NCBI GenBank assembly: GCA_947467345.1
Contig: CANIHD010000008.1
Location: 62,001-126,000, forward strand
Origin: Alphaproteobacteria bacterium
GTDB taxonomy: Bacteria > Pseudomonadota > Alphaproteobacteria > Micropepsales > Micropepsaceae
Direction of reading: 5' to 3'
Length of the DNA stretch: 64,000 bases
Shown one piece after another: positions 1-64,000 of the stretch. The notes under the pieces were generated by a model. The model was not told the origin of the DNA and searched no databases. It was given only the letters and a program-made list of their open reading frames with translations. The stretch's first letter is position 1. Each line of letters begins with the position of its first letter. Both the position numbers and the translations under genes were made by a program.

Positions 1-785
1 GCGCTCTCCAGTGCTTGATGCAAGAGAACGCTATGCGCGTAAGGAACCTCGTCATCTTCATCGCCATGGATGGAGATGACCGGCGGAATACCGGCCCGCA
101 CATAATGGAGCGGGGAAATGCGCTTCGCGATGTCCTCGCGATCCGGTGCTTCCCCGAGCCACGCGGTAGCGAAAAACCGTGTATTGGCCCCATGCAGTAG
201 ATCGTTCACATCCGCGATGCCGTACCAATTGATGATAGCCGCGACCATTGCGTCTTTTGGTTCGGGGCAAGAAGAAGCGAGCTTCGCCTCTGCCGGAAGC
301 ATGGCGGCGGTGAGGGCCAAATGCGCGCCCGCGGACTGGCCCATCAGAACCACCCGGTTGGGGTCGATCCTGTAAGCGCTCGCATTGCGATGGACCCAGC
401 GCAGTGCGCAAATCGCGTCCTCAACAGAAGCGGGCGCCAAGGCGACGTCCCCCAGCCTGTATTCCACGTTCACGACATTCCAGCCCATTTCGAGGAATGG
501 GCGAAATTGCAGCGACTCGGCCTCCTTGCTTCCACCGATCCAGCCGCCGCCATGAAAATAAACCAGCGTCGCGTTTGGCGTTGTTGCGTCGCGCTTGCTA
601 TAGACATCGAGTTTCACTGCGTGACCATCGACCGTTCGATAGGTGACATCCCGCGAGATTTGGAATTCGTCGTAAATCGGCATTGCGTGGTTCGCCAATT
701 GGATAAGCACCAGCACCACCATGGCATAGACCATAGCGGCGGCGATGTTGTGCCAACACTTCAATTTTGTGATGTGTGCGACCAT
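1..785 (-). CDS. alpha/beta hydrolase (BD-FAE / carboxylesterase type), 3' end outside window
   Basis: Reading the minus strand from ATG at 785 gives an open frame that runs off the left edge. A hydrophobic N-terminal segment (about residues 12-30) suggests a signal anchor or uncleaved signal. It is followed by the oxyanion-hole motif HGGGWIGG, the nucleophile elbow GQSAGAH (catalytic Ser) and HGDEDEVP, which carries the acidic residue of the triad. The catalytic His would lie beyond the window. This order is that of the esterase/lipase-like alpha/beta hydrolases; the substrate cannot be told. The upstream in-frame stop and the lack of other start codons make 785 the likely start, although the ribosome-binding site is weak. 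It stands alone on the minus strand. Confidence 0.85.
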   Translation of the reverse strand, partial: MVAHITKLKCWHNIAAAMVYAMVVLVLIQLANHAMPIYDEFQISRDVTYRTVDGHAVKLDVYSKRDATTPNATLVYFHGGGWIGGSKEAESLQFRPFLEMGWNVVNVEYRLGDVALAPASVEDAICALRWVHRNASAYRIDPNRVVLMGQSAGAHLALTAAMLPAEAKLASSCPEPKDAMVAAIINWYGIADVNDLLHGANTRFFATAWLGEAPDREDIAKRISPLHYVRAGIPPVISIHGDEDDEVPYAHSVLLHQALES

Positions 786-866
786 CGCTCCGGTTCCAGA
801 AGAAACGGTAGCAACGCATGATGAAGGCGATGTTGACGGAGACTGTTAAATTCGCGGTCGCGGGTC

Positions 867-944
867 CTAGAGGACGCCTACGACAATGGCTCCAAGGAAC
901 ATGAAGACCACGCTTACTGTGAGAAGCTGCAACTCCCGAACCAT
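867..944 (-). CDS. tiny single-pass membrane protein (25 aa), unknown function
   Basis: A 25-codon frame on the minus strand starts MVRELQLL and ends GAIVVGVL before TAG. A good Shine-Dalgarno sequence (AGAGGT at 951-956 on the minus strand) sits six bases before the ATG. Apart from the first few residues the product is hydrophobic and could form one transmembrane helix. It fills most of an otherwise empty 355-base gap between the hydrolase and the short-chain dehydrogenase. I infer a real small protein from the ribosome-binding site and the membrane-helix composition. I do not recognise a named family. The remainder of the gap (945-1140) shows no gene to me. Confidence 0.55.
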   Translation of the reverse strand: MVRELQLLTVSVVFMFLGAIVVGVL

Positions 945-1140
945 CGGAACACCTCTAGCTTCTTGGCAGTCCTAATCTACGCTTACCGGGACGGGCCGCC
1001 AAAAGGATTCATCGCTGCGATGCACTCGACACGAGCGCCACCAAAAGGTAATTCCCCAATGATTTGAAAGTTCCACACGTTGCGGCCGCAATCATGCATC
1101 CGGAGGGCCGAAAATTATCACGGTAAATTAGGCGTCAATT

Positions 1141-1827
1141 TCACCAGAGGACATCTTTATTCTCGTAATCGAGGTAGCGCCCGTTATCGGCGGTGGTGAG
1201 ATTTGCGATCACTTTGCGCATCGCACCGATGGAAAATTCCGGCGTCAGTCGCGCTTCCGGATTCATGTCAGTTTGCACCGGACCCGGCGCGATCATCACC
1301 ACGATGAAATTATCGTTCTTCCACGCGACCGACAATCCATACATCGAAGAGTTCAATGCGGCTTTCGACGCGCAATAGGCGATCCCGTCGCCGCGATGGC
1401 GCAAATGCGATCCGCGTCCGCTGCTGATGTTGAGAATGATGCGCCGCGTACCGCGCTCCAGATGAGGGCGAAAGTTTTCTGCCATGCGGAAGGGCGCAAT
1501 CACATTGGTGCGCATTACTTTTTCCCAGAGCGCGCTGTTCGCCGGTTCGAAGACGTGCAGATCGCCTTTGATCCCCGCGTTATTGATCAGGATGTCGATC
1601 GCCTCGCCGGACAATTCGCGCGCGAGCGCGGCGATAGAGGCATCGTCGGTCACTTCCAGACTGTGGAGCGTGATTTTGCCGCCAGACGGTGCCGCGAGCG
1701 CCTTCAACGCATCGGCTTTGGCGGGGTTGCGGCAGGCGGCGAAGATGCGTGCGCCTTCGGCTGCATATTGGCGCACAAATTCATACCCGATGCCGCGATT
1801 GGCTCCGGTCACAAGCACAGATGTCAT
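1141..1827 (-). CDS. short-chain dehydrogenase/reductase
   Basis: A 228-residue classical SDR if translation starts at the ATG at 1827, which directly precedes the Rossmann strand (TSVLVTGANRGIG, the TGxxxGxG nucleotide-binding motif). Further motifs are NNAG after the fourth strand and the catalytic YxxxK (YCASK) preceded by a Ser-containing strand (ISSGRG). A frame upstream to 1869 would add 14 residues that do not look like SDR sequence, so I rejected the longer start. Members of this subgroup (C-factor-like) are NAD(P)-dependent oxidoreductases of unknown substrate. It is divergent from the EamA transporter gene, 88 bases away. Confidence 0.88.
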   Translation of the reverse strand: MTSVLVTGANRGIGYEFVRQYAAEGARIFAACRNPAKADALKALAAPSGGKITLHSLEVTDDASIAALARELSGEAIDILINNAGIKGDLHVFEPANSALWEKVMRTNVIAPFRMAENFRPHLERGTRRIILNISSGRGSHLRHRGDGIAYCASKAALNSSMYGLSVAWKNDNFIVVMIAPGPVQTDMNPEARLTPEFSIGAMRKVIANLTTADNGRYLDYENKDVLW

Positions 1828-1915
1828 GGCGAAGAGTCGTCCTGGAAATCCCTTGCCAGCTTGACCCAAGGATCGCGCTTCTGTCTATCTGCCCTTGGCT
1901 CTTTAGACCCGACCT

Positions 1916-2794
1916 ATGAAGACCTCCCACCTTTTCATTGCCGCGCTGCTATGCGTTGCCTGGGGCGTAAATGCGGCTGCCGCCAAAGTTGGCGTCACCT
2001 ATGCGCCGCCGATTTTCTTCACGGCGATGCGGTTCTTAATCGTGCTTGTGCTGCTGTTGCCGTGGTTGCGCGTCGCGCCGGTCGCTGGGCAGTGGCGCAT
2101 ACTTCTACCCGGCGTGTTCTTCCTCGGGGCTTTGCATTTCTCGCTGATTTTTACCGGCGCGAAAATGTCGAGCGCCACCGCCATGGCCATCGTCAATCAG
2201 CTCTGGATTCCCATCGCGGCACTGATGGCGCTGTTCTGGCTGGGCGAGCAGGTGCCGGTGGCACGTTGGATCGGCATCGCCATCGCGTTTCTTGGCGTCG
2301 TCGTGTTCAGCCTGGACTCGACCGCTTCCGCGCATTGGAGCGGCATTCTCATTCTGGTCATTGACGCTGTTTCCATGGCGCTCGGCACGGTGCTGTTGCG
2401 AAGGCTCGCGCCTATCCCACCTCTCGTTATGCAAGCCTGGATGGCGGCTATCGGATTTCCGCTATTGGCACTTGCCAGTTTTCTCATTGAGGATGGGCAA
2501 TTCGCGGCGCTGCGCGTAGCGCCGTCACAGGAATGGATCACGCTCGCCTATACGGTGATCGGCGGCAGCTTGATCGGCCATACGTTCTACTATTTTCTGT
2601 TGCAGCGTTATGATGTGTCGTTGGTGTCGTCGATGCTTCTTGTTGCGCCTTTGATCGGCGTGTTGTCAGGAATTCTTATTTTGGGCGAACCGTTCACAGC
2701 GGAGATCGGTATCGGCACGGCGTTGACTCTAGGCGGTGTCGCCATCGTCTTGTTGCCCAATCCGCGGGCGCTGATTTCGGGCTGGAAAAGATGA
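1916..2794 (+). CDS. EamA/DMT-superfamily membrane transporter
   Basis: This 292-residue protein is almost wholly hydrophobic, with about ten predicted transmembrane helices arranged as two EamA repeats (roughly residues 5-135 and 145-285). The N-terminus contains the typical WGVNAAAAKVG stretch, and the second repeat ends with an LGEPFTAEIGIG motif characteristic of the family. Known members export amino acids or other metabolites; the substrate cannot be predicted here. Its last four bases overlap the start of the amidase gene (ATGA), so the two are probably cotranscribed. No clear ribosome-binding site is seen before the ATG. Confidence 0.9.
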   Translation: MKTSHLFIAALLCVAWGVNAAAAKVGVTYAPPIFFTAMRFLIVLVLLLPWLRVAPVAGQWRILLPGVFFLGALHFSLIFTGAKMSSATAMAIVNQLWIPIAALMALFWLGEQVPVARWIGIAIAFLGVVVFSLDSTASAHWSGILILVIDAVSMALGTVLLRRLAPIPPLVMQAWMAAIGFPLLALASFLIEDGQFAALRVAPSQEWITLAYTVIGGSLIGHTFYYFLLQRYDVSLVSSMLLVAPLIGVLSGILILGEPFTAEIGIGTALTLGGVAIVLLPNPRALISGWKR

Positions 2795-3483
2795 TTTCTC
2801 GCGTCTCTTGCCCGTCGCCGAATTTCAACGAGCGCGCCAAAGACGGGCCCATCGACATTTTGTTGATGCACTACACGGGCATGGAATCGGGGGCCGCTGC
2901 GGTGCAACGCCTATGCGATCCGGAATCGCGCGTGAGCGCGCATTACACCGTGGATGAAGACGGCACCATCTATCAGCATCTACCCGAGGACGCCCGTGGC
3001 TTTCATGCCGGCGTTTCCTATTGGGCCGGCGCTACCGACATCAACAGCCGTTCCATCGGCATCGAAATCGTCAATCCGGGCCACGAATTCGGCTATCGCT
3101 CATTTCCGCAAGCGCAGATCGCGGCGGTCATCGCGCTGTCGCTGGATATTTTCACGCGACACTCCATTCCGCCGGAACGTGTGATCGGACATTCCGATGT
3201 CGCGCCCGCGCGCAAACAAGATCCCGGCGAGCTCTTTCCCTGGCGGGACTTGGCGGAAGCGGGTGTCGGGCTGTGGCCGGGCCCGCACCCCCGCAAACTC
3301 CACGGCGATTTCGAAGCGGGCTTGCGCCGTTACGGCTATGGCATTCGCCCCGATGCCGATGTCTCGTTAGAGCTGGCGACCATCGCGTTTCAACGCCATT
3401 TCCGCCCCGCGCGTCTCGACGGCGTGGCTGACGCGGAATGTGAGCGCATCCTCGCCGGCCTTCTCGCCACACTCGACCCGTAA
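2791..3483 (+). CDS. N-acetylmuramoyl-L-alanine amidase, AmiD-like
   Basis: The 230-residue product has an Amidase_2 domain. The first zinc ligand lies in LLMHYTG (His27), a second His follows in VSAHYTVDEDG, and the third ligand region is GHSDVAPARKQDPG. The last ~60 residues (RRYGYGIRPDADV onward) resemble a peptidoglycan-binding domain. Such enzymes cleave the bond between MurNAc and L-Ala and act on wall fragments or anhydro-muropeptides. No signal peptide is visible, which fits a cytoplasmic recycling role (AmpD-like), although the domain order is that of AmiD. The start overlaps the transporter stop by four bases. The rnpB promoter lies at its 3' end. Confidence 0.88.
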   Translation: MISRVSCPSPNFNERAKDGPIDILLMHYTGMESGAAAVQRLCDPESRVSAHYTVDEDGTIYQHLPEDARGFHAGVSYWAGATDINSRSIGIEIVNPGHEFGYRSFPQAQIAAVIALSLDIFTRHSIPPERVIGHSDVAPARKQDPGELFPWRDLAEAGVGLWPGPHPRKLHGDFEAGLRRYGYGIRPDADVSLELATIAFQRHFRPARLDGVADAECERILAGLLATLDP

Positions 3484-3501
3484 ATCTCTTCGGCCTATAG
3501 A
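3473..3501 (+). promoter_or_regulatory. probable rnpB promoter
   Basis: TCGACC at 3473-3478 and TATAGA at 3496-3501 are separated by exactly 17 bases, and the -10 ends seven bases before the 5' end of the RNase P RNA. The -35 lies inside the last codons of the amidase gene. The placement is strong; promoter activity itself is inferred. Confidence 0.6.
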
Positions 3502-3508
3502 ACTTACG

Positions 3509-3872
3509 CGTCAGATGGTCGGATGGCCGCGGGGCGAAAGCCTCGAGGAAAGTCCGGGCTCCACGGAAACACGGTGCCGGATAACGTCCGGCGGGGGAAA
3601 CCCCAGGGAAAGCGCAACAGAAAACAAACCGCCGACGGGCCGAAAGGTCCGGGTAAGGGTGAAAAGGTGCGGTAAGAGCGCACCGCGTCTTCGGTAACGA
3701 GGACGGCACGGCAAGCCCCACCGGGAGCAAGACCAAATAGGGACGGTAGATGGCTCGTTTCCGAGTCACCGTCCGGGTAGGTCGCGCGAGGCGTCCGGCA
3801 ACGGGCGTCCCAGAGGAATGGCCATCCCTTCAGCAATGAAGGACAGAACCCGGCTTACAGACCGTCTGACGC
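3509..3872 (+). ncRNA. rnpB: RNase P RNA (bacterial class A)
   Basis: The catalytic RNA of RNase P, which removes 5' leaders from tRNA precursors. The sequence holds the universally conserved 5' block GAGGAAAGTCCGGGCTCC and the 3' block with GGACAGAACCCGGCTTACA. The ends CGTCAGATGGTC and GACCGTCTGACG are complementary and form the P1 helix, which sets the boundaries. The length of about 364 bases is usual for an alphaproteobacterial rnpB. A short T-rich stretch (GCATTTTTCT) follows and may be the terminator. The small open frames across this region are not genes. Confidence 0.97.
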
Positions 3873-3911
3873 ATTTTTCTGATTCGTTTTTGCACCTGCG
3901 AGATGCGCCCG

Positions 3912-3937
3912 TTAAGCGGGCGTTAACCTGTGTTAAC
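3912..3937. promoter_or_regulatory. CtrA-like box upstream of the division cluster
   Basis: TTAA at 3912 and TTAA at 3923 are spaced by seven bases, matching the full CtrA recognition pattern TTAA-N7-TTAA(C). A third TTAAC begins at 3933. Three GANTC (CcrM methylation) sites flank the box at 3881, 3971 and 3979. CtrA and CcrM are cell-cycle regulators of Alphaproteobacteria. Binding and the direction of regulation are inferred. The box lies about 250 bases before the mraZ start. Confidence 0.5.
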
Positions 3938-4042
3938 GTAAAATTGCAGTGTTGGCATTTCGTTCACGTTGAATCGGCGATTCCAGGGCTCTGTCGCTAG
4001 ATGTAGTGGGACTCACAAGCGCATATTTTTCCTGGGTTTTTG

Positions 4043-4083
4043 TTGACCCGCCAGACTTTCCCATGGTATCCCATCTCATCCCA
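4043..4083. promoter_or_regulatory. mraZ promoter with three MraZ-type operator repeats
   Basis: Three perfect TCCCA repeats (TGGGA on the other strand) start at 4059, 4069 and 4079, a strict 10-base period. MraZ of E. coli binds TGGGN repeats separated by five bases, so these are the expected autoregulatory operator. A -35-like TTGACC at 4043 places a weak -10 (TATCCC near 4067) inside the repeats, so bound MraZ would occlude it. Further single TGGG motifs lie upstream at 4007 and 4033. Confidence 0.65.
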
Positions 4084-4165
4084 AACAGGGCTGCTTCGGG
4101 CAGGCGGCGATGGTCGTGCCCGGCGGAGCGGGGCGAAACCTGTTGGGCGGGGAATACAAGCCAAA

Positions 4166-4612
4166 GTGCCGCATTTCGTCTCCTCGACGAACAGCAAGCT
4201 GGACGCCAAAGGTCGCGTCAGCATCCCCGCGCCCTTCCGTCAAATTCTCGCGCTGCAAAATACCCAGGGTGTCTACATCCTGCCGTCCTTCGTTAGCTCG
4301 GCTTTGGAGGGTTTTGGCGAGGACCTGATTACCGAGTTCGCGCAGCGTCTGACCAATCTCGATCCATTTTTCAGTGCCGATCACGACATGCGCGCGCAGG
4401 TCGTTCTCGCCGCTGCCAAATTATTGGGCATGGACGATGAGGGCCGTGTGCGGTTGCCGGATGAATTCATCGCGCATGCCGGCATCTCCGACCGCGTGAC
4501 CTTTGTCGGCATGGGCCGCAAGTTCCAAATCTGGAACCCGGAAACATTCGCCCCTCTCGCAGCTGAGCGCGCTGCGCTTGCGCGTGCCTCCTATGCCGGA
4601 GGCGCGTCATGA
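4166..4612 (+). CDS. mraZ: MraZ, transcriptional regulator of the dcw cluster
   Basis: MraZ is a SpoVT/AbrB-fold DNA-binding protein that forms rings and represses its own cluster. The protein contains the two family repeats, each with a DxxGR...P signature: LDAKGRVSIPAPFR near the N-terminus and MDDEGRVRLPDEF in the middle. I place the start at GTG 4166, which yields 148 residues, the usual family length. An upstream in-frame ATG at 4040 would add over 40 non-conserved residues lying in the operator region. The stop overlaps the rsmH start (ATGA). It is the first gene of the 18-kb cluster. Confidence 0.9.
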   Translation: MPHFVSSTNSKLDAKGRVSIPAPFRQILALQNTQGVYILPSFVSSALEGFGEDLITEFAQRLTNLDPFFSADHDMRAQVVLAAAKLLGMDDEGRVRLPDEFIAHAGISDRVTFVGMGRKFQIWNPETFAPLAAERAALARASYAGGAS

Positions 4613-5547
4613 GCAGCCATGCCCCGGTGATGATGAGTGAAGTTGTTGAAGTGATCGAGCCGCGCGCCGACGCGATCATCATCGACGGCACATTCGGCGG
4701 CGGCGGTTATACGCGCGCATTGCTGAACGCAGCGCCGTGCAAAGTTTACGGCATCGACCGCGATCCGGATGCGATTGTGCGCGGACGCCAAATGTCCACG
4801 GAATTTCCGAACCGCCTAACAATTCTCGAAGGCAATTTCTCGGATATGGAAATGCTGGTTGGCGAACAAGCCGACGGCATCGCGCTCGATCTTGGTGTTT
4901 CATCGTTCCAATTCGATGAGGCCGACCGCGGTTTTTCGTTCCGTGAAGACGGACCGCTGGATATGCGCATGGGCAAAAGCGGTCCCAGCGCTGCCGATGT
5001 GGTCAACAGCGAAGAAGAAGCCGAGCTCGCCGATATTTTGTGGCGCTATGGCGAAGAGAAGAAATCGCGTTCAATTGCTCGCGCCATTGTCGCGGCACGG
5101 CCGATCTCGCGCACCCGCGCGCTGGCCGAGCTTGTCGAGCGCGTTCTCGGCCCTGCCGCGCGCCGCCTCCCCATCCATCCGGCCACGCGAACCTTTCAAG
5201 CCTTGCGCATTCATGTGAACGACGAATTGGGTGAACTCGAGCGCGGGCTGGAAGCTGCCGAGCGCACGCTGAAGCCAATGGGCCGTCTTGCGGTCGTGTC
5301 GTTTCATTCGCTCGAAGACCGCATTGTGAAGCGTTTTCTGAATGAGCGTGGCGGCCGCCAATCGCATGGTTCACGTCATATGCCGGCTGCGGCGACACCG
5401 CGTGCGCCGACTTGGCGCTTGATCGGAACAAGTCCGCGGCAACCGAGTGCCGAAGAAATTCATTTCAACCCGCGCGCGCGTTCGGCGCGATTGCGCGCGG
5501 CCGAACGTACCAGCGCTCCGTCTTGGAACCCTTTGCAAACCGCTTGA
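4609..5547 (+). CDS. rsmH: 16S rRNA (cytosine1402-N4)-methyltransferase
   Basis: RsmH (MraW) uses S-adenosylmethionine to methylate N4 of C1402 in the decoding centre of 16S rRNA. The 312-residue protein starts with SSHAPVMMSEVVE, close to the family N-terminus, followed by the SAM-binding loop GTFGGGGYTRALL and the signature DLGVSSFQFDEADRGFSF. Later come HPATRTFQALRI and VVSFHSLEDRIVKRF, all typical. The length is normal. The start overlaps mraZ by four bases, implying translational coupling. Confidence 0.97.
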   Translation: MSSHAPVMMSEVVEVIEPRADAIIIDGTFGGGGYTRALLNAAPCKVYGIDRDPDAIVRGRQMSTEFPNRLTILEGNFSDMEMLVGEQADGIALDLGVSSFQFDEADRGFSFREDGPLDMRMGKSGPSAADVVNSEEEAELADILWRYGEEKKSRSIARAIVAARPISRTRALAELVERVLGPAARRLPIHPATRTFQALRIHVNDELGELERGLEAAERTLKPMGRLAVVSFHSLEDRIVKRFLNERGGRQSHGSRHMPAAATPRAPTWRLIGTSPRQPSAEEIHFNPRARSARLRAAERTSAPSWNPLQTA

Positions 5548-5561
5548 AGAGAGTGACGCCC

Positions 5562-5930
5562 ATGCTGCGCATTTTGAATGTTGCGTTCGTCGCCATTACA
5601 GCGACTTTGTGTGTCGGGCTTTATCGCGTCGCCGAGGAGGCGCGCGTTACACAAGAAGAATTACGCACGACTCTCGCGGCGGTTGCACAGGAAAATGACG
5701 ATCTCGTCGTTTTGGGTGCGGAATGGGCACGGTTGACGCAACCGGCGCGTATTCAAGCTCTGGCATCGCGCCATTTGAAACTGGCCGACGATCCGAGCCT
5801 GCAGCTTTCCTCGGTGACGTCGCTGCCTAGCCGTTCAATGCCAGTTGTACCGGACAACGCCATCCGCGCGGCGAAAGCCGTGCAGCCCGCGCCGATGCAG
5901 CAGGCGCATATCGGCTATCCGGGGACGTAA
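5562..5930 (+). CDS. ftsL: cell division protein FtsL
   Basis: A 122-residue bitopic membrane protein: a short cytoplasmic start, one transmembrane helix (about residues 3-22), then a heptad-like coiled-coil segment (EEARVTQEELRTTLAAVAQEN) and the WARLTQPARIQALA motif seen in alphaproteobacterial FtsL. FtsL pairs with FtsB and FtsQ in the divisome and helps activate FtsWI. I chose the ATG at 5562, with GAAGAGAG about eight bases upstream. A frame extending back to 5412 lies inside rsmH and is not conserved-looking. Position between rsmH and ftsI supports the call. Confidence 0.9.
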   Translation: MLRILNVAFVAITATLCVGLYRVAEEARVTQEELRTTLAAVAQENDDLVVLGAEWARLTQPARIQALASRHLKLADDPSLQLSSVTSLPSRSMPVVPDNAIRAAKAVQPAPMQQAHIGYPGT

Positions 5931-5934
5931 TGCG

Positions 5935-7548
5935 ATGGCCGCTCCTCAACCCGCCGTAGTCGTCAAACGCAGAATCATCGTGGCGGCGCTTGCCAGCGCC
6001 GTCGCGTTTTCTGTGATTGGTGCGCGCTTGGTCGAGGTGATGGTGCTGAATGGTACCGGCCGGCCCGCGGCGGTGGCTGCCCTGCCGGGCAAGCCCACGC
6101 GCGGCGATCTGGTCGACCGCAACGGCGTGCTCATCGCGCGCGATCTCCCGGTCAGCGATCTCTACGCGTCGCCGTCCGTGTTCGCGGATCCGGCGGAAGC
6201 GGCCGCGCGATTGGCGGAAGCCACCGGCGCCAGCAAAGCCCGCCTGCAAAAAGCCTTTGTCCCCAAGAAGGGCTATGTGCTGGTCCAACGTGCTTTGACG
6301 CCCGATGAGCGCGATCACGTCATGAGCCTCGGCCTTCCGGGTCTGAATTTTGAGAAGGGCCTGAAGCGCTATTATCCCAGCGGGCGTGCCGTGGCGCACG
6401 CAGTCGGCCAAGTTGATGCCGACGCGCATGGCGTGTCGGGCCTCGAGCTTGGGCTCGACAAATCGGTACGCGGCTCGCACGAGCCCACGCAACTCTCCTT
6501 CGATATGCGGGTGCAATATGCGCTGCAGCGCGAGATCGCGGATACGGCGCGCAAGTTCCACGCCATCGCCGCAGCCGGTCTAGTGATGAATGTGCACACC
6601 GGCGAAGTTTTGGCGCTGACATCCTTGCCTGATTACGAGCCGAATTTGCGCACGCTAGGCGAGGGCGATTCCATTCGAAATCGCATCACGCAGGATGTTT
6701 ACGAACTCGGTTCGATCTTCAAAGTGTTCGCCTTCACGGAAGCATTGGAAGAGGGTACCGTTCGTCTCGACGAGATGATCGATATCGGCAAGCCTTTGCG
6801 TATCGGCCGTTTCTCCATCGGCGATTATGACGATCACGGCCATTCCATTACCGCCGCCATGGTGTTCGCCGATTCCTCGAATATCGGCACCGCGCAGATC
6901 GGCCTTCGTTCAGGCGCCGAAAAGCAGAAAGCGTTTTTAGAGAAGCTCGGACTTCTCACGCCAATCAAAACCGAAGTTCCGGAGATCGCCGCGCCGCTAT
7001 ATCCGCGCCGTTGGTCCATAACGGAAACGGCAACGGTCTCGTTCGGTCACGGCATTAGCGTAAATCCACTTGCCTTCGCCGCCGCCGCCGCAAGCGTTGT
7101 GAATGGCGGTACCAAGGTGACGCCGACATTTTTGAAAAACGCCACCGTGCAGCACGGCGAGCGCGTCATCTCGGAAGAGACGAGCATCGCGATGCGGCAA
7201 TTGATGCGCCTGGTGGTGACCGATGGCACCGGCTCCAAAGCTGAAGTTCCCGGCTACGAGATCGGCGGAAAAACTGGAACGGCTGAAAAGCCGACCAAGC
7301 ACGGTTATTCGCGCAAACTTCAGATCACGTCTTTTGTCGGCGCATTTCCGAGTTCCGATCCGCAATTTCTGGTCTTCGCCATGTTCGACGAGCCCAAAGG
7401 CAACAAAGAGAGCTTCGGCTTTGCGACGGCGGGTTGGACGGCAGCGCCTGCAGTGGGCCGCGTTATCGCCCGGATTGCGCCGCTGCTCGGTGTACCGAGA
7501 AACGAACATTTTCAGGAAGTCAGCACGATTGCCGCGGATGTGCCCTGA
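5935..7548 (+). CDS. ftsI: penicillin-binding protein 3, septal transpeptidase FtsI
   Basis: FtsI cross-links septal peptidoglycan. The 537-residue protein has an N-terminal membrane anchor (about residues 12-35), a class B PBP dimerisation domain beginning RGDLVDRNGVLIARD, and a C-terminal transpeptidase. Active-site motifs are SIFK (Ser260), SSN (314-316) and KTGTAEK (Lys446). The start at 5935 lies four bases after the ftsL stop; the upstream in-frame extension overlaps ftsL and was rejected. It belongs to the division operon and is membrane bound with a periplasmic catalytic domain. Confidence 0.95.
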   Translation: MAAPQPAVVVKRRIIVAALASAVAFSVIGARLVEVMVLNGTGRPAAVAALPGKPTRGDLVDRNGVLIARDLPVSDLYASPSVFADPAEAAARLAEATGASKARLQKAFVPKKGYVLVQRALTPDERDHVMSLGLPGLNFEKGLKRYYPSGRAVAHAVGQVDADAHGVSGLELGLDKSVRGSHEPTQLSFDMRVQYALQREIADTARKFHAIAAAGLVMNVHTGEVLALTSLPDYEPNLRTLGEGDSIRNRITQDVYELGSIFKVFAFTEALEEGTVRLDEMIDIGKPLRIGRFSIGDYDDHGHSITAAMVFADSSNIGTAQIGLRSGAEKQKAFLEKLGLLTPIKTEVPEIAAPLYPRRWSITETATVSFGHGISVNPLAFAAAAASVVNGGTKVTPTFLKNATVQHGERVISEETSIAMRQLMRLVVTDGTGSKAEVPGYEIGGKTGTAEKPTKHGYSRKLQITSFVGAFPSSDPQFLVFAMFDEPKGNKESFGFATAGWTAAPAVGRVIARIAPLLGVPRNEHFQEVSTIAADVP

Positions 7549-7607
7549 GGTCTCCACAAAGGAAACATAAAGCGCGGCGATAATTTGGGTGTGGATTGGA
7601 ATATAGC

Positions 7608-9023
7608 GTGGGCAGCAACTTTCAGGGATTTCGCGGGATCGCGGCAGACAGCCGCGAAGTGAAGCCCGGATTCCTGTTCGCGGCTCTGCCCGGCACCAAA
7701 ACCAACGGCGCGCGCTTTATCGGCGAGGCGGTCAAGCGCGGCGCCACGGCGGTGCTCGGCGCGCCGGAAGCGGCGGCGGAAGCGCGTGCGGCAGGTGTGC
7801 GGTTCATTTCCGATTCCAATCCAAGGCTGCGGCTGGCGCATCTGGCGGCGGAGTTCTACGCCGTGCAGCCAGCAACTATTGCGGCGGTCACCGGCACCAA
7901 CGGAAAAACCTCGGTCGCATCATTCTTACGTCAAATCTGGACGGCGTTGGGACGGCCCGCATCGAGTCTCGGTACGCTCGGTATCGACGGGCCTTCCAGC
8001 CATGTTCCACTGTCTCATACGACGCCTGATCCGGTGGAGCTGCATGCTGCTCTCGCGCGGCTCGCCAAGGAAGGCGTGACCTGCCTCGCCATGGAAGCGT
8101 CCAGTCACGGGCTCGATCAATTCCGCCTCGACGGGGTTCGCATTGCCGCTGCGGGTTTCACCAACATCACCCGCGATCACATGGATTATCACGGTGGGTT
8201 TTCGCATTACCTTGCCGCGAAACTGCGTCTCTTCGAGGCGCTGGTGCGCGACGGAGGCGTTGCCGTGGTCAATGCCGATGCCGAGCATGCGGAGAATTTC
8301 ATCGCAGCCGCGACGCGCCGTGGATTGAAGCTTCTCACCGTTGGCGAGCGCGGCGACGCATTGCGTTTGGTGTCGCGCATACTCCATGCCGACGGGCAAG
8401 AAATGACCATCCGTCACGATGGCCATGACTACGCCATCCGTCTGCCGTTGGCGGGATTGTTTCAGGCGTCCAATGCATTGGTTGCCGCCGGCTTGGCAAT
8501 TGGGCTCGGCGATGCGCCGGCTAAGATATTCGCGGCACTGGAGAAATTGAAGGGCGCGCCGGGGCGCTTGGAATTGGTGGCGCGCGCTGGCAATGGCGCT
8601 GCGATTTACGTCGATTACGCCCATACACCCGATGCGATTGAAACGGTTCTTTCGGCGCTGCGTCCGCATGTTGCCGGGCGGCTGCATATTGTGTTTGGCG
8701 CCGGCGGCGATCGCGACCGCGGTAAGCGACCCCTTATGGCTGCTGCCGCCGCGCGATTGGCCGATGTTGTGATCGTCACCGACGATAATCCGCGTTCGGA
8801 AGTGCCGGCAGACATCCGCCGCGAAGTTCTTGCGGGTGCACCTGCTGCGCGCGAAATCGGTGACCGCGCCGAGGCGATCCGCGAAGCCGTCGCAGGGCTC
8901 AAAGAGGGCGATGCTTTGGTTATCGCCGGCAAGGGCCACGAAGAAGGTCAGATCGTTGGCGGCGAAACGCGCCCCTTCTCCGATCGCGCCGAAGCGATCA
9001 AAGCGGCTGGAGGCGCAGCATGA
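7608..9023 (+). CDS. murE: UDP-MurNAc-tripeptide synthetase (meso-diaminopimelate adding)
   Basis: MurE adds the third stem residue to UDP-MurNAc-L-Ala-D-Glu. Motifs are ADSREVKPGFLFAALPG at the N-terminus, the ATP-binding TGTNGKTS, the HTTPDP block and DDNPR, the DNPR signature for meso-diaminopimelate recognition. The start is uncertain. The frame has no ATG near the N-terminus, only TTG at 7596 and GTG at 7608; I prefer GTG 7608 because a GGA lies seven bases upstream. The protein would be 471 residues. The stop overlaps murF by four bases. Confidence 0.95.
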   Translation: MGSNFQGFRGIAADSREVKPGFLFAALPGTKTNGARFIGEAVKRGATAVLGAPEAAAEARAAGVRFISDSNPRLRLAHLAAEFYAVQPATIAAVTGTNGKTSVASFLRQIWTALGRPASSLGTLGIDGPSSHVPLSHTTPDPVELHAALARLAKEGVTCLAMEASSHGLDQFRLDGVRIAAAGFTNITRDHMDYHGGFSHYLAAKLRLFEALVRDGGVAVVNADAEHAENFIAAATRRGLKLLTVGERGDALRLVSRILHADGQEMTIRHDGHDYAIRLPLAGLFQASNALVAAGLAIGLGDAPAKIFAALEKLKGAPGRLELVARAGNGAAIYVDYAHTPDAIETVLSALRPHVAGRLHIVFGAGGDRDRGKRPLMAAAAARLADVVIVTDDNPRSEVPADIRREVLAGAPAAREIGDRAEAIREAVAGLKEGDALVIAGKGHEEGQIVGGETRPFSDRAEAIKAAGGAA

Positions 9024-10393
9024 GCGCTCTCTGGACGTCGGACGAGGCGGCCCGTGCAACAGGCGGCAAGGCGCGCGGTGTTTGGAGCGCCGGTGGAATT
9101 TCCATCGACACGCGCACGCTGGAAAACGGCGATCTCTTCATCGCGCTTTCGGGAGAGAACCGCGACGGGCATGATTTTGTCGCTGGCGCACTTGCGAAAG
9201 GTGCTTCCGCAGCTCTGGTCAGCCGCGTACCGGCGGATGTTGGAAACGAAGCCAATCTCCTGGTCGTCGCCGATACGCAAACGGCACTTGAGGCGCTTGG
9301 TGAGGCGGCGCGCGCACGCAGCCATGCGCGGATCATTGGTGTCACCGGCAGCGCCGGCAAAACGACGACCAAAGAAATGCTACGCGTCATGCTGGCGGCG
9401 AGCAGTCGCGTGTCGGCGTCGGCTGCCTCCTACAATAATCATTGGGGCGTACCGCTCAGCCTCGCGCGTATGAATCGCGACATGGATTTCGGCGTGTTCG
9501 AAATCGGCATGAATCACGCCGGAGAAATTCGCGCCCTTGTGCGCCATGTGCGTCCGCACGCCGCCATCATCACCACCATCGCGCCGGCGCATCTGGAATA
9601 TTTCGGGACGCTGGATGCCATCGCCGACGCCAAGGCGGAAATCTTTGAAGGGCTGGAGCCTGGCGGCACCGCCATTCTCAACGCCGATATTCCCCAATTC
9701 GAACGCCTGCGTGGCCACGCCGACAAAGCCCGCATCAAAAACATTCAAAGCTTCGGCAAAGCGGGGAAGGACGCGCGGTTGATTGCGTCAGAGCCCGTCG
9801 CTGCCGGGCAAATGGTCACTGCGGAAATCGGCGGCGAAACCTTACGCTTCGCCATTGGTGCTGCCGGAGCCCATATCGCCTCAAATGCATTGGCGGCACT
9901 ATTAGGCGCGCGCGCGCTCGGCGTTGCGCCCGCTATCGCCGCGCAAGGTCTTGCCGAATTCGCTGCAATGAAGGGGCGGGGTTCGCGTTTCAATGCTGCC
10001 GGCGTCGATGTGATCGACGAAAGCTACAACGCCAATCCGGCTTCCATGACCGCGACGCTTCGGCTTTTGGGTGAAACGGCAACGAACGGCCGGCGCATCG
10101 CGGTGCTCGGCGACATGTTGGAATTGGGGCCGCAAGGAACCGATCTGCACCGTGCGTTGTCGAAAGACATCGCCGCCAATTCCGTCGACCTCGTTTTTGC
10201 ATGCGGGACGCAGATGCGCGCGTTATGGGACGTGCTGCCGGCGGCGCGGTGCGGCGCCTACGCAGAAAAATCGAGCGAATTGGCGCCGGAACTTTTGGCG
10301 CGCCTCCAGAATGGCGATGTGGTTCTGGTCAAAGGTTCGTTCGGCAGCCGCATGTCAGTGATCATCGACGCGCTTAAAGCGCGCGGCGCGTAG
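9020..10393 (+). CDS. murF: UDP-MurNAc-tripeptide:D-alanyl-D-alanine ligase
   Basis: MurF completes the pentapeptide by adding D-Ala-D-Ala. The 457-residue protein has the three Mur ligase domains. The N-terminal part contains [19 protein letters not shown], the ATP-binding loop is [13 protein letters not shown], and [13 protein letters not shown] and [10 protein letters not shown] follow. The C-terminal domain carries [11 protein letters not shown] and [10 protein letters not shown], all characteristic of MurF. The ATGA overlap with murE suggests coupled translation. It acts in the cytoplasm on the precursor made by MurE. Confidence 0.97.
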
Positions 10394-10401
10394 GGGGCAA
10401 G

Positions 10402-11487
10402 ATGTTTTATTTTTTGGCAAATCTAGCGGACGCTTCGCCCTTCTTCAACGTCTTCCGCTATCTGACTTTTCGCACCGGCGGTGCGGTTCTGACCGCGCTG
10501 GTGATCAGCTTTGTGATTGGCCCTTCGCTGATCCGCTGGCTCAAACTTCGCCAGGGCAAGGGACAGCCGATCCGCGCTGAAGGCCCGAAGCGCCATATCA
10601 TCGAGAAACAGGGCACGCCCACCATGGGCGGATTGTTGATCCTGATTTCGCTGCTGGCGTCGACGTTGCTTTGGGCCGATTTGACCAATCCCTATGTATG
10701 GATCGTCATGCTGGTGACGTTGAGTTTCGGTCTACTCGGCTTCATCGACGACTATTTGAAAGTGGCCAAGCGCACGAGCGACGGTGTCGCGGGGCGTATG
10801 AAGCTGGTGTTCCAATTCCTGGTCGCCGGCGCTGCCGTGTTCGCCGTCATGGCGCTGGAAACGGCGCCGCTTTCCGGTGCCGTCGCGATGCCGTTCTTCA
10901 AGGGCACACTGATTCATTTCGGCTGGTTCTATCTGGCTTTTGGCGCAGTAGTGATTGTCGGCGCTTCGAATGCGGTCAATCTCACCGACGGTCTCGATGG
11001 ACTCGCCATCGTGCCGGTCATGATTGCGGCGGCAACCTTCGTGCTGATCGCCTATCTGGTCGGTAACATCAGGTTCGCCGATTATCTGCAGCTTCATTAC
11101 ATTCCCGGAACCGGTGAGCTGGCGGTGCTGCTCGGCGCGCTGATGGGCGCCGGGCTTGGCTTCCTCTGGTTCAATGCACCGCCCGCGATGGTTTTCATGG
11201 GCGACACGGGTTCGCTGTCGTTGGGCGGCACGCTGGGCGCGACGGCGGTTGCGATCAAACACGAAATCGTTCTTGCGGTGGTCGGCGGATTGTTCGTGAT
11301 GGAGGCGGTCTCCGTCATCGTGCAAGTGATCTCGTTCAAGACCACCGGCAAGCGCGTGTTCCGTATGGCGCCGATCCATCATCATTTCGAACAAATCGGC
11401 TGGAGCGAGCCGACCATCGTCATACGTTTCTGGATCATCTCCGTCATCCTGGCGTTGATCGGCCTCTCAACCCTAAAATTGCGGTGA
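10402..11487 (+). CDS. mraY: phospho-N-acetylmuramoyl-pentapeptide transferase
   Basis: MraY transfers phospho-MurNAc-pentapeptide to undecaprenyl phosphate, giving lipid I. The 361-residue polytopic protein shows about ten hydrophobic helices and the conserved cytoplasmic motifs KQGTPTMGG, the Asp-rich [20 protein letters not shown] and [12 protein letters not shown], plus PIHHHFE near the end. The active site needs these Asp residues with Mg2+. The gene starts eight bases after murF and is followed by murD ten bases later. Confidence 0.97.
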
Positions 11488-11497
11488 GCGTCACACC

Positions 11498-12919
11498 ATG
11501 ATCGCAAGCCGCGCCTTTGCCGGAAAATCCGTCGCCCTGTTCGGGCTGGCGCGGTCCGGCGCGACCGCGGCGCGGGCGTTGATAGAGGGCGGCGCGCGCG
11601 TATTCGCGTGGGACGACAACGCATCTGCGCGTGATGGCGTGCCGAAGGGTGCGACCGTCGTGCCGTTTGAAAACTGGCCATGGAACGAGATCGCCGCGCT
11701 GGTCCTCAGCCCGGGTGTTCCCTTTACGCATCCCGCGCCGCATCCGGTTGTCGTGCGCGCCCGCGATTCGGGTGTGGATGTCATCGGCGATGTCGATCTT
11801 TTCGCGCGTTTTGTGCGGCCAGATCCGATGAAGCCGGGACTGGCGCCGGTGATCGCCATCACAGGCACGAACGGAAAATCGACCACCACGGCTTTGATCG
11901 GCCACATCCTTTCGCTGTGCGGCTTCGACGCACAGGTGGGCGGCAATATTGGTCGTGGCGTTCTCGATCTCGCGCCACCCGGCAAGAAGACGGTCTATGT
12001 GCTGGAAACCTCGTCCTACCAGATCGATCTCGCGCCGCATTTGGCTGCCGATATCGCGCTGCTCACAAATCTTTCGCCCGATCATATCGATCGCCACGGC
12101 ACGATGGAGCGCTACGTGGCGGTGAAGGCGGGGCTTCTGGAGCGCGCCGCCCGCGATGGGCATGTCGTTGTCGGCATCGACGATTCCTATTCAGCCTCCA
12201 TCTATAGCCGGTTGGCCGCGAATGACGGCGCCGAAGCGGTGGCTGTCTCGGTTGGAAAAGTTCTGGGGCGCGGAATCTTCGTTATCGACGGCAGGCTCTA
12301 TGATGCGTGGGGTCAGCCGGCCAAGGAAATCGGCGATCTCAATGGGGCGGCTAATCTTCCCGGTTCGCACAATTGGCAGAACGCCGCATTGGCTTACGCC
12401 GCTGTGAAGAAACTGGTCGGCGACAGCCATATGATTATGGACGCCATCAAACGCTTTCCGGGTCTTGCGCATCGCATTGAAGATGTTGGTCGCATCGGCA
12501 AGGTGCGCTTCATCAACGATTCCAAAGCGACCAATGCCGACGCCGCTGCCCGCGCGCTGGCGTGTTTTCCGAATATCTTCTGGATCGCCGGCGGCAAGGC
12601 GAAAGAAGGCGGCATCAATGATCTCGCGCCTTTTTTTCCGCGCATGTGCAAAGCCTATCTCATCGGCGATGCCGCAGAGGCGTTCGGAAAAACGCTGGCA
12701 GGCAAAGTTGAAAACGTGAACGATCAGACACTGGAGCGCGCGCTCGAACACGCTTACGAAGATGCGGCGCATAGCGCGGTCGCGGACCCGGTTGTTCTGC
12801 TGTCGCCTGCTTGCGCTTCGTTCGATCAGTTTCGCGATTTCGAACAACGCGGCGATGCGTTTCGAGATCAGGTCAAGAAGATGATGGCCGCAAAAGCTTC
12901 CGCAGGTGCACTCGTATGA
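11498..12919 (+). CDS. murD: UDP-MurNAc-L-alanine:D-glutamate ligase
   Basis: MurD adds D-Glu to UDP-MurNAc-L-Ala. The protein is 473 residues. The N-terminal Rossmann-like domain contains VALFGLARSG; the central domain has the ATP loop ITGTNGKSTT, the NIG segment (GGNIGRGVLD) and ETSSYQID; the C-terminal domain contains NDSKATNADAAARAL and an IAGGKAKEGG loop. All are MurD features. The stop overlaps ftsW by four bases. It is cytoplasmic. Confidence 0.97.
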   Translation: MIASRAFAGKSVALFGLARSGATAARALIEGGARVFAWDDNASARDGVPKGATVVPFENWPWNEIAALVLSPGVPFTHPAPHPVVVRARDSGVDVIGDVDLFARFVRPDPMKPGLAPVIAITGTNGKSTTTALIGHILSLCGFDAQVGGNIGRGVLDLAPPGKKTVYVLETSSYQIDLAPHLAADIALLTNLSPDHIDRHGTMERYVAVKAGLLERAARDGHVVVGIDDSYSASIYSRLAANDGAEAVAVSVGKVLGRGIFVIDGRLYDAWGQPAKEIGDLNGAANLPGSHNWQNAALAYAAVKKLVGDSHMIMDAIKRFPGLAHRIEDVGRIGKVRFINDSKATNADAAARALACFPNIFWIAGGKAKEGGINDLAPFFPRMCKAYLIGDAAEAFGKTLAGKVENVNDQTLERALEHAYEDAAHSAVADPVVLLSPACASFDQFRDFEQRGDAFRDQVKKMMAAKASAGALV

Positions 12920-14040
12920 TTATTTCGCGCGCCGACAATTCCAGTTTCGCACGTTGGTGGTGGACCATTGACCGCGTCGCTTTGGCGGGAATTCTTGGCC
13001 TCATTGTCGTGGGACTGGTCCTTGCTTTCGCTGCAAGCCCGGCGGCAACCGGCGGCGGCACGACGGCGGGCAATTTCTCTTACGCGCTGAAACAGGTGGG
13101 TTTCGCACTGACGGCGATTTTCATCATTCTCGGCGCCTCGCTGCTCGATCCCAAGCAAATGCGCGTCGTGGCTGCGGCGGTGTTTGCGCTTGCTCTCATC
13201 GGCACCGGCCTTGCGCTCTTGTCGGGTGCCAATGTGAATGGTGCTCACCGTTGGATCGATCTGCCGGGTTTCCGCCTGCAACCGTCGGAGTTCCTGAAAC
13301 CGGGCTTTGCCGTTCTGGCGGCGGCGCTTCTCGCCGATAAGATTAAACGCGGCTATCCGGGCGATCTGGTGACGCTCGCGATTCTCGCGCCCGCGCTACT
13401 CGTATTGCTGATGCAGCCCGATGTCGGCCAAACGGCGCTTCTCGTCATGCTGTGCGTGTCGATGCTGTTTTTCGCTGGGCTCGCCTATTACTGGATCGCG
13501 GCGCTTGCGGCCGGTGGAACGGCTTTGGCCGTGCTTGCCTATTTCGTTCATCCACATGTGCGTCAGCGCATCGCAGAATTTCTCGATCCGGCGGCGCCCG
13601 GCTACCAAACGGGCTTAGCGCTGCGCGCTTTCGAAGTCGGCGGCATTACCGGCGTCGGCCCTGGCGCGGGTACCATTAAATATCGTCTGCCGGACTCGCA
13701 CACCGATTTCATCTTCGCTGTCGCGGGCGAGGAATTCGGCGTCATTCTGTGCCTGACGATCACGGCCCTGTTCGGGCTCGTGACCATTCGCCTTTTGACC
13801 CGCGCTGCGCGGGCGAAAGACAGTTTCGCGCAACTTGCCGGCGCTGGCCTCGCTTTGGTGATCGGCTTACAGGCGTTTATCAATATGGGCGTCTCGCTCA
13901 GCATATTGCCACCGAAAGGCATGACGCTGCCGTTCATTTCGTCGGGCGGCTCCTCGCTCCTCGCCGTCGCTCTCACGCTGGGGCTTGCCCTCGGCATCAC
14001 GCGTCAACGGCCGCAGATCGCCAGCGAGTTCGTCAGATGA
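12916..14040 (+). CDS. ftsW: septal peptidoglycan polymerase FtsW (SEDS family)
   Basis: FtsW is the SEDS glycosyltransferase that works with FtsI at the septum. The 374-residue protein has around ten transmembrane helices and the family features ANVNGAHRWIDLPGFRLQPSE, LMQPDVGQT and, near the C-terminus, LPPKGMTLPFISSGGSS. I place the start at ATG 12916, within the ATGA overlap with murD; an open extension upstream lies inside murD. The stop likewise overlaps murG. RodA, its elongation paralogue, begins at the right end of this window. Confidence 0.96.
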   Translation: MIISRADNSSFARWWWTIDRVALAGILGLIVVGLVLAFAASPAATGGGTTAGNFSYALKQVGFALTAIFIILGASLLDPKQMRVVAAAVFALALIGTGLALLSGANVNGAHRWIDLPGFRLQPSEFLKPGFAVLAAALLADKIKRGYPGDLVTLAILAPALLVLLMQPDVGQTALLVMLCVSMLFFAGLAYYWIAALAAGGTALAVLAYFVHPHVRQRIAEFLDPAAPGYQTGLALRAFEVGGITGVGPGAGTIKYRLPDSHTDFIFAVAGEEFGVILCLTITALFGLVTIRLLTRAARAKDSFAQLAGAGLALVIGLQAFINMGVSLSILPPKGMTLPFISSGGSSLLAVALTLGLALGITRQRPQIASEFVR

Positions 14041-15131
14041 GCAATCTTTTCGTGCTCGCAGCCGGCGGAAGCGGAGGGCATTTGTTCCCCGCCCAAGCCC
14101 TTGCGACCGAATTGATGCGCCGTGGACGCAGCGTCGTGGTGATGACCGATGCTCGTGGTCATAATTTCGGCAAGGCGTTTCCGGGCGCCGAGATCAAAGT
14201 CATTCCTGCCGCGAATTTTTCCACCCGCTCGCCAATAAAACTGATCGGCGCGGCCTGGACGATCGGACGCGGCATCCTTGCGGCGCGCGCCGAACTTCGG
14301 CGCTTGCGACCGCGCGCGGTGGTTGGCTTTGGTGGTTATTCCAGCCTTCCGGTCATGATCGCCGCCAAGCAAGCGCGCATTCCCAGCGCGGTGCATGAGC
14401 AAAACTCCGTCCCGGGTCGCGTGAACCGCTTCCTGTCGCGGCGTGTGGCGCGTGTGGCGGCTTCCTTTCCCTTCGCGCGCTTTGCTCCCGAGAATCCCGA
14501 AAAAATCGTGTTCACTGGCCTGCCTGTGCGCGCCGAAGTGATGGCGCTGCGCGATATGCCTTTCGTGGCGCCGGGGCTTAACGATCCGATTAATATTCTT
14601 ATCTTTGGCGGTAGCCAGGGCGCGCGTGCGCTTTCAGAAGTTGTGCCGCGAGCTTTGGCGCGACTGCCCGTCGATATCAAAACCCGGCTGCACGTAACGC
14701 AGCAGGCCCGCGTCGAAGACCTCGACGAGGTGAAGGGGATTTATCGCGAAGCGAATATCAAGGCTGAAGTCGAAACATTTTACACCGATCTGCCGCGGCG
14801 CATGGCGGCCGCCCATCTGGTGGTGGCGCGCAGCGGCGCGTCGACGTTGGGAGAATTGACGGTGATTGGGCGTCCTTCCATTCTCGTTCCCTATCCCTTC
14901 GCGATGGACGATCACCAGACCGCCAATGCGGATGTTCTGGAGAAGGCCGGCGCCGCCTGGGTGTTCAAACAGAATGCGCTCGATCCGGAAAAACTGTCTT
15001 CGATCCTGGACGACATATTGCTGCATCCCGAACAGCTGACGAAGCGCGCCGCGGCGGCCAAAGCGATGGGACGCCCCGATGCTGCCGCACGCCTCGCTGA
15101 CGTGGTGGAAAATCTGGGAGGCGCCTCATGA
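14037..15131 (+). CDS. murG: lipid II synthase: UDP-GlcNAc transferase MurG
   Basis: MurG adds GlcNAc to lipid I at the inner face of the membrane. The 364-residue GT28 enzyme begins with the loop [12 protein letters not shown]. It also contains [21 protein letters not shown], the [11 protein letters not shown] loop of the C-terminal domain and [17 protein letters not shown] followed by [14 protein letters not shown]. These match MurG throughout. ATG 14037 overlaps the ftsW stop and gives the normal length; the upstream extension falls in ftsW. The stop overlaps the next gene. Confidence 0.97.
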
Positions 15132-17464
15132 TCGCCACCCAAACGCGCGTGCCGTTGAATATCGGCGCCGTTCATTTTATCGGCATTGGCGGTATTGGCA
15201 TGAGTGGCATCGCCGAAGTGATGCGCAATCTCGGCTATGCGGTGCAGGGCTCCGACGCTGCCGAAAGCGCCAATGTAAAACGGCTGCGCACGCTGGGCAT
15301 TCCCATTGCTATCGGCCAACGCGCGGAAAATCTCGGTGACGCACAGGTGGTTGTGTATTCGTCGGCGGTGCGTCCCGACAATCCGGAATTGGCTGCTGCG
15401 CGCGCCGCAGGTCTTCCTGTCGTGCGCCGCGCGGAAATGCTGGCTGAGTTGATGCGCCTCAAGCGCTGCGTGGCCATCGCCGGCACACATGGCAAGACGA
15501 CGACCACCACTATGGTGGCGGCATTGCTCGATGCCGGCGGCATGGACCCCACCGTGGTCAATGGCGGCATCATCAATGCCTATGGAACCAATGCGCGGCT
15601 GGGCGACGGCGAATGGATGGTGGTCGAAGCCGACGAATCCGACGGCACGTTTCTGCGCTTGCCGGCCACCGCCGCGATCGTGACCAATGTCGATCCCGAA
15701 CATTTGGACCATTACGGCGATTTCGAACGCGTCAAAGCGGCGTTCCAGTCATTCGTCGAGAATCTTCCGTTTTATGGTTTCGCGGCGATGTGCATCGACC
15801 ATCCCGAAGTGCAGGCGATGGTCGCGCGCATTCGCGACCGCCGTGTCATCACCTATGGCTTCAGCCCGCAAGCCGATGCCCGCGCGGTCAACGTGTCGTT
15901 CGGTCAAGGTGGTGCGCGCTTCGACGCTATATTCCGCGATAAGCGTAAGGGCTGCGAAACAAAGATCACAGATTTGCATTTGCCCATGCCGGGCGAGCAC
16001 AATGTTTCCAATGCATTGGCCGCCATCGTAATAGCGCGCGAACTTTCGGTTTCCGATGAAGCCATTCGCAAAGGTATTCATGGTTTCGGCGGTGTGAAGC
16101 GGCGCTTTACCCGTGTCGGCGAATATAACGGTGCCGCCATCATCGACGATTACGGCCACCATCCGGTCGAGATTGCCGCCGTGTTACGCGCCGCGCGTCA
16201 GGCATTTACCGGGCCGATTGCCGCCGTAGTGCAGCCGCACCGCTATACGCGTCTGCGCGATCTGTTCGACCAGTTCTGCACCTGCCTCAACGACGCCGAT
16301 GTCGCGATCATCGCGCCGGTCTATGCGGCCGGTGAATCTCCCATCGACGGCATCAATCGCGACTCCTTTATCGAGGGCTTGCGCGCCCACGGGCACAAAA
16401 ACGTCGTGGCCATTGAAGGGCCGGAGGATTTGCCTGCCATTCTGACGCCACACGCCACCGCAGGCGGCGCTATCGTTTGTCTGGGTGCCGGGTCGATCAC
16501 AAATTGGGCCGCTGGTCTGGAAGATTCGCTGAACAAACGCGGGGGGGGCGGCATGAACGGAACCCTCAATACCACCCTCTCGCTTCCCGCTGTGCGCGGC
16601 ACGCTCAGCAAACATGCGCCCCTCAAGGATGTCGTCTGGTTTCGCGCCGGCGGCCCGGCCGATATTCTGTTCCGTCCGGCGGACATCGAAGACCTTTGCG
16701 CCTTCATGGCGGCGCGGCCGAGAGAATTGCAGGTCACAATTCTTGGCGTCGGCTCCAATGTGCTTATTCGCGATGGTGGCATTCCCGGCATTGTCATTCG
16801 CCTCTCTTCTGCTTTCGGCAAAATCGAACACTCAAGCGAAACGCGTTTGCGTGTGGGCGCGGCGTCGTTGGATGCCGCCGTGGCGCGCGCGGCCGCCGAT
16901 GCAGGCATTGCCGGCATGGAATTCTTTCGCGGCATTCCGGGCGCGATCGGCGGCGCGTTGCTTATGAACGCCGGCTGCTATGGCCGCGAAGTGAAAGATG
17001 TCTTCGTCGAGGCGCGTGCTGTCACGCCGGACGGCGCCCTGGTCACGTTGACGGCGAAGGATATGGGATTTTCCTACCGTCATAGCGCCGTACTGGAAGG
17101 TCTGATCTTCGTGGATGCGGTTGTCGAAGGTACAAAAGGCGTCCCCGATGAGATTCGCGCCCGCATGGAAGAATTGGTTGTTCAGCGCGAGGCCACGCAG
17201 CCCATACGGTCGAAGACCGGCGGCTCCACCTTCACAAATCCGCCCGGCCACAAGGCCTGGCAATTGATCGATCAGGCCGGCTGCCGCGGGCTGATGCGCG
17301 GTGCCGCGCAGGTCTCCGAGAAACATTGCAATTTTCTCATCAATACCGGCGATGCCACTGCTGCCGACATCGAGGCTTTGGGCGAAGAGGTGCGGGCGCG
17401 CGTCAAAGGGCACTCCGGAATCGAGCTCCATTGGGAAATCAAACGCATGGGACGAGTAGCATGA
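15128..17464 (+). CDS. murC-murB: MurC-MurB as a single reading frame (UDP-MurNAc:L-Ala ligase + UDP-GlcNAc-enolpyruvate reductase)
   Basis: Residues 1-475 are a complete Mur[16 protein letters not shown], the ATP loop [29 protein letters not shown] and a GAGSITNW end. Residue 476 is the natural MurB start Met (ATG 16553), and residues 476-778 are a complete Mur[52 protein letters not shown] and GGSTFTNP. The linker is four Gly codons formed by eight consecutive G bases (16541-16548). With seven Gs, murC would end at a TGA overlapping the murB ATG, as at the other ATGA junctions here. So the fusion may be genuine, a slippage state or a sequence error. MurC starts the peptide stem; MurB makes UDP-MurNAc with FAD and NADPH. 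Confidence 0.95.
16541..16548 (+). repeat. 8-G homopolymer at the murC/murB junction
   Basis: A run of eight G bases lies five bases before the murB ATG. The frame through the two enzymes stays open only with 8 (or 5, 11) G residues. One G fewer would give TGA at the murB start, an ATGA stop/start overlap. Such tracts are prone to replication or transcription slippage and to sequencing error. Confidence 0.9.
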
Positions 17465-18375
17465 GTTTCAAACGCGTCGCCGTGCTGTTGGGCGGAATTT
17501 CGCCCGAGCGTGACGTCAGCCTCGTTTCCGGCAGTGCTTGCGCGCGCGCGCTGCGCGAAGATGGCTTCGATGTGGTCGAGATCGATGCTGGCCGGGATCT
17601 CGCCACCCGCCTCGCCGAAGTCCGCCCCGATGCGGTGTTCAATGCGCTGCATGGCCGTTGGGGCGAAGATGGCTGTGTTCAGGGCGTGCTGGAACTGATG
17701 GCGATTCCCTACACGCATTCCGGCGTGCTCGCCTCCGCGCTTGCGATGCATAAAGAGCGCGCCAAGGCGGCGTTCCGCGCCGCCGGCGTGCCTGTTGTTA
17801 AAAGCATCGTTGCCGACCGGCATGACGCATCCGCCAAACATCTGATGACGCCGCCTTACGTCGTGAAGCCGGTCAATCAGGGCTCCAGCGTCGGTGTCTT
17901 TATTATACGGCCTGGCGACAACCGTCCGCCTGGAGCGCTGGGTAGCGCCGAATGGACTCTCGGTGACGAGGTGATGATTGAAGAATATGTACCGGGGCGT
18001 GAGCTGACGGTCGCCGTTATGGGTGGCAAGGCGCTGGCGGTCACCGAAATCGTGCCGAAGACGGCATTCTACGATTACGAGGCCAAATACGCCGATGGCG
18101 GTTCATCGCATGTCATTCCCGCCGATGTGCCGGAAGCGCTTTCCCGCGAGGCCATGCAGGTTGCGGAACGTGCCCATATCGCGCTCGGCTGCCGCGGCGT
18201 CTCGCGCACCGATTTTCGCTGGGACGACAAAGCCGGCCGCTTGATCGTGCTGGAGGTCAACACCCAGCCCGGCATGACGCCGACATCTTTGGTGCCCGAA
18301 CAGGCAGCATTCAAAGGTATGAGCTTTCGCTCTCTTGTGCGTTGGATTTTGGAGGATGCGTCATGCGACCGGTAA
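17461..18375 (+). CDS. ddl: D-alanine:D-alanine ligase
   Basis: Ddl makes the D-Ala-D-Ala dipeptide used by MurF. The 304-residue ATP-grasp enzyme starts with [19 protein letters not shown], contains [15 protein letters not shown] and [16 protein letters not shown], and ends with the metal-binding DFRWDD and [18 protein letters not shown] segments. ATG 17461 sits in an ATGA overlap with the murB part of the previous gene; the longer open frame lies inside murB. The stop is 13 bases inside ftsQ. Confidence 0.96.
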
Positions 18376-19310
18376 GAGCACGCACCGCTACGGCGAAAGC
18401 CGCGCGCAGCGGCGGGCGGGGCGTCAAGTCCCGCGTCAAGACCGATACAAGACGCAGCGACCGCGCGGCACCGCGCGCCGCCGAAGCGGAGTCCGGCACC
18501 ACGCTGAGCGAGTTCATCGAACAAATCCGCTCGGTTCCCATTTGGCGGCGTCCGATGCTGCTGGTGACTCTGGGGCTGGTTGTCATCGCGGGCGCCGCGG
18601 GCCTCTTTGCCGGCGGGCAAGTGGCGGCGGCACTGACCGGCATCGATACATCGATCAAGAACGGCGTGGTTGCTACCGGCTTCGCGCTGGATCGGATCGC
18701 GATCACCGGCAATGAGCGGACCTCCGCGAACGACATTTACGAAGCCCTGAATATGACAACCGGGGAATCGATCTTCGGCGCCGACCCGGCCGCCGCGCGC
18801 GAGCGGCTGATCCAGCTTCCCTGGGTTTCCGATGCCGTGGTGCGGCGGCGGTTCCCGGACAGCATCAATGTCACGATCTACGAGCGCCGGCCGTTCGCCG
18901 TCTGGCAGAATGGCGAAACCTTAAGCGTGGTTGAGCGCTCAGGCGCGGTCATTCGCGGCCAGCGCGCCGACGACTTCGCCAAGCTCCCGCTCCTCTTTGG
19001 CGCCGGTGCGCCGCAAATGGCAGCGCCGCTTATCGACGCGCTTAGCGGCCAACGTGCCATCAGCGCGCGGTTGCGCGGCGCCGAACGAGTCTCCGAGCGG
19101 CGGTGGGATTTGATTCTGGATCGCGGCGTGCGCGTGCGTCTGCCCGAGACCGGATGGGAAGCGCAACTCGAGGAACTCGAACGTTTGATTGTGGATCGCG
19201 GAATTTTAGAGCGCGATGTCGAAATTATCGATCTTCGCTATCCCGAGAATTACATATTTCAGCTACACAATGGTGATTCGCGGCCGGTCTCGCGAGAGAG
19301 ACCGGCGTGA
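18363..19310 (+). CDS. ftsQ: cell division protein FtsQ
   Basis: FtsQ is a bitopic scaffold linking FtsL/FtsB to the rest of the divisome. The 315-residue product has a basic cytoplasmic tail of about 65 residues, one transmembrane helix ([19 protein letters not shown] region), then a POTRA domain ([18 protein letters not shown] ... [17 protein letters not shown]) and the FtsQ beta domain ending in [13 protein letters not shown] use ATG 18363, overlapping ddl by 13 bases. An in-frame start seven codons earlier is possible. Order ddl-ftsQ-ftsA is canonical. Confidence 0.94.
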
Positions 19311-19325
19311 GAGTGGGGCGCGTAA

Positions 19326-20606
19326 ATGGGTGAGTCGGCCCGAGTGCGAACGAATGGGGCAAAGGCCGTTGCCGTGCGCAGCGGGCTGATTGCTGCGCTC
19401 GATGTCGGCTCTTCGAAAATAGCCTGCGTCATCGGCCGCGTGGAGATGGGGCAGCTCAAAGTGCTCGGCTCTGCTTTGCATGAATCGCAAGGCATTCGCG
19501 GCGGTGCGGTGAACAGCCTCGAAGCTGCCGAACAATCCATCCGCGAAGCGGTCGATAGCGCCGAACAATTGGCCGACAGCCGGATTCAAGACGTGATCTT
19601 GTCGGTCCAATGCGGCCATCCCCGCAGCCTGGTCAGCAAGGTCGAGCTCGAAATCGGCGGCGAATTGGTGACGGACGCGCATCTACGTGCGCTTCTCATC
19701 GAAGGCAAAAGGCGCTGCGTCGCAGAGGGTTTCGAGACCATCCAGGCTTCGCCGACCGGTTATACGGTCGATCAGATGCGCGGCGTGCGTGATCCGCGCA
19801 ATATGTTCTGTTCGCGGCTTGGCGTGAATATGCACGCCGTTGCGGTGCAAGCCGGGCCGTTACAGAATTTGCGTCTTGCGGTGGAGAATTGCCACCTCGC
19901 GATTTCGCGCCAAATTTATGCCCCCTATGCCAGCGCGCTTTCGACGCTGACGCCGGATGAGATGTCGCTTGGCTGCACCTTGATCGACCTCGGCGCCGGC
20001 TGCACCTCGATTGCCGTCTTTATGGATGACGGCCTCGCGCATGCCGACACGATCCCGATCGGCGGCCATCACGTCACGTCCGATATCGCGCGCATGCTGT
20101 CCACGCCATTGACCGCTGCTGAGCGCATTAAGACTTTGTATGGTTCGGCGCTCGGCGATTTGGAGGTCGGCACCGACCTCATCGAAGTTCCCCAAATGGG
20201 CGAAGATAGAGACAGCGGTGGACCGCGTGTACGCCGCTCGCATCTGACGCGTATTATTCAGTCGCGCATGGAAGAGATTTTCCAGCATGTGCAGGAGCGG
20301 CTTGTACGCTCGGGTTACGACGTGGCTGCCGGACGGCGGTTGGTTTTAACCGGCGGCGGTTGTCAGCTGGCTGGCGCGCGCGAACTCGCGGGCCGCGTCT
20401 TGAACAAGCAGGTGCGTCAAGGACGCCCGCAAACGTTCCCCGGTCTCGCGGCGGCAACCGCCGGCCCGGCTTACGCCACGGCTTTGGGACTTCTGATTTC
20501 AGGCGCCACGACGGCGCCGGAAACGCTTGCACCGGCCGGAGCGCCGGAAGCGAAACCTGAACGGCGCGGCTTCTCGCGCTGGCTCGGCGCGAATTTGTTC
20601 GGATGA
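19326..20606 (+). CDS. ftsA: cell division protein FtsA (actin-like)
   Basis: FtsA tethers FtsZ filaments to the membrane. The 426-residue protein has the actin-family phosphate-1 loop [14 protein letters not shown], the 1C domain, the phosphate-2 region [14 protein letters not shown] and the adenosine motif [10 protein letters not shown]. The C-terminal tail ends in [13 protein letters not shown], an amphipathic membrane-targeting helix as in other FtsA proteins. It follows ftsQ after 15 bases and precedes ftsZ by 34. Confidence 0.97.
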
Positions 20607-20640
20607 ATGTGAAAATGAGACATCAGGCACGGAGGTCAAC

Positions 20641-22230
20641 ATGCCGATCAATTTAAGGACGCCCGACATCACGGAACTCAAGCCGCGGATCACCGTCCTT
20701 GGTGTCGGCGGGGCGGGCGGCAACGCCGTCAACAATATGGTCAACGCCAAGTTGGAAGGCGTCAGCTTTGTCGTCGCAAATACCGACGCTCAGGCGCTGA
20801 CTCAATCCAGGGCCGAGCGGAGAATCCAGCTCGGCGCGCGGATGACCGAAGGTCTTGGCGCCGGCGCGAAGCCGGATGTCGGCCGCGGCGCGGCGGAAGA
20901 GTCGATTGACGAAATCATCGAGCATCTTTCCGGCGCCCACATGGTGTTCATCACCGCAGGCATGGGCGGCGGCACCGGAACCGGCGCGGCGCCTGTTATC
21001 GCGCGCGCCGTGCGCGAGCTTGGTATCCTGACCGTCGGCGTGGTGACGAAGCCGTTCCACTTTGAAGGCGACCGCCGCATGAAGCAGGCGGAACGCGGCA
21101 TCGAAGAGCTGCAAAATTACGTCGATACGCTGATCATTATCCCGAACCAGAATCTGTTCCGCGTTGCCACTGAGCGCACCACCTTCGCGCAGGCCTTCAC
21201 CATGGCCGACGAAGTGCTGCATTCGGGCGTGCGCGGCATTACCGATTTGATCGTGATGCCGGGCCTCATCAATCGCGACTTCGCCGACATCAAGACCGTG
21301 ATGAGCGAAATGGGCAAAGCCATGATGGGCACAGGCGAGATGGACGGCGAAAACCGCGCCCTTCGCGCCGCTGAAGCCGCCATTTCCAATCCGCTGCTGG
21401 ACGAAGTTTCCATGAAGGGCGCGCGCGCCGTTCTGGTGAATGTTACCGGTGGTCCGGACCTGATGCTGTTTGAAGTCGATGAGGCGGTGAACCGTATTCG
21501 CGCGGAAGTTGATCCCGACGCGAACATCCTGTTCGGCAGTGCGCTCTCCGAAACGCTTGAAGGGCGCGTGCGCGTGTCTGTTGTCGCCACCGGCATCGAA
21601 TCCGAAGCGATGATGCGCAAGCCGCCGACCAATGTCGAAAAATTTCCGGCACGCGGCAAACCTTTGGTCGCCGAGATTCCCATGGCGGCAACAGGAACCG
21701 AGGGACGCAATCGCATCGAGGTGACGTCGCAGAATCCGGTTCACATGCAGTACGAGACTCTGTCTCAGGGTATCGTCGCTCAACCTGGAATTATGCAGGA
21801 AGCGCATGACCTAGGAATGCGCGACGCCGTGATGCTTGGCGGAACAGAAGCGCCGATGGTTGCCGAGCAGGCTCCGATGATTCGTCAGGAATCCCCGATG
21901 GTGTCGCGTCAGACCCAGCCGGAGCCGGCGAAGCGTAGCTGGCTATTCGGCTCGCGCCGCCAACCCAAGCAGGAGCCGGTGGTTCAGCAGGAAGCCGCGC
22001 TTGATGCGGCGCGTTATCGTCCTGGCATGCGCACTCAAGCCGCCGATCCGCGCGCGCCGAATATCTCGGCGCCGACCGGCACAGGCAATGCTGGCCAGGT
22101 GCAGGGCAATGCGCCGACAGCACAAGGCCAGGGCTGTACCCCGCAGGGGGAAGACCTGTTTGGCGGCGTGCAAGAAGACGACCGCTTTGAAATCCCGGCC
22201 TTTCTGCGCCGGCAGAATTCAGGGAATTGA
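20641..22230 (+). CDS. ftsZ: cell division protein FtsZ (tubulin-like GTPase)
   Basis: FtsZ polymerises into the Z-ring. Starting at ATG 20641, eight bases after a consensus GGAGG, it encodes 529 residues. The GTPase core (residues ~17-320) has [13 protein letters not shown], the tubulin signature [10 protein letters not shown], and the [11 protein letters not shown] region of the T7 synergy loop. A long, Met/Gln/Pro-rich linker follows, then the conserved terminal peptide [13 protein letters not shown] that binds FtsA. The long linker is typical of Alphaproteobacteria. An open extension upstream overlaps ftsA and is not used. Confidence 0.98.
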
Positions 22231-22241
22231 TAGGCAGCCAA

Positions 22242-22266
22242 GGAAAAAGCGGGTTTCCGCTTTTCC
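22242..22266 (+). terminator. hairpin after ftsZ
   Basis: GGAAAA-A-GCGG and CCGC-TTTTCC form a 10-bp stem with one bulged A and a four-base loop, 12 bases after the ftsZ stop. No separate T-run follows, though the descending arm is T-rich. It may contribute to termination or RNA 3'-end stability. Confidence 0.45.
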
Positions 22267-22294
22267 ATGGAACGCACCCTGAAAAAATGGAATG

Positions 22295-22330
22295 AAACGG
22301 GGATGAACATGTTCATCCCCGTTTTCTTTT
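22295..22330 (+). terminator. strong 30-bp perfect palindrome plus T-rich tail directly before lpxC
   Basis: Two 15-base arms (22295-22309 and 22310-22324) are exact inverted copies centred on CATG, followed by TCTTTT. As RNA this is a strong GC-containing hairpin with a U-rich tail, the form of an intrinsic terminator for the dcw operon. It ends one base before the lpxC ATG at 22332, so it could also restrain lpxC expression or be a DNA operator. Confidence 0.75.
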
Positions 22331-22331
22331 G

Positions 22332-23171
22332 ATGACCAGGCGCACACTCGCTCGCCGGATTTCGGCTGACGGCGTGACGCTGCACACCGGTGTGACTGCT
22401 CACATGGTGCTGCACCCGGCGGAGCCGGGGAGCGGAATCGTCTTCCGCCGCAATAGCGTCTCAATCCCCGCTTTGTGGTCGCATGTCAGCGAAACGCGGC
22501 TTGGTACCGTCATTTCCCACGAGGGCGAAAGCATCGCGGTGATCGAACATTTGATGGCGGCATTCGCAGGCGCCGAGATCGACGATTGCCTGGTTGAGCT
22601 CGATGCGCCCGAGCCGCCTATTCTGGATGGCGACGCGCTGTCTTATCTGCGGCTGATCGAAGAGGCGGGCATACGCGAGCAAGCGGGCGAGCTAACCACG
22701 CTCACCCTGATGCGCGACGTCGAAGTGCGCGCCGGGAATGCCTCCTGCCGCTTGCTTCCCGCTAAAGAAGCGTCCTTCGTGTTTGAAATCGATTTCGCCG
22801 CGAGCGCGATCGGCCGGCAGAGTTTCGTATTTCCTTTTTCGCGGGAAAGATTCCGCGCCGACATCGCGCCGGCCCGCACCTTCGGCTTCCTCGCGGAGGC
22901 GGAGCAATTGCGCGCGGCCGGCCTCGCACGCGGCGCCGATCTCACCAACACGCTGGTGGTCGATGGTGACCGCGTCGTGAATGCCGAGCTGCAGCGCTTC
23001 CCGGACGAGTTCGTGCGCCACAAGATTTTGGACGCTATCGGGGACCTCAAGCTGGCCGGCCATCGGCTGGTCGCGCGATTCGAGGGCGCGCGTTCCAGCC
23101 ATGCCCTCAATAACGGGCTTTTGCACGCCCTTTTTGCCGATCCCGCGAACTATACCCTCGCCAGGGGTTGA
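22332..23171 (+). CDS. lpxC: UDP-3-O-acyl-N-acetylglucosamine deacetylase LpxC
   Basis: LpxC catalyses the committed, zinc-dependent step of lipid A synthesis. The 279-residue protein has both sandwich domains: TLARRISADGVTLHTG at the start, IEHLMAAFAG (first zinc His and catalytic Glu region), APEPPILDGDALSYL, ARTFGF, and HKILDAIGDL (second zinc His and Asp), with the terminal HALNNGLLHAL. No Shine-Dalgarno sequence precedes the ATG, because a terminator-like hairpin with a T-tail occupies that place. Conservation begins right at the N-terminus, so a much later start is unlikely. LpxC follows ftsZ in many Proteobacteria. Confidence 0.95.
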   Translation: MTRRTLARRISADGVTLHTGVTAHMVLHPAEPGSGIVFRRNSVSIPALWSHVSETRLGTVISHEGESIAVIEHLMAAFAGAEIDDCLVELDAPEPPILDGDALSYLRLIEEAGIREQAGELTTLTLMRDVEVRAGNASCRLLPAKEASFVFEIDFAASAIGRQSFVFPFSRERFRADIAPARTFGFLAEAEQLRAAGLARGADLTNTLVVDGDRVVNAELQRFPDEFVRHKILDAIGDLKLAGHRLVARFEGARSSHALNNGLLHALFADPANYTLARG

Positions 23172-23278
23172 GGCCGGCTGAACGCCTTCGGGTCTGGACC
23201 GGGGTGGAGTGACAATGGCATAAGGGGCTTCGGTCTGCCGCCGAGGCGGCTTCCGTGCCCCCTATTCAGGACCTTGAT

Positions 23279-24121
23279 ATGCCGTTGAGTATGTTCGCGT
23301 TTCGCCCGTTGCTGCGCCTGGCTGCTCCGCTTGCCCTCGTTTCCGCTTTGGGCCTTTCCGGCTGCGCCAATGATGCCGTCGACGCGGCGCAATATGTCGA
23401 CCGGCCGGTTGAGCAAATTTACAACGACGCCTGGATTCTGATCGACCGCGAGCTTTGGGTCGATGCGGCGCGCCAGTTCGACGAGGTCGAGCGCCAGCAC
23501 CCTTATTCCATATGGGCTCGGCGTGCGATGCTGATGTCGGCTTATTGCTACTATCAGGGCAATCGCTACGACGAGGCCATTCAATCGGCCACCAGCTTCA
23601 TTCAGCTGCACCCCGGCAACGTCGATGTGCCTTATGCCTATTACGTCAAGGCGATCTCGCTTTATGAGCAGATCACCGACGTGAACCGCGATCAGCGCAA
23701 GACTGACGACGCCATGGTGGCGCTGCAGGATTTGATCCAGCGTTATCCCGATACTGAATATGCTCGCGACGCGCGCCTCAAAATCGATTTGACCCGCGAT
23801 CATCTTGCCGGCAAGGAAATGACCATCGGGCGGTTCTATTTACGCACTGGCGCGCCGTTGGCGGCGATCATTCGATTCCGCGCCGTGGTGGACAAATATC
23901 AAACCACCTCGCACACGCCGGAAGCGCTGGAGCGTTTGACCGAAGCCTATTTGACTTTGGGCGTTGTACCGGAAGCGCAAACCGCTGCCGCAGTGCTCGG
24001 CCACAATTACCCGGGCAGCCCGTGGTATCAGGATGCCTATGCGCTTCTGACGGAGGCCAACGCGGCGCCGCGCGAAGACGAATCGTCCTGGATCAGCAAA
24101 GCCTTCAATACAATTTTCTAG
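23279..24121 (+). CDS. bamD: outer membrane assembly lipoprotein BamD
   Basis: BamD is the essential lipoprotein of the BAM complex that folds outer-membrane beta-barrels. ATG 23279 gives 280 residues with a lipoprotein signal peptide ending in LSGC (acylated Cys near residue 25). TPR-like helical repeats follow: YNDAWILIDRELWVDAARQFDEVE, then PYSIWARRAMLMSAYCYY, YDEAIQSATSFIQLHPGN and GRFYLRTGAPLAAIIRF, all BamD hallmarks. An in-frame GTG at 23255 would add eight residues before the signal sequence and is less likely. The 107-base gap to lpxC contains a GC-rich inverted repeat near 23224-23262 without a T-run. Confidence 0.94.
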   Translation: MPLSMFAFRPLLRLAAPLALVSALGLSGCANDAVDAAQYVDRPVEQIYNDAWILIDRELWVDAARQFDEVERQHPYSIWARRAMLMSAYCYYQGNRYDEAIQSATSFIQLHPGNVDVPYAYYVKAISLYEQITDVNRDQRKTDDAMVALQDLIQRYPDTEYARDARLKIDLTRDHLAGKEMTIGRFYLRTGAPLAAIIRFRAVVDKYQTTSHTPEALERLTEAYLTLGVVPEAQTAAAVLGHNYPGSPWYQDAYALLTEANAAPREDESSWISKAFNTIF

Positions 24122-24166
24122 TTTCGTCTTTCGGACCCCAGAACTCAGCCCCACCACAGGCCGCTC

Positions 24167-28022
<3,856 letters not shown>

Positions 28023-28026
28023 AATA

Positions 28027-29208
28027 ATGATTCAACAAACGAGCGAAGTCGAAACGAACAAAGAAGTGTTGGTTTTCAGCCATGAATTGCTACCGCTGTC
28101 GCAGACTTTTGTGCGCGAGCAGGTGCTTTCCTATCAACGCTGGCACGGCACGCTGATTGGCTATTCTCGCGATAAGGCGGGTGTCCCTTTAGAGGGTTTG
28201 GATTTTCGAATCCTGCAAAGGGACAAGCCATCGCTTTTAGAACGTGTGGTCGATAAGGCGCGCCGTGTGACCTTCGGCGCCCCGCACCTCTATGCGCAAG
28301 GGTTAAGAAAAGAACGGGCCGCGTTGTTTCACGCGCATTTCGGCCCCGCCGGAACGCAATCGTGGCCGATCGCCAAAGAACTCGGTTTGCCCATGCTGGT
28401 GACGCTCCATGGTTTCGACATTACCGTGCGTCCGGAATGGTGGCAGACCCATGGCACCGGGAATATGCGCACCTATCCCGAGCGGCTTCGCGAGCTTGCC
28501 CGAGAAAAGAATGTACATTTCATCGCGGTATCTGAAGGCATTCGTCGCAGCGCCGTGGAATTCGGTCTTCCGGCGGACAAAATCAGCGTCCGCTACATTG
28601 GTGTCGATTGCCGCGCCTTCGCACCAAGTGGATTGCCCGTGGGTGCTCGCCGGCCGCGCGTGCTTTATGTCGGGCGATTGGTGGAAAAAAAGGGCTTGGA
28701 GTTCCTTATTCGCGCCATGGCGAAGTTGCGGCGCGACATTCCCGCCGCCGAATTGATCGTAATAGGCGATGGCGATCGTCGCCAGGCCCTTGAGGCTCTC
28801 GCGGAATCGCTGAATGTGAATGCAAATTTTCTGGGTGCTTGTGCGCATGACGAGGTTCGCGCGCAAATGTATCTGGCGCGTGCATTCTGCTTACCCAGCA
28901 TTATCGCTGACAATGGCGACGAAGAAGGGCTTCCGATTGTCGTGCTCGAAGCGCAGGCGTGCGGCGTGCCGACATTGGCCTCCTCGCGCAGTGCTGGAAG
29001 TGAAGGCCTGGTGGACGGTGTGACCGGCTTCGCCTTCGCCGAGCGCGATGTGGACGATCTTGCGGAGAAATTATTTCGAATTTTACGCGACGACGCGTTG
29101 GCCGATTCGTTCTCACGCGCCGCGCCGATCTTTATCGCCCGTAATTTCGATATTCTGCTGTGCACACAGCGCCTCGAACAACTCTATGACGAGCGTCTGA
29201 GCGCGTAA
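28027..29208 (+). CDS. glycosyltransferase family 4 (GT-B, WecA/PimB-like mannosyl/hexosyl type)
   Basis: A 393-residue GT-B glycosyltransferase. The N-terminal acceptor domain contains LPLSQTFVREQV and FHAHFGPAGTQ. The C-terminal donor domain has YVGRLVEKKGLEFLIRAM and the nucleotide-sugar motif EEGLPIVVLEAQACGVP (the E-x7-E pattern). Enzymes of this type build cell-surface polysaccharides; the sugar and acceptor cannot be inferred. I use ATG 28027; GTG 28012 or TTG 28009 would overlap ligA. The neighbours are not polysaccharide genes, so it looks like an isolated enzyme sharing transcription with ligA. Confidence 0.85.
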   Translation: MIQQTSEVETNKEVLVFSHELLPLSQTFVREQVLSYQRWHGTLIGYSRDKAGVPLEGLDFRILQRDKPSLLERVVDKARRVTFGAPHLYAQGLRKERAALFHAHFGPAGTQSWPIAKELGLPMLVTLHGFDITVRPEWWQTHGTGNMRTYPERLRELAREKNVHFIAVSEGIRRSAVEFGLPADKISVRYIGVDCRAFAPSGLPVGARRPRVLYVGRLVEKKGLEFLIRAMAKLRRDIPAAELIVIGDGDRRQALEALAESLNVNANFLGACAHDEVRAQMYLARAFCLPSIIADNGDEEGLPIVVLEAQACGVPTLASSRSAGSEGLVDGVTGFAFAERDVDDLAEKLFRILRDDALADSFSRAAPIFIARNFDILLCTQRLEQLYDERLSA

Positions 29209-29394
29209 GAGCGCGTTACAGGAAAGTCAGAAAAACATAGTCCGACGCATGCTCATTGTGCACATGCAGCAAATATCACGTTGAGACGTTTGATGTCTCT
29301 TCGATGCACAAAACGACACAAAACTCTGCTTTGAATGACATGGTATTCCGCTTAGATAGTTTTCGGGCGGGATCATTCAAAACGGGTGCGTGCG

Positions 29395-29577
29395 ATGAAT
29401 GTGAACATTCCCAATGTCGATGACGCGGTTGTTCAACGGCTGAAGCAATTGGCCTGGCAAGAGGGCGTCAGCTTCGACGATTCACTGCGTCGTCTCTTAA
29501 CTGAAGCGGCTTTTATGCGCGGGTCGAATCCGCGCACTCGCGATGTGGCGCCGCGTCGGTTCAAACAGCCCGCGTAG
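29395..29577 (+). CDS. small ribbon-helix-helix protein, FitA/VapB antitoxin-like, no toxin partner
   Basis: A 60-residue protein whose first 40 residues (MNVNIPNVDDAVVQRLKQLA, then WQEGVSFDDSLRRLLTEAAF) have the beta-strand/helix/helix plan of Arc/MetJ-type RHH antitoxins such as FitA. The tail is basic. No PIN-domain or other toxin gene accompanies it: the next gene is aminopeptidase P, convergent and overlapping the last 17 bases. A possible promoter (TTGAAT at 29331, TAGATA at 29353) and a short inverted repeat (GAGAC/GTCTC, 29283-29299) lie upstream. It may be an orphan antitoxin or a small DNA-binding regulator; the function is not established. Confidence 0.65.
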   Translation: MNVNIPNVDDAVVQRLKQLAWQEGVSFDDSLRRLLTEAAFMRGSNPRTRDVAPRRFKQPA

Positions 29578-31381
29578 CCTGCTCCAGCCAGAGAAGCGCG
29601 GCTTGATCGTCCTTCAGAAGCGGCCCCACCTTGGCGCGCACTTCGGCATGATAGGCGTTGATCCAGCTCTCCTCTTCGGGCGTCAGCAGAACCGGCTCGA
29701 CAAGTTCGAGATCAATCGGTGCGAGAGTGATCGTCTCGAAACCGAGAATCTTCTTTTCGGCGCCGGGCATCGGCACTTCATGCACCACAACCAGATTCTC
29801 GATGCGGATGCCGTAGGCGCCGGTTTTGTAATAGCCGGGCTCGTTCGAGCAGATCATGCCGGGCTTTAATGCCTGAGCAGTACCGCGCGGGCTGATGTTT
29901 TGCGGGCCCTCATGCACCGACAGATAGGCGCCGACGCCATGCCCTGTGCCGTGGCCGTAATCGAGGCCGACATCCCAAAGCGGACGGCGCGCGAAGGAAT
30001 CAAGTTGGGCGCCGGTGGTTCCTTCCGGAAAGCGCGCGGTAGCGAGCGCGATGTGGCCTTTCAACACGCGGGTGAAGCGATCGCGCATTTCGGCGCTTGG
30101 CTCGCCTATAGCAACTGTACGCGTGACATCGGTGGTGCCGTCTTCGTATTGCGCGCCAGAGTCGATGAGAAGCAATTGCCCGTTCTCAAGCTTTTGATCG
30201 GTTTTGCGCGTGACGCGGTAATGCACCACGGCGCCATGCGCGCCGGCGCCGGAAATGGAATCGAAGCTCACGTCTTTCAGTGCGCCCGTCTTGCGGCGAA
30301 ATTCTTCCAGCTGCACGACAGTGTCGATTTCTGTCAGTTCGCCTTTCGGCGCCTCGCGCGCCAGCCACGCTAGAAAACGTGACAGCGCCGCGCCGTCGCG
30401 CACATGGGCGCGGCGCACGCCGTCAAGTTCAATCGCGTTCTTACAGGCTTTAGGCAATTGCACCGGATCGGCTGAACGCACGACTGTGGCGCCGCCCGCA
30501 TGCAGGCGATCAAACACAAAGGCTGCGCCCGTTGTGGGGTCGGCCTGTACGCGTTTGGCCGTTAGGGCATCGAGCGCCGGGCCGAATTCTTCCGGCGGGC
30601 GCACGCGCACGCGATTGCCCAAATGCACCATCAATTCCGGCGATGTCTTGCGCGCATCGATGAAGAGATCAAGCGAGCTGTCGGAATTCAGAATTGCGAA
30701 GCTGAGTGCGAAGGGCGTATGCGGCACGTCGGCGCCGCGAATATTGAGCAGCCAGCAAATGGAATCCGGCATGGTCAGGATTGCGGCATCGATGTTGCGC
30801 GTGGCGAGTTCGCTCGCGATCCGCCCCCGCTTGGCTTCTGAGGTTTCGCCCGCGAGTTCGCCTGGCTGCGGCACAGCGCGCGCAACCGGCGGCGGCGGCT
30901 GGTCGGCCCACACGCTGTCTATGAGATTGTCCACCGGCACGAGGATTGCGCCGACGCGATCAAGCGCTATGCGGTAGCGCTCGACGGCGCCTTGCGTGTG
31001 CAGCCAGGAATCATATCCGAGCTTGGCGCCCTTCTCGAGATTCTCCTCGAGCCATTTGGTCGGCACGTCGTTCATCAGATCGAGTGTTTCAAACAACGAT
31101 GTGTCGGTCTGATCGCGCACTTGCAGCGTGTAGCGCCCATCGACAAAGACAGCCGCTTTTTCGGTGAGCACAGCGGCAAGGCCCGCCGAGCCGGTAAATC
31201 CCGTCAGCCAGGCGAGGCGTTCGGCCCGCTTGGGCACATATTCGCCCTGATGCTCGTCGGAACGGGGAATAAGGAAGCCATCGAGGCCGCGCCTTTTCAG
31301 TTCGGCACGCAAAAGATTGAGGCGCGGCGCGCATTGCGTGGCGTCGCTTTGATCGTCGAAGGTTTGAAAGGGCTTGTTCAT
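29561..31381 (-). CDS. Xaa-Pro aminopeptidase P family metallopeptidase (M24B)
   Basis: A 606-residue protein of the long, three-domain aminopeptidase P type. Two creatinase-like N-terminal domains (PRSDEHQGEYVPKRAERLAW and GFTGSAGLAAV at the start) precede the pita-bread catalytic domain. Metal ligands are visible in LLIDSGAQYEDGTTDVTRT (two Asp), YGHGTGHGVGA (His), NEPGYY (Glu) and IRIENLVVV (Glu). Such enzymes remove an N-terminal residue before proline and use two Mn2+. No signal peptide is seen, so it is cytoplasmic. It is the last gene of a minus-strand run uvrD-prmA-pepP, 65 bases after prmA. Confidence 0.93.
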   Translation of the reverse strand: MNKPFQTFDDQSDATQCAPRLNLLRAELKRRGLDGFLIPRSDEHQGEYVPKRAERLAWLTGFTGSAGLAAVLTEKAAVFVDGRYTLQVRDQTDTSLFETLDLMNDVPTKWLEENLEKGAKLGYDSWLHTQGAVERYRIALDRVGAILVPVDNLIDSVWADQPPPPVARAVPQPGELAGETSEAKRGRIASELATRNIDAAILTMPDSICWLLNIRGADVPHTPFALSFAILNSDSSLDLFIDARKTSPELMVHLGNRVRVRPPEEFGPALDALTAKRVQADPTTGAAFVFDRLHAGGATVVRSADPVQLPKACKNAIELDGVRRAHVRDGAALSRFLAWLAREAPKGELTEIDTVVQLEEFRRKTGALKDVSFDSISGAGAHGAVVHYRVTRKTDQKLENGQLLLIDSGAQYEDGTTDVTRTVAIGEPSAEMRDRFTRVLKGHIALATARFPEGTTGAQLDSFARRPLWDVGLDYGHGTGHGVGAYLSVHEGPQNISPRGTAQALKPGMICSNEPGYYKTGAYGIRIENLVVVHEVPMPGAEKKILGFETITLAPIDLELVEPVLLTPEEESWINAYHAEVRAKVGPLLKDDQAALLWLEQATRAV

Positions 31382-31446
31382 GAGCGCAGCCTAGCTGCCG
31401 GGAGATAGTGTCTCAAGCCATCCTAAAAGTTAGGGAAGACTGGAGG

Positions 31447-32313
31447 TTAAGGGCGGCCAAGCACCAAGGCTGTCCACGGACCTTGGCGCAAAGCCTCGCG
31501 CAATTGCAGGCCTTGCGGGCGATAAAAGCTGAGCACCATGTTTTCCTGCCAGCGCAGCAGGCCTGAGAGCACCACCACGCCGCCTGGTGCCACTAATGCG
31601 GTCAACGGCAGTGCGAGCTGCGTCAGAGGGCCGGCCAGAATATTGGCGAGGATGAGATCGTAGGGCGCATTTGCACGAATGACGGGATGCGTCATGCCTT
31701 CGGCGATCGCGGCCGAGATCAGCGGCGACACGCCGTTGGTACGCGCATTTTCGCGCGTGACGTCAACCGCGACGGGATCGATGTCGGTGGCAAGCACACG
31801 CCGCTTCCACAATTTCGCTGCCGCGATGGCAAGCACGCCGGTGCCGCAGCCGACATCGAGAACGCGCGTGCAGCGCTTCTCACGCGCGATCAGCGACAGC
31901 GCGGTGAGGCACAACGCCGTCGTCTCATGGTGCCCGGTGCCGAAGGCGAGGCCCGCTTCGATGCGAAGCGGAATGACGCCAGGCGGCACTTTGCCAAAAT
32001 CGTGCATGCCATAGACGAAGAAGCGGCCGGCGCGCACCGGCGGCAGGCCTTCCTGGCTCAGACGGATCCAATCCTGATCGGGTAAGGGCGCGGCTTCGAC
32101 GGGAAGACCGGTGAGATGGCGCAAGAAGGCGGTATCGGGTTCGTCGATATAAAGCGCATCCACCGTGGCGTTCGGACTGAACGGCTCTTCGGCAATGAGA
32201 ACAGCCTGCGGCGCCGGCGGCGTGAGCTCGAGCAGCGCGGCAATATCCGGCGCGTGTTCTTTCGGCAGCGTCACGGAAGCTTTCCAAAGCGGTGGCGTGT
32301 GCGTGGTGTTCAT
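31447..32313 (-). CDS. prmA: ribosomal protein L11 methyltransferase
   Basis: PrmA trimethylates ribosomal protein L11. The 288-residue protein has a small N-terminal substrate-recognition domain and a Rossmann SAM domain with RVLDVGCGTGVLAIAAAKL, then VLATDIDPVAVDVTRENA and DLILANILAGPLTQLA. FGTGHHETTALCL precedes motif I, as in PrmA. The start overlaps the stop of the helicase gene by four bases, so the two are translated in series. Confidence 0.94.
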   Translation of the reverse strand: MNTTHTPPLWKASVTLPKEHAPDIAALLELTPPAPQAVLIAEEPFSPNATVDALYIDEPDTAFLRHLTGLPVEAAPLPDQDWIRLSQEGLPPVRAGRFFVYGMHDFGKVPPGVIPLRIEAGLAFGTGHHETTALCLTALSLIAREKRCTRVLDVGCGTGVLAIAAAKLWKRRVLATDIDPVAVDVTRENARTNGVSPLISAAIAEGMTHPVIRANAPYDLILANILAGPLTQLALPLTALVAPGGVVVLSGLLRWQENMVLSFYRPQGLQLREALRQGPWTALVLGRP

Positions 32314-34661
32314 GCGCGGGAAACAAATCCATCAATGACGCGTTTCGAGCCGGCTTTCTCGAAATCGACCAAGAGCTTGTTGCCTTCCACCGCGACGACG
32401 CGGCCATAGCCGAATTTCTGATGGAAGACGCGCTCACCAGTGGAATAAATCGACGTGCCGGTGTCGGTGCCCGTCACAGTTTTCGCCTTGGCGTCGATCA
32501 CCGTGCCGCGCTGCCAGCCGCTATTGCTGCGCGTGTCCATTTTGGCGCGCGCTTCCTGCACGCGGCGCCAGCCTGGACTGGAATAGGTGCTCTCGCTCGA
32601 GAAATTGGGCGATGCGGTGTTGTCGCGGAATGAGCCGTAATTTCCGTAGAAACCTTCGTCGACGAAACTGTCGATATGCTGCGCCGGCAGATCGCCGATG
32701 AAGCGGGAGGGTAGGCCGTTCTGCCACGTGCCGTGCACGCGCCGATTGGACGCAAAGCTCACGTAAGCGCGTTTGCGTGCGCGCGTGAGGCCGACATAGG
32801 CAAGGCGCCGTTCTTCTTCGAGACCAGCGGTTCCCTTTTCGTCCAGCGTGCGCTGCGAAGGAAACAGGCCCTCTTCCCATCCGGGTAGAAAGACGCGCTC
32901 GAATTCCAAACCCTTGGCGGCGTGGAGCGTCATCAGATTGATGCGGTCGGTGCTTTGCTCACCGGCTTCCACTTCCATCACCAGCGAGACATGTTCGAGG
33001 AACGCGGTGAGCGATTCAAACTGCTCCATGGAACGCACAAGTTCTTTGAGGTTTTCGAGGCGCCCCGCCGCTTCCGGCGTTTTGTCCACCTTCAGCATGT
33101 CGGTGTAGCCGGATTCATCCAGCACCATTTCCGCGAGGTCGGTATGCGGCAGCGTGCCCGCCACCGATTGCCAGCGCGCGAAGGATTTCACCAACGCGCC
33201 CAAAGCCGTGCGCGCTTTCGGGGCCAATTCGTCGCTCGACGACAATTCCATCGCCGCTGCCAGAAGCGGCAGGCTCGCGCTGCGGGCATGATTGTGCAGC
33301 GCCTGAATGGAGGCATCGCCGATGCCGCGCTTGGGCTTGTTGATGATGCGCTCGAATGCGAGATCGTCGTCGCCTTGTGCGATCACGCGCAAATAGGCGA
33401 GGGCGTCGCGCACTTCCGCCCGCTCATAGAAACGAGGGCCGCCAATGACGCGGTAGGGTAGGCCAAGCGCCAAAAAGCGGTCTTCGAATTCGCGCATCTG
33501 AAACGAGGCGCGCACTAGCACCGCCATTTGCGCGAAGGGAACGCCGCCGCGATGCAGCGTCTCGGCTTCGGATGCAACGCCGCGCGCTTCTTCCTCGGCG
33601 TCCCACAACCCCTTCACCTGAACCTTGTCGCCGTCCTCGGCGGATTCGGTCCACAGCGTCTTGCCCAGCCGCCCTTTATTGGCGGAGATCAATCCGGACG
33701 CCGCAGCCAAGATATTCGCGGTAGAGCGGTAATTGCGTTCCAGGCGGATGGTTTTGGCGCCGGGAAAATCGCGGTCGAAACGCAAAATGTTTTCCACCTC
33801 GGCGCCGCGCCAGCCATAGATCGATTGGTCGTCATCGCCGACAACGCAGAGATTCTTGTTCACGCCGGACAAAAGCCGCAGCCACAAATATTGCGCCGTA
33901 TTGGTGTCCTGATATTCGTCCACCAGCATGTACGAGAATCGGTGTTGGTAGTCGTCGAGGATTTCCTTGTTCGCCCGCATGAAGGCGATGGGCTCCAGCA
34001 GAAGATCGCCGAAATCAGCGGCGTTCAGCGTTTTCAGCCGTGCCTGATATTGCCGGTAAAGCTCTTTGCCCTTGCCGAAAGCAAAGCCTTGGCCTTCGCC
34101 CTCGGACACATCGACCGGAGTGAGGCCGCGGTTTTTCCAGCCGTCGATCATGGCGGCGAGGGTGCGGGCAGGCCAACGCTTCTCGTCGATCTTCTCCGCT
34201 TCCATAATCTGCTTCATCAGCCGCAGCTGGTCGTCGGCATCGAGAATCGTGAAACTCGGTTTCAGCCCTGCAAGCTCGGCATGGCGCCGCAACATGCGCG
34301 CGCCGATGGAATGGAACGTACCGAGCCATGGCATGCCTTCGACCGTGCCGCCGATCAGCGCGCCGATTCGCTCTTTCATTTCGCGCGCGGCTTTATTGGT
34401 GAAGGTCACGGAGAGAATCTGGCTGGGCCAGGCGCGCCGTGTGGCCAGGATATGCGCCAGCCGCGTGGTCAGAACGCGGGTCTTGCCGGTGCCGGCGCCG
34501 GCCAAAACCAGCACGGGGCCGTCCAGCGACAGCACCGCTTCGCGCTGTTCGGCGTTGAGGCCGCGCAAATAGACGGGTTCCCCGACGGGCTTGGCCCGCT
34601 CCGGAGGCGCTTCAAAGGCCGCATCCAGGGGATCGGCTAAGGGGTCGCTGGGCAGAGTCAT
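32310..34661 (-). CDS. UvrD/PcrA-type ATP-dependent DNA helicase
   Basis: A superfamily 1A 3'-5' helicase of 783 residues from ATG 34661. Motifs: Q motif LNAEQREAVLSLDGPVLVLA, Walker A AGAGTGKTRVL, Ia (TFTNKAAREMKERI), II (VDEYQDTN), III (GDDDQSIYGWRGA), IV (ERNYRST), V (LMTLHAAKGLEFERVFL), VI (EERRLAYVGLTRAR). A C-terminal Tudor-like segment (GERVFHQKFGYGRVVAVEG) is the part that contacts RNA polymerase in PcrA/UvrD. It serves mismatch and nucleotide excision repair. A further 31 upstream residues are open but unconserved. It is divergent from matB across 120 bases. Confidence 0.93.
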   Translation of the reverse strand: MTLPSDPLADPLDAAFEAPPERAKPVGEPVYLRGLNAEQREAVLSLDGPVLVLAGAGTGKTRVLTTRLAHILATRRAWPSQILSVTFTNKAAREMKERIGALIGGTVEGMPWLGTFHSIGARMLRRHAELAGLKPSFTILDADDQLRLMKQIMEAEKIDEKRWPARTLAAMIDGWKNRGLTPVDVSEGEGQGFAFGKGKELYRQYQARLKTLNAADFGDLLLEPIAFMRANKEILDDYQHRFSYMLVDEYQDTNTAQYLWLRLLSGVNKNLCVVGDDDQSIYGWRGAEVENILRFDRDFPGAKTIRLERNYRSTANILAAASGLISANKGRLGKTLWTESAEDGDKVQVKGLWDAEEEARGVASEAETLHRGGVPFAQMAVLVRASFQMREFEDRFLALGLPYRVIGGPRFYERAEVRDALAYLRVIAQGDDDLAFERIINKPKRGIGDASIQALHNHARSASLPLLAAAMELSSSDELAPKARTALGALVKSFARWQSVAGTLPHTDLAEMVLDESGYTDMLKVDKTPEAAGRLENLKELVRSMEQFESLTAFLEHVSLVMEVEAGEQSTDRINLMTLHAAKGLEFERVFLPGWEEGLFPSQRTLDEKGTAGLEEERRLAYVGLTRARKRAYVSFASNRRVHGTWQNGLPSRFIGDLPAQHIDSFVDEGFYGNYGSFRDNTASPNFSSESTYSSPGWRRVQEARAKMDTRSNSGWQRGTVIDAKAKTVTGTDTGTSIYSTGERVFHQKFGYGRVVAVEGNKLLVDFEKAGSKRVIDGFVSRA

Positions 34662-34781
34662 ATTTACCCTACCCTTAGCAAAGGGAACGGGGCGTGTCCT
34701 GTATTTGTTCTCGCTTGTCTTGGCCGCGAAAACGGGGCCAAACCTGACCGCCAAATCCGTTCTTCGCCTATTCGAGGGTTC

Positions 34782-36299
34782 ATGCCAGGCAATCTGTTTT
34801 CACTGTTCCGCGGCGCCATTGTCGATGAGAACAAAGTCTTCATCCGCACCTCCACGGGCCGCACGCTCACCTATGGCGAAATGGTTTCGCTCTCGGGCCG
34901 AATGGCGAATGCCCTGGTCACCGCCGGTGTGAAGCCTGGAGATAGGGTTGCGGTTCAAGTCGACAAGAGCCCCGAAGCCATTGTGCTCTATCTCGCCTGC
35001 TTGCGCGTGGGCGCCGTCTATCTGCCGCTGAACAATGCCTACACGCTGGCGGAACTCGAATATTTCATCGGCGATTCTGAACCGAAGATCTTTGTCGCCA
35101 CGCCAGAACGCGCCGGCACGATCGGCGCCATCGCGGCGAAGCTTGGCGTAAGCATGCTCGAAACGCTGGCGACGGACGGCACCGGGTCGCTGACGAATCG
35201 CGCGCGGGGCCTAAGCCCCGAATTCGCGGACGTGCCCATGAAGGGAGATGAGCTGGCCGCGATTCTCTACACGTCAGGCACAACCGGGCGTTCCAAAGGC
35301 GCAATGCTGAGCCACGACAATCTGGCTTCGAATGCGATCACACTGAAGGACCTCTGGCACTTCACCTCGCGCGACGTGTTGCTGCACGCGCTGCCGATTT
35401 TCCATGTGCACGGATTGTTCGTGGCCACGAACGTCATGTTGGCTGCCAACGGCTCGATGATTTTCTTGCCCAAGCTTGATCCGGACGACGTGTTTCGCGC
35501 TTTGCCCGAGGCCACGGCGATGATGGGCGTGCCGACATTTTACGTGCGCTTACTGCAGGATAAGCGCCTCTGCCGCGAAACCACGGGCCATATGCGCCTG
35601 TTTGTTTGCGGCTCCGCGCCCCTGCTTGCCGATACGCACCGCGAATGGAGCGAGCGCACCGGCCACGCGATTCTCGAACGCTACGGGATGAGCGAAACCA
35701 ACATGCTGACCTCGAATCCGTATGACGGCGAACGCGTCCCCGGCGCCGTCGGCACGCCATTGCCGGGCGTATCGTTGCGCGTGGTCGATCCCGAAACCGG
35801 CGCAGGCGTGCCCCATGGTGAGATTGGTATGATCGAGGTCAAAGGGCCGAATGTTTTTTCGGGCTATTGGCGCATGCCGGAGAAAACGAAAGCCGAGTTC
35901 CGCGATGACGGATTTTTCATAACCGGCGATCTCGGGCGGTTCGACGAACGCGGTTATGTCTGCATTGTCGGGCGCGGCAAAGACCTGATCATCAGCGGCG
36001 GCTACAATGTCTATCCGAAAGAGGTAGAGACCGAACTGGATGCCATTCCGGGCGTGATCGAATCGGCCGTGATCGGCATTCCACACAAGGATTTCGGAGA
36101 AGGCGTCACCGCTGTCGTCGTAGCGAAAGCAGGAAGCGCACTGAACGAGGCCAGCGCTTTGACATTGCTTCGTCAGCGCCTGGCAAACTTCAAGCTTCCC
36201 AAGCGTATCTTCTTCGTGGACGATCTGCCGCGCAACACGATGGGCAAGGTTCAGAAAAACGTGCTGCGGGAAACATATAAAAATATTTACGCGAACTAA
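34782..36299 (+). CDS. matB: malonyl-CoA synthetase (malonate-CoA ligase)
   Basis: A 505-residue adenylate-forming enzyme. ATP/AMP motifs are ILYTSGTTGRSKGAML, YGMSETNM, GDLGRFDERGY, and the C-terminal GRGKDLIISGGYNVYPKE, with the catalytic Lys in PRNTMGKVQKNVLR. Both the length and the motif context (IFHVHGLFVATNV, MGVPTFYVRLLQ) agree closely with what I remember of rhizobial MatB, so I call malonyl-CoA synthetase over a generic acyl-CoA ligase. It would turn free malonate into malonyl-CoA. The usual partners matA (decarboxylase) and matC (carrier) are not present in the window. Confidence 0.85.
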   Translation: MPGNLFSLFRGAIVDENKVFIRTSTGRTLTYGEMVSLSGRMANALVTAGVKPGDRVAVQVDKSPEAIVLYLACLRVGAVYLPLNNAYTLAELEYFIGDSEPKIFVATPERAGTIGAIAAKLGVSMLETLATDGTGSLTNRARGLSPEFADVPMKGDELAAILYTSGTTGRSKGAMLSHDNLASNAITLKDLWHFTSRDVLLHALPIFHVHGLFVATNVMLAANGSMIFLPKLDPDDVFRALPEATAMMGVPTFYVRLLQDKRLCRETTGHMRLFVCGSAPLLADTHREWSERTGHAILERYGMSETNMLTSNPYDGERVPGAVGTPLPGVSLRVVDPETGAGVPHGEIGMIEVKGPNVFSGYWRMPEKTKAEFRDDGFFITGDLGRFDERGYVCIVGRGKDLIISGGYNVYPKEVETELDAIPGVIESAVIGIPHKDFGEGVTAVVVAKAGSALNEASALTLLRQRLANFKLPKRIFFVDDLPRNTMGKVQKNVLRETYKNIYAN

Positions 36300-36342
36300 G
36301 GCGGCGTAAGACCGCTAAGCGTCACGGGGGCCAGACAGATTC

Positions 36343-36768
36343 ATGCATGACTGGACGAATGCTGCTTTAGGCGGCGCCATGATCGGTTTGGCCAGCGCGG
36401 GGCTGTTGCTCTCCATCGGTCGCATTGCGGGCGTCAGCGGAATTCTCGCGAACGCGATCGGTGCCGTGCCTGGCCTTTGGCGCTGGGCATTTCTGGCGGG
36501 TCTCGTGGCATCGCCATTGTGGGCGCCGCTCGTGGGAGCGCCCTATGCGATTGCGCATTATCAGGGCGGGCCGTTTTTTCTTGTTGCGGCGGGGCTTTTG
36601 GTCGGCATCGGCACGCAGCTCGGTAACGGCTGCACCAGCGGACATGGCGTGTGCGGCATTGCGAATTTTTCGCTGCGCTCGCTGGTCGCCGCCGTCACAT
36701 TCATGATCGCTGCCATGATCACAGTTGCCTTCGTCCGTCATGTGCTGCCGGTTTTTACAGGTCTCTGA
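36343..36768 (+). CDS. YeeE/YedE-family sulfur-compound transporter, first half
   Basis: A 141-residue membrane protein with four hydrophobic helices and the family signature GNGCTSGHGVCGIANFS, whose Cys residues are conserved in YeeE/YedE proteins (thiosulfate uptake in known members; the related PmpA is tied to sulfur metabolism). It forms a pair with the next gene, starting two bases later, each giving half of what is a longer single chain in other bacteria. The gene begins 43 bases after matB and may be cotranscribed. The exact substrate is not shown by the sequence. Confidence 0.88.
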   Translation: MHDWTNAALGGAMIGLASAGLLLSIGRIAGVSGILANAIGAVPGLWRWAFLAGLVASPLWAPLVGAPYAIAHYQGGPFFLVAAGLLVGIGTQLGNGCTSGHGVCGIANFSLRSLVAAVTFMIAAMITVAFVRHVLPVFTGL

Positions 36769-36769
36769 C

Positions 36770-37219
36770 ATGCGCGAGATCGCCGGCCTCGTTCTCGCCG
36801 CCCTGTTCGGCCTTGTCTTCGGCCTCGGTCTGGTCGTGTCGCAGATGACCGACCCGGCGCGCATCATCGCTTTCCTCGATGTGCTGGGTGATTGGAATCC
36901 GTCGCTGCTGTTCGTGATGGTGAGTGCGGTCGTTGTTGCGGCTCCGGCGTTTTGGTTGGCGCGGCACAGCCACACGCATCACGCTTTGCTGGGTGACGAT
37001 TTCCAGCTTCCGCCCAACCGCACCAAGATCGACAGTTCTCTGATCGTAGGCGCCGCCATATTCGGCGTGGGTTGGGGGCTGGCCGGCCTATGCCCAGGCC
37101 CGGCCTTGGCATTGCTCGGCACCATCGACATCGGTGCGCTTCTATTTGTGCCGGCGCTGATTTTTGGGGCTCTAACGACGCGTTTCATACGCGCGCGCAT
37201 GACGGCAAAATCAATTTGA
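36770..37219 (+). CDS. YeeE/YedE-family partner (DUF6691), second half
   Basis: A 149-residue membrane protein with four helices; the second repeat ends with GWGLAGLCPGPALALLG, which parallels the GCTSGHG motif of its partner and includes the conserved Cys. The DPARIIAFLDVLGDWNPSL stretch is characteristic of this family (PmpB-like). I use ATG 36770, directly after the preceding stop. The pair probably forms one channel for a small sulfur species. It is convergent with the GtrA gene, 11 bases away. Confidence 0.88.
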   Translation: MREIAGLVLAALFGLVFGLGLVVSQMTDPARIIAFLDVLGDWNPSLLFVMVSAVVVAAPAFWLARHSHTHHALLGDDFQLPPNRTKIDSSLIVGAAIFGVGWGLAGLCPGPALALLGTIDIGALLFVPALIFGALTTRFIRARMTAKSI

Positions 37220-37230
37220 CGCGTGAAGCT

Positions 37231-37656
37231 TTATTTGGCGTCGCTTTTGCCGCCGTCCGGAATAAAGATGAAACGCACTGCCGCGAGATAGTTGAACGCT
37301 AGCGCTGCGATAGCGGCGCATGCGACCGCGAAGAACACGCCCCAAAGCGTAGGCGGAAAGAATTGCAGCAACACATAATAGACGGCGTAATTGATAAGCG
37401 CGCCAAGAGTTGTGGACGCCAAATAGGTTATCCAGCCATTGGCGTAGCGCGTCTTCGAGCGCCCCTCGAAGGTCCAAATCTGGTGCAGAAAATAGGTGGC
37501 GAAACTCGCCACCAAAAACGCCGGCACGCGCGCGACTTCAGGCGATATCTGGCCGGTGCTCACTTGCAGCACGGTCAGGCCGGAATCGATCCCAAATCCG
37601 ATTCCGCCAACCATGGAATAGCGAAACAGCCGTTGTTTAAGCAGCCACGCGATCAT
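37231..37656 (-). CDS. GtrA-family membrane protein (polyprenyl-linked sugar translocation)
   Basis: A 141-residue protein with four transmembrane helices: FRYSMVGGIGFGIDSGLTVL, the second near VARVPAFLVASFATYFLHQIW, then NYAVYYVLLQFF and FNYLAAVRFIF. This is the GtrA pattern; such proteins are thought to flip or assist undecaprenyl-phosphate-linked sugars. ATG 37656 overlaps the stop of the upstream GT2 gene (ATGA), so it is the third gene of a GT39-GT2-GtrA operon. It remains intact although the two genes before it are interrupted. Confidence 0.88.
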   Translation of the reverse strand: MIAWLLKQRLFRYSMVGGIGFGIDSGLTVLQVSTGQISPEVARVPAFLVASFATYFLHQIWTFEGRSKTRYANGWITYLASTTLGALINYAVYYVLLQFFPPTLWGVFFAVACAAIAALAFNYLAAVRFIFIPDGGKSDAK

Positions 37657-38648
37657 TCGCGCCGCGCTTTTCCCGCCTTCGGGCCTTCGAAAGAGAGATA
37701 GGCAAGGCGCCGCACTTCTCTGCGGCCATGCGTGACCGTATCGAGGATTAATCCGGACGCGATCGAGAGCATGGCCATAAGCGTGAGGCCAACGCAGGCA
37801 ATGGCCGTCGGCAGGCGTGGGACGAGGCCGGTTTGGTAATAGGTGAGGGCAAGCGGAACGGCGAGGATGATCGCAACGAGCGCGAAGACACCGCCGACAA
37901 GAGAAAAGAATAGAGCGGGACGTTCCTGACGAAACATCGACAACATGGTCATGAGGATGCACCAGCCATCATGATAGGTCCGCAATTTGCTGACAGAGCC
38001 TTCGCCGCGTTCGGCATAAGGCGTTACGATTTCGCCGACCGGCATGCGCAGCGCCAAGGCATGAACGGAAATTTCCGTTTCGATTTCGAACCCGCTGGAA
38101 AGCGAAGGGAAGGTTTTCACAAAGCGCCGCGTGAACACGCGATGGCCGCTCAATATGTCGCTGAAGGCACGTCCGAACATTCAGGCCAGAAAGCTTGTGA
38201 ACAGCGCGTTGCCAAACCGGTGTCCCGCCCGATATGCGGCTGCCGCTTCGCTCTTGCGGCACCCGACGACCATGTCCACGCATTGCTCGGTCGCCATGGC
38301 AATCATCGCTTGCGCGGAACCCGGATCGTAAGTGGCGTCGCCGTCCGCCATAATATAAATATCGGCTTCGATGTCGGCGAACATGCGCCGCACGACATTG
38401 CCTTTTCCCTGGCGAGTTTCGGTTCGCACAATGGCGCCCGCGGCCGCCGCCCGCTCACGCGACGCATCGCGGGAATTATTGTCGTAGAGGTAAATGTCTG
38501 CGGTCGGCAGGGCCTCGCGGAAACCCTTCACCGTCTGTGCGATGGCCGCCTCTTCGTTGTAACAGGGAAGGAGCACGGCGATGCGCAACGTCTGAGGGGA
38601 CAACTCTGTCATGCTTGTATAGGCCTGCTGTTGTGCGTGCATATCCAT
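37653..38648 (-). pseudogene. GT2 glycosyltransferase (polyprenyl-phosphate sugar synthase type), interrupted by an in-frame TGA
   Basis: Two collinear pieces in the same frame form one GT2 enzyme. The N-terminal piece (38648-38184) has RIAVLLPCYNEEAAIAQTV and the DXD region IYIMADGDATYDP. The C-terminal piece (38180-37653) has DILSGHRVFTRRFV, GFEIETEISVHAL, SKLRTYHDGW and two membrane helices. A single TGA at 38183-38181 separates them, followed at once by ATG. Without it the frame is 331 codons, typical of dolichyl-phosphate-mannose-synthase-like enzymes. It is probably a nonsense mutation (or sequence error); stop-restart translation of two half-proteins is conceivable. The enzyme would load a sugar onto undecaprenyl phosphate for the adjacent GT39. 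Confidence 0.85.
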
Positions 38649-38672
38649 GGAGAACCTATACGGGAATCCGGA

Positions 38673-40322
38673 CTATTCGGCGGTAGCGCCAAGTGTCGCT
38701 GCCTTAGCAGGAAAATTAATCTGGCGAAGCATTCGCATGTTCGGCGTTTGCGGGGTAAGGGTCCGGTATATCGTCGTTAATCCCGGGTCCCCGACATGCG
38801 GTTCCTCGGCAATCTCGCGAAAGCCGGAGCCCGGAAGGCCTAACCCTGCCCGTAATTGGTCACTATGTTCGAAGCCCGTTTGATAGGGCTGAGTCACGAG
38901 GATCACTCCTGCGGCATTCAAATTCTTCACCGCTTGAAGCACGGCCGCGGGATCCGAATATTTCAATGCGTAGCGACGTCCCATGAAATCGCTCTCGGCC
39001 AGGAACTCCGAACTCCGCACCACGTAGATGTGCTTTCCGGGATCGCGTATGGCGATTTCAGCAATGGTGGCGCCTTCCGCTGAGGTCGATCCGTCGATGA
39101 TCCAAACCTCGGGGCTGCCGTCTTTGACGACTTCCTCGGCGGCGATATCGAGTTTCAAATTAGGCTTCGCGTGAGGTTCCGCGAGATACAGCAACGAAGG
39201 ATAGGCGGCGCCCGCGATCAGAACCGCTAAGACGCCCCGGCGCGCAGTATTCGAAGAAAAGCTGCTCATCCAAGCATAGCAAGCGGCGAGTCCAAACACC
39301 GCGAGCACGATCAACGCCGGAAGTGTCGGCGCCACATAGCGGTTGGCCAGATCCGCCGGCACGATCATTTGAAACAACAATGTTGCGGCGATCAGGGCTA
39401 AGCATGAGGCGGCGGCTTCCCAACGCGCGCTATAGTCGCGGCGCGTTGACCAAGACCACCACACACCTGCGAGCGCGAGAAGGATCGCCACAGGACCGAC
39501 AGCCTCAAGCGCAAAAACGGGATTGGCTTGCAACGCACTCCAGGCATAAGCGAGGCCTGGTTTGAAATTGAATCCGTCCGCCGAAATTCCCGTCGTTACG
39601 ACATACCAGGGCGTGACGAGCAGAAGGGCCGCGGCAAGGCCGAGATAGGTGTACTTGTTCGCCAGCAATTTCCATTGGCCGGTGAACGCGATGTGAAGAA
39701 GCGGGAAGAGCGCTATCAGCCAGCCATTTCCCTTGATGAGAACGGCGAAGCCAGCCAAAGCGGCCACAAGAAGGGCGCGCAACGCATTTGGTTTTTTGCT
39801 GAAATAAACCCATGCGGCAGAAGCTGCCAGGAGCGCCGCCGTCACCGGCTGATCAAGCAGGAAATATTGCCCCGACCAAATCACCATCGGTAGGCTTGTG
39901 TACCAAGGCCCCGCCAGAATGGCCGCGAGTGGACCGAAGAAGCGCAAGGTGATCGCGGCAATCGCGATGACCGGCAGCGTGGAAACGAGAATGTTGAGGA
40001 TGAGCGCGACGGGCGGTGTTGCGGGAAAGACCAAGAATAGAAGCCCGAAAATTCCGTAATAGGCGGGCGGCTAGTGCCCAATCGCCAATTTCGGATAGTG
40101 AAGATAGTAATTGGTGGCGAATTCCATCGGATGCTTTCCGAGGCCAGTGAGGAAATAGTCTCGGAAGAATACGGAATTGAGGAAATGCGACGGCTCGTCG
40201 GGATTGTTGAAGCCCGCGTGAAGCGAACCGAATAAAGCCGTGCTCGACACAGTTAATGCAACCGCAAGCCCGTAAGCGAGTGCAATTGGCCATTGGCGTC
40301 GGAAACATTGACCAAGCGGCAT
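38673..40322 (-). pseudogene. GT39-type membrane glycosyltransferase, interrupted by an in-frame TAG
   Basis: From ATG 40322 the frame encodes a signal-anchor helix and NNPDEPSHFLNS, with the acidic residues expected at the active site of PMT/ArnT-like enzymes. It then reads YPKLAIGH, TAG (40073-40071), and continues in the same frame with PPAYYGIFGLL and a long polytopic part to 38673. In related proteins this place reads GHWPP, so the stop is most simply a TGG (Trp) to TAG change. The whole is 549 positions with about ten or more helices. A downstream restart would lack the DE motif, so activity is probably lost. It is the first gene of the GT39-GT2-GtrA operon. Confidence 0.85.
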
Positions 40323-40413
40323 TGTATACTCTCTGCGTTCGGGCACGATTGCTGAATTGTACACGAAGCTATGAACGCCGTGTGAAGCCAAACGCCGCAA
40401 GACGCAGCCATTT

Positions 40414-40593
40414 CTAATCTTCGCGCTTTTTGCCTTCGAGGTCTTGCTGCTCTTTTTCGCGAAGCGCGGCGCTTAATTTGGATACGCGCTGCGGCGTGCC
40501 GAATTTGGTGCGGTTCTCTATTGCGCGCGCGTCTTTCTCAGCCCGCATTTTGCCTTTTCGTACGCCGCGCAAATTAACGATATCGGCGCTCAC
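40414..40593 (-). CDS. DUF4169 family small protein
   Basis: A 59-residue, strongly charged protein beginning SADIVNLRGVRKGKMRAEKD and rich in Lys, Arg and Glu, predicted largely helical. The N-terminal DIVNLR...RK pattern and the ENR.KFG motif match DUF4169, which in Alphaproteobacteria lies near fumC and an RHH protein. The start is GTG 40593, inside the GST stop (GTGA overlap), with AGG a few bases upstream. The function is unknown. Confidence 0.75.
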   Translation of the reverse strand: MSADIVNLRGVRKGKMRAEKDARAIENRTKFGTPQRVSKLSAALREKEQQDLEGKKRED

Positions 40594-41195
40594 ATCCTGT
40601 CTTTCGCCTTCGCCGCCGAATAGGCCGGCCGCGCGGTGATGCGCGCAATGTAGGATTTGAACGGCTCGGTGTCGGGCAATAATTTTGTCGTAATGAGGAA
40701 CGGCATGCTGCCTCCCAAAACAATATCGGCGGCGGAAAATTTGTTCCCCAAGAGGAACTGGTTCTTCGAAACAATATTCCCGATATGTCCGATAACCTCG
40801 TCGAATGGGCCCCAACCGAACGCGCCGTATTTATGGCCCATGTTGGTGTATTTCGCGGTGAGCGCGGGCTCGAAGACGCCGGTGGTATAGGAAAGCCAGG
40901 AGAGATAGGGACCGCGCAACGGATCGCCGATCTTTGGGCCCAAATCGGTTTCGGGAAATAGATCGGTCAAGAACAGCGCAATTGCCGGCGTCTCGAAAAT
41001 CGGCACGCCGTTATGAATGATGGCGGGAACTTTGGCGTGCGGATGAATATTGCGATAGGCCGGGCCTTCGGATTCACCGGTGCCGTCGCCACGTCGAATG
41101 GATACGATCTTTCGATCGTACGGAACGCCCAATTCTTCCAGAAGCCACAGGATACGAAACGAGCGCGATCTTGGTGCGTGATAAAATGTCAGCAT
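40590..41195 (-). CDS. glutathione S-transferase family protein
   Basis: A 201-residue GST: thioredoxin-like N-terminal domain (LTFYHAPRSRSFRILWLLEE, then HPHAKVPAIIHNGVPIFETPAI, which carries the cis-Pro and the glutathione-binding ETPAI) and a helical C-terminal domain with NQFLLGNKFSAADIVLGG. Such enzymes conjugate or reduce with glutathione; the substrate is unknown. It sits between the RHH_4 gene (10 bases upstream) and DUF4169 (overlapping), an insertion in what is usually a DUF4169-RHH pair. Confidence 0.9.
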   Translation of the reverse strand: MLTFYHAPRSRSFRILWLLEELGVPYDRKIVSIRRGDGTGESEGPAYRNIHPHAKVPAIIHNGVPIFETPAIALFLTDLFPETDLGPKIGDPLRGPYLSWLSYTTGVFEPALTAKYTNMGHKYGAFGWGPFDEVIGHIGNIVSKNQFLLGNKFSAADIVLGGSMPFLITTKLLPDTEPFKSYIARITARPAYSAAKAKDRM

Positions 41196-41204
41196 AACGC
41201 GAGA

Positions 41205-41435
41205 TTAGAGCGACGGCGCAGCCCTGCCAAGGGCACGCATGAGTGCATAAACGCGTAATGCGCTTGCTAAGGGACGATCTCCCCGCGACCCGTCGATTCG
41301 CGCGACGAGCGATGCCAGATGTTGCCGTTCATCATGGGCGGCTGCGTCAAGCGCGGTCCAGAACTCGGGCTCCAGCGCAACGCTGGTGCGGTGCCCGGCA
41401 ATGGAAAAGGATCGCTTCTTAAGAATTCCAGCCAT
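41205..41435 (-). CDS. ribbon-helix-helix domain protein (RHH_4)
   Basis: A 76-residue protein starting LKKRSFSIAGHRTSVALEPE, then FWTALDAAAHDERQHLASLVARID and a short helical tail. The KRS.SIAGHRTSVALEPEFW block identifies the RHH_4 family of alphaproteobacterial small proteins, presumably DNA-binding dimers. They recur beside fumC and sspB, and their targets are not known. The gene follows fumC by about 100 bases and precedes the GST gene. Confidence 0.85.
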   Translation of the reverse strand: MAGILKKRSFSIAGHRTSVALEPEFWTALDAAAHDERQHLASLVARIDGSRGDRPLASALRVYALMRALGRAAPSL

Positions 41436-41534
41436 GCCGTTTTTGAAGGATTGGCGACGAGGCCAGCGAATAGGGAATCGGAATGCGGCGCAAGCCCGGT
41501 TGATGAGGGCTCACTAAGCCCGCGCCGCTATTCA

Positions 41535-42935
41535 CTATTTCGGATGGATCATATCCTCCGGCCGCACGATGCGGTCGAAATCGGCACCCGTAACGAGGCC
41601 GCTTTTCAACGCTTCCTCACGCAACGTGGTGCCGTTCTTATGCGCCGTCTTAGCGATCTTCGCCGCATTGTCGTAGCCGATGGTTGGCGCCAGCGCCGTC
41701 ACCAGCATCAACGAGCGGTCGAGATTGGCTTTGATATTGTCGCGACGCGCCTGGATGCCGACGACGCAATTGTCGGCAAAGGAGCGGGCCGCATCGCCAA
41801 GAAGTTTGACCGATTGAAGAAAATTATAGGCCATCACCGGATTGTAGACGTTGAGCTGGAAATGGCCCTGGCTATCGGCGACGCTGAGCGCGGTGTTGTT
41901 GCCGAAAATATGCACGCAGACCTGGGTCAGCGCTTCGCTCTGTGTAGGGTTCACCTTGCCCGGCATGATCGACGAACCCGGCTCGTTCTCGGGCAGCTGC
42001 AATTCGCCGAGACCCGCGCGCGGACCCGATCCCAGAAAACGAATGTCGTTGGCGATTTTGAACAGAGACGCGGCGACAGTGTTTACAGCGCCGTGGCTAA
42101 ACACCATCGCATCATGCGCCGAGAGCGCTTCGAATTTGTTGGGCGCAGTGGTGAACGGCAGGCCGGTGATTTTGGCGATGCGTTCCGCCACTTTTTCGGC
42201 AAACCCGATGGGTGCGTTCAAACCGGTGCCAACCGCGGTGCCACCCTGAGCCAGCTCCATCAGACGCGGCAATGTTTGACGCAAGCGATTGATGCCGTTT
42301 GCGACCTGCGTCACATAGCCGGAAAATTCCTGGCCCAGCGTAATCGGCGTCGCATCCTGCGTGTGCGTGCGGCCGATCTTGATGATGTCTTTGAATTCTT
42401 CCTGCTTGGCCGCGAGCGCTTCATGCAAATGCAGCAGCGCCGGAATCAATTCGCGCTCGATCTCCACCGAACAAGCGATGTGCATCGCAGTGGGGTAGGT
42501 GTCGTTCGATGACTGCCCCATATTGACGTGGTCATTGGGGTGAACGGGCTTCTTCGAGCCCATCTCGCCGCCGAGCATTTCAATGGCGCGGTTGGAGATG
42601 ACCTCATTCGCGTTCATGTTCGACTGCGTGCCCGAACCCGTCTGCCACACAGAAAGCGGGAAGTGATCGTTCAGTGCGCCGTCGATGACTTCCTGCGCGG
42701 CCTTGACGATGGTTTGACCGATCTTCGGTTCGAGCAGACCAAGCTCCATGTTCACTTCGGCGCAGGCGCGTTTGACGACGCCCAAAGCGCGAACGATGGC
42801 GAGCGGCTGCTTCTCCCAGCCGATCTTGAAATTCTGCAATGAGCGTTGCGATTGCGCGCCCCAATACTTATCGGCGGCAACGTCGATGGGGCCAAAAGTG
42901 TCGGTTTCGATGCGGGTCTTAGTCATTTTACTCAT
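41535..42935 (-). CDS. fumC: class II fumarate hydratase
   Basis: FumC interconverts fumarate and malate in the TCA cycle without an iron-sulfur cluster. The 466-residue protein has [22 protein letters not shown] at the start, [35 protein letters not shown], the catalytic loop [16 protein letters not shown] and the C-terminal [16 protein letters not shown]. All three superfamily signature regions are intact and the length is usual. It is the second gene of the sspB-fumC-RHH-GST-DUF4169 run on the minus strand. Confidence 0.97.
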
Positions 42936-42995
42936 CTGAAGGAGGGCACTCGTCTTGAAAAAGCACGCCGATTTAGCAGGGAACCCGCGCGGCCG

Positions 42996-43517
42996 CTATT
43001 TCTTCCGGAATTTATCCAGACTGACGACCTGGGGATCCATGGCGACCACCGATTTTGGCTCCGGGACGGGAGATTTGCTCTCGGGGGCGGCCTCGGCACT
43101 GGCCTCCGGCGGTGTTGCCGGCACGGCCTTCAAGTCCATGCCCGGCGCCTTTTGCAGGGCTGTGGCATTGCGGAACTGCAGGCCGAACTGCACGCCGGGA
43201 TCGGCGAAGGCGGTCAGGGCCTCGAACGGAATGTGAAGGTTGGCCGGAAGCTTCTGGAAGGTAAGAGTGACCTCGAAGAAATCGTCCTCGACCTTCAGCC
43301 CCCAATATTGGCGCTGAATGACGATGGTCATCTCGTCCGGATAGCGTTCTTTAAGGAACTCCGGAATGTCGACGCCGGCATCGTGCGTCTTGAACGTAAT
43401 ATAGAAATGGTGACTGCCGATCAGGCCCTGCGCTTCGGCGCGCCGCAGCGCATCGCGCACGACACTGCGCAGCGCGCGCTCCGCCAGAGCTTCATATCCA
43501 ATGTAATCTTTGGCCAT
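42996..43517 (-). CDS. sspB: SspB-type ClpXP adaptor (alphaproteobacterial)
   Basis: SspB delivers ssrA-tagged proteins to ClpXP. From ATG 43517 the product is 173 residues, beginning AKDYIGYEALAERALRSVVR, with the fold-core strands HHFYITFKTHDAGVDIP and MTIVIQRQYWGLKVEDDFFEV. A variable acidic/Pro-rich linker leads to the terminal peptide VVSLDKFRKK, which resembles the ClpX-docking tail of SspB. An in-frame ATG at 43550 is possible but adds residues absent from family members I know. The ssrA gene itself lies only about 250 bases upstream on the same strand. Confidence 0.92.
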   Translation of the reverse strand: MAKDYIGYEALAERALRSVVRDALRRAEAQGLIGSHHFYITFKTHDAGVDIPEFLKERYPDEMTIVIQRQYWGLKVEDDFFEVTLTFQKLPANLHIPFEALTAFADPGVQFGLQFRNATALQKAPGMDLKAVPATPPEASAEAAPESKSPVPEPKSVVAMDPQVVSLDKFRKK

Positions 43518-43620
43518 GCGAGAGAATATGCCCGGTTGGAATTGAGTCAATCAACCGGCAAGCGGAAATTTCGCCCGCTGGGTGCGCTTCGCGCATGGGA
43601 GAGTGGGAAAAGGACGGCCA

Positions 43621-43791
43621 GAGATAGGTGGGGAGCTTCTGTTGCCCCGCGCTCCGAAGGATCACATTTGGGGTCGCGCCGTCGAGCAGAGATAGGTGGG
43701 GAGCTTCTGTTGCCCGGCGCTCCGAAGGATCACATTTGGGGTCGCGCCGTCGAGCAGAGATAGGTGGGGAGCTTCTGTTGCCCGGCGCTCC
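43621..43791. repeat. 2.5 tandem copies of a 68-bp unit at the ssrA 3' end
   Basis: Copies start at 43621, 43689 and 43757. The first two are full length and differ by one base (C or G at unit position 28); the third stops after 35 bases at 43791. Each unit starts GAGATAGGTGGGGAGCTTCT and contains GGAGC/GCTCC arms. The partial copy overlaps the terminal hairpin of ssrA on the minus strand, so the array is a tandem duplication of the ssrA 3' end plus about 33 bases downstream of it. Not CRISPR: there are no spacers. Confidence 0.92.
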
Positions 43792-44087
43792 CCGTGCCGC
43801 GCTTGCTTAACTTAATTAAGCAGCGAGGGCCATTTCGTTGTCGTTGGCACCTATACAGACAGCCCGATAACGGCGGATACCATACCGAGCGAAAAGTCCA
43901 CCTTTACACGTCCGTCGATCCTATTTCGCCCCCACAAATGCCCATCCGGACGAAGCCTGAATGGGCATATGGTGGAGGCGCCGGGTACCGCCCCCGGGTC
44001 CGATCCGCTTATTACGTGGCCGTTTATCGCCATAGTTCACGGCGGACCGAAATCCGCCGCGGACACCCCCAATATAGGGATTGGGGG
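43766..44087 (-). ncRNA. ssrA: circularly permuted two-piece tmRNA
   Basis: tmRNA rescues stalled ribosomes. On the minus strand the acceptor piece comes first (44087 to 43970): T-arm CGGGGGCGGTACCCGG, then CGCCTCCACCA. A 36-base intervening segment (43969-43934) with an ATGCCCAT/ATGGGCAT hairpin follows, then the coding piece starting GGGGGCGAAATAGGATCGAC. GGGGGCG (43933-43927) pairs with CGCCTCC to rebuild the seven-pair acceptor stem, including the G3-U70 pair that specifies alanine. The tag reading frame is ANDNEMALAA (43848-43816, with stop), the stop lying in a GCTTAA/TTAAGC hairpin. The last hairpin (GGGGAGC/GCTCCCC, 43793-43766) sets the approximate 3' end. This permuted order is typical of Alphaproteobacteria. 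Confidence 0.95.
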
Positions 44088-44091
44088 TAAA

Positions 44092-44120
44092 TAAGAAAGG
44101 CGCGCGGGTTGGGACGCCAA
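44092..44120 (-). promoter_or_regulatory. probable ssrA promoter
   Basis: On the minus strand TTGGCG (44120-44115) and TCTTAT (44097-44092) are 17 bases apart and would start transcription near 44087, at the CCCCCAAT/ATTGGGGG stem that begins the acceptor piece. It lies in the intergenic region shared with thyA. The match to consensus is moderate. Confidence 0.45.
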
Positions 44121-44170
44121 ATGGGTAGAATGCGGGCAGAATCGCTGCCTTTGAGATCGTTGCGGGAACT

Positions 44171-44965
44171 ATGCGTCAATATCACGAGCTGATGGAACGT
44201 GTACTGCGGAACGGGCTGGAGAAGCGCGACCGCACCGGAACCGGCACGCTTTCAGTGTTTGGCCATCAGATGCGCTTCGATCTGGCCGAGGGGTTTCCGC
44301 TCGTCACCACCAAGAAGCTGCACCTGAAGTCCATCATCTATGAGCTGCTGTGGTTTTTGCGCGGCGACACCAATGTCAAATGGCTCAACGAGCATGGCGT
44401 GACGATCTGGGACGAGTGGGCGGACGAGGACGGCGACCTTGGTCCGGTCTATGGCCGCCAGTGGCGGTCTTGGCCGACGCGTGAAGGCAAAGCCATTGAC
44501 CAGATTGCGCAGCTGGTGAACGACATAAAACGCAATCCGGATTCCCGTCGGCTCATCGTCACCGCCTGGAACCCCGCCGATATCGGCGACATGGCGCTGC
44601 CGCCCTGCCACTGCCTGTTCCAGTTTTATGTCGGCGGCGGAAAGCTATCGTGCCAGCTGTATCAGCGTTCGGCCGACATCTTCCTCGGTGTGCCGTTCAA
44701 CATCGCGTCCTATGCGCTCCTCACCATGATGGTGGCGCAAGTGACCGGACTGAAACCTGGCGAGTTCATCCATAGTTTCGGCGACGCGCATCTTTATCTG
44801 AATCACTTGGATCAGGCGCGCGAACAGCTGTCGCGCAAGCCGTTTCCATTGCCGCGCATGACGATCAATCCGCATGTCTCCGATATTTTCGGATTTCGTT
44901 TCGAGGACTTCGCGCTCGAGAATTACCAGGCCCATCCGCATATCAAAGCGAAAGTGGCGGTGTAA
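44171..44965 (+). CDS. thyA: thymidylate synthase
   Basis: ThyA makes dTMP from dUMP with methylene-tetrahydrofolate. The 264-residue enzyme is the standard E. coli length, with [18 protein letters not shown], the nucleophile in [11 protein letters not shown] (Cys146), the Arg cluster region [12 protein letters not shown] and [21 protein letters not shown]-like sequence ([17 protein letters not shown]), ending KVAV. Its product dihydrofolate is recycled by FolA encoded two genes on, so the pair is functionally linked. Confidence 0.98.
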
Positions 44966-44973
44966 AATTTGTT

Positions 44974-45016
44974 CCTCATCCTGAGGAGCCGCGAAGCGGC
45001 GTCTCGAAGGGCGAGG
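44974..45016. repeat. REP-like palindromic element, copy 1
   Basis: CCTCATCCTGAGGAGCCGC, GAA, GCGGC and a CTCGAAGGGCGAGG end form a two-part hairpin just after thyA. It belongs to a dispersed palindromic element (CCTCATCCTGAGGAG ... CTCGAAGG.GAGG) that I recall as common between genes of Rhizobiales-like genomes. Two further copies follow at 45358 and 45423. Confidence 0.8.
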
Positions 45017-45053
45017 GCAAAAGATTTCCGCAAACAATCATTCGGACGCAGTC

Positions 45054-45485
45054 GTGAACGCTTGGGTATATATGTTGGAGTGCGCAGACGGCTCGTTTTA
45101 CGTCGGGCCCGCACGGGGATCTTTAGAGGCGCGTATAGGTCAACACCAAACGGGGCACTTTCCCGGTGGTTACACAGCAAGCCGTTTACCGGTCCACCTC
45201 GTATGGTCGCAGGACTTCCAGCGCATTACCGACGCTGTAGCTTTTGAACGCCAACTTAAGGGCTGGTCGCGCGCAAAGAAAAACGCATTGATTAAGAATG
45301 ACTACGAAGAGGTTTCCCGGTTTGCCAAACGCAAAACGCTATTGAAGGAGCGCAATTCCTCATCCTTCGAGACGCGCCCTTCGGGCGCTCCTCAGGATGA
45401 GGATGTTGTTAATGCGCGCCTACCTCACCCTGAGGAGGCCGCGCGAGTGGCCGTCTCGAAGGGTGAGGCAGGGAAGGCGTCATGA
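45054..45485 (+). CDS. GIY-YIG domain protein with a REP-encoded C-terminal tail
   Basis: A 143-residue protein starting at GTG 45054. Residues 1-~90 are a stand-alone GIY-YIG nuclease-like domain: WVYMLECADGSFYVG (the GIY and YIG tyrosine strands), LEARIGQH (catalytic Arg), the PGGYTASRLPVHLVWSQ strand, and AFERQLKGWSRAKKNALI (catalytic Glu). Small proteins of this UPF0213/YhbQ-like type may act on DNA; the function is unsettled. The last ~45 residues are translated from two palindromic elements and look non-native. The end overlaps the folA start by four bases, so it sits in a thyA-folA unit. Confidence 0.85.
   Translation: MNAWVYMLECADGSFYVGPARGSLEARIGQHQTGHFPGGYTASRLPVHLVWSQDFQRITDAVAFERQLKGWSRAKKNALIKNDYEEVSRFAKRKTLLKERNSSSFETRPSGAPQDEDVVNARLPHPEEAARVAVSKGEAGKAS
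45358..45402. repeat. REP-like palindromic element, copy 2 (inverted)
   Basis: CCTCATCCTTCGAGACGCG, CCCTTCGGG, CGCTCCTCAGGATGAGG: the same element as copy 1 in reverse orientation. It lies inside the 3' part of the GIY-YIG reading frame and forms an inverted pair with copy 3, a BIME-like arrangement. Confidence 0.85.
45423..45468. repeat. REP-like palindromic element, copy 3
   Basis: CCTCACCCTGAGGAGGCCGC ... GTGGCCGTCTCGAAGGGTGAGG. Same orientation as copy 1 and 20 bases after copy 2. It ends 13 bases before the folA ATG, so a hairpin here could occlude the folA ribosome-binding region. Confidence 0.85.
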
Positions 45486-45994
45486 CGCCGCAAGGAGATA
45501 GCCCGCGTCTCACATTGTTCGTTGCCGTCGCAGAGAACGGCGTCATCGGCAGCAATGGCGCATTGCCCTGGCGTTTGCCCGATGATCTCAAGCGCTTCAA
45601 AGCGCTGACCATGGGTAAGCCCTGCATCATGGGGCGCAAGACATGGGACAGCCTGCCGAAAAAACCATTGGTGGGCCGCACGAATATTGTTGTTACCCGA
45701 AACGCGCAGTTTAGTGCCGAAGGCGCGCATAGCGCGGCGAGTTTCGAAAAGGCGCTGCAAATTGCTGCGTCGGAAGATACTGACGAAATCATGGTGATCG
45801 GCGGCGCAGCGATTTACGCGGCGGCACTCCCGACGGCCGATAGAATATTGCTGACCGAGGTGGCGGCGCACGTCGAGGGCGACGCATCAATGCCGCCCCT
45901 CGACAAATCCGTCTGGCAGGAAATTTCGCGCGAAGGTCCGCACACTCATGGCGCGCTAAACTACAGCTACGTTACGCTAGAGCGGATTCGCTAA
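45482..45994 (+). CDS. folA: dihydrofolate reductase
   Basis: FolA reduces dihydrofolate to tetrahydrofolate with NADPH and is the target of trimethoprim. The 170-residue protein has FVAVAENGVIGSNGALPW, the catalytic acidic residue in LPDDLKRFK, the cofactor loop IMGRKTWDSLPKKPLVGR and the VIGGAAIYAAALP motif. This is the chromosomal DHFR pattern. The ATGA overlap with the GIY-YIG gene implies coupling. It is convergent with mrp, two bases away. Confidence 0.96.
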   Translation: MTPQGDSPRLTLFVAVAENGVIGSNGALPWRLPDDLKRFKALTMGKPCIMGRKTWDSLPKKPLVGRTNIVVTRNAQFSAEGAHSAASFEKALQIAASEDTDEIMVIGGAAIYAAALPTADRILLTEVAAHVEGDASMPPLDKSVWQEISREGPHTHGALNYSYVTLERIR

Positions 45995-45996
45995 GC

Positions 45997-47136
45997 CTAT
46001 TCCATGATGATGGCGGGAGCGGCACGCGTTCCGACCGCAAGCTTCGCCGCGACGCGTTCGGCGAGCGCGAGGAAGGCTTTCGCCTCGGCGCTGTTCGGAT
46101 ATGCCGCGACGATGGGCGTACCGGCATCCGAGGTTTCGCGTATCGCTGGCACCAGCGGAATCTCGCCGAGGAAATCGCAGCCCAATTCCGCCGCCGTTTT
46201 GCGCGCACCGTCATGGCCGAAAATATGGCTGGCGCCGCCGCAATGGGGGCAGATGAACACGCTCATATTCTCGACGATGCCGAGCACCGGCACTTCGGTT
46301 TTACGGAACATAGCGAGGCCTTTACGCGCATCGATCAGCGCCAGATCCTGCGGCGTGGATACGACAATCGCGCCCGCCAGCGGCACGCGTTGCGCCAGCG
46401 TCAATTGGGCGTCGCCGGTGCCGGGCGGCATGTCAACGACCAAGATATCCAACGGCGCCCAGGAGACGTCGCCTAGCATCTGTGTCAGCGCGCTCATCAC
46501 CATTGGCCCACGCCAGATCATCGGCGTGTCCTGATCCACCATGAAGCCAATCGACATCGTCTTGAGGCCGAATCGCTCGATGGGCAGCAATTTCTTGCCG
46601 TCCGATTTCGGCTTCTCTTTAATATCGAGAAGGCGCGGCACGGATGGTCCGTAAATATCGGCGTCCAGCAATCCTGTTTTGAACCCGAGCGCCACCAAGC
46701 CCAGCGCCAGATTGACGGCGACAGTAGATTTGCCGACGCCGCCTTTGCCGCTGGCGACTGCGATGATGGATTTCACGCCGGGCACGCCGGTCATGCGCGC
46801 GGGCGTGGGAGCTTGTTCGTGCGCGTGCGAATGACCATGTGCGTGTTTCGGAGGCGCGCCACCGGCATTTGTGCGGCGCGCTGCTTCGCGATGCGCGGTC
46901 AGAACGGCGCTGACCGAAAGAACTCCTGGAATCTCGTTCACTGCCGATTCGCACGCTTTGCGCAGCGGCTCCGATGCGGCCCCTCGTTCGGGAGGCACCT
47001 CGACGGCAAAACTCACATGATTGTTACGGAGGATCAGTCCTGTAATTAATCCGGCATCCACCACATTACGACCTGAAACGGGATCGCGTATGGCGGTTAG
47101 CGCCCGGAGGATGTCGTCTTCGGTTGGAGTGGCCAT
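45997..47136 (-). CDS. mrp: Mrp/ApbC (NBP35-type) iron-sulfur carrier ATPase
   Basis: Mrp-type P-loop ATPases carry and deliver Fe-S clusters. The 379-residue protein begins with a MIP18/DUF59-like domain (EDDILRALTAIRDPVSGRNVVDAG), a His-rich linker (KHAHGHSHAHEQ), and the ATPase core with ASGKGGVGKSTVAVNLAL, DADIYGPSVP, DMPPGTGDAQLTLAQ and the cluster-binding pair in CPHCGG. Length and order are canonical. The His-rich linker might bind metal, an inference only. It is divergent from hflK across 130 bases. Confidence 0.95.
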   Translation of the reverse strand: MATPTEDDILRALTAIRDPVSGRNVVDAGLITGLILRNNHVSFAVEVPPERGAASEPLRKACESAVNEIPGVLSVSAVLTAHREAARRTNAGGAPPKHAHGHSHAHEQAPTPARMTGVPGVKSIIAVASGKGGVGKSTVAVNLALGLVALGFKTGLLDADIYGPSVPRLLDIKEKPKSDGKKLLPIERFGLKTMSIGFMVDQDTPMIWRGPMVMSALTQMLGDVSWAPLDILVVDMPPGTGDAQLTLAQRVPLAGAIVVSTPQDLALIDARKGLAMFRKTEVPVLGIVENMSVFICPHCGGASHIFGHDGARKTAAELGCDFLGEIPLVPAIRETSDAGTPIVAAYPNSAEAKAFLALAERVAAKLAVGTRAAPAIIME

Positions 47137-47266
47137 GAAATAGCTTTCATTGCGCCTGATAGGCTAAGCTCATATAAGCACCAACGCTCGCGAAACCAAG
47201 AAATCGCGGGTATTCTGGTCAACGGCTGTCCGTCGGCCATCGCCGACGCGACCATGAGAGAAGAAC

Positions 47267-48397
47267 ATGCCCTGGAACAATCAAGGTGGACGCCCCGGCA
47301 ACGGCGGTAACCGCGGTCCCTGGGGCGGCGGACCATCGGGTCCTCAGCCGCCGGATCTCGAAGAACTGCTAAAGCGCAGCCAAGAGCGGCTGCGCCGTGC
47401 GCTGCCCGGCGGCATGGGCCGCAACGGCTTTATCATTGCCGGTCTGCTCCTCGTGGTGGTGTGGCTCGCCACTGGTGTCTATCTGGTGCAGGCCGACGAA
47501 CAGGGCGTGGTGACGCGCTTCGGCGCCTTCGTGGAACGCACGCCCCCCGGCATCAATTATCATTTGCCGTGGCCTATCGAGAGCGTGCAGACGCCTCAGG
47601 TCACACGCGAGCAGCAGCTCAATATCGGTTACCGACTGGACGCACCGCAGCCGGCGCGCGACATTCCGGAAGAGAGCCTGATGCTCACCGGTGACGAGAA
47701 TATCGTCGACATCAATTTCACGGTCTTCTGGGTGATCAAGGACGCAGCGGCGTTTCTGTTCAACGTGGAAAACACGGACGATCAACAGGACGCGACGGTC
47801 AAAGCCGTGGCGGAAAGCGCGATGCGCGAAGTCGTGGGCCGCAATCAGATCGAACCGATTCTGACCGAGAATCGTGAAGTCATTCAGGAAGAAGTACGCA
47901 CCCTCATGCAGAGCGTGCTGGACCAATATCGCGCCGGCGTCACCGTTACGCGCGTGCAGATGCAACGGGCCGATCCGCCGCAGCAGGTCATCGAGGCCTA
48001 TCGCGACGTGCAGGCCGCGCGCACCGACCAGGAGCGTATGCGCAACGAAGCTGAGGCCTATTCCAACCGGGTTATTCCGGAAGCGCGTGGCCGCGCCGCT
48101 CGGATTTTGCAGCAAGCTGAGGGCTACAAGCAGCAGACCGTTGCGGAAGCGCAAGGCGAAACGCAGCGTTTTCTGGCCGTCTATGAACAGTTCCGCCGCG
48201 CTCCCGATGTGACGCGCCGGCGCATCTATATTGAGACGATGCAGGAAATTCTCTCCAACACGAACAAGGTCATTGTCGACCAACGCGGCGGGCAGGGCGT
48301 TGTGCCTGTGCTTCCTTTGCCGGGGCTGATGGGCCAACCGATGGGACAGCCTGGCGTGACCGTGCGGGCCGCGCCTGTTCCGGGAGCACGGCCATGA
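47267..48397 (+). CDS. hflK: HflK, membrane protease regulator (SPFH/prohibitin)
   Basis: HflK forms with HflC a large membrane complex around the FtsH protease. The 376-residue protein has a Gly/Asn-rich cytoplasmic N-terminus (PWNNQGGRPGNGGNRGPWGG), one transmembrane helix (FIIAGLLLVVVWLATGVYLV), an SPFH domain (VQADEQGVVTRFGAFVERTPPG), a coiled-coil region rich in Ala/Glu/Gln, and a Pro-rich tail. ATG 47267 is preceded by GAGAGAAGAA. It overlaps hflC by four bases. Confidence 0.95.
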   Translation: MPWNNQGGRPGNGGNRGPWGGGPSGPQPPDLEELLKRSQERLRRALPGGMGRNGFIIAGLLLVVVWLATGVYLVQADEQGVVTRFGAFVERTPPGINYHLPWPIESVQTPQVTREQQLNIGYRLDAPQPARDIPEESLMLTGDENIVDINFTVFWVIKDAAAFLFNVENTDDQQDATVKAVAESAMREVVGRNQIEPILTENREVIQEEVRTLMQSVLDQYRAGVTVTRVQMQRADPPQQVIEAYRDVQAARTDQERMRNEAEAYSNRVIPEARGRAARILQQAEGYKQQTVAEAQGETQRFLAVYEQFRRAPDVTRRRIYIETMQEILSNTNKVIVDQRGGQGVVPVLPLPGLMGQPMGQPGVTVRAAPVPGARP

Positions 48398-49266
48398 ACA
48401 TCAGTCGTGCGACCATCATCGGCGGCGCCATCGTCATCGCGCTGATCGTACTGTTAATGTCGTTATTTACGGTGCAGCAGACTCAGCAGGCGCTGGTTGT
48501 GCGGCTGGGACAGCCGCAGCGTTTCATCAACACGGTCGGGCTGCATGTGAAAATGCCATTCCTCGACCGCGTCGTCTATTTCGACCGCCGCGTGCTCAAT
48601 CTTGATTTGCCGGAAGAAGAAGTCATTGCGCAGGACAGGAAGCGTCTCGTCGTCGATGCTTTCGCTCGCTGGCGCATCACCGATCCGTTGCGCTTTTATC
48701 AGGCCCTGACCAATACCGACACGGCCCGTTTGCGCCTGCAGCCGATCCTCGCATCGAACGTCCGCCGTATTTTGGGTGCGGAGACGTTTGCCGCTGTGCT
48801 TTCCGGCCAACGCGCTGAGCTGATGCACGACATTCGCGATGCGATGAATGTCGAAGTCCGTAATTTCGGTATCAACATCACCGATGTGCGCATCAAGCGC
48901 GCCGATCTGCCGGCCGCCAACTCCGACGCCATCTATCGCCGAATGCAGCAGGAACGTGTCCGTGAGGCCAATGAGTTCCGCGCGCAAGGCGATCAGATTT
49001 CACAGGAAATCCGTTCCAAGGCCGATCGCGATGTCACGGTTCTTGAAGCCGAGGCCACCAAGCAGTCGGAAATCCTGCGTGGTGAAGGCGACGGCGAGCG
49101 CAACCGTATTTTCGCGGATGCCTTCAATCGCGATGCGGAGTTCTTCGCGTTTTATCGTTCGATGCGGGCCTATACCGAATCGATGAAGGGCAGCAACACG
49201 ACCATCGTGCTGTCGCCCGATAGCGAGTTTTTCCGCTATTTCGAGCAGGGCCCGACCGGAAGATAG
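48394..49266 (+). CDS. hflC: HflC, membrane protease regulator (SPFH/prohibitin)
   Basis: The partner of HflK. The 290-residue protein has an N-terminal transmembrane helix (ATIIGGAIVIALIVLLMSLF), SPFH sequence VQQTQQALVVRLGQPQRFI, the EVIAQDRKRLVVDAFARWRI segment, the GINITDVRIKRADLP motif shared by HflC proteins and a coiled coil with EFRAQGDQISQEIRS. The order hflK-hflC-protease is common in Proteobacteria and supports a membrane-quality-control unit with the Do protease that follows. Confidence 0.95.
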   Translation: MNISRATIIGGAIVIALIVLLMSLFTVQQTQQALVVRLGQPQRFINTVGLHVKMPFLDRVVYFDRRVLNLDLPEEEVIAQDRKRLVVDAFARWRITDPLRFYQALTNTDTARLRLQPILASNVRRILGAETFAAVLSGQRAELMHDIRDAMNVEVRNFGINITDVRIKRADLPAANSDAIYRRMQQERVREANEFRAQGDQISQEIRSKADRDVTVLEAEATKQSEILRGEGDGERNRIFADAFNRDAEFFAFYRSMRAYTESMKGSNTTIVLSPDSEFFRYFEQGPTGR

Positions 49267-49433
49267 GCGGAAGCAGGGCGATTTGGCCCCTTTACCGGCA
49301 TCAATTGAAAATGATGGCGAAAATGGTGGGCTAGGGGGTATTGCCCTCTTAAGCCGGACGGGATTTCCTTCATATTGGTGAGCCGGGGCTTCGCGCGCGG
49401 GGCACCTGCTCCCGCGACATTGAGGAATTTTCG

Positions 49434-50972
49434 ATGACGAAGATACGCAGCCGTCGACACGCTATTTCCCGCAGTTTGGTTCGCTGGCTTGCGGCTTCGA
49501 GCCTGGCGGTGGCGATGCCGGCCATGGCGGCACAGCAGCCGGCCGCCACGCCGCCCGGCGCACGCCCGGCAGCGGTCACGCCGCCTGGGCCTCCGGGGGC
49601 ACGTCCGGCGCCGGCCAGCTTCGCCGATCTTGTCGAACGCCTGTCGCGCAGCGTCGTGAATATTTCGACGACGCAGGTTCTTCGCCGCAACGCCAACCGC
49701 CCGGCCGAAGACGCGCCGCAATTGCCCGAGGGTTCGCCCTTCGAGGATTTCTTCAACGAGTTCATGGACCGCGGCCCGCGTGGACCGCGCCGCGTCACGT
49801 CGCTGGGCTCGGGCTTCATCATCGATGGCGCCGGCTACGTTGTGACGAACAATCACGTCATTGAAGATGCCGACGAAATCTCCGTTATTCTCAATGACGG
49901 CATCACGACATTGCAGGCGACGCTAGTTGGACGCGATCAGGAAACCGATCTGGCGCTTCTGAAAGTGACGCCGAGGGCGCCGCTCTCCGTCGCCCAGTTC
50001 GGCGATTCGGATCGTGCCCGCGTCGGCGATTGGGTGGTGGCCATCGGTAACCCCTTCGGTCAGATGGGCACCGTGACCGCCGGCATCGTGTCGGCCCGCA
50101 ACCGGAACATAGAATCTGGCACCTATGACGATTTCATTCAGACGGACGCTTCGATCAATCGAGGCAATTCCGGCGGGCCGCTGTTCAACATGAACGGCGA
50201 AGTGATCGGCATCAATTCGGCGATTTATTCGCCGACCGGTGGCTCGGTCGGTATCGGCTTTTCCATTCCGTCGAACGACGCGCGTCTCATCATCGCGCAG
50301 CTGCGCCAATCGGGCCGTGTCACGCGCGGCATGATCGGCGTCAATATTCAACAAGTCACCGACGATATCGCCGCGGGCATGAATCTCAACGGCGTGCGTG
50401 GCGCTCTGGTTTCGCGCGTTACCGCAGGCGGCCCTGCGGCAAAAGCAGGAATCCAAAACGGCGACGTCATTCTGACCTTTGACGGCAAGGCGGTGGACGA
50501 TCGCTCATTGCCGCGCCTTGTTGCCAACACGCAGGTGGGCAAGTCATCGCAAATCGAGCTGATCCGCAAAGGCCAGAAGCGCACCCTTCCCGTTGTCGTC
50601 GCCAGGTTGAATACGCCGGCTCCCGCCGCCAACGACAATCAACGCCCGGCAGCGCCGACGCGCCAGGCGCCTAAGCTGGACTCCAAGCTTGGTGTCACGC
50701 TCGAACCGGTCAACAACGAACTCCGCCGCCGCTATGGCATCGAAAACGATGTGCGCGGTGTGGTGGTGACGACTGTGGATGCGGCGGGTCCGGCTGGCGA
50801 CAAATTGCGCCCTGGCGACGTGATCATCGAAGTCGCGCAAACCAATGTTGCCAACGCCATCGGTGTCGATACGAAGATCGATGCCGAGGTGAAAGCCGGG
50901 CGGAATGCCGTGCTGCTGCTGGTCAATAGCGGTGGGCAGCAGAAATTCATCGGCATTCGGATTCCGAAATAG
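49434..50972 (+). CDS. Do family periplasmic serine protease (DegP/MucD-like)
   Basis: A 512-residue periplasmic protease-chaperone. An N-terminal signal peptide (basic start, hydrophobic stretch ending near AMAAQ) is followed by a Pro-rich spacer, a trypsin-like domain with the triad His141 (VVTNNHVIEDADEI), Asp172 (DQETDLALLKV) and Ser246 (NRGNSGGPLFN), and two PDZ domains (about residues 300-390 and 415-505; GGPAAKAGIQNGDVIL and GPAGDKLRPGDVII). It degrades or refolds misfolded envelope proteins. The position 167 bases behind hflC is a conserved neighbourhood. Confidence 0.95.
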   Translation: MTKIRSRRHAISRSLVRWLAASSLAVAMPAMAAQQPAATPPGARPAAVTPPGPPGARPAPASFADLVERLSRSVVNISTTQVLRRNANRPAEDAPQLPEGSPFEDFFNEFMDRGPRGPRRVTSLGSGFIIDGAGYVVTNNHVIEDADEISVILNDGITTLQATLVGRDQETDLALLKVTPRAPLSVAQFGDSDRARVGDWVVAIGNPFGQMGTVTAGIVSARNRNIESGTYDDFIQTDASINRGNSGGPLFNMNGEVIGINSAIYSPTGGSVGIGFSIPSNDARLIIAQLRQSGRVTRGMIGVNIQQVTDDIAAGMNLNGVRGALVSRVTAGGPAAKAGIQNGDVILTFDGKAVDDRSLPRLVANTQVGKSSQIELIRKGQKRTLPVVVARLNTPAPAANDNQRPAAPTRQAPKLDSKLGVTLEPVNNELRRRYGIENDVRGVVVTTVDAAGPAGDKLRPGDVIIEVAQTNVANAIGVDTKIDAEVKAGRNAVLLLVNSGGQQKFIGIRIPK

Positions 50973-50997
50973 AATTGCCGGAAAGCGCGCGCACGCA

Positions 50998-51207
50998 ATG
51001 CCGAGCGACTCTTTCTTTCGCCGCTTCGCGGTGTGGTTCGGATACGCGCTCGTCTTCCTGGGCGCGATGATGGGCTACGGCGTGATGATGGGAAATTTCG
51101 CCGGCATCACGCCCATCGGTATGGTGATGCGCGTAGCCGCCATTGTTACGTTGTCGGTTATTGTCGGCTCCGGCATGGCCGCCGCCGATACGATGGGCAA
51201 GAAATAA
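50998..51207 (+). CDS. small two-helix membrane protein, unknown
   Basis: A 69-residue protein from ATG 50998 with two hydrophobic segments (FAVWFGYALVFLGAMMGYGV and MVMRVAAIVTLSVIVGSG) joined by a Gly-rich turn. It follows the Do protease by 25 bases, so it is probably cotranscribed with the hflKC-protease group and may act at the inner membrane. I do not recognise a named family. It ends exactly where the convergent serB gene ends. Confidence 0.6.
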   Translation: MPSDSFFRRFAVWFGYALVFLGAMMGYGVMMGNFAGITPIGMVMRVAAIVTLSVIVGSGMAAADTMGKK

Positions 51208-52122
51208 TCAGTTAGGTGGCGGCAAGGCGAACTCGCTCTCGCGATAGCCCTGTAGAAACAAGAGCCCCGTCAGATCGCCATGCGAGATCGCGGCTTCCGC
51301 GGCTTGTGCCACCACCGGCTTAGCGTGGTAGGCGACGCCGAGTCCGGAGCGGCCGATCATATCGAGATCATTGGCGCCGTCGCCCACACCAAGCGTATCG
51401 GAGAAATCGAGCTTGAAGCGCGAGACCGCGTCTTCCAGCGCGTTGAGTTTTGCTTCACGGCCGAGAATGGGTTCGCCGACTTCACCGGTGAGCGCGTTGC
51501 CGTCGTCGTACAGAATATTGCCCTGGTTCTCGTCGAAGTCCGCATCCGCCGCGACGCGCTGCGTGAAATAGGTGAACCCGCCGGAGACAAGAAGCGCCCG
51601 TCCCCCATTGGCACGCATGGTGGCGAGAAGCGTTTTAGCGCCGCGATTGAGGCGGACGCGCTCGGCATAGACGCGTGCCAGAGCTTCCAAATTGAGGCCC
51701 TTCAGCAGCGCAACGCGTTCGCGCAAGGCAGACGGAAAATCCAACTCACCACGCATCGCGCGTTCGGTGATGGCGGAGACCTGGGGTTTGATGCCCGCCA
51801 TGTCGGCGAGCTCGTCAATGCATTCGCAGCCGATGATGGTCGAATCCATATCGGCGACGAGAAGTTTTTTGCGGCGGTTCGCCGTCGGAATGATGTTGAT
51901 GTCGAGCAACCACTCGTCTTCCACGACGGCGCGCAATGACGCGATCACGGCGTCGGGATCACCGTCGAAGGGAATGTCGCAGGCGCGGCCAGGCGCCAGA
52001 AAATCGACATCGCCAAGACGGGCGGCAAATCGCGCCGCGCTCTGGATCGTGCGCGCACGGGCTTCGGGAAGTCCCGCCGACCCCGCTACAAGATTGAGCA
52101 CAAAGGGAAACGATGCAGCCAC
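51208..52122 (-). CDS. serB: phosphoserine phosphatase
   Basis: SerB makes L-serine from phosphoserine. The 304-residue HAD-family enzyme has an N-terminal ~90-residue regulatory-like domain, then the nucleophile motif VADMDSTIIGCECIDELAD, motif II LLVSGGFTYFT, the motif III Lys within ILGREAKLNAL, and the acidic GVGDGANDLDMIG. These match SerB well. It is divergent from miaA, 114 bases away. Confidence 0.95.
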   Translation of the reverse strand: MAASFPFVLNLVAGSAGLPEARARTIQSAARFAARLGDVDFLAPGRACDIPFDGDPDAVIASLRAVVEDEWLLDINIIPTANRRKKLLVADMDSTIIGCECIDELADMAGIKPQVSAITERAMRGELDFPSALRERVALLKGLNLEALARVYAERVRLNRGAKTLLATMRANGGRALLVSGGFTYFTQRVAADADFDENQGNILYDDGNALTGEVGEPILGREAKLNALEDAVSRFKLDFSDTLGVGDGANDLDMIGRSGLGVAYHAKPVVAQAAEAAISHGDLTGLLFLQGYRESEFALPPPN

Positions 52123-52236
52123 GTTTAGGAAGCGATCTTATGAGCGGCGAATAGGGAATGGCGAAGGGCGGTTTCGTTCTTTACTACTCGCCGATTGCCG
52201 GTCGTATCTCGCATATCGCGGCCCAAGGACATGAGA

Positions 52237-53151
52237 ATGAAATTTGACGCGGTGCTTATCGCAGGGCCGACCGCGAGCGGCAAGTCGGCCGTAGCATTGG
52301 GCTTGGCCGAAATTCTCGGCGGCGTTGTCATAAATACGGACTCCATGCAGGTCTATCGCGAGCTGCGTGTGCTGACGGCACGCCCCTCGCCTGAGGACGA
52401 GGCCCGCGCGCCGCATCTGCTCTACGGCCATGTGCCGGTGCGCGAGCGCTATTCCGCCGGCCGCTATTTTGACGACGCTACGCGTGCATTGGCGCAAGCC
52501 CGCGCTGAGGGCCGCCTTCCCATATTTGCCGGCGGCACCGGGCTTTATTTTTCCGCCCTGACCGATGGGCTGTCGCCGATACCGCCGGTACCCGCCGAGT
52601 TGCGCGATGTCTTGCGCCAGCGCCAGGCCGATATAGGCGCCACGGAATTTTACGCCGAATTCGCCGCGCGTGACCCAGAAACCGCCGCCCGCCTGCGCGC
52701 TAACGACACTCAGCGTGTGCTGCGTGCGGCCTCGGTCTTCGAGGCGACGGGGCGGCCTTTGGTCCAGTGGCAACAGACGCAAGGCAAGGGCGCGCTGGAT
52801 GGGCTTCAAGCCGCGCGGTTTGTCATCGCGCCGCCTCGCGATGTGCTGAGCGCGCGGATCGACGCCCGCTTCCGCGCCATGGTGGAGAATGGCGGCGCGG
52901 AGGAAGCGGCCCTACTGGAGGGGCTCGATCCCGCGCTGCCGGCGGCGCGAGCACTGGGACTTCGGCAATTGACCGCCATCCACGAAGGGCAATTGAAGCT
53001 GGAAGCTGGAATTGCAGCCGGCCAGGCCGAGACCAGGCAATATGCTAAGCGCCAAACCACCTGGCTTCGCCGCTTCATGCGGGATTGGAATTGGTTCGAG
53101 GATCAAGGTATTGGTAATATTATTTCACAAATCACGCAAAAAATCGTATGA
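52237..53151 (+). CDS. miaA: tRNA dimethylallyltransferase
   Basis: MiaA adds a dimethylallyl group to A37 of tRNAs that read codons starting with U. The 304-residue protein starts with the P-loop IAGPTASGKSAVALGLA, followed by NTDSMQVYRELRVLTARPS, HLLYGHVPVRERYSAGR, GGTGLYFSALTDGLS and near the end YAKRQTTWLRRF. AAGGA at 52225 has correct spacing to ATG 52237 rather than ATG 52231, so I use 52237. It is immediately upstream of the ilv attenuator region. Confidence 0.95.
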   Translation: MKFDAVLIAGPTASGKSAVALGLAEILGGVVINTDSMQVYRELRVLTARPSPEDEARAPHLLYGHVPVRERYSAGRYFDDATRALAQARAEGRLPIFAGGTGLYFSALTDGLSPIPPVPAELRDVLRQRQADIGATEFYAEFAARDPETAARLRANDTQRVLRAASVFEATGRPLVQWQQTQGKGALDGLQAARFVIAPPRDVLSARIDARFRAMVENGGAEEAALLEGLDPALPAARALGLRQLTAIHEGQLKLEAGIAAGQAETRQYAKRQTTWLRRFMRDWNWFEDQGIGNIISQITQKIV

Positions 53152-53157
53152 AATTGC

Positions 53158-53186
53158 TTGACCACTTGCTGCAACGCAACTAGGTT
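53158..53186 (+). promoter_or_regulatory. probable promoter of the ilvBNC leader
   Basis: TTGACC (53158-53163), a 17-base spacer, and TAGGTT (53181-53186), starting just after the miaA stop. Transcription would begin near 53193, a short way before the leader peptide's GAGGA ribosome-binding site. Confidence 0.6.
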
Positions 53187-53209
53187 CCCCGCGAACTGAG
53201 GACAACGCC

Positions 53210-53257
53210 ATGCACGAATTGCTCGTAGTAGGAATGCCGCGTCGCCGGGATGGGTAG
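53210..53257 (+). CDS. ilv leader peptide (attenuator)
   Basis: A 15-codon frame, MHELLVVGMPRRRDG, with GAGGA eight bases before its ATG. It carries two Leu followed by two Val codons in a row, the expected sensor for an operon making branched-chain amino acids. It precedes a terminator hairpin and the ilvB gene. Stalling at the Leu/Val codons under starvation would favour an antiterminator: GCCGC (53236-53240) can pair with GCGGC (53275-53279), or CCCC (53261-53264) with the G run of the terminator. Confidence 0.75.
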   Translation: MHELLVVGMPRRRDG

Positions 53258-53284
53258 AAACCCCTCTCTGTGATGCGGCTTACC

Positions 53285-53310
53285 GGGGGCGCGAGACGCC
53301 CCTTTTGTTT
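53285..53310 (+). terminator. attenuator terminator before ilvB
   Basis: GGGGCG (53286-53291), a five-base loop CGAGA, and CGCCCC (53297-53302) followed by TTTTGTTT form a textbook intrinsic terminator 28 bases after the leader peptide stop and 50 bases before the ilvB start. Its location makes it an attenuator rather than the end of miaA. Confidence 0.85.
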
Positions 53311-53361
53311 GAGCCGTTGGATGTATGTGCCGCGGAAGTTTTGGACCCTAAGGAGGTCCCG

Positions 53362-55152
53362 ATGAGCACGATGGAAGATAAGAACGAGAGCCTTGGCGCC
53401 GGTACGCAGATGACCGGATCTGAAATGGTCATCCGCGCCCTCAAGGACCAAGGCGTCCGCCACATATTCGGTTATCCCGGCGGTGCCGTTCTGCCGATCT
53501 ATGATTCGCTGTTTCAGGACAACGAGCTGGTGCATGTGCTGGTTCGCCATGAGCAGGGCGCTGTGCATGCCGCGGAAGGCTATGCACGTTCCACCGGCAA
53601 ACCCGGCGTCGTTCTGGTCACGTCGGGGCCTGGTGCCACCAATGCGGTCACCGGCATCACCGATGCGCTGATGGATTCGATACCGCTGGTTGTGATCACC
53701 GGCCAGGTGGCGACGCATCTCATCGGCAATGACGCGTTCCAGGAATGCGACACGGTCGGCATCACGAGGCCCTGCACCAAGCACAATTGGCTGGTGCGCG
53801 ACATCGAAGATCTGTCGCGCGTGCTGCACGAGGCGTTTCAAATCGCCACGACGGGACGCCCCGGGCCGGTCGTCGTCGATATTCCGAAAGACATCCAATT
53901 CAAGAAGGGCACCTATACGGGCCCGGAACATGTGCGCCATCGCACCTACCGCCCGAAGTTGGATCCCGATACCGCGGCGATCGAGCAAGCGGTGGCGATG
54001 ATGGCGGCCGCAAAACGTCCGCTATTCTATACCGGCGGCGGCATCATCAATTCCGGACCCGAAGCCAGCCGCCTGTTGCGCGAACTCGTTGCGGTCACCG
54101 GGTTTCCGATCACCTCGACCTTAATGGGTCTCGGGGCCTATCCGGCGTCGGGTCCCAATTGGCTGGGCCCGCTCGGCATGCATGGCACCTATGAAGCCAA
54201 TCTTGCCACCAGCCGCTGCGATCTCTTGATCTGTCTTGGCGCGCGTTTCGACGACCGCGTGACAGGGCGTCTCGACGCGTTCTCGACCGGCTCGAAGAAA
54301 ATCCATCTCGATATTGATCCGTCACAGATCAACAAGAACGTGCGCGTGGATTTGCCGATTATTGGCGATGCGGCGCGGGCGTTGCGCGCCATGCTGATGG
54401 TTTGGAAAGAGACGAACGCCAAATCCGATGCGGCTGCGCTGAAGGACTGGTGGACGCAGGTCGATGGTTGGCGCGCGAAGAATTCGCTGTCGTTCCGCAA
54501 CTCGACCAAGCTGATCAAACCGCAGCACGCCATCGACCGGCTCTATGAGCTGAGCAAAGGGCGCGAGACCTACATCACGACCGAAGTCGGCCAGCATCAG
54601 ATGTGGGCGATGCAGCGGTTCAAATTCGACGAGCCCAACCATTGGATGACGTCCGGCGGGCTAGGCACCATGGGTTACGGATTGCCGGCGGCGCTTGGCG
54701 TTCAGATGGCGCATCCGAATGCGCTGGTGGTCGATATTGCCGGCGAAGCGTCGGTGCAGATGACCATGCAGGAAGTGTCAACGGCGGTTCAGTACGAATT
54801 GCCGATCAAGATTTTCATTCTGAACAATGAATATATGGGCATGGTGCGCCAGTGGCAGCAGCTGCTGCATGGCGGGCGCTATTCGCATTCCTATTCCGAG
54901 GCGCTGCCCGATTTCGTGAAATTGGCTGAGGCGTTCGGTGCTGTGGGCATACGGGCCACAACGCCGGATGAACTCGACGGCAAGATCATGGAAATGATCA
55001 ATGTGCGCCGTCCAGTGTTGTTCGATTGCCGTGTCGATCCGACAGAAAATTGCTACCCGATGATTCCGTCGGGTGCGGCGCATGATCAAATGATCCTATC
55101 AGACTCCGCAGACGAGCCGCAGGTTTCCGAAGAAGGCAAGATGTTGGTGTGA
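53362..55152 (+). CDS. ilvB: acetolactate synthase large subunit (acetohydroxyacid synthase)
   Basis: IlvB condenses pyruvate with pyruvate or 2-oxobutyrate, the first common step of valine/leucine and isoleucine synthesis, using ThDP, Mg2+ and FAD. The 596-residue protein has the Glu-containing VRHEQGAVHAAEGYARSTG, TSGPGATNAVTGITDALMDS, a central FAD-binding domain (GARFDDRVTGRLDAF), and the ThDP motif beginning GEASVQMTMQE and ending NNEYMGMVRQW. A full Shine-Dalgarno AAGGAGGT six bases before ATG 53362 decides the start. The canonical metal-binding GD of this motif reads GE here. Confidence 0.96.
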   Translation: MSTMEDKNESLGAGTQMTGSEMVIRALKDQGVRHIFGYPGGAVLPIYDSLFQDNELVHVLVRHEQGAVHAAEGYARSTGKPGVVLVTSGPGATNAVTGITDALMDSIPLVVITGQVATHLIGNDAFQECDTVGITRPCTKHNWLVRDIEDLSRVLHEAFQIATTGRPGPVVVDIPKDIQFKKGTYTGPEHVRHRTYRPKLDPDTAAIEQAVAMMAAAKRPLFYTGGGIINSGPEASRLLRELVAVTGFPITSTLMGLGAYPASGPNWLGPLGMHGTYEANLATSRCDLLICLGARFDDRVTGRLDAFSTGSKKIHLDIDPSQINKNVRVDLPIIGDAARALRAMLMVWKETNAKSDAAALKDWWTQVDGWRAKNSLSFRNSTKLIKPQHAIDRLYELSKGRETYITTEVGQHQMWAMQRFKFDEPNHWMTSGGLGTMGYGLPAALGVQMAHPNALVVDIAGEASVQMTMQEVSTAVQYELPIKIFILNNEYMGMVRQWQQLLHGGRYSHSYSEALPDFVKLAEAFGAVGIRATTPDELDGKIMEMINVRRPVLFDCRVDPTENCYPMIPSGAAHDQMILSDSADEPQVSEEGKMLV

Positions 55153-55189
55153 GTTCGTCTCACGCTACGCAAAAGTTTTGAGGACAGTT

Positions 55190-55702
55190 ATGAGCAAGGA
55201 CTCGCGCATTGTGCGCCATACTTTGTCGGTGATCGTGGACAACGAGCCGGGTGCATTGGCGCGAGTCGTCGGGCTGTTCTCGGGACGCGGCTATAACATC
55301 GAGAGTCTCAATGTCGCCGAAGTCGATCACACGGCGCATACCTCGCGCATCACGCTGGTCACGTCGGGCACGCCGGAAGTCATCGATCAGATCCAGGCGC
55401 AGCTCGCGCGGCTAGTCCCGGTGCAGCGCGTGCTCGATCTGACTTTGGAGACGCCAGGCGTCGAACGTGAATTGGCGCTCATCAAGGTGGCGGGCAGCGC
55501 CGACCAGCGTGTGGAGGCCATGCGTATCTCGCAGGAGTACCGGGCCAGCGTGGTTGATACGACGCTGGAAAGCTTCATTTTCGAGGTGGCGGGCGAGCCG
55601 TCCAAGATCGACGCTTTTGTCGAAGCGATGCGTCCGCTCGGCCTCGTTGAAGTCAGCCGCACCGGGGTCGCCGCCATCACCAAGGGCGCTGCCGCGATGT
55701 AA
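55190..55702 (+). CDS. ilvN: acetolactate synthase small (regulatory) subunit
   Basis: The 170-residue regulatory subunit stimulates IlvB and confers valine feedback. An N-terminal ACT domain (HTLSVIVDNEPGALARVVGL, FSGRGYNIESLNVAEVDHT) is followed by the C-terminal ALS-SS domain (ELALIKVAGSADQRVEAMRI, TGVAAITKG end). The length corresponds to the IlvH-type small subunit. ATG 55190 follows GAGGAC. It is 37 bases after ilvB, in the same operon. Confidence 0.95.
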   Translation: MSKDSRIVRHTLSVIVDNEPGALARVVGLFSGRGYNIESLNVAEVDHTAHTSRITLVTSGTPEVIDQIQAQLARLVPVQRVLDLTLETPGVERELALIKVAGSADQRVEAMRISQEYRASVVDTTLESFIFEVAGEPSKIDAFVEAMRPLGLVEVSRTGVAAITKGAAAM

Positions 55703-55777
55703 TACCGCCCGGGAGAAGCGGGGCGGGGCCCGATATCTCCAATAAGGCGCATTGCCGGGGCTCTTCCAGCCCGCTAG

Positions 55778-56854
<1,077 letters not shown>

Positions 56855-57154
56855 GAGCGGGCAGCTCGTACGGCCACGACCAGTTTGGTCAGGAAAAACT
56901 GCGGAACGCCTTTTTCTGGCCCTTACCGTGATCCATATTCCTACCCGAGGGCCAAGGCCCTTCGGGACCTGGCTCCATTTCCGGATTGGGATCAATCTGG
57001 CCAATTTCTTGCGCCGTGTCATCAAATCAGTAATAAAGCCTGGGGATAAGTGGAAAAACACTCTGAATTTCCGGTAGTTATCATTACTTGTGAGAGCATC
57101 CGGAATCGGGTCCAGAAGGCGATCGACTAGGCGATGAGCGGCATTTGCGCGCAG
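56855..57154. other. non-coding gap between ilvC and leuA leader, with one hairpin
   Basis: No gene is supported here. At 56944-56966 CCCGA-GGGCC, AA, GGCCC-T-TCGGG form a ten-pair hairpin with one bulged T and no T-run, possibly the 3' end of the ilv transcript. A more AT-rich segment (57025-57100) could house the leuA promoter, but I find no convincing -35/-10 pair. Confidence 0.4.
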
Positions 57155-57190
57155 ATGAATTTGACGGGGGCGTTCGCTCCCCGTGCGCGC

Positions 57191-57262
57191 ATGCGTGAAG
57201 GCTTCCCGCGTCTTCGTTCGTACGTTTCGCTCCGCCGCGCGCTCCTCCTTAGCTGCCCCTAG
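57191..57262 (+). CDS. putative leuA leader peptide
   Basis: A 23-codon frame (MREGFPRL ... RRALLLSCP) ending TAG contains three consecutive Leu codons and five Leu in all, just before a long hairpin and 95 bases before leuA. This is what an attenuation sensor for leucine synthesis would look like. The ribosome-binding site is weak. An in-frame ATG at 57155 would give a 35-residue version. The call rests on composition and position. Confidence 0.55.
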   Translation: MREGFPRLRSYVSLRRALLLSCP

Positions 57263-57300
57263 GTGCTGTCCGTCTCGTAACCGGGACAGGCGCTTAGGGG
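57256..57300 (+). promoter_or_regulatory. long hairpin overlapping the leu leader stop codon
   Basis: CCCCTAGGTGC pairs with GCGCTTAGGGG (including G-U pairs), then after one bulged base TGTCC pairs with GGACA, around a 12-base loop. The stem of about 16 pairs begins at the last leader codon, so a ribosome finishing the peptide would cover it. No U-run follows, so it is not a plain intrinsic terminator. It may act as a translational or Rho-linked switch for leuA. Confidence 0.6.
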
Positions 57301-57357
57301 AACATTCGGCAACAGGAGAGATCAGAGCGCGCGCAGCGCGAACGGAAGGATTACGTC

Positions 57358-58944
57358 ATGACGACGAGTGAAGTAGCGAACTCAAATACGGCGCAAGACG
57401 CCAATAATCGCGTTTGCATTTTCGACACCACCTTGCGCGACGGGGAGCAATCGCCCGGCGCAGCCATGAATCTCGAAGAAAAATTGGAAATCGCCGAGCT
57501 GCTCGACGAGATGGGCGTCGATGTCATCGAGGCCGGATTTCCGATTGCTTCCAACGGCGATTTTGAAGCCGTCAGCGAAATCGCGAAACGGGTGAAGAAC
57601 GCGACGGTGTGCGGATTGGCGCGCGCCGGTTTCAAGGATATCGACCGCGCCGGCGAGGCTCTGCGTCATACCGAGAAGCGGCGCATCCACACCTTCATTT
57701 CCACCAGCCCCGTGCACATGAAGCACAAGCTGCAGATGGCGCCCGAATCTGTGCTGGAAGCGATTGCGGCGTCGGTGTCGCGGGCGCGAAATTGGACGAA
57801 CGACGTGCAATGGAGCGCCGAGGATGCGACGCGCACGGAGCATGATTTCCTCTGCCGCGCAGTGGAAATTGCGATTAAGGCCGGCGCCACGACCATCAAC
57901 ATTCCGGACACGGTTGGCTATGCCACGCCCCAGGAATATCTCGAATTGCACAAGATGCTGCAGGCGCGCGTGCCGGGTGCGGACAGAGTGGTTTTCTCCA
58001 CACATTGTCACAACGATCTTGGGTTAGCTGTGGCAAACTCACTGGCCGGAATCCTGGGGGGCGCGCGCCAGATCGAATGCACGATCAATGGTATCGGCGA
58101 GCGCGCAGGCAATGCCGCGCTCGAGGAAGTCGTAATGGCGATCCGTGTACGGAAAGACCGCATGCCGTTCCTCACTGGCATAGATACCCACATGATTGCG
58201 CGGGCATCGAAGCTGGTTTCGAATGTCACCGCGTTCCCCGTGCAGTACAATAAAGCGATTGTCGGAAAGAACGCGTTCGCGCATGAGTCCGGCATTCATC
58301 AGGACGGCATGCTGAAGAACGCGCAGACTTACGAGATCATCAGCCCGGAAGATGTCGGCGTGCACGGGACTGCCTTGGTGCTGGGTAAGCTGTCCGGCCG
58401 CCACGCGTTTCGCGACAAGCTGACTGCGCTGGGATACGAGCTGGGCGACAATGCGCTGGAAGATGCGTTTCGTCGCTTCAAGGATCTCGCCGACAAGAAG
58501 AAACACATCTTCGATGACGACATTGTCGCGTTGGTCGATGATTCCATGGTGCGTGGGCATGATCTCATTCAGGTGAGCGACTTGCAGCTCTCGAGCGGCA
58601 AGGGTGTCGCCCCCGAAGCCAGGCTTTCCCTGATGGTCGAGGGCGAGACCCGCTCTTGCGTCGCTACTGGGGCCGGACCTGTGGATGCGATTTTTAACGC
58701 CATCCGCCAGCTCTACCCGCATACCGCCAAGCTGCAGCTGTTCCAGGTCAGCGCCGTGACCGAGGGCACCGATGCCCAAGCCCAGGTCAGCGTCCGCCTC
58801 GAAGAGGATGGCCGGAGTGTGACCGGCCGCGGCGCCGACACCGATACCATGGTGGCGACGGCCTATGCCTACGTGAACGCGCTCAACAGACTGCTCGAAA
58901 AGCGCCTCAAGACGGCGCCTGAAGCATTGAGCGTGGCTAGATGA
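57358..58944 (+). CDS. leuA: 2-isopropylmalate synthase
   Basis: LeuA condenses 2-oxoisovalerate with acetyl-CoA, the first step specific to leucine. The 528-residue protein has the HMGL-like TIM barrel (FDTTLRDGEQSPG, with metal/catalytic Arg-Asp), HCHNDLGLAVANS (metal His), NGIGERAGNAALEEVVMA, AHESGIHQDGMLKN, and a C-terminal LeuA dimer/allosteric domain (ending LEKRLKTAPEAL) that mediates leucine feedback. A GGAAGGA site precedes ATG 57358. It forms its own unit with a leader before and a terminator behind. Confidence 0.96.
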   Translation: MTTSEVANSNTAQDANNRVCIFDTTLRDGEQSPGAAMNLEEKLEIAELLDEMGVDVIEAGFPIASNGDFEAVSEIAKRVKNATVCGLARAGFKDIDRAGEALRHTEKRRIHTFISTSPVHMKHKLQMAPESVLEAIAASVSRARNWTNDVQWSAEDATRTEHDFLCRAVEIAIKAGATTINIPDTVGYATPQEYLELHKMLQARVPGADRVVFSTHCHNDLGLAVANSLAGILGGARQIECTINGIGERAGNAALEEVVMAIRVRKDRMPFLTGIDTHMIARASKLVSNVTAFPVQYNKAIVGKNAFAHESGIHQDGMLKNAQTYEIISPEDVGVHGTALVLGKLSGRHAFRDKLTALGYELGDNALEDAFRRFKDLADKKKHIFDDDIVALVDDSMVRGHDLIQVSDLQLSSGKGVAPEARLSLMVEGETRSCVATGAGPVDAIFNAIRQLYPHTAKLQLFQVSAVTEGTDAQAQVSVRLEEDGRSVTGRGADTDTMVATAYAYVNALNRLLEKRLKTAPEALSVAR

Positions 58945-58987
58945 AAAGAACGGCATCGTTCGGCTTCGAATGGTGCCGTTTCTTTAC
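58944..58987 (+). terminator. leuA terminator
   Basis: AAGAACGGCATC and GGTGCCGTTTCTT are largely complementary around a loop of about 13 bases, and the descending arm ends in TTTCTTT. It begins at the leuA stop, so it separates leuA from the mre operon. Confidence 0.75.
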
Positions 58988-59013
58988 GGATTTTGGTTAG
59001 TTTGCAGGCCTAA

Positions 59014-60078
<1,065 letters not shown>

Positions 60079-60111
60079 CGGGTAACGTTAAGTGAGTGTT
60101 GGGGTGAAGAC

Positions 60112-61236
60112 GTGACGGCCATCAGCTGGCGGATTACCCGCGGGCGCGGATCGGCGACAACGCAATTGCCGTTGGCCGTGTGCGTCGTGCTGGCGCTTGT
60201 CATCGCTTTGCTCGGCCGGGCCGAAGCCTCGATCTTCGACAATGCGCGCGCCAAGCTGACCGATTGGGCGTCGCCCGCTCTGTCGGAAATCCGAGGTCCC
60301 TTGGCCACGGTCGAGGATTGGGTCGGTGGATTTCGCGACCTCTTCCGCATTCAGGACATGAACACGCAGCTCGCGCGCGAGAATGCCGAATTGCGCAAAT
60401 GGCAGAATGTGGCGATAGCGCTTGATCGGCGCCTGAAGCGTTATGAGCAATTGCTCAATGCCGTACCCGATCCGACGCTGCCTTCCACCACCGCGCGCAT
60501 TATCGGCCAATCGAACCGGCCCTTCGTGAAAACGCTGGTGCTGAATGCCGGCACCAAGAACGGCATCAAAAAAGGGCAGGCGGTCTATGATGATCGCGGC
60601 CTGATCGGACGCATTTTCCTGGCCGGCAAAAAGGCATCATGGGTCATTCTTCTCTCCGATTTGAATAGCCGCGTGCCCGCAATCATCCAGCCGTCCAACC
60701 GGCGCGCGATTCTTTCCGGCGATAACGGCAATTCACCGCTGCTGGAATTGGATATGGGCGACATGCCCGTGCATGCCGGCGATCGCGTGGTTTCTTCCGG
60801 CGATGGCGGTGTCGTTCCGCCGGATCTTCCGATTGGTGTCGTGGTGGAAGAGGGGGGCGAATTGCGGGTGGCTTTGTTCGCCAATCCCGACCTTTCCGAT
60901 TTCGTGCAAATTATCGATTACAGCGCACCGCGCCCGCCTTCGGAACGCCAAGTGTTATTGGAGCCGCCGCCTGCAACTGTCGCAGTGAAGCCTCCCGCCG
61001 CCGCTGTGGCGCCGCGAGCGTCTGCAGGCCCCGCGCCCGGAGCACCGCTGAGCCCGGCAACGCCCTCAATCCCAGAAACACCGGCCCCCTCGCAGGCACA
61101 TATTCCTGCCGACGAAACCGTGTTCGCTACACAGGCGCCGCCGCCGGTTGTCGAAGAGACAATTATCCCGCGGCGTACCGCATCTACTCCGGCACGCGTG
61201 GCCTCGACCGTCGGATTGCAGCGCGAAGAACGGTGA
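60112..61236 (+). CDS. mreC: rod shape-determining protein MreC
   Basis: MreC is a bitopic periplasmic scaffold of the Rod complex that activates PBP2. The 374-residue protein, from GTG 60112, has one transmembrane helix (QLPLAVCVVLALVIALLG), a coiled coil (MNTQLARENAELRKWQNVA), and a beta-domain pair with ARIIGQSNRPFVKTLVLNAG, GLIGRIFLAG and VVSSGDGGVVPPDLPIGVV. A Pro/Ala-rich tail of about 85 residues follows, longer than in E. coli, which is common in Alphaproteobacteria. It is 33 bases behind mreB. Confidence 0.94.
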   Translation: MTAISWRITRGRGSATTQLPLAVCVVLALVIALLGRAEASIFDNARAKLTDWASPALSEIRGPLATVEDWVGGFRDLFRIQDMNTQLARENAELRKWQNVAIALDRRLKRYEQLLNAVPDPTLPSTTARIIGQSNRPFVKTLVLNAGTKNGIKKGQAVYDDRGLIGRIFLAGKKASWVILLSDLNSRVPAIIQPSNRRAILSGDNGNSPLLELDMGDMPVHAGDRVVSSGDGGVVPPDLPIGVVVEEGGELRVALFANPDLSDFVQIIDYSAPRPPSERQVLLEPPPATVAVKPPAAAVAPRASAGPAPGAPLSPATPSIPETPAPSQAHIPADETVFATQAPPPVVEETIIPRRTASTPARVASTVGLQREER

Positions 61237-61243
61237 CTGCGCC

Positions 61244-61771
61244 ATGGCGGGGCAATTGGCGATGAGTCCGGCACGCGTTTTCGCAGGCTTCACGCCGGTC
61301 CTGCTCGCGCTTCTCGCCGTCGTTCTGGTCAATCTTCCCGTGACATTCACCGGTGGCGTCATGCCCGCCCCGATTTTGGCGCTGATCCCAATCTATTTCT
61401 GGGTGCTGGTCCGGCCCGACCTGATGCCGCCGGCGGCGGTTCTGATAACCGGCATCGCGGAAGATCTGCTTTCCGGCGGACCTCCGGGAATCTGGGCGAC
61501 CGGTTTTCTCGCCGCCTATGCGGTGACCAATCGGTATCGCGAGTTTTTCGCCGGGCTCTCCGACCTCGCTGCCGTGATTGGTTTCGCCGCCGCTGTGTTT
61601 GCCGCCGCCAGCGCTGCCTATGGTCTGGTGTCGCTGCTGTTCTGGCGCATGGCGCCATTATCGCCGCTGCTGCTCGAAGCCGTGGTCACGGTGGCGTTCT
61701 ATCCTTTGGTTGCACCTGTCGTGGCGTTCATCCACCGTCATATTGTCGGCGCCTTGCGGGGGGACGATTGA
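61244..61771 (+). CDS. mreD: rod shape-determining protein MreD
   Basis: MreD is the small polytopic membrane partner of MreC. ATG 61244 gives 175 residues with five to six transmembrane helices and the motif RPDLMPPAAVLITGIAEDLL, which corresponds to the conserved region of MreD. The upstream in-frame extension overlaps mreC and is discarded. It lies seven bases after mreC and three before mrdA. Confidence 0.9.
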   Translation: MAGQLAMSPARVFAGFTPVLLALLAVVLVNLPVTFTGGVMPAPILALIPIYFWVLVRPDLMPPAAVLITGIAEDLLSGGPPGIWATGFLAAYAVTNRYREFFAGLSDLAAVIGFAAAVFAAASAAYGLVSLLFWRMAPLSPLLLEAVVTVAFYPLVAPVVAFIHRHIVGALRGDD

Positions 61772-61774
61772 TCC

Positions 61775-63664
61775 ATGCCCGTTTTCGACGCCAAGGATCA
61801 AAGTCGCTACGCGATGTTCTCGCGCAGAGCCGTCATTATTTCCGGCGGCATGGCGACGATATTCTCGGTGCTCGCCGGGCGTCTGTTTCAACTGCAGATT
61901 TTGAACGGCGACGAATATCTGACGCGCGCCGAAGAAAACCGCATCAGCGAACGCCTGCTGGCGCCGCCGCGCGCGCGCATTGTCGATCGCTTTGGCGTGG
62001 CGCTGGCCAATAACAGGCGCAATCACCGCGTTCTCATTGTCCCCGAGCAAACAGCGGGCGGACTTGAGAAAGTCCTGGAAGATTTGTCGCAAGTCATCGT
62101 GCTGACGCCTGAGACGCGCGAACGGATTTTGCGCGAGGCCAAGCGCAACCGCGCCTTTATGCCCATCGTCGCTGCGGAAAACCTGACCTGGGACGAGTTC
62201 GCGAAAATCAATTTGAACCTTCCTTACTTGCGCGGCGTGCAGCCGGATGTGGGCGAGACACGCGATTATCCGTATGGAGACGAACTCAGCCATGTGCTGG
62301 GTTATGTCGCGCAAGTTTCGGATGATGATAAAAAGACCGAACGCGCGGCAGATCCCTTGCTGGAGGTGCCGGGCCTGCGCATCGGTAAGCGCGGCATCGA
62401 ACATGCGTTCGATATGAAAATTCGCGGCAAGGCCGGGGCGCAGCGCGTTGAGGTGAATGCCTATGGCCGTGTCATTCGCGAATTGCAGCGCGTCGATGGC
62501 CGCAACGGCGATGATGTGTACCTCACCATCGACCGCGCTTTGCAAAAAACCATTTACGACAAGATGCTGGGCAATAGCGGCGCCTGCACCGTGATGGATG
62601 TCGAGAACGGCGACGTACTCGCAATGGTTTCGACGCCGGGCTTTGATCCCAACGCTTTCAATGTCGGCGTCACCAAAGGGCAGTGGCAGGTTTGGACCAA
62701 TGACGAATTCAAACCGCTGACCAACAAGGCGGTCTCGGGCGCCTATCCACCGGGCTCGACATTCAAAATGGTCACCGCCATCGCGGCACTGGAGAGCGGC
62801 GCAATAACGCCCGACACCCCCGTGTTTTGCAGCGGCGTGACGCGGCTGGGCGCTGCCGCTTTCCATTGCTGGCAGCATCGCGGCCACGGCACGATGAATG
62901 TGCACAACGCACTGAAACATTCCTGCGACTGTTTTTTCTACGAAGTCGCGCGGCGCGCCGGTATCAACGCCATCGCCGAGACCGCGCGCAAATTCGGCCT
63001 TGGTTCGCTCACGGGAATCGAAATTCCCGGCGAAAGATCGGGCCTTGTTCCCGACGAGGCATGGAAACGCGCGCATTTCAAAAAGGACGGCGCCTGGCAG
63101 GCTGGCGAATCCATGATCGCCGGCATCGGGCAAGGCTATTTGCTCACGACGCCGCTGCAGCTTTGCACCTATGTGGCGCGGCTTGCCGGCGGACGCGCGG
63201 TGAGCCCGCGTCTGGTGCATGACGGAACGGAGCCCCGTCAGGCCAAGAAGCTGGATATTTCGGAAGCGGCGTTGATGGCCGCGCGCGGCGGTATGGACGC
63301 CGTGATGAACGAGCCTGGCGGCACGGCCGCTGGGTCACGCATCACAGTTTCAGGAATGGAATTTGCTGGCAAGACCGGCACCGCCCAGGTCCGCCGTATC
63401 AGCGCGGCGGAACGCGCGACGGGCATTCGCACCGGCGAGGCGCTGCCGTGGCGCTGGCGCGATCACGCGCTGTTCGTGGCTTTCGCGCCGGTGATCAATC
63501 CGCGTTACGCCTGTTCGGTGGTGTTGGAGCACGGCATTGGCGGCGCCCGTTATGCCGCGCCGATCGCGCGCGACGCTTTGTTGTTCGCGCAGCAGCGCCA
63601 GATACTCGAGCGCAACACCGCCTATCCTGTCGCTGCCGTCGTCGGCGCGGCGCGAAATCTTTAG
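61775..63664 (+). CDS. mrdA: penicillin-binding protein 2, elongation transpeptidase
   Basis: MrdA (PBP2) cross-links peptidoglycan in the side wall, paired with RodA. The 629-residue class B PBP has an N-terminal anchor (AVIISGGMATIFSVLAGRLF), the pedestal beginning PPRARIVDRFGVALANN, and a transpeptidase domain with STFK (Ser328), the SxN-equivalent SCD in LKHSCDCFF, and KTGTAQVR. The SCD in place of SxN is normal for PBP2. It is the elongasome counterpart of FtsI at 5935. Confidence 0.96.
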   Translation: MPVFDAKDQSRYAMFSRRAVIISGGMATIFSVLAGRLFQLQILNGDEYLTRAEENRISERLLAPPRARIVDRFGVALANNRRNHRVLIVPEQTAGGLEKVLEDLSQVIVLTPETRERILREAKRNRAFMPIVAAENLTWDEFAKINLNLPYLRGVQPDVGETRDYPYGDELSHVLGYVAQVSDDDKKTERAADPLLEVPGLRIGKRGIEHAFDMKIRGKAGAQRVEVNAYGRVIRELQRVDGRNGDDVYLTIDRALQKTIYDKMLGNSGACTVMDVENGDVLAMVSTPGFDPNAFNVGVTKGQWQVWTNDEFKPLTNKAVSGAYPPGSTFKMVTAIAALESGAITPDTPVFCSGVTRLGAAAFHCWQHRGHGTMNVHNALKHSCDCFFYEVARRAGINAIAETARKFGLGSLTGIEIPGERSGLVPDEAWKRAHFKKDGAWQAGESMIAGIGQGYLLTTPLQLCTYVARLAGGRAVSPRLVHDGTEPRQAKKLDISEAALMAARGGMDAVMNEPGGTAAGSRITVSGMEFAGKTGTAQVRRISAAERATGIRTGEALPWRWRDHALFVAFAPVINPRYACSVVLEHGIGGARYAAPIARDALLFAQQRQILERNTAYPVAAVVGAARNL

Positions 63665-63677
63665 GGGCGCGGGGGCC

Positions 63678-64000
63678 ATGAGCATCGTTCCCTACGGACC
63701 GCCACGGCGCACGCTGCGCTTCCACGAGAAGCTCCTCGAAATCAATTGGGGCGTGGTGTTCGTGGTGACTTTGATCGCATCTGCCGGTTTCGCCATGCTC
63801 TATTCGGCCGCGGGCGGCAGCTTCGATCCTTGGGCGGGACGGCAGATGCTGCGTTTCGCGGTCGGCTTCGCCATTCTCATCGCCGTCGCCTGCGTGGATT
63901 TGCGGATATGGATGGGACTTGCCTATCCGGCTTACGGTGTATCGCTGCTTTTGCTGATCGCGGTTGAAATCGCCGGCACTATGGGCATGGGCGCGCAGCG
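63678..64000 (+). CDS. rodA: rod shape-determining protein RodA (SEDS polymerase), 3' end outside window
   Basis: The first 107 codons of a SEDS protein: SIVPYGPPRRTLRFHEKLLE, then three hydrophobic helices (WGVVFVVTLIASAGFAMLY, the second near FAVGFAILIAVACVDL, the third YGVSLLLLIAVEIAG) and GTMGMGAQR, which in RodA continues into the WI of the first periplasmic motif. ATG 63678 lies 13 bases after mrdA. RodA polymerises glycan strands for PBP2. The frame is open to the window edge. Confidence 0.92.
   Translation, partial: MSIVPYGPPRRTLRFHEKLLEINWGVVFVVTLIASAGFAMLYSAAGGSFDPWAGRQMLRFAVGFAILIAVACVDLRIWMGLAYPAYGVSLLLLIAVEIAGTMGMGAQ

Follow-up and report, generated by a model that had tools for sequence, protein, structure and literature searches.

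The window, a 64,000-nucleotide stretch of an alphaproteobacterial genome of the family Micropepsaceae, carries three consecutive genes for sugar transfer on its reverse strand, two of which are interrupted by an in-frame stop codon. The first (38673–40322, −) encodes a GT39-type (PMT_2, GT-C) membrane glycosyltransferase, recognized by PF13231 (1.7e-6) when the stop is read as X. Its frame of 549 residues holds a sole internal stop, a TAG at codon 84 (40071–40073, −) that lies within an xxWPPxYY motif; a scan of the genome's contigs with the part of GT39 downstream of this stop returned no relative. The second gene (37653–38648, −) encodes a GT2 protein of the GtrB-like polyprenyl-phosphate sugar transferase type (PF00535, 2.3e-14), which weakly matches the dolichol-phosphate mannose synthase 5mlz (6.6e-5). 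It is also broken exactly once, by a TGA (38181–38183, −) that is codon 144 when numbering starts at the second Met; ATG follows directly. The third gene (37231–37656, −) encodes a GtrA-like membrane protein (PF04138, 63.6 bits, 2.4e-17, above the cut-off), the start of which overlaps the stop of GT2 as ATGA. This overlap suggests that GT2 and GtrA form one transcription unit. Translation bears out the initial annotation on the basic layout of the locus: one stop in each enzyme gene, each frame open over its remainder, and an intact GtrA gene behind the two.

Read with X at the stops, both enzyme genes give the expected Pfam domains (PF13231, PMT_2, and PF00535, Glycos_transf_2). By hexamer composition, the short N-terminus of GT39 scores 0.18 per codon, and the remaining parts of both frames are coding-like at 0.40–0.45 per codon (genome median, 0.46). 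The genes are bordered on the left by YeeE1 and YeeE2 (36343–37219, +) and on the right by a small gene that we take to be DUF4169-like (40414–40600, −). Elsewhere, the window contains an RNase P RNA at 3511–3873 and a two-piece (permuted) alphaproteobacterial tmRNA at 43763–44102 (−) that ARAGORN did not report.

By sequence resemblance, the three genes are a GtrABC-like cassette (GT-C, GT2 and GtrA). They comprise a small membrane protein of the GtrA family, a GT2 gene beside gtrA, here interrupted, and a third, variable polytopic transferase; this third slot is occupied by the PF13231 protein in the window and by unrelated membrane proteins in relatives. In gtrABC systems, GtrA is a flippase, GtrB a bactoprenol glucosyltransferase and GtrC a variable component (PMC3688519). 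In the predicted pathway of the window, the GtrB-like GT2 would load a sugar on polyprenyl phosphate, GtrA would flip the polyprenyl-phosphate sugar and the GT39 GT-C enzyme would transfer the sugar outside. The predicted role of the cassette is surface glycosylation; its target, whether lipid A, O-antigen or other, lies beyond the reach of sequence. The cassette is like the O-antigen glucosylation operons of Salmonella and Shigella in having three genes, the conserved GtrA and GtrB and a variable membrane transferase. It differs from them in its GT39-type GT-C protein, its alphaproteobacterial host and its gene order (GT-C, GT2, GtrA), in the interruption of two genes of a single operon, and in having no identified phage remnant.

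The TAG in GT39 had been proposed to replace the family tryptophan of GHWPP, which holds for part of the family. When relatives are aligned, the stop column contains Trp in the two nearest, L039 and L004 (36–38% and 27–28% identical to the window GT39, respectively), but Tyr in most others; the replaced residue is likely, although not certain, to have been tryptophan. The column of the GT2 stop is unconserved among about 100 homologues, which have Arg, Gln, Lys, Trp, Gly, Ser or hydrophobic residues there, and as judged from this alignment the stop removes no motif residue. Both genes show a hallmark of pseudogenes, in that a stop interrupts the frame at a position where intact homologues carry a sense codon. 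GT39-type enzymes rely on an acidic motif located in their first outer loop. In the window protein, PDE at residues 41–43 precedes the stop at 84 and most membrane segments lie behind it. Similarly, the DGD motif of GT2 (90–92) precedes the stop at 144, whereas the SGHR segment and hydrophobic C-terminus follow it, and the PF00535 match (13–163) spans residue 144, so that the protein is split inside its GT-A domain. Neither half of GT39 or GT2 would keep all its catalytic parts, and both enzymes have probably lost their activity.

The order GT-C, GT2, GtrA is found with intact genes in many genomes of the wider family. Operons of the same family (for example, L122, L123, L125 and L129) share the window's gene order, have a GT2 about 55% identical to that of the window and encode a homologous GtrA. 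They differ in being intact and in their upstream membrane protein of 515–540 amino acids, which has no recognizable kinship to the window GT39 by tblastn and gave no Pfam match in the two cases tested. An operon of a membrane protein of about 530 amino acids, GT2 and GtrA is conserved at L122, L123, L125, L126, L127, L129, L131, L132 and L133, and this membrane protein may represent an as yet unnamed GT-C family that takes the place of GtrC. The closest GT2 sequences are those of Sphingomonadales (L134–L213), up to 69% identical to the window GT2; they differ from it in setting, since neither a GT39 nor a GtrA homologue was detected next to them. In a GT2 tree built from nearest hits only, the window sequence falls in a Sphingomonadales group (support 95/92), apart from the GT2 clades of its own family, on a long branch (0.65); given this sampling and branch length, the donor is unproven. 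The grouping favours acquisition over vertical descent.

The flanks of the cassette are preserved in a genome of the same genus (G004), which keeps the order UvrD, acyl-CoA synthetase, YeeE1, YeeE2, DUF4169-like gene, RHH, FumC, SspB and ThyA, and from which the cassette is absent. There, 44 nt separate the end of YeeE2 (L231:8470) from the DUF4169-like gene (8514–8681), which is 52% identical to its counterpart in the window. GST, RHH, FumC, SspB and ThyA are collinear in two further genomes (G006 and G003) as well. A close GT2 is missing from all six same-genus genomes, of which G006 alone has a distant GT39 (28%). Together with the tree, this arrangement indicates that the cassette was probably acquired horizontally, inserting between YeeE2 and the DUF4169-like gene; a biased choice of nearest hits, or loss in the sister genomes, is a possible alternative, and the empty site in G004 could reflect a loss there. 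Composition leaves acquisition unproven, because the GC content of the cassette (0.556–0.591) differs little from the window mean (0.604), being slightly lower, and that of the right flank is lower still. Around the cassette we found just short, imperfect pairs of direct or inverted repeats, so that no insertion mechanism can be named, and its borders carry no mobile genes.

The best reading, and one that we consider probable, is that the locus is a recent pseudo-operon: a gtr-like operon that was acquired and is now at an early stage of decay, with both enzyme genes cut by nonsense mutations. The lineage would have gained the cassette horizontally before decay began; loss of the first enzyme would then have freed the second to decay, and the non-catalytic GtrA would not yet have been struck. 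Neither GT39 nor GT2 contains frameshifts or deletions, so the decay, if real, is very recent. The initial annotation had proposed the recent loss of a surface or lipid modification. Loss of function in a cooperating sugar-transfer operon is the part best supported, both enzyme genes being cut, whereas what was lost was probably an acquired accessory cassette, absent from the same site in a sister species, and not a function of long standing. Moreover, contig C9 carries a second set (L038:7469–10065), in which the intact gene of a GT2–GtrA fusion (377 amino acids) overlaps by 4 bases with an intact GT39 gene (488 amino acids) directly downstream. The loss of the cassette would be cheap because of this second set; the cassette may be dispensable, with the cell keeping a similar pathway through C9, and polyprenyl-sugar chemistry would not necessarily be gone from the cell.

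Alternatively, one or both stops could be consensus or strain-mixture errors, the genes being intact in the organism, which we regard as unlikely. The assembly is a 25-contig draft, probably metagenome-derived; each gene has a single base-sized change without any other lesion, and the assembly contains more single-stop genes. We gauged its pseudogene load with a codon-model scan for single stops over 432 kb (about 329 genes) and with family searches. The scan gave 39 same-frame stop candidates, most of which, judged by eye, looked like the ends of neighbouring genes. Four genes proved to be cut by a single stop: GT39, GT2, a TonB-dependent receptor with a TAG between plug and barrel (C1:107987–107989, in L106) and a small DUF6949 membrane protein with a TAG that its Pfam match spans (C2:58479–58481, in L114). 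Two more TonB receptors are broken, one by a TGA (L234; C9, near 77757) and one by two TAA codons ten codons apart (L235; C12, near 94.1–94.2 kb), bringing the TonB barrel matches with in-frame stops to 3 of 20 (C1, C9 and C12). Errors should fall anywhere, yet there is no internal stop in 39 ABC-transporter matches, six other GT2 genes or two other PMT_2 genes of the assembly, and the broken genes elsewhere seemingly fall among accessory surface functions. It is also improbable, at usual error rates, that substitution errors would strike two adjacent genes; by our own arithmetic, four cut genes placed at random would include two neighbours in about 3–4% of cases, a figure that is post hoc and based on small numbers. 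In addition, the window GT2 carries changes at 8 of the 112 columns conserved to 95% or more, a higher count than in any other of 100 sequences (the next have 6, 5 and 5); this excess may point to relaxed constraint, although the lineage of the window GT2 is poorly sampled. The rarity of such a neighbouring pair by chance and the leading position of GT2 in conserved-column changes favour linked decay over two unrelated errors, within the limits of a small, post hoc test. A wider proposition, that nonsense mutations are switching off surface functions together in this lineage (the sugar cassette along with several TonB receptors) and sparing its core genes, for instance in response to phage pressure or a shift in niche, is quite doubtful.

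It is very improbable that full-length enzymes arise by recoding or readthrough of the stops, whether through a suppressor tRNA, through decoding of TGA or TAG as an amino acid or through programmed readthrough. Such recoding would fit the open, coding-like frames on both sides of each stop and the residues seen in relatives, where Trp is common across the family at the position of the GT39 stop and is among the various residues at that of the GT2 stop. However, those relatives use sense codons at both places, and TAG and TGA are regular gene ends here (of 329 gene-like frames in 432 kb, 87 end in TAG and 136 in TGA). The suppressor tRNAs that the initial annotation had suggested looking for are missing from the 37 tRNAs found in the genome, none of which has the anticodon CTA or TCA, and a search for tRNA-Sec gave tRNA-Ser(tga) as its only match over the cut-off. 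This absence is strong evidence, although not absolute, because the list includes no Ala or Ile tRNA. Barely credible is the suggestion that translation restarts at the ATG directly after the GT2 stop and that the resulting two half-proteins assemble into an enzyme: the split falls within the GT-A domain, none of about 100 GT2 relatives is split at this place, the partner GT39 is cut too, with a downstream half that lacks PDE, and in both proteins the acidic motif precedes the stop and other required parts follow it.

The gtr operons of Salmonella are horizontally acquired, and three GtrC products contain premature stops (Davies and co-workers, PMC3688519); one gtr family has internal deletions in gtrB, and the genomes of that family all carry a second gtr operon (PMC3688519). 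Premature stops in acquired gtr operons are therefore already known in Salmonella, and the event described here is of the same kind, in a different bacterial class. The main use of the finding is a correction of annotation, with two pseudogenes in place of four short genes. As we read it, the locus would be an early-decay snapshot of an acquired surface-glycosylation operon, with an empty site in a sister genome, both enzymes cut and the rest intact, and a further case of the gain and loss of a gtr-like cassette outside the enterobacteria.
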